Of a stretch of 20,573 bases of DNA, positions 1 to 20,573 are shown in pieces. Numbering within the stretch: the first letter of the stretch is position 1; each line of letters begins with the position of its first letter. Both the position numbers and the translations under genes were made by a program. This stretch comes from a virus, in IMG/VR virus record IMGVR_UViG_3300005613_000492, positions 1 to 20,573 of that record; one strand, given 5' to 3'. Below the pieces are notes generated by a model. The model did not search any database, had not been told where the DNA came from, and saw only the letters and a list, made by a program, of their open reading frames with translations.

Positions 1-126
1 ACTTATACCCCAGATTCGTTAATCGCTCTATATAAAAATAGACAACTTCGAGATGAAGACTATAAAACTTTTATTTTAGGAAAACCTTATGTGATAGGTC
101 CCCTCTATAAAATATCTAAAAAATAA
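1..126 (+). CDS. C-terminal end of an unidentified protein upstream of the tape measure gene (partial)
   Basis: Frame 1 is open from the first base to a TAA at 124-126, giving the last 41 residues of a protein that starts outside the window. The fragment is polar and rich in Lys, Tyr and Asp and ends in Tyr-Lys-Ile-Ser-Lys-Lys. It shows no motif I recognise. The stop shares its last A with the ATG of the tape measure gene (TAATG), the same junction type used repeatedly downstream, which supports it as a real gene of the same operon. By position it could be a tail assembly chaperone or another tail protein, as often lies just before a tape measure gene, but nothing in the 41 residues shows this. 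Confidence 0.7.
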   Translation, partial: TYTPDSLIALYKNRQLRDEDYKTFILGKPYVIGPLYKISKK

Positions 127-2006
127 TGGCTAATCCAAACGATCCAATCGCAAGGTATACAGAAAGTTTCCTGTATCTACAAAATGCTCTTGATAAAGTA
201 GCTGGAGTTATTCAAGAAAGCATAGACGTTCTTGGGGATAGCCAGAAGGTGTCTAACGCTTTAGGAAGAACCTTCTCTCTAACTTCTGGAGAGTTAGTTC
301 CAGTTATGAGCAAGTTAGAAGGCACTATTTCCCAGAGATTATCTGTTGCTTTTGAGGCTTTAAAGCAAGGAATAGATCTAAACGCTACTGGAGCACTAAA
401 ACTAGCAGAACAACAGAAGATTACAGGCCAGGATTACAAAGCTAGTCTTAGGCTGTTTCAACAAGTACAAAAATCTTTAGATTTCTCTGTAGAGGAAACT
501 AATAGTCTTGCTGAAACCTTAACTGAGTCTTCTAAACAATACGGGGTTAGCACCGAGTTTCTAACTGCTTCAATTGAAAAATTAATTCAAAGTAATGAAG
601 ATTTCCTAGTTTTAAATAATTTAGGCCCACAGTTTACCGAAGCTGCTGCCATGCTTTCGGCTAAAATAGGTCCTGGATTAGATAAAGATCTAGCTAGAGT
701 CACAAACTTACTTTATACTTTTGGTAGTGAGAATGAGGCAATTTTAGCAAATCTAGGAGCAACTAGTATCCGTGAGCAGTTAGCTAGTAATAAACTAACA
801 GCGGAACAGAGAGTAGCTTTAGAAGAACAGTTTATTAAAAATGCTTCCGCCAGAATTAGTCAGATATCAAGTTCTTCATCAAAAAGCTTAGTTTCTCAAG
901 GAGATGTTATAAAAGCTTTATTTGGTAACTTTGCTGGAAGTATTCAAAAATTAGATCAACAATTAGGTAAAGCAGTTGAACGTACTCCTGAATCGACTCT
1001 CACTGACGTTACACAAAGGATCTTAAAAATATTTGATCCTATTAAAGAAAGCTTTTTAAACTTTGTATCTACAAATGAAGGAGTTATAAATGCTTTGATA
1101 GATGGAGCTGCTAATTTTGTAAAAATGATTACCAATATTATAGGACCTGGAGAAGTAATAATAGCTGGACTTATTTTGGGATTAGCTGGTTTAGCTTCTG
1201 CCTTAGTTCCTGTCATATCTCTGGTAACTCCAGCGATGGCGGCAATAGGAGCTGCTGTTATAGCCCTTATTCCAATTTTTTATGGAGTCAAGGATATAGT
1301 AATGCAGAATATTGATACTTTTAAAGAACTAATGTCGGCACTAAAACCTGTTGGAAATTTTATAGTTAGTCTTATTAGTTTTACGTTTTCTCAACTTAAA
1401 TTCCTAGGATCAGCTTTAGCAAGTATTGGATTATTTTTTGTTAACTTATTTCTTCCTGTCATAAAAGTGGTAGGACAGGCTTTTCAATCCTTAGCAGATG
1501 GTATAGACTTCTTGACAGACAAGCTAAACTCTGTGTTTGGAGGAGACGCAGAAAGTAGAAGAAGAGCAAATGAAAATAATACTAGTTTAGGTACAATAGC
1601 TGGTAACATACAAGAGATGAACCAAAGAGGTAGAGATGCAGTTAGTCAAGAAAAGGCATTAGATAATGCAGGATCTATTGATAAAATTGCTTCAAAGTAT
1701 AAAACTTTAGATACATACCTAGAAGCTGGGACTAAAATAGACGCATTACAAAATAAAAACTTACAGAAAACAACAGAATACAAAGTTACAGCAGGACTAG
1801 GAATGAGGACCCTTCGTGGAGATATTCCAGTAGTTTCTGATGTTAGAATAGCAGATCTTTCCCCAGAGGCAGCTAAAGCAATTGCTAACTCTATGGATGT
1901 GGAGACATTAGGTGAGATTTTTATCAGAGCATCAGATAATAATGGCCGAGTAGTTGCTGACGCTATAAATAAAGAAATGGAAAGAACAGGATTTAGGACT
2001 GAATAA
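126..2006 (+). CDS. Tail tape measure protein
   Basis: 626 aa. Tape measure proteins fill the tail tube, set its length and are released into the cell envelope at infection. The N-terminal 330 residues are Ala/Leu/Ser/Gln-rich and look almost wholly helical. Two strongly hydrophobic blocks follow, at about residues 344-388 (Gly/Ala/Ile/Leu-rich, two possible membrane spans) and 412-446. A charged segment (Arg-Arg-Arg near 478) and a mixed C-terminus come next. Long helical N-terminus plus central hydrophobic spans is the usual tape measure pattern, and the gene sits directly before the tube-end and hub genes as in P2, Mu and many myophages. T4 gp29 is of similar length (590 aa). The ATG overlaps the preceding stop (TAATG). 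The upstream 20 bases hold no Shine-Dalgarno motif, so reinitiation is likely. No peptidase or lysozyme motif is visible. The assignment rests on composition and position, not on a conserved motif. Confidence 0.82.
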   Translation: MANPNDPIARYTESFLYLQNALDKVAGVIQESIDVLGDSQKVSNALGRTFSLTSGELVPVMSKLEGTISQRLSVAFEALKQGIDLNATGALKLAEQQKITGQDYKASLRLFQQVQKSLDFSVEETNSLAETLTESSKQYGVSTEFLTASIEKLIQSNEDFLVLNNLGPQFTEAAAMLSAKIGPGLDKDLARVTNLLYTFGSENEAILANLGATSIREQLASNKLTAEQRVALEEQFIKNASARISQISSSSSKSLVSQGDVIKALFGNFAGSIQKLDQQLGKAVERTPESTLTDVTQRILKIFDPIKESFLNFVSTNEGVINALIDGAANFVKMITNIIGPGEVIIAGLILGLAGLASALVPVISLVTPAMAAIGAAVIALIPIFYGVKDIVMQNIDTFKELMSALKPVGNFIVSLISFTFSQLKFLGSALASIGLFFVNLFLPVIKVVGQAFQSLADGIDFLTDKLNSVFGGDAESRRRANENNTSLGTIAGNIQEMNQRGRDAVSQEKALDNAGSIDKIASKYKTLDTYLEAGTKIDALQNKNLQKTTEYKVTAGLGMRTLRGDIPVVSDVRIADLSPEAAKAIANSMDVETLGEIFIRASDNNGRVVADAINKEMERTGFRTE

Positions 2007-3172
2007 TGAGTAGATTTACCATTGATAGACAGTTACCTCAAAGATCTTACCTAAAGTACATTTACTACTCTTTAGGTGAAGATGCTCCGTATATTGTAAG
2101 ATTTCCCTTTTTTGAGAACATATCAATAAATGAAAGTAGAAAAGCAAACTACTCTCAATATTCAATTTTAGCTGATACTGAGTTTGATTTTGAATATATC
2201 GGTGCTGAGTCTAGAAAGTTTACTTTAGATTTTGAAGTAAACTTATTACACCTTCTACAGGAGTCCTACTCTTTCAATGAGCTAACTAATCCAAACATCT
2301 CTCAAGACGACAACAAAAATAAATTTAAAAGCTTTTATAAAACTAATGTAAATAAAAACTCAATTCCTTACTCAAAGCAATTGTATCAAAAATATTTTTC
2401 TAATCCTGATGTAAAAAGTTCAGCAAATACTGTTTTAGATCAACTACTAAATACAAAAATTGATCAGTTTCCTTTTCAACCTCCTCCCGTTTTCAAAGGA
2501 CAGTTGCCTTTTACTATTAACAATATATTAGGATTACTAGCTTTTACTAAAACTCAAAAAGGGATATCCTCTACTATAGGAAGCTATACTAACTTAATTA
2601 GATCTTTGTATAATGCTGAAACTATTACTGAGTCAATTAGTAATTTACAGGCTGGATTATCAGCAGGTGGAGTAGCTGGTATATTAGGAGTAGCGGGAAC
2701 TATCGCAACATTTACACAACAAGCTATAACAAATGAATTTTTTGAAAATATAGCTTACGTTTTGAAAGTTATAGATCAAATAGTTTATTACACAAATATT
2801 GTTAGATCTGGAGTTCTTAGTAAAGGTAAGGGTAGTACAAGCCCTCCTCCTGTGATTTATCTAAATCACGGAATCCTGTATCAGAATATTCCTTGTGTCT
2901 GTACTGACTATAGTATATCAGTAGAGAAGGCTTCGACTTACGACTTACCTACTTTACTACCTTATACAATCAAGTTTTCTATAAACCTGCTAGAGTCTGT
3001 TGGATATGCTAGAAAAACAGAGTTTTTATTTAGTGAAAGTGGAGGATTAGATCAGAGTTTAGTAACGGATGAACTTGCTCAAAAGTATGAGGAGTTTGTA
3101 GGCCCTTTCAATTATGGATGGACTTCTGTAATAAATGAACCTTATTCATTAGATGTATTAGCAGAACAATAA
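2006..3172 (+). CDS. Baseplate tail-tube initiator-like protein
   Basis: 388 aa. Probably forms the distal ring joining the tail tube to the hub, as do T4 gp48/gp54 and the Mu gp43/XkdP type of tube-end proteins. Near the N-terminus (about residues 33-82) there is a beta-rich stretch, Phe-Pro-Phe-Phe-Glu-Asn-Ile-Ser-Ile-Asn-Glu-Ser then Tyr-Ile-Gly-Ala-Glu-Ser-Arg-Lys-Phe-Thr-Leu, matching the general form of such proteins (an 'ES..A.Y' block followed by 'A+KF...F'). The middle (about 160-270) is Gly/Ala/Ile-rich and helical. The C-terminal part (about 285-335) returns to beta structure: Asn-Ile-Pro-Cys-Val-Cys, then Tyr-Asp-Leu-Pro-Thr-Leu-Leu-Pro-Tyr-Thr-Ile-Lys-Phe-Ser-Ile-Asn-Leu, a pattern I associate with this group. 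It starts in a TAATG junction, with a weak AGGA-like motif 8 bases upstream (TTAGGAC), one of the few possible ribosome-binding sites here. The exact T4 equivalent is uncertain. Confidence 0.62.
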   Translation: MSRFTIDRQLPQRSYLKYIYYSLGEDAPYIVRFPFFENISINESRKANYSQYSILADTEFDFEYIGAESRKFTLDFEVNLLHLLQESYSFNELTNPNISQDDNKNKFKSFYKTNVNKNSIPYSKQLYQKYFSNPDVKSSANTVLDQLLNTKIDQFPFQPPPVFKGQLPFTINNILGLLAFTKTQKGISSTIGSYTNLIRSLYNAETITESISNLQAGLSAGGVAGILGVAGTIATFTQQAITNEFFENIAYVLKVIDQIVYYTNIVRSGVLSKGKGSTSPPPVIYLNHGILYQNIPCVCTDYSISVEKASTYDLPTLLPYTIKFSINLLESVGYARKTEFLFSESGGLDQSLVTDELAQKYEEFVGPFNYGWTSVINEPYSLDVLAEQ

Positions 3173-3173
3173 T

Positions 3174-3482
3174 ATGGCTACTTCAAATAATAGTTTTGGA
3201 CCTTATTCGATAGACTCCAATACAGTTACACATAAAAACGCTCAGGTTAGAACCGTATTCAATGCTACCCAGTTCGATAATCTAATTGAAAACTTACAAA
3301 CAGATTATACTTACACTGAAGGTTATGTTCCTATTGGATTTGAGCACAGACCAGATCTTATCTCCCAAGCGTTTTATGGTACACCTAAAAACTGGTGGCT
3401 TTTGATGGTAGCTAACAATATAAATGATCCTTTTGAAGGATTCAATGTTGGTGATAAAATTCTAATTCCTAATGTCGAGTAA
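3174..3482 (+). CDS. Baseplate wedge protein, gp53-like with LysM-type C-terminus
   Basis: 102 aa. The C-terminal third (residues 66-102) has the pattern of T4 gp53 and related LysM-like tail proteins: Phe-Tyr-Gly-Thr-Pro, then Asn-Trp-Trp-Leu-Leu-Met-Val-Ala-Asn-Asn, then Asp-Pro-Phe, and finally Val-Gly-Asp-Lys-Ile-Leu-Ile-Pro-Asn, the 'GD.I.IP' ending typical of a LysM fold. In T4, gp53 clamps neighbouring wedges together. In P2-type tails the small gpX-like LysM protein holds a comparable position next to the hub gene. The N-terminal 60 residues are polar and would be the wedge-binding arm. The gene lies 1 nt after the stop of the tube-initiator gene and its own stop overlaps the hub start (TAATG). 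At 102 aa it is shorter than T4 gp53 (about 196 aa) and a little longer than P2 gpX (67 aa). Confidence 0.8.
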   Translation: MATSNNSFGPYSIDSNTVTHKNAQVRTVFNATQFDNLIENLQTDYTYTEGYVPIGFEHRPDLISQAFYGTPKNWWLLMVANNINDPFEGFNVGDKILIPNVE

Positions 3483-5698
3483 TGTTTATAGTAGCTTCTA
3501 CAAATAAAGAAATAATTGAGAAGGTTGATAATGAAACTATTATTTCTCAAGAATTTCTGAACAGTTTACCTAAAGAAGGTATTCTTCTAAACTTGTTTGG
3601 AAACTCTGGTATAAGATCATTCAAGCATACTGTAAGTCGTAACACTACAGAAATAGTAATAAAGTTTTTAGATAAAGGAATAAATAATAGCTTTGAAAGT
3701 CTTTATGTAAATAGAAATAACTTACAAGTTTTACACGATATAGAGAAGTACGCAAATATTGCTGATATGTTACTGACTGACGACTTCAAAGACAGCTATC
3801 CAAAAGAAGTAGATCCTTATATTTATGTTATTTATGGAGCAGGGCCAAACAAATCAGGTCCTCACATTTGTACAATAAAAACTTTCAATATATCCGCTAA
3901 TAGAGGCGCAGTAGAGTATACTTTAGTTTTAGTTCCAGCAGGAAGAGATTTAGAAGGAGAAATATTTCAAACTATTCAGAACTCTATATCTACAGCCCCC
4001 GCCAAATTATATTTTGAAGGATCTACACAACCGATTGATATTAGTAAACCAACCCCTTATGGACTAGATAAGTATTCTAAGATAAATCAAACACAATACG
4101 GTCCTGTAAGTCCAAGTCAAGGACAACCTATTGATTATCACCTACTTCTAAAAGATCTAATAAAAAGTTATGTTAGAAATATTACAGGAACTAATAATGT
4201 ATTAGTATTACTTCCTGATATAAATGTAATTTGTGGAGATAAGCTATATCAGTTTTATGAAAATACTACATTTTCAACTAGAAACCAAAGTCCAGAAGCA
4301 AGTTTTGCTCTTTTCAAATTTCTAAGAGCGGAGGATGATAAAACAACTTATAATTTTGTAGATAACTATCTTAGAGTGGTAAACGCAGTAGAAGCTTTTG
4401 TAAAAGCTTTTACTCCTGTAATTGAAATTGAAAAAGATTTCAAAAAATCAACCAATATAAATGTACTTGATCCTGGTTTTACTTCGGGGTTTTTCAAGGA
4501 TCATACGCAGTTTACGACTTTTGAGGAGTATGTTAAATATCATATAGATAAATATATACTAAAATTAAAAATAAAATCTGATTTCCGGGATCGCCCTCCA
4601 TCCATCTTACGAGATTTATTTAGAACTATAGTTCAATTATCTGATAATGTTGATTCCTATAGATTTAATATTTATACTGAAACCAATTCAAAACTAGTAA
4701 ATGTAGTGAAACAAGATGATCTAAGCCTAACTGATCTTTTAGTAGAAGATGCTTATGATATAGGAAATCTCCAAAATGTGGGAAGTCAGTTAGTTATAGT
4801 AGGAGAAGAAACCTTAATTAATAAATATTTATATGGACTTGATAATCTTTTGGATATTACTAATCAAGAGTCCTCTCAGCAACTTTTAGGGTTTCCATTA
4901 CATCCTTTAGATTTTGCTGTTTTTGATAATTCTAAATTTCAGAAAAAGGTAGCAAATACTATTTCAAAAAGAGAAAACTTTTTTCCAATATTTGTAGATG
5001 AAAAAAATACAACTGAAGGTATAGGTTCAAACCCCTATAAAGGTGAGATTGGTATTATTGATTACACTATAAATGATAAGAACACTTTTAGAGGCAGACT
5101 AGAAAATATAAATGTAGAAAAGGCTAATAATACTATAAAGATAGTTGGACTAGCTCCTAAAGTAGTTGCTGATTACCTTGACCCAGAATCCGATACTGAT
5201 GTTGTAGATCTTAGACAATACATTGAATCCTTATACAATGTATTGAATACTAATAAAGATACCTTAGATAACTTTTTCAAGTCACTAGTCGGCAGTATTT
5301 CTCTAAGCAATACTACTCCAATAGAAGGACTTGATCTTAAAGAACTAACGGAACAATTAATATCAAGCATCTTAGCTGATTTAGAAAAAGAAAAAACAGA
5401 AAAAGGAACAACTTTAGGACCTAATTTAGTTTACGAAGATTCATTATTTACTGATACAGGTAACCTAAAATCACTAATATCAACAAAGAATAAAGAGTCT
5501 TTCAAACTATCTCTTTCACTAAATACTAGATTTTGTCCTCAGTACGGCTCCTATTATTTAATAGGTAAAACTGCCAAAGTAAAAATTTCTCCTGGTCGAT
5601 TTAGACTCAAAATACCAGAGTATTATACTATTCTAGGGTATTCACACACAATGACTGATAAAAATTTAGTATCTCAGTTTGAACTATTGACACGATAA
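3482..5698 (+). CDS. Baseplate hub protein, gp27/gpD-like, enlarged
   Basis: 738 aa. It should form the trimeric ring between tail tube and central spike, the role of T4 gp27, P2 gpD and Mu gp44. Support is positional and structural: it lies between the LysM/gp53-like gene and the spike gene. Residues about 114-157 form a beta-rich block (Tyr-Val-Ile-Tyr-Gly-Ala-Gly, then Val-Glu-Tyr-Thr-Leu-Val-Leu-Val-Pro-Ala-Gly). The last 70 residues (about 670-738) end in Tyr-Tyr-Thr-Ile-Leu-Gly-Tyr-Ser-His-Thr-Met-Thr, then Phe-Glu-Leu-Leu-Thr-Arg, like the 'y.v.g.sH.....f.l.l' closing strands of hub proteins. The middle (about 220-560) is charged, Asp/Lys/Asn-rich and of mixed helix and strand. It is nearly twice the length of T4 gp27 (391 aa), so the middle is probably inserted material. 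No peptidoglycan hydrolase motif is visible. It starts in a TAATG junction with no clear ribosome-binding site. Confidence 0.65.
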   Translation: MFIVASTNKEIIEKVDNETIISQEFLNSLPKEGILLNLFGNSGIRSFKHTVSRNTTEIVIKFLDKGINNSFESLYVNRNNLQVLHDIEKYANIADMLLTDDFKDSYPKEVDPYIYVIYGAGPNKSGPHICTIKTFNISANRGAVEYTLVLVPAGRDLEGEIFQTIQNSISTAPAKLYFEGSTQPIDISKPTPYGLDKYSKINQTQYGPVSPSQGQPIDYHLLLKDLIKSYVRNITGTNNVLVLLPDINVICGDKLYQFYENTTFSTRNQSPEASFALFKFLRAEDDKTTYNFVDNYLRVVNAVEAFVKAFTPVIEIEKDFKKSTNINVLDPGFTSGFFKDHTQFTTFEEYVKYHIDKYILKLKIKSDFRDRPPSILRDLFRTIVQLSDNVDSYRFNIYTETNSKLVNVVKQDDLSLTDLLVEDAYDIGNLQNVGSQLVIVGEETLINKYLYGLDNLLDITNQESSQQLLGFPLHPLDFAVFDNSKFQKKVANTISKRENFFPIFVDEKNTTEGIGSNPYKGEIGIIDYTINDKNTFRGRLENINVEKANNTIKIVGLAPKVVADYLDPESDTDVVDLRQYIESLYNVLNTNKDTLDNFFKSLVGSISLSNTTPIEGLDLKELTEQLISSILADLEKEKTEKGTTLGPNLVYEDSLFTDTGNLKSLISTKNKESFKLSLSLNTRFCPQYGSYYLIGKTAKVKISPGRFRLKIPEYYTILGYSHTMTDKNLVSQFELLTR

Positions 5699-5700
5699 TT

Positions 5701-6843
5701 ATGGATCTTTGTTTAGCAGAAGTTGTTGAAAACTTTGATATAAAAAGAGCAGGAACAATAATGGCTCTTATTTACGGGGATGGAGCTAATCCTCAAGATG
5801 TTCTTATGTCTTCATACTATACTACAGGAGAACAAGGAACAATAAAAGCCCCTGCTCCTAGAAAAGGTTCTACAATTGTTGTATGTAAACCAAAAGGATC
5901 AGTATACTGGATTTATTTAGCGACCTGTGATGGCTGGGCTTGGCAAGGTACAAATGGAGATCCCCTAGAAAAAAGAACTCCTCTATTTGACAGAGGAGTA
6001 GACCGAGGAGGTAAGGATAAGGGAGGATCTGGATTTGACAGTGATCTTGTAATCCAAAATGATATGGGATGTGGTTTAGAGTTATCTCAAACTTTTGGAA
6101 CAAAGGGTAATAAGGTTTATACTAAACTCTACACAGGAAATAAAAAGTATGTGAGACTTACCGATAGTAATCCAAATGATAACATTGAATTGAATACAGG
6201 AGCAGGAAGCTCTTTCAAACTAACGGCTTTCCCTACGGCCTTAGCTGCTCCTCAACAAGGAGCTATGTTAGATACAGTTGGAGGCCAAAGATTTCTAAGC
6301 AGAAATGGAAAAACCTGTATGATGGTACAGGATGGTAGTGAACTAAATTTTATCAATAATTCTACAGGATTCAACTGCCTTCAAGGAGCAAACACAGCAA
6401 CCGCTGGAAACATCAATATGCAAAGCCAGTCGGGTAATATTCACTTATTTACAAAGTCCCCAGAAAGTAAAATATTTATCGAGTGTCTTCCTGGAGAGTC
6501 TTTAGGACAGTCAGCAGGGGCTACAAACGATATTGTAATTAGGGCTGGAAATGCGGGAGGTGGAGGAACCGCTGTAGGTCGAGTAATTATAGAAGGTTTT
6601 GAGCTACAACTAACTACTACAAACCTATCGGTTCAAGCACTAGGATCTATAAATGTTCAATCTAATGGTCAAATAAATTTTGATGCTGATCTAGGAATCA
6701 ACTTTAGATCGTCAGGTCCTATAAATATAGATGGACAGGCTATAAATCTAAATTCAAACTTAGCTTCAACCGCAACCGTTTCCAACAGTCCAGGGCAACC
6801 TATAAATAACTACGGTCCCATAGGTGTTTTTCAATATTTCTAA
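5701..6843 (+). CDS. Central spike protein, gp5/gpV-like, OB-fold plus beta-helix
   Basis: 380 aa. This is the membrane-piercing spike below the hub. The first 90 or so residues have the look of the N-terminal OB-fold of gp5/gpV proteins: short strands with Ala-Pro-Ala-Pro-Arg-Lys-Gly-Ser-Thr-Ile-Val-Val, as in the 'P..G..V.V.F' strand of that fold. The middle is Gly/Asn-rich. From about residue 235 strands alternate with Gly-Asn turns. Residues 315-353 are a clear short-period repeat (Gly-Ser-Ile-Asn-Val-Gln-Ser-Asn, Gly-Gln-Ile-Asn-Phe-Asp, Leu-Gly-Ile-Asn-Phe-Arg-Ser, Gly-Pro-Ile-Asn-Ile-Asp, Ala-Ile-Asn-Leu-Asn-Ser), as expected for the triple-stranded beta-helix of spikes. Unlike T4 gp5 there is no lysozyme domain. 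No PAAR-type tip protein is encoded in the window. The gene follows the hub stop by 2 nt. The ATG has no Shine-Dalgarno motif; an in-frame ATG 60 nt further on (5761) would remove part of the OB fold and is less likely. Confidence 0.82.
   Translation: MDLCLAEVVENFDIKRAGTIMALIYGDGANPQDVLMSSYYTTGEQGTIKAPAPRKGSTIVVCKPKGSVYWIYLATCDGWAWQGTNGDPLEKRTPLFDRGVDRGGKDKGGSGFDSDLVIQNDMGCGLELSQTFGTKGNKVYTKLYTGNKKYVRLTDSNPNDNIELNTGAGSSFKLTAFPTALAAPQQGAMLDTVGGQRFLSRNGKTCMMVQDGSELNFINNSTGFNCLQGANTATAGNINMQSQSGNIHLFTKSPESKIFIECLPGESLGQSAGATNDIVIRAGNAGGGGTAVGRVIIEGFELQLTTTNLSVQALGSINVQSNGQINFDADLGINFRSSGPINIDGQAINLNSNLASTATVSNSPGQPINNYGPIGVFQYF
6643..6759 (+). repeat. Spike beta-helix short-period repeat
   Basis: Codes for residues 315-353 of the spike. 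Five successive units contain Ile-Asn-(Val/Phe/Ile/Leu), spaced mostly 8 residues apart, usually with Gly one or two positions before the Ile. This resembles the octapeptide periodicity of the T4 gp5 C-terminal beta-helix, with the difference that this repeat set is short. Confidence 0.6.
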
Positions 6844-6846
6844 ATC

Positions 6847-9489
6847 ATGGCTTCATTTGACGCACAATCATTCATCAACATAACAGGAAACACAGGAGCA
6901 GATCCAATAACCGCTTTTGGAACTTCTTTTGGAGTTCCAAGCTGTATGCTTAGTTTAGCAAAAGAAGCATTATCTCTTTTACCGTTTCCAGCGTTGGCGC
7001 TTATGCAACAGTCTTTGGCCGAGGGTAAGGCTAGAGCACGGGAGTTTATATCAGGATTATATCAAAAACTGCTTACCGAACTTGGTTTAGTAGAAGATGA
7101 AAATGGAGGATTCAAATTACCTTTTGGTGCTGATTCAGACATTCTGGCTGCGATCAATGACCTAGTAGCCATGATTGGGGTTATTACAGAGCTTGCTAAT
7201 GAAATTCAAGATATTATTGAAAATATAAATGATGTAATAGCCTGTTTCAAGCAGTTTGAAGAAATACAAAAAGCACAGGCAGGAAACATCGCAGCCCAAC
7301 AAGGTTCTTTACCTTTACAAGCAGGTTCTGATTTAGCTTTTGCTAACGCACAGTTAGCCGTACAGTTTATCAACGATGCTAATAGACAGCTTACACTGAT
7401 AAACGAAATATTTCAAGAGAGATTACAAAATCCTGATCTAGAGCCCTGTATTCCAGATAGTGCTGAGTTTGATCAGTTAGCTGCTGGAAGCAATATTAGA
7501 AGATGTCCTATTGAAGATCCTGGATTAGCTCAAGAAGGGGATGGAGTATTTAGACTAACTTATGGTCCTCCTGTAAGTGTCGCAGGGCAGTATGTACTAA
7601 CCTCTGATGGTCTTTATTATGATTCTCGCTCTGGTGGGCTAGATCCTGTATTTCTAAGTATTTCGGGAATAGTTCAACCTGGAGATAAATGGAAGTATGA
7701 CTACGCACCAAACTTAGGAGGAAAGGGAGATCAGGTATCCATTGAAAGTCTCAATAAGTTTACTGATAATATATTTGATTTAGACGATATTGATGACAGT
7801 CAAGGGATGCAACTTTACTACGATAATGATCACTTTTTAGCGGTTCTTAGACAGCAAAGAGATAAGCACGCATATGATCTTTCAGGAGAGCTACTTGATT
7901 TTATTAATGAGTATGGAGAAAACTCAGCTATTGTTAATAACCAAAGACAAGTTATTATTTCTGAAATAGCAAATCATAATGATAAAATTAATAGAAGAAA
8001 AAAACAAATTGAGGTTATAGTAAAAGTTCCAAATTTATATGGGGATGAAGGTCCTACCTTTGCTCCTGGAGACATACCAATCAATGATTTTTCCGTATTA
8101 GAAAAATATAATTTAGCTGTTGATTTAGAAAAACAAAAAGCATTGATTTTCTCACAAGCTGAAGTAAACGATATAGTATTACCTCTTACTCCTAAGTTTG
8201 TAAAGAGTTCAGCAAAAGCACCCTCCATCGGGTTTGAACACCTAACAGTACCTAATGTAGGAAAGGGCAGTATTATTTATAGTCCTTCAGGAGGAACAGA
8301 AGCAACCGTATTATCTCTTACTGATCAAATTGCAACTGATGGACTGTTTGCTATTTATAATTTTTTAGATACTAGAACTACACTACCCTCTTCAACAGAC
8401 TTTAACTTGACAAACTGTGCTACGAATGATATGTACAATAATGCACAGTTGATAGGAACTAATCCTCAAAGTATATTCTTCTCAGGATTAGCAATACCCT
8501 ATCTAGAGGGTATAGTCAAAAATAAGTCTACATTTACACAAGGAGCCTCTGCACTCGGTAGCGTAGTTAGACTACCCGACACCGAAGAGTTTAGAGAGCT
8601 AACTTACAAGAATCAAGGATTCTCTATGGAGTGCTGGGTTCATGTTCCAAATATAACTGACGCAGGAGTTGGCTGGTTAAGTGGAACAACATCATCCTTG
8701 ACGAAGGTTTTATTAGCTAGTGAGAATACTGGTGTTGCGTCTGGAGTATCTGCGGTAAACTACTTAGGTCAGATTCCTGATCTTGATTTCTTAGAAAATA
8801 GGAAAGGAACAGATTTTGTAAAAGGCTTGATTTGTGGATTTACTAGAGATAGAAGAATTACTCAGGAAAATACAGGGTATAGTAATGATAACGCAGAAAA
8901 TGACCCAGCCTCTTCGTTAAGTTTCTTTATGGCTCCAACCATTTCTAGAGATGCTTCTTCTCTATCTTGGATCAATAATGACGATTGTAATGATGTAGAG
9001 TCTTTCTATAAAATGAAAGTAGACTTATCATCAAACTCTTATATTGGAAATGTTTCATCTCAATTTGTTCTTATAGCTATAACGGTAGATCCTCCAAAAG
9101 ATCTAATATCCTTTTACGCAGATGGAAATCTTTTGACCACCTCTGCCATGTCAACTGTTTTTGGAAATGATGCTAGAACCTCAATAGGTCTTCCCTCTTT
9201 CAAGAAACCCAATAGTTTTGAGTACACAACCTCAACTGTTGATGGTCCAACTACAGTAAAAACTGGTCCTAAAAATAACCCTTTCTATACGCCTTGGATT
9301 GTTGGTGGAGGGTGGACTGATGGTATGTATTTAAATGGAAACTTTATGGGTGGAGATCGTGGAGGTATAGTAAGCGGTCTTCGAGGCCACATAGGAAGTT
9401 TGAAGTTTTACTCAAAGCCTCTAAATACAGAAGAGATTACTCAGAACTATAAAGCGCAACAAGGCTTCTTCAAAAATATCAAAATGTAA
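6847..9489 (+). CDS. Large baseplate-associated structural protein with C-terminal LamG-like domain
   Basis: 880 aa. Residues about 30-170 are helical and Ala/Ile/Glu-rich, with a likely coiled coil around 110-165. A beta segment near 230-300 carries Gly-Gln-Tyr-Val-Leu-Thr-Ser-Asp-Gly-Leu-Tyr-Tyr-Asp-Ser. Residues about 331-396 are highly charged and probably coiled coil. From residue 499 the protein looks like a laminin-G/concanavalin jelly roll: Gly-Leu-Phe-Ala-Ile-Tyr-Asn-Phe at the start, Phe-Ser-Met-Glu-Cys-Trp-Val-His-Val at about 593, Phe-Tyr-Ala-Asp-Gly-Asn-Leu near 755, and the closing Gly-His-Ile-Gly-Ser-Leu-Lys-Phe-Tyr-Ser-Lys-Pro-Leu near 855. Such domains bind carbohydrate or protein, so host-surface contact is the likely role (inference). 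It sits between spike and gp25-like genes, where P2 and Mu have no gene, and its stop overlaps the gp25-like start (TAATG). I do not recognise the N-terminal half as a named family. Confidence 0.68.
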   Translation: MASFDAQSFINITGNTGADPITAFGTSFGVPSCMLSLAKEALSLLPFPALALMQQSLAEGKARAREFISGLYQKLLTELGLVEDENGGFKLPFGADSDILAAINDLVAMIGVITELANEIQDIIENINDVIACFKQFEEIQKAQAGNIAAQQGSLPLQAGSDLAFANAQLAVQFINDANRQLTLINEIFQERLQNPDLEPCIPDSAEFDQLAAGSNIRRCPIEDPGLAQEGDGVFRLTYGPPVSVAGQYVLTSDGLYYDSRSGGLDPVFLSISGIVQPGDKWKYDYAPNLGGKGDQVSIESLNKFTDNIFDLDDIDDSQGMQLYYDNDHFLAVLRQQRDKHAYDLSGELLDFINEYGENSAIVNNQRQVIISEIANHNDKINRRKKQIEVIVKVPNLYGDEGPTFAPGDIPINDFSVLEKYNLAVDLEKQKALIFSQAEVNDIVLPLTPKFVKSSAKAPSIGFEHLTVPNVGKGSIIYSPSGGTEATVLSLTDQIATDGLFAIYNFLDTRTTLPSSTDFNLTNCATNDMYNNAQLIGTNPQSIFFSGLAIPYLEGIVKNKSTFTQGASALGSVVRLPDTEEFRELTYKNQGFSMECWVHVPNITDAGVGWLSGTTSSLTKVLLASENTGVASGVSAVNYLGQIPDLDFLENRKGTDFVKGLICGFTRDRRITQENTGYSNDNAENDPASSLSFFMAPTISRDASSLSWINNDDCNDVESFYKMKVDLSSNSYIGNVSSQFVLIAITVDPPKDLISFYADGNLLTTSAMSTVFGNDARTSIGLPSFKKPNSFEYTTSTVDGPTTVKTGPKNNPFYTPWIVGGGWTDGMYLNGNFMGGDRGGIVSGLRGHIGSLKFYSKPLNTEEITQNYKAQQGFFKNIKM
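8341..9474 (+). other. LamG/concanavalin-like domain region within the 880-aa protein
   Basis: Codes for about residues 499-876 of the structural protein. The opening strand (Leu-Phe-Ala-Ile-Tyr-Asn-Phe), the Glu-Cys-Trp-Val strand, the Ala-Asp-Gly-Asn turn and the final Ile-Gly-Ser-Leu-Lys-Phe-Tyr strand occur in the order found in the LamG_3 (concanavalin-like) superfamily. It is longer than a single typical domain (about 160-200 aa), so it probably includes insertions or an additional beta domain. The call comes from motif reading only. Confidence 0.55.
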
Positions 9490-9956
9490 TGGCAACTAAA
9501 GTTACTGAAAACTTATTCGGAACAGTTCCCTCTAACTTTACTAAAAAATCTTTTGAATCAAAAAAGAAAGAAGTTTTTGGTCTAACTTATCCGTTATATA
9601 AGTATAAAGAATCTGCTGGATACTTTTCTAAATCGTCAGGAATTGAACTAATAAAAGGAGCAATTACTCAGTTAGTGAAAACTGAAAAAGGAGAAAGAGT
9701 GATGCTTCCTAGTTTTGGATGTAGTCTTAGACGATTTTTATTTGAACCTTTAGACGAAAACGTATTTCAAAGTATCAAATCAGAAATAACTACACAGTTT
9801 AATAAATATATACAAGGAGCTAGAATTCTAAATCTATCAATTTTTTCAGCAGGACAAGACGGAACTTTTGAAGGCGGCGCTATAAAAGTTTTACTAAGAG
9901 TTCAACTTCTCAATGAAGAGTATTCTATATTCGATGTACCAGTAACTTTATCATGA
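9489..9956 (+). CDS. Baseplate wedge protein, gp25-like (GPW/gp25 family)
   Basis: 155 aa. In contractile tails this protein starts sheath assembly: it sits at the inner wedge and presents a strand-swap platform copied from the sheath C-terminus (T4 gp25, P2 gpW, TssE). The family core is plain at residues 64-90: Lys-Thr-Glu-Lys-Gly-Glu-Arg-Val-Met-Leu-Pro-Ser-Phe-Gly-Cys-Ser-Leu, then Phe-Leu-Phe-Glu-Pro-Leu, matching the 'T..GER.m.P.FG..L...lFEP' signature. An amphipathic helix follows, then beta strands to the C-terminus. The first 40 residues (Lys/Ser/Phe-rich) are longer than in minimal gp25 proteins, of about 130 aa. The gene begins at a TAATG junction and ends in TGA that overlaps the next start (ATGA), so it is translationally coupled to its physical partner, the gp6/gpJ-like wedge protein. 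Confidence 0.93.
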   Translation: MATKVTENLFGTVPSNFTKKSFESKKKEVFGLTYPLYKYKESAGYFSKSSGIELIKGAITQLVKTEKGERVMLPSFGCSLRRFLFEPLDENVFQSIKSEITTQFNKYIQGARILNLSIFSAGQDGTFEGGAIKVLLRVQLLNEEYSIFDVPVTLS

Positions 9957-11521
9957 ACTTATCAGGAACCCTACAATCAGACTTCATGAAACTGACAAGT
10001 TTGCCTAATAGAAAAAAGGCAAATCTTATAAATTTTGCATCTAGTGATTTTCTAAGTCTAAAACAATCACTAATTGATTATGCTAAAGCAGTTTATCCAA
10101 ATGACTACTCATACTTCATTGAATCTGATTTAGGTATTATGTTTATTGAGCTAGTAGCTTATATGGGTTCTGTTATGTCAATGAAAGCAGACATGCTGGC
10201 TAATGAAAACATCTTACAAACTGCTAGACAAAGAGCAAGTGTAAGAAAGCTCCTTGATCTGGTTGGTGTCAAAATGAAAGGACCCCTTTCCTCTGCTGCT
10301 GATGCTGCTATTACTTTTAGCAAAACTCCGAATACTGTAACAATTGCTGGGGCGGATAGAGTTATTAAAACTAACTCTCCTGAAGATGGAGAAACCCTGA
10401 GTTTTACAGTTTATAAAGTGTCTAATGGACAAATTGATCCTTTAGCAAATGCAACTGCTGATCTTACTTTTGATGTTACAGCGGGTACATACTATGATGA
10501 TCTAGCTATTCAGGAAGGAGCCTTAGCTACGGAATCAGGAACTTTTGGAACTACAGAGGGAACTAAAAGTATAGCACTAACGCAATCCCCAGTCATTGAC
10601 GGGAGTGTTCAACTATACATCACTTCCACAAATACTGATGTTGAAGGAGCATATACCGAAGTTGAAAATGTTTTCTTTGCCTCTGGATCAACAGACAGAG
10701 TATTTGAAATTGTTTATGATGATAACTACGCAGCAACCCTAGTGTTTGGTAATGGGTTAGCTGGTATTTCTCCAGACGCAGATGCTAGTTATTTTGTAAC
10801 CTACAGAATTGGTGGTGGTTCTAGAGGAAATATTGCAAAAGAAAGCATCAACACTAATATAAATGTAACTACAGGAACTGGAGCTACTGCCACAATTAGA
10901 AACATTTCCTTAGCTACTGGAGGGGCTAACGCTGAGACGGTTGAAAAGGCTAAAAAATACGCACCGCTAACTTTTAGAAGGCAAGATAGAATTGTTACTC
11001 TAGAAGATTATAGCGTATTTTCCAATTCTTTTATAAGCACTTGGGGAACCGTGGGTAAAGCAGTAGCAGTTACAAGAAAAGCCTACGCATCCGCTAATGT
11101 AATTGATATTTATGTTTTAGAAAAAGCCTCAGATATTCAGTTACAAAAAGCCACTCCAACTTTCAAAACTAGTCTTCTCGCTGCGATAAACAAAAAGAAA
11201 ATGGCTACTGATGAAGTTGTTATTGTAGATGGATTGATTCGTACTCTAGATCTTGTGGTCACTATCAAAGTAGACGAAGAAGAGAAGAATAACCAGACTC
11301 AGATTGTAAACAAGGTAAGAGATAGTATTTTATCCTATATGAATGTCGATAATAGAGAGTTCGGACAGGCTTTAAATATAGCTGAACTAAATAGACAAAT
11401 TTTTGAAATTGATGAAGTAAGATTCTCAACAGTAGACAATGTAGAAAAAGATATAAAGGTTGATTTCAATGAGATTATTCAGCTAAACAACTTGACAATA
11501 AATGTTGAACTTCTAGCCTAA
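9953..11521 (+). CDS. Baseplate wedge protein, gp6/gpJ-like (Baseplate_J family)
   Basis: 522 aa. It forms the inner iris of the baseplate by dimerising between wedges, as do T4 gp6, P2 gpJ and Mu gp47. Residues about 28-105 carry the N-terminal family block: Asp-Tyr, then Phe-Ile-Glu-Ser-Asp-Leu-Gly-Ile-Met-Phe-Ile-Glu-Leu-Val-Ala-Tyr, followed by Ala-Asn-Glu-Asn-Ile-Leu-Gln-Thr-Ala and an Arg-rich helix. At about 265-295 is the hallmark Phe-Gly-Asn-Gly-Leu-Ala-Gly, then Tyr-Arg-Ile-Gly-Gly-Gly-Ser-Arg-Gly-Asn-Ile. At about 340-352 Pro-Leu-Thr-Phe-Arg-Arg-Gln-Asp-Arg-Ile-Val-Thr-Leu matches the 'R.vt..Dy' start of the C-terminal domain. Length is close to T4 gp6 (660 aa) and above P2 gpJ (302 aa). 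The ATG at 9953 overlaps the gp25-like stop by 4 nt. No Shine-Dalgarno motif is visible, so expression probably depends on coupling. Confidence 0.92.
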   Translation: MNLSGTLQSDFMKLTSLPNRKKANLINFASSDFLSLKQSLIDYAKAVYPNDYSYFIESDLGIMFIELVAYMGSVMSMKADMLANENILQTARQRASVRKLLDLVGVKMKGPLSSAADAAITFSKTPNTVTIAGADRVIKTNSPEDGETLSFTVYKVSNGQIDPLANATADLTFDVTAGTYYDDLAIQEGALATESGTFGTTEGTKSIALTQSPVIDGSVQLYITSTNTDVEGAYTEVENVFFASGSTDRVFEIVYDDNYAATLVFGNGLAGISPDADASYFVTYRIGGGSRGNIAKESINTNINVTTGTGATATIRNISLATGGANAETVEKAKKYAPLTFRRQDRIVTLEDYSVFSNSFISTWGTVGKAVAVTRKAYASANVIDIYVLEKASDIQLQKATPTFKTSLLAAINKKKMATDEVVIVDGLIRTLDLVVTIKVDEEEKNNQTQIVNKVRDSILSYMNVDNREFGQALNIAELNRQIFEIDEVRFSTVDNVEKDIKVDFNEIIQLNNLTINVELLA

Positions 11522-14500
11522 TGACTGATCAGTTTTCACAAAACACTAGAAACTATACAAAGACTAATTTTGTAGAGCTACTAGAGCTAATAACTCCTGA
11601 ATTTTATAAGCAAGAGGATCAAAACTTTAGTGGCCTAGAGTTGAATCCTTTTTCCGATATCATAAATGCTGATATTAGAAAAGCCGAACTGATTAGAAGT
11701 GTTGTATCTTTATCATCTATTCCTGGAACGAGGGCTCAAGATCTTAGTAGTGTATCAGGGATTTCTAAGTTTTTTGTAAAACAAAATAATTATACTTATA
11801 TTAGTCCTTCAAAGTTTGAAGAAAAAATACTACTACCTTTAGGAACTTCATTCAAAAACTTCGCAACTAGTGGAGAGTTTTATAACTATTTGTCTGGAAC
11901 TCTTTGCCCTTTACTAGTTCCTGCTACATTCGCAGATGACTCAACCTTAGTTGCTAATACTACAACCCTATCAGCACTAACAAACAACTCAAACGCTTCA
12001 AGTGTTCATGTTTATCTTACGGAAGCTTTAGGTTGGTTTTACTTTCTAAATAGGGAGTCTACAGGAAGTTTTGACCCCTCTTCCCTTGTGGCTAGAGACT
12101 TTGTAAAGGTATTCACGGGAGAAACATTAGAAACAGTAGATGGAGTAAAGGCTTTATCTGAATTTGTATGGAGAAATTATCAAGACTTTGCTCTTTGGAG
12201 AAATAATGATCTAATACCTACATCCTTTGTTTCTGGGGCTGCTGACGCTATTTTAGATGCTTCTGACGGAGTTGTAGCTACTTATACCAGCGGAACGCAA
12301 AAGTTGGATAGTTTGCTAACTTTTGTAGATGCCGTATATTCTAAGCTATACCTGGATAGGTTTGATTTTGCTGTCAGAGATGCTTTTGAAGATTATGTAA
12401 ATTCAGAAATCTATCTAGTTGATGAAGTTAGTAGAGGACCGTTACGAAAATTTGAAACACTTATGGGTCTTGCTATGGCTGACTATACAAACGCCATAGA
12501 AAACCTAAAATTGATTTATGATGTAAACTCTGTTAGGGAAGATCACTTACAATACATAGCTGATCTAATTGGGTGGAAGCTCAGAGGTAATAATACTGAT
12601 AAGCGGAGACATCAGTTACGCGCCGCAGTTGAGATTTATAAAAAGACAGGAACTTTAGATGGAATCCAGTCTGCGTTAAATAACTTAGTAACAGAATCCG
12701 TTTTAGATATTTCAGGAAGAGCTACTGAACTTTGGGAATCCTATTTACCCTTCTTAGTTTGGTATGCCTTGGCTACAGAGTCTCCTCTTTTTGAGAGTCT
12801 AAAGACATGGACTTTGCCCTTATCAAAACAAGCGGGAATAACTGGTTATAGCTCTAGTAGTTTAGAAGATAGTATCAAATCCGTTGTAGATAATATTTTT
12901 CTAAATCTATATAAGAAGTATCCAGAGAACTTCATATTTGGTAATAGTCGTTGGGATCCTCCTCGTTTATTCAGTTTAGATGAGTTTGGGCATGTAACTG
13001 ATCTTTATACGGTTTATAAAGAAGATAAGATGAAGCCTTTCCATTGTTATCGGTTTGGAGAGCCTATCTATTACTTCAAAGAGCAAGAAGCTAGAACTTA
13101 TGGAGAATCCGCATTGTTTGAAGCTGCTCTAAGTTATGGTCCTTTAGGGTATGGTGTTTATGCCGAAGGAGAAGGTCCCGAGAGCTACGGGGCAGGAAGA
13201 CCAGTATACCTTTCTGCGACTGGAGATTTGAACTTCGTCTTTAGTTATAGGGGGAAAACTAACTACCCAGTGCCTCCTTTTGAAGAAGTAAAATACTTTA
13301 GAGATTGTACAGTATCAGAAGAGTTAGTAGATGATTTAGTTGAACAGTTAAAGTGTTTAGTAGTAGATGAAAGCTTTGCAGATCAATTAGGATCTTATGT
13401 GAAAAACAGAGCCCTATCTGATGAAACTTCACTTAGAGCTTTAAATGAGTTTTTAATATTAACAACTTCGGCTCAGACCGCACCAAACTACGATAATGTT
13501 ATTCTTAGAGGATCTAACTATCAAAAAAATGTTCTTCCTTTATGGAATGGAAAATCTTCTCATATTTTTATTGATTTCGATGATGTAGACTTTGATTTTG
13601 ATAAAGTTACTTTAGAAGGGGATTCTCCCTATGCCTTCTACGAGTCCGCCAGGATTGCCCAAGAGTTTTCTCCAGCCCATACAATTGTACGGGTAAACCT
13701 AAACGCAAGTACTGAGGATTTTGCTTACGATTATTCTTCAGTTAACTATGACTATGTTGGAGTAAATAAAGAGGATGATAGGTCACTTTATAGCTCTGGG
13801 GCTGTACTAGCAAACTTTGAGTCATCTGGAACTAGCATGGACTTTGCTACAGGAGGTGGCGATGGTGGTGATTTAAATAGTGATGGTGGAAGAGGCGGAT
13901 TAAATGTTTTCAAAAGAAATCAAGTTGATAGTATTCGAGATACCTTAGCTTATCGAGTAGCATCAGGAAAAAATATAACATCTAATGTAAATCGTAGAGC
14001 ATTAAGAAGAAGGAACTACAAGTATACTCTTCCCAAAAATGGATACTACGATAGAACAGGATTCAACGGTCCTTTAAGTTTTGATCCTTCTGTATTAGAA
14101 GAGTCTTTGGCTTCATCTTTAGGTGAGCTTACTTTAGGGTATATTCCCTCAGCAGGAAAGTTTCACCCCGTAGTCGATCCAATAGATCCTACGGGAGTTT
14201 GGCATAGATGTGAAAACTTGGATTCTTCTAGAGAGTTTTCAGGAATCCCAACAAGCGCAACTTTCCCATATAGAGGGCTTTCGTCCGTTGCTCTAAATAA
14301 TAACATAAAGATACCAGAGTTATCCCCAAGTTCTACTAAGTATTCAGACAGGGGACAGCTTCCTGTTATTTATCAGGTCATTCATAAAGTCTTTATGGAT
14401 AAGGCTAGATCCTATGCTAAAGATGTTATCAAAAATGATCCCACAGTTTATGATGCTGATAACTACTGGAAAAATAATATCCAAAGTTTAGCTAACTCAG

Positions 14501-15984
14501 CTATTGATTCTGGATTTGTTCTTAACGAGTATTCAGACTACTACAATATTCAATTTGGTAGTAACTTACACAAGTTGTATAGAGACTATCAGCAATACTT
14601 CGAGAACCCTTTAGGTGCTTACTACTTAGATAAAACAGGTGGTAATATTTTTGCTCATACTTTTGGAAGTGGGATTTACAACTGTGTTTTTGACATTGAC
14701 GGTTCTGCGGTTTCTTCTACCGAGGGTGCTTATGTAGCATCAAGTCTAACTACCTCTATCCCAATAAGCCACAACGCAGGTTCTGGTGTGTTCAGCCTGT
14801 GTGCTGTTGAAAATGGCTATGCCTCTGGAACTTATATCGCAAGTGCTAACGGAGAGATGGCAGTTCCTCTCTTTGGAACCTTTGTTGAGGGTTCAGCTTT
14901 CAACGCTGAATATAGAAATCCACATATCCTTAGTGGGGTAGAGTTTGTTTCTACTTCAGGCGCATCTGAAGGAAACGAGTTTACAATATTTAGAATATCT
15001 CCAGATTTAGCAAGCTCTGTTTCAGATTCTAAACTTGTAAATAATACACTCATCAAAGCTAAGTCTGTAAATGGACTTCCACGACTTCGGTTTGATTTGA
15101 GTTCTTATGGAGATTATTCTAACTTCCTAATACAAGATCATAAGTTCAAACTAGCTATCAAGAGCTTAGTTGGAGATGATCAAGGTAAGATATTAGGAGG
15201 TCGTAAACTTGGAGTTTGGATTCACACAAATACAGTAGGTGATGATCGGTATATGTGGACTTGGAATAATGAAGGTAGGTGGGAAATGCACCAGGAGTCC
15301 GATCTTAGCGTAGACTTCGTACTCTCTAAATGTCAAGTGTACACCTTCCCTACTACTACTATTCCAGACACTCTATGCTTAAAAAATAAACTAAAAGAGT
15401 ATTCGGATAATAATGCTAAAATTAGTAACCTTTTAGATTCTTACTTTGATAATATTGTAGTAGAGTTCGATACTAGAAACTTCACCATAAACAATAACTA
15501 TGAGTATCTTGATATTATTCCTTTAGAAAATGAGTTCTATAAGATTCAAACAGATGTTCACAGAAGTAAGAATACAAACTATATCATAGAAGTTTTCTTA
15601 ATACCCGATAATATAAAGAACTCTACAAAATACTTATTAATTGATAATATCAGTTTGACTGATGTTACTCTAAGTGGATGGGCAGGAACACCTTTAGGTT
15701 ATGGCACTAGAACCAATGGAACTCCTCTAAGACAATTTGTTAATGAAGATGTTTCTTTCCTAACTAAAGAAGAACTTTTAGCAGTATTAAAGTTCTATAA
15801 TGGATTAGCAGGACAAGAAGTAGGAATATACAACTCAGATATAGCTTCTAGAGATTCTACTATTACTGCTACAAAGTTAGAACAGAGTGGTGGAAGTAGG
15901 CTGAACTATAGAACAAATCCAGAGTGGGTTAGTTCTAAAGGTAGTTTTAATTTAGTTTATACTAATGTGGAGATAGAGAACTAA
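11521..15984 (+). CDS. Giant baseplate wedge protein, gpI/gp7-like N-terminus with about 1000-aa extension
   Basis: 1487 aa. The first 400 residues carry the tail-protein-I type module: a start with Asn-Phe-Val-Glu-Leu-Leu-Glu-Leu-Ile-Thr-Pro-Glu-Phe-Tyr, and the key block at 343-392 (Leu-Gln-Tyr-Ile-Ala-Asp-Leu-Ile-Gly-Trp, Arg-Arg-His-Gln-Leu, Ala-Val-Glu-Ile-Tyr-Lys-Lys-Thr-Gly-Thr, Gly-Ile). This follows the 'yLa.liGw...R..l..A...y+.rGT..gi' pattern of P2 gpI and Mu gp48. Beyond it come a Gly/Tyr-rich stretch (538-561), an acidic run (685-694), a Gly/Asp-rich linker (778-793), a helical part (about 939-1045) and Trp-rich beta domains (about 1150-1390). In T4 the wedge arm gp7 (1032 aa) links inner baseplate to periphery; this protein probably does the same and carries outer domains. 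It follows the gp6-like gene through TAATG and has no obvious ribosome-binding site. The function of the C-terminal two-thirds is unknown. Confidence 0.82.
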   Translation: MTDQFSQNTRNYTKTNFVELLELITPEFYKQEDQNFSGLELNPFSDIINADIRKAELIRSVVSLSSIPGTRAQDLSSVSGISKFFVKQNNYTYISPSKFEEKILLPLGTSFKNFATSGEFYNYLSGTLCPLLVPATFADDSTLVANTTTLSALTNNSNASSVHVYLTEALGWFYFLNRESTGSFDPSSLVARDFVKVFTGETLETVDGVKALSEFVWRNYQDFALWRNNDLIPTSFVSGAADAILDASDGVVATYTSGTQKLDSLLTFVDAVYSKLYLDRFDFAVRDAFEDYVNSEIYLVDEVSRGPLRKFETLMGLAMADYTNAIENLKLIYDVNSVREDHLQYIADLIGWKLRGNNTDKRRHQLRAAVEIYKKTGTLDGIQSALNNLVTESVLDISGRATELWESYLPFLVWYALATESPLFESLKTWTLPLSKQAGITGYSSSSLEDSIKSVVDNIFLNLYKKYPENFIFGNSRWDPPRLFSLDEFGHVTDLYTVYKEDKMKPFHCYRFGEPIYYFKEQEARTYGESALFEAALSYGPLGYGVYAEGEGPESYGAGRPVYLSATGDLNFVFSYRGKTNYPVPPFEEVKYFRDCTVSEELVDDLVEQLKCLVVDESFADQLGSYVKNRALSDETSLRALNEFLILTTSAQTAPNYDNVILRGSNYQKNVLPLWNGKSSHIFIDFDDVDFDFDKVTLEGDSPYAFYESARIAQEFSPAHTIVRVNLNASTEDFAYDYSSVNYDYVGVNKEDDRSLYSSGAVLANFESSGTSMDFATGGGDGGDLNSDGGRGGLNVFKRNQVDSIRDTLAYRVASGKNITSNVNRRALRRRNYKYTLPKNGYYDRTGFNGPLSFDPSVLEESLASSLGELTLGYIPSAGKFHPVVDPIDPTGVWHRCENLDSSREFSGIPTSATFPYRGLSSVALNNNIKIPELSPSSTKYSDRGQLPVIYQVIHKVFMDKARSYAKDVIKNDPTVYDADNYWKNNIQSLANSAIDSGFVLNEYSDYYNIQFGSNLHKLYRDYQQYFENPLGAYYLDKTGGNIFAHTFGSGIYNCVFDIDGSAVSSTEGAYVASSLTTSIPISHNAGSGVFSLCAVENGYASGTYIASANGEMAVPLFGTFVEGSAFNAEYRNPHILSGVEFVSTSGASEGNEFTIFRISPDLASSVSDSKLVNNTLIKAKSVNGLPRLRFDLSSYGDYSNFLIQDHKFKLAIKSLVGDDQGKILGGRKLGVWIHTNTVGDDRYMWTWNNEGRWEMHQESDLSVDFVLSKCQVYTFPTTTIPDTLCLKNKLKEYSDNNAKISNLLDSYFDNIVVEFDTRNFTINNNYEYLDIIPLENEFYKIQTDVHRSKNTNYIIEVFLIPDNIKNSTKYLLIDNISLTDVTLSGWAGTPLGYGTRTNGTPLRQFVNEDVSFLTKEELLAVLKFYNGLAGQEVGIYNSDIASRDSTITATKLEQSGGSRLNYRTNPEWVSSKGSFNLVYTNVEIEN

Positions 15985-17018
15985 TGAAAGGTGAAGTAGA
16001 GGTTTGGTATGGCGATCAATTAATTGCCAAAGAGAGCAACATGATAGTTGATGGTGCTGGAAAGCATATTGCTGATATTATGACTGCCCCTTCATCACTT
16101 TCTGTAATAGAATCAGCTTCTGCCATTCTTCATACTTCTAACTACTCCATTCAAGCTATTTCTTTTGGAACTGGGAAGGATGCCTTCCCTGCTAATGCTC
16201 ATTACTACGATATCCCAAAAGGGGGTAGGGTAGTACCCACTTATAATGGAGGAAGCCAAGCTCTTGTACTAGTAAACTTCCGAGGAGATGGGAGTTCATA
16301 TGCCCCCGAGGCAGGACTTCCAGAAGAACCAAATCCAACAAGCACTAGGTTAGAAATGCGGGATACAAATGTTTCCGCAAACTGGGGCGATGGAGCAGTT
16401 AGTTCTGTATTTCCTGGAAACGGGCAGTTGGTAAACTTTATGCCTTCCGCTATAGTTGAATTCATTACTACTGATACCTCTCTAAGCACCACTAACTCAA
16501 AGAAACTATTAGGAAGTATCATGGGGGCTTTTCCACCAAATGCTACTAATGTTTCAGCAGTTGCTATATTTCCTGACGGGCAAGAGCTTTCTGCTTTAAT
16601 AGGATCCAGCACTTTTAATACTGCTAGTAGTATGGACTACTCAGGGTTTGTAAACAAAGTAGCTACTGCTGGAGGTGATCCTGAAGATGGTCTGATATCT
16701 AGTGGAGTTGTTCCTTATACGAATGGAATACTATTTCAAGTAGAGCTAGGTCCAGGAGATTTACAATGTGCTAATCTATATGGAGGAATCTACCACTTAG
16801 GATTATGGACTATTGATATGGAGCAATCTCTTCTTGCTGGAAATACTCCACCTTTTGCGTTTGATGTACTAAATAATCCTAGAAAATATCGCTTATTTTG
16901 TAGAAAAGGATTTACAATAGATTTAACTAGAAACTCCGATTCGGGCGGAACTCCTGGATTCACAAACTACGATCCCTCTCAAAATCTGGTAATAAAATGG
17001 AGACTAAAGTTTTACTAA
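15984..17018 (+). CDS. Baseplate-to-fibre adaptor-like structural protein (paralogue 1)
   Basis: 344 aa, family not recognised by name. The N-terminus has Gly-Glu-Val-Glu-Val-Trp-Tyr, then Glu-Ser-Asn-Met-Ile-Val-Asp-Gly-Ala-Gly. The C-terminus has Leu-Gly-Leu-Trp-Thr-Ile, then Tyr-Arg-Leu-Phe-Cys-Arg-Lys-Gly-Phe, and ends Ile-Lys-Trp-Arg-Leu-Lys-Phe-Tyr. These segments match the next gene in the same order. The 'GL[WF]' strand followed by a closing aromatic strand resembles N-terminal attachment domains of phage tail fibres. The middle is Ser/Thr/Gly-rich and predicted beta. By position between the gpI-like wedge arm and the fibre gene, it probably attaches or decorates the fibre base (inference); in T4 the equivalent place is held by gp8 to gp11. 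Start: TAATG junction, with GGAG about 12 nt upstream (GTGGAGATAG), one of the better ribosome-binding-site candidates in the window. Confidence 0.6.
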   Translation: MKGEVEVWYGDQLIAKESNMIVDGAGKHIADIMTAPSSLSVIESASAILHTSNYSIQAISFGTGKDAFPANAHYYDIPKGGRVVPTYNGGSQALVLVNFRGDGSSYAPEAGLPEEPNPTSTRLEMRDTNVSANWGDGAVSSVFPGNGQLVNFMPSAIVEFITTDTSLSTTNSKKLLGSIMGAFPPNATNVSAVAIFPDGQELSALIGSSTFNTASSMDYSGFVNKVATAGGDPEDGLISSGVVPYTNGILFQVELGPGDLQCANLYGGIYHLGLWTIDMEQSLLAGNTPPFAFDVLNNPRKYRLFCRKGFTIDLTRNSDSGGTPGFTNYDPSQNLVIKWRLKFY

Positions 17019-17019
17019 A

Positions 17020-17631
17020 ATGAATTTTTTAGAAGAAAAAAATATATCAGGACACTTACAGATAGTAAAGGTCTATAAATCAGGAGAAGAGGAAGTTCTT
17101 CTAGATGATAGTAATATTATTGTCTCTGGAATGGGCTTTTCGTTAAGTTACTTATTTTCAGAGTCTGGAGGAGGAGCTAACTTAGTTACTAAGTTTCAGA
17201 TAGGAAGATTTCAAGTAGGGGTTTCAGGCCCTCCAGCAGGAGGAGTTACAAGTGGAATCAACCAACTTAGTGGATCTCTAACTTCCATTGATGAGTATGG
17301 ATTAGGTAGTAACTTAGTATTAGAGAGTCTAACCTTACGACTAGATTCCGCTAATACCGTAGCAGGGCAGGCTTTTGCCAGAATTCCAGCGAGTAAAATA
17401 ACAAGAATTGGAGATTCCTCTGTAAGGTATACTCTTGTTTTAGATGAGGAAGCCTGTAATGGTCTGACTAGGGGAGGTAGTGATGCTCCTATAAATGAAA
17501 TAGGTCTTTTCGTAAATAACCCTGTAGGAACACCCGCCGATCAACCTGTTCTTGTAGCATATAGAACTTTCAGTGATATTTATAAAACTAGCGATTTTAG
17601 TTTAATCTTTAGATGGACAATTAACTTCTAG
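17020..17631 (+). CDS. Baseplate-to-fibre adaptor-like structural protein (paralogue 2)
   Basis: 203 aa, a shorter relative of the preceding protein. Shared features in order are a first strand pair around Gly-His-Leu-Gln-Ile-Val-Lys-Val-Tyr, then Asp-Ser-Asn-Ile-Ile-Val-Ser-Gly-Met-Gly, a Phe-Gln-Ile-Gly-Arg-Phe-Gln-Val-Gly segment, Asn-Glu-Ile-Gly-Leu-Phe-Val-Asn-Asn near residue 160, Val-Ala-Tyr-Arg-Thr-Phe, and the end Phe-Arg-Trp-Thr-Ile-Asn-Phe. The Glu-Ile-Gly-Leu-Phe strand, then a 'lva...f...yK' segment, is reminiscent of P2 gpH-type fibre N-terminal domains (DUF3751-like), so binding at the fibre base is plausible. It lies 1 nt after the preceding stop and ends in TAG, the only amber stop in the window, 2 nt before the fibre start. 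GGAG lies too far upstream (about 17 nt) to be convincing as a ribosome-binding site. Confidence 0.6.
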   Translation: MNFLEEKNISGHLQIVKVYKSGEEEVLLDDSNIIVSGMGFSLSYLFSESGGGANLVTKFQIGRFQVGVSGPPAGGVTSGINQLSGSLTSIDEYGLGSNLVLESLTLRLDSANTVAGQAFARIPASKITRIGDSSVRYTLVLDEEACNGLTRGGSDAPINEIGLFVNNPVGTPADQPVLVAYRTFSDIYKTSDFSLIFRWTINF

Positions 17632-17633
17632 TC

Positions 17634-20573
17634 ATGGCATTCAAAAGCGAAGATATTTATACAGCAAGCGGAAACGCTAAACTATTCAATGCTTGGACTC
17701 CTTATGTATCCAAGTTTGATACTAGCTCATTCTACAACTGGGAGCAGGATAATCTTCCTCTCTATGATTTAGAGGAGAGAACTTATGAGCTTTGGGAACA
17801 GCAAGGGTGGCCTACTTCTTCTGTTCCTGGTTTGGCTCTTACGGTTTCTGCTGATGCTGATGCTGTTAGTCTCGCTGCTGAAAGTACTCTATTTACTGAT
17901 GTAAGCTCTGCCATCGCCGCTATTCCAAAGGTGGTTCGTTTTCCTGTGCTTGTAGAGGTTGGAAGTTTTGATGAGCTTGGCCCTCTTGAGCTTCATAACT
18001 TCAGAATTGAAGAAGGCGGATCTATTGAGATTATTAATAGAAACTTTAGTAGATTTTATAACACTTCTTCTTTAGCAAAATCTTCGACCACTCCAGTGGA
18101 AAATTCAACACATTTAATGTATAACTTTGTATCTTCACTAGATATGTATAATACATTAAACGACGCATCTTGTGTTCATTTAGGTATTCCTGTGTTTAGT
18201 GCTACTCCTGGGTCTGATGCTAGATTCGTTACTGGAGCTAGAACAGGTGGTTTATTTTCTTATTCAAAGTTTAGTAATAAAGAAGGTGTTTTAGTAGGAT
18301 GTTTAGATGATGCTTATGCTTCTGTTACCACTGGTAACTTTGGATCTCGTCCTTATGAGGAACATGCTGGCCCGGACTATTCAGATAACTCACTATCAGC
18401 TTACGATATTTCAGCAACTTCTGATTTAGATTCCTCTATCCTAACTAGAACTCAAATCTCTGTAGATGATCCTCTTACAGGGAATCTCTACGGAAATGAT
18501 CTTACTAAGATCAGCGTAAAGAACTGTGATGGTCCAATCTATATTAGAAACTTCTTTGTAAACGGAACAAGAAATAATCCTGACTATGGAATCGAGATCA
18601 CTAACTCTGATGTAGTTCTAGAAAACTGCTCCGTAGCAAGAGCAAAAAGAGCAGGCTTTAAGTTTAACAACTCTAAGGTAGTTCTTTCAAGATCTGCGTT
18701 CTCTTATAGAAACTATAACCTAACTACCCCTACTACAAGAGAAGAAAAAGTTGGAGTAGGATTCCACGCTGTAAATAGTGAAGTTACAGTAAGCTCTAAT
18801 ATTGCTCCAGTAGGTGCTAGTGATGGAGCTAAGGACTATGGAGCATCAGGAGCCGATGTAACCTTTGTCGCCTCTAGAAACTACGCAGGATTTGTTCTTG
18901 ATAACTCAAAGCTGGTTGGTGGTTTTGGAAGAACTTCTATAACCAGTCCTCAAACTGGTGGAATCGTTGCTGCTGAAGCCAACTGGGGTCCTGGTATGCT
19001 TCTGAAAAACGCAGAAGTAGATCTTAGTGGTCTTATTGAAGTTTACTTCAACGATGTTGGGGTTGAATCTCATAACTCTATTATGAGAACTCAAAACTTC
19101 TGTGCTGAATCACAACAGAATGAAGGGTATTTAGGAAAGAACTCAGAGTTCTTACTTGATTCTGATTCTGCTCCTGGAACCGCTGGTCAGTCTGATAGAG
19201 CACAGATTCTTTTCCATAAGAATAGACAGCACATTGTAGCAAAAAACAATACAGACTTTAGTTTTAAAATAAAGGACTCTATTCCAAGCAAGTATGGAAA
19301 CTGCCTATTTGCTAGTTCTCATGGTGGAGAAATCTGGGGTGCTGCTGGAGATGCCGCTGCTGCTAGAAATATGCTTCCTTCTATTTTAGTTGAAGGGGGA
19401 TCTAACCTAGAACTTATTAATCCAAAAATAACAGTTAATGATCAAGACGGTCTTGGAGTCGCAATATATGGAGCAGCCATTAAAGCTATTAGAAACTCCT
19501 CCGCTAGGTTGTTCGGAACTTCTACTGGATGTACTTTCATTGGATCTCCCTTCGCAGAACAGAATGTAGCTGCTCTATACGCAAATAACTCAGTTATAGG
19601 GCTACATGGTCCTACTGTTATTGGAAACTTTGGTGTTGATGTCTTAGTAGAAAATAACTCTACACTTAACATTACACCTCCAACAATAAAAGATGAAAGA
19701 GGCTATGCTGCTAGTGCTTTCGAGTTAGGCGACGGAGCAAACCACACTAGCGTTGAACTTCACTCAACCAGAGCCTGCCTTGTTGCTGATAATAACTCTA
19801 CTATAAACCTAGTTGATCTTGGAGACTTTGAAGCAAACTGGGAAAGAACCGATACAGGAGTAGGCGTTTTAGCTAATCTAACTGATTTCTTTGAAAGAGA
19901 AAGTAATGTTAGTGGTCTAATCTACAAGGGTTCTTTACAGTTCTATCCAAACCCAGCAGACGATACAGTACTAGAGGATAATGGTCTAGATGCTATTAAC
20001 GCTATTACATCTAAGTTGCCTATTACTAACTCTTTCCCAACCTTCACTACAACAGATCCTTATCTAAATACTTTTATAGTTACTGATACTCCAGTATTAG
20101 GAACCAACGATACTGCAAGCAGAGGGGTAGTATCAAAAGGTGGGATGTGTGTAAGAGTTTTAGGAAACAGTGTTATTAACGCTCATAATGTTCACTTCCC
20201 ATCAGGAAATGAAGGTGGGTTCTTGGATGGTCTAATCTATAACGCTTCAGGATCTGATTGTGATAAGCTACTGATTTGGAACATCGCTGATAACTCAAGA
20301 CTAAACGCATCATATCTTGCTGTTAGTGGAAGCTACCCAACGGACGCCGCATATCATGGGCCTAGTGCATTGTATGTATCCTCTTCAGTATTTGGAACTA
20401 ATGATACCGCATATGTGATTGCTTCTGGTGCTCCTGCTGGAACTCCTGACACTGGACCTTTAAGCGTTCTTGATGCTTTTGGTGCAGGCAGTTCTCTTCA
20501 ATGGGGAACAACTAGAGGTATTGATGTAAATAGTCCGTTTGATAGATATTACCCTCCAGGAGGGATTGTTGCT
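17634..20573 (+). CDS. Tail fibre or tail spike protein with beta-helix-like repeats (3' end outside window)
   Basis: Open for 980 codons from ATG 17634 to the last base, with no stop, so the C-terminus is missing. The N-terminal 45 residues include Phe-Tyr-Asn-Trp-Glu-Gln-Asp-Asn-Leu-Pro-Leu-Tyr-Asp-Leu-Glu-Glu, probably a baseplate anchor. After an Ala/Asp-rich linker (about 67-90), the chain from about residue 100 is all-beta with a recurrent turn Asn-Ser-X-(Val/Ile/Leu), often Asn-Asn-Ser, at residues 324, 346, 381, 424, 621, 652, 675, 721, 845 and 887, as expected for a right-handed parallel beta-helix. This architecture is common in phage receptor-binding spikes, some of which cut polysaccharide; no catalytic residues can be assigned by eye. 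Codon choice differs from the 5' genes (more AAC, ATC and AAG). The start is 2 nt after the preceding TAG, with no Shine-Dalgarno motif. A long tail fibre without enzyme activity is an equal alternative. Confidence 0.75.
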   Translation, partial: MAFKSEDIYTASGNAKLFNAWTPYVSKFDTSSFYNWEQDNLPLYDLEERTYELWEQQGWPTSSVPGLALTVSADADAVSLAAESTLFTDVSSAIAAIPKVVRFPVLVEVGSFDELGPLELHNFRIEEGGSIEIINRNFSRFYNTSSLAKSSTTPVENSTHLMYNFVSSLDMYNTLNDASCVHLGIPVFSATPGSDARFVTGARTGGLFSYSKFSNKEGVLVGCLDDAYASVTTGNFGSRPYEEHAGPDYSDNSLSAYDISATSDLDSSILTRTQISVDDPLTGNLYGNDLTKISVKNCDGPIYIRNFFVNGTRNNPDYGIEITNSDVVLENCSVARAKRAGFKFNNSKVVLSRSAFSYRNYNLTTPTTREEKVGVGFHAVNSEVTVSSNIAPVGASDGAKDYGASGADVTFVASRNYAGFVLDNSKLVGGFGRTSITSPQTGGIVAAEANWGPGMLLKNAEVDLSGLIEVYFNDVGVESHNSIMRTQNFCAESQQNEGYLGKNSEFLLDSDSAPGTAGQSDRAQILFHKNRQHIVAKNNTDFSFKIKDSIPSKYGNCLFASSHGGEIWGAAGDAAAARNMLPSILVEGGSNLELINPKITVNDQDGLGVAIYGAAIKAIRNSSARLFGTSTGCTFIGSPFAEQNVAALYANNSVIGLHGPTVIGNFGVDVLVENNSTLNITPPTIKDERGYAASAFELGDGANHTSVELHSTRACLVADNNSTINLVDLGDFEANWERTDTGVGVLANLTDFFERESNVSGLIYKGSLQFYPNPADDTVLEDNGLDAINAITSKLPITNSFPTFTTTDPYLNTFIVTDTPVLGTNDTASRGVVSKGGMCVRVLGNSVINAHNVHFPSGNEGGFLDGLIYNASGSDCDKLLIWNIADNSRLNASYLAVSGSYPTDAAYHGPSALYVSSSVFGTNDTAYVIASGAPAGTPDTGPLSVLDAFGAGSSLQWGTTRGIDVNSPFDRYYPPGGIVA
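18600..20300 (+). repeat. Degenerate protein-level Asn-Ser turn repeats of the fibre
   Basis: At least ten copies of Asn-Ser-X-(Val/Ile/Leu) followed by a short strand occur between residues 324 and 890 of the fibre. Many are preceded by Asp-Asn or Asn-Asn. Typical forms are Asp-Asn-Ser-Lys-Leu, Asn-Asn-Ser-Thr-Ile-Asn-Leu and Gly-Asn-Ser-Val-Ile. The smaller spacings are about 22-46 residues, roughly one or two coils of a parallel beta-helix. The DNA copies are not near-identical, so this is structural repetition and not recent tandem duplication. Confidence 0.55.

Follow-up and report, generated by a model that had tools for sequence, protein, structure and literature searches.

The window, meaning the whole stretch of DNA analysed here, is a single virus record of 20,573 bases whose genes form a forward run. 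The run includes a gene for a tape-measure-like protein (phrog_8125, E 3e-5), then a gene for a 388-aa protein, and a gp53 gene (PF11246, E 1e-5) located upstream of the ORF considered in this work. A 738-aa hub candidate is encoded between the gp53 and spike genes. The spike gene (gp5/gpV-like; 5701–6843, + strand) showed a weak match to DUF2345; in addition, a Phage_base_V match was found for the spike gene of the relative L097, and the spike profile matched a baseplate hub/lysozyme protein of the phage Melnitz. Directly downstream, after a gap of 3 nt from the spike stop, an ORF of 880 aa is located (6847–9489, + strand) with an ATG start and a TAA stop. Its stop overlaps by 1 nt (TAATG) with the start of the gp25-like wedge gene (9489–9956, + strand; PF04965, E 2e-8), which is followed by the gp6/gpJ-like wedge gene (9953–11521, + strand; phrog_219, E 4e-35). 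The ORF coordinates and the profiles of the neighbours thus bear out the preliminary description of this DNA, which had placed the 880-aa ORF between the spike and gp25 genes. Downstream of gp6, the window encodes a 1487-aa protein that matches Tail_P2_I weakly and two smaller proteins; the last gene, for a beta-helix fibre (17634–20573), is truncated by the window end. No paralogy was found between the 880-aa protein and the 1487-aa or beta-helix proteins.

Relatives of the 880-aa protein are encoded by at least 422 IMG/VR stretches, and a tblastn search of 50,697 phage records revealed no match in an annotated isolate phage. The gene was located within 23 nt of gp25 in 172 of 174 distinct loci. 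When loci were instead collected through gp6, a starting point independent of the 880-aa-type gene, this gene was the immediate upstream neighbour of gp25 in 72 of the 74 assessable loci. The two exceptions were L319, where a 572-aa gene separates the 880-aa-type (LamG) gene from gp25, and L356, which is cut by the contig end and starts inside a sulfatase-bearing copy of the gene. These counts confirm the placement in the baseplate module and the conservation among relatives, the latter having been proposed as a check. Location in the baseplate operon and conservation in relatives, two features expected of a baseplate structural protein, were both found for the 880-aa protein. Compared with P2, Mu and the nearest huge phage, the gene is extra, and within the clade of its carriers it is a constant element of the module. 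Accordingly, the term "inserted" used in the preliminary description is valid in relation to those three phages but not within the clade, and a recent unique insertion was ruled out.

Several side observations concern variation in this region. The 572-aa gene of L319 (3238–4956) contains, by eye, GH-A-like motifs (VGNEM, FFTEG), and its product had no match in Pfam or PDB sequence searches. The module may gain genes often: tandem copies of a 203-aa-type gene are present in L062 and L063 (after o344), and L058 carries an extra stretch of about 2 kb (16060–18093) between the 1487-aa-type and 344-aa-type genes. A subfamily of the 880-aa-type protein has a length of about 1020–1050 aa (L106, L178, L181–L194 and L198). 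L106 and L107 owe their greater length to an insertion of about 100 residues inside the LamG domain.

Sequence conservation was estimated as the mean pairwise identity over 81 loci. For the 880-aa-type protein, the values were 0.38 for residues 1–230, 0.57 for residues 231–440 and 0.55 for residues 499–880, and for the baseplate neighbours they were 0.33 (spike), 0.44 (gp25) and 0.59 (gp6). The C-terminal lectin domain is therefore conserved just below the level of gp6 and above gp25 and the spike. When the same 15 phages were compared, the lectin domain reached an identity of 0.70; in the downstream beta-helix fibre, the value was 0.79 for the first 130 residues and 0.49 for the remaining body. 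The dN/dS ratio against a 98%-identical relative was 0.028 overall and 0.019 for residues 499–880, which indicates purifying selection; the values for gp6 and for the N-terminal part of L003 were excluded, as they came from an ungapped comparison across indels. Conservation and dN/dS together ruled out a chance or degenerate ORF. A hypervariable C-terminal tip, as in a host-range receptor-binding protein, was not found in the lectin domain. The preliminary description had suggested a second receptor contact; the higher identity of the domain relative to the fibre body speaks against a specific host-range contact and fits a constant lectin or structural domain better than a diversifying receptor tip. 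The pattern of selection, as read from these alignments, favours a constant function over a host-range tip that evolves rapidly.

Modeling using AlphaFold2 with an alignment of 119 relatives led to a model with a mean pLDDT of 77; an earlier model with 18 relatives (pLDDT 42) was discarded. The model contains helices at residues 47–78, 97–144, 160–194 and 329–397, a disordered linker at about 438–491 and a confident beta-rich C-terminal domain at about 492–880 with pLDDT mostly of 85–97. This agrees with the earlier view of helical and coiled-coil segments followed by a jelly-roll of about 380 residues from residue 499 or so. In the window, the predicted C-terminal LamG/ConA-like domain (residues 499–880) corresponds to 8341–9486 (+ strand). 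A Foldseek search against viral models gave matches with E ≤ 1e-6, mostly to ConA-like/LamG phage proteins (best E 7e-9), including virion/LamG proteins of S-PM2 and S-CAM4. Against the PDB, the matches were the lectin-type jelly-roll parts of large binding domains (E about 1e-6), several of them in structures complexed with oligosaccharides; at about 10% identity, these matches are informative at the level of fold only and do not imply common function or descent with those proteins. In the sequence searches, Laminin_G_3 (PF13385) scored 19.9 bits in the 880-aa protein, below the gathering cut-off of 27.6, and matched 4 of 18 relatives (best E 2.5e-4). The C-terminal domain is, according to the model, a LamG/ConA-like jelly-roll, as had been proposed, and it is the fold match rather than the sub-threshold sequence match that carries the support. 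No glycan-binding residues were identified in this domain.

The N-terminal half had been described as lacking a familiar family, and searches of Pfam, PHROG and PDB sequences with the 880-aa protein and its relatives likewise revealed no known family there; the PDB sequence searches gave nothing meaningful. The idea that the protein is a displaced homologue of a baseplate protein of cyanophages or Melnitz was rejected, as no hhalign match was obtained, with single-sequence templates that make this comparison insensitive. The helical region of residues 1–230 (6847–7536, + strand) is the most variable part of the protein. It is followed by residues 231–300 (7537–7746, + strand), where the mean pairwise identity reaches 0.59, yet the pLDDT of the monomer model is mostly below 55. 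A segment that is conserved and modeled with low confidence likely folds against a partner, which suggests that residues 231–300 may serve for docking or oligomerisation. The long helices at residues 329–397 (7831–8037, + strand) include a conserved RRKKQIE motif and, judging from the model, could form a coiled-coil stalk. Cys33 and Cys133 are present in 118 of the 119 relatives. Cys201 and Cys220 occur together in 27 relatives and are both missing from the other 92, and this co-occurrence suggests that they may have a paired role.

The 880-aa protein of the window carries no fused sulfatase. Among its relatives, at least three phages (L134, L275 and L276) encode an in-frame sulfatase after the lectin domain. 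In the 1727-aa protein of L134, a normal 932-residue form continues in frame into a sulfatase (PF00884, E 9e-28), and gp25 is the next gene. The same layout, with gp25 directly after, was found in L275 and L276 (53% identity to L134; PF00884 E 5e-30 in L276). As these three phages come from different samples and share the same junction, an assembly chimera was ruled out. L274 contains a partial copy of the sulfatase-bearing protein, and L277 contains an interrupted fusion copy with a locally repeated stretch that is possibly an assembly error. Such fusions are rare, with one found among 231 full-length relatives from the initial scans. A second kind of fusion was revealed in L278, where the 203-aa-type tail protein, here in an additional copy, is joined within a 1077-aa protein (3353–6583) to a sulfatase (PF00884, E 2e-24) related to the one fused to the lectin protein; the gene of this fusion immediately precedes the normal 203-aa-type gene and the fibre gene, and L279 carries a partial version. 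The formylglycine motif C-x-P-x-R is intact, as CSPTR or CTPTR, in L134, L275, L276, L277 and L278 (CTPTR in the last). The fused domain of the relatives therefore has both the domain and the C/S-x-P-x-R motif that define type-I (S1) sulfatases, and its PDB matches included solved carbohydrate sulfatases, among them carrageenan sulfatases. The repeated fusion of sulfatases at the C-terminus implies that this end of the protein is probably exposed and concerned with glycans, and the fusions are our best evidence for this. No report of sulfatases fused to phage tail-module proteins was found in the literature, the coverage of which was incomplete.

The window fragment itself does not include gp23. 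The Gp23 capsid protein is encoded in 11 of the 14 long records with the 880-aa-type gene, and the Gp23 capsids of the clade are 24–33% identical to those of T4, S-PM2 and RM378. In a Gp23 tree that leaves out published Far-T4 contigs, the clade and RM378 were placed apart from T4 and S-PM2, with RM378 on a long branch and the tree rooted at the midpoint only. Far-T4 phages have a Gp23-family capsid and are reported to be common in aquatic environments, and their marine members have been putatively linked to Bacteroidetes/Flavobacteriales (PMC4360716, PMC7198788, PMC13037479); RM378 is their only cultured representative. The features of the clade fit those of uncultured Far-T4 phages, and we infer that it may belong with them. 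A relative with 36% identity and the same gene order was found on a 130-kb phage-like contig (L097; QCKN01000003.1) within the Prochlorococcus genome record AG-409-P03. This contig is weak evidence of the host. The IMG/VR record L103 (129.9 kb) contains a relative 99% identical to the L097 copy, and by eye the stretch at 20–40 kb of the L097 contig resembles a set of sugar-nucleotide and glycosyl-transfer genes. Host assignment by psbA was dropped, as this gene was absent from every clade contig searched; the single match came from a different contig of that Prochlorococcus record.

With moderate preference, we consider the 880-aa-type protein to be a core baseplate protein of a large clade of uncultured marine myophages with Gp23 capsids, the N-terminal part of which protein docks while the conserved lectin head faces the glycans of the host surface. 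According to this explanation, the helical N-terminus, which is variable, and the conserved residues 231–440 would attach the protein to the baseplate on its spike or wedge side, and the helical stalk would carry the predicted LamG/ConA-like head outward. The head could bind a common host-surface glycan, for example a sulfated polysaccharide of the capsule or surface, in a conserved adsorption step distinct from that of the variable downstream fibre. In some lineages, the head-fused S1 sulfatase might remove sulfate groups, which would turn the protein into a receptor-modifying adhesin. Many LamG/ConA-like domains play protein–protein or purely structural roles, and the lectin domain seems to be conserved beyond what would be expected for a host-specific receptor binder, which counts against this explanation, as do the sub-threshold Laminin_G_3 score and the restriction of the sulfatase to a few relatives. 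The main rival is accordingly a purely structural component, that is, a rigid jelly roll that links the spike or hub to the wedges or fibres and binds no glycan; we regard it as a real, if somewhat doubtful, possibility. It would account for a lectin domain whose conservation comes close to that of gp6 and exceeds that of gp25, the spike and the fibre body, and for a gene essentially fixed in the clade, but the repeated fusion of carbohydrate-acting enzymes at the exact C-terminus speaks for an exposed end that faces glycans.

Two other alternatives seem much less probable. The C-terminal domain could itself be an enzyme degrading surface polysaccharide, such as a GH16-like glucanase or another hydrolase on a ConA-like scaffold, and the names in Pfam and viral databases do group this fold as lectins/glucanases; however, the GH16 pattern E-x-D-x-(x)-E is absent among the invariant and near-invariant columns of the 119-relative alignment, which makes this unlikely. 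A non-virion protein, for example an assembly chaperone or a cytoplasmic factor encoded in the operon, is the least probable assumption. Baseplate gene blocks of the T4 type do encode assembly factors (gp51, an annotated chaperone), and operon position alone does not prove incorporation, but the size, domain layout, strong conservation and sulfatase fusions of the 880-aa-type protein would fit a virion component better.

If the preferred explanation of a docked, glycan-facing baseplate protein is correct, a fixed protein of lectin fold would be a concrete and testable adsorption component for Far-T4-like phages. Sulfatases fused to proteins of the tail module would suggest that the sulfate groups decorating bacterial surface glycans are a target of phages. 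More tentatively, the protein may be a conserved, baseplate-borne lectin platform of Far-T4-like ocean phages, some lineages of which would use active, virion-attached sulfatases both to read and to strip the sulfated surface polysaccharide of marine bacteria at adsorption.

A comparison with known systems indicated that P2 (V-W-J-I) and Mu (45–48) have the same gene order as the window, namely spike, gp25-like, gp6/J-like and I-like genes. However, V and W of P2 and 45 and 46 of Mu are adjacent, whereas the window contains the 880-aa gene at this position, so the earlier statement that P2 and Mu lack a gene here is correct. The huge phage LR756511 encodes homologous T2006, gp53, gp25, gp6 and gpI in the same order, but there gp25 comes immediately after the ORF in the spike position, and this phage lacks an 880-aa-type relative. 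The Methylophilales phage Melnitz has no such relative at this position. The Far-T4 phage RM378, with a Gp23 identity of only 25–33%, has no detectable one, and the genome size of Far-T4 phages is similar (143.7 kb with 33.4% GC for one published genome). The virion structural protein Q5GQW3 of S-PM2 and the protein A0A1D8KMJ9 of S-CAM4, both T4-like marine phages, share the fold class of the C-terminal domain according to Foldseek, with about 10–15% identity to the 880-aa protein; in S-CAM4, no 880-aa-type gene lies directly upstream of gp25. The fused domain of the relatives resembles type-I (S1) carbohydrate sulfatases in PF00884 and the C-x-P-x-R motif and differs in being attached to a baseplate-module protein. 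Structural proteins of phages with LamG/ConA-like domains are already known. New within the literature searched are this family as a fixed component of the baseplate module of a clade and the sulfatases fused to its members.
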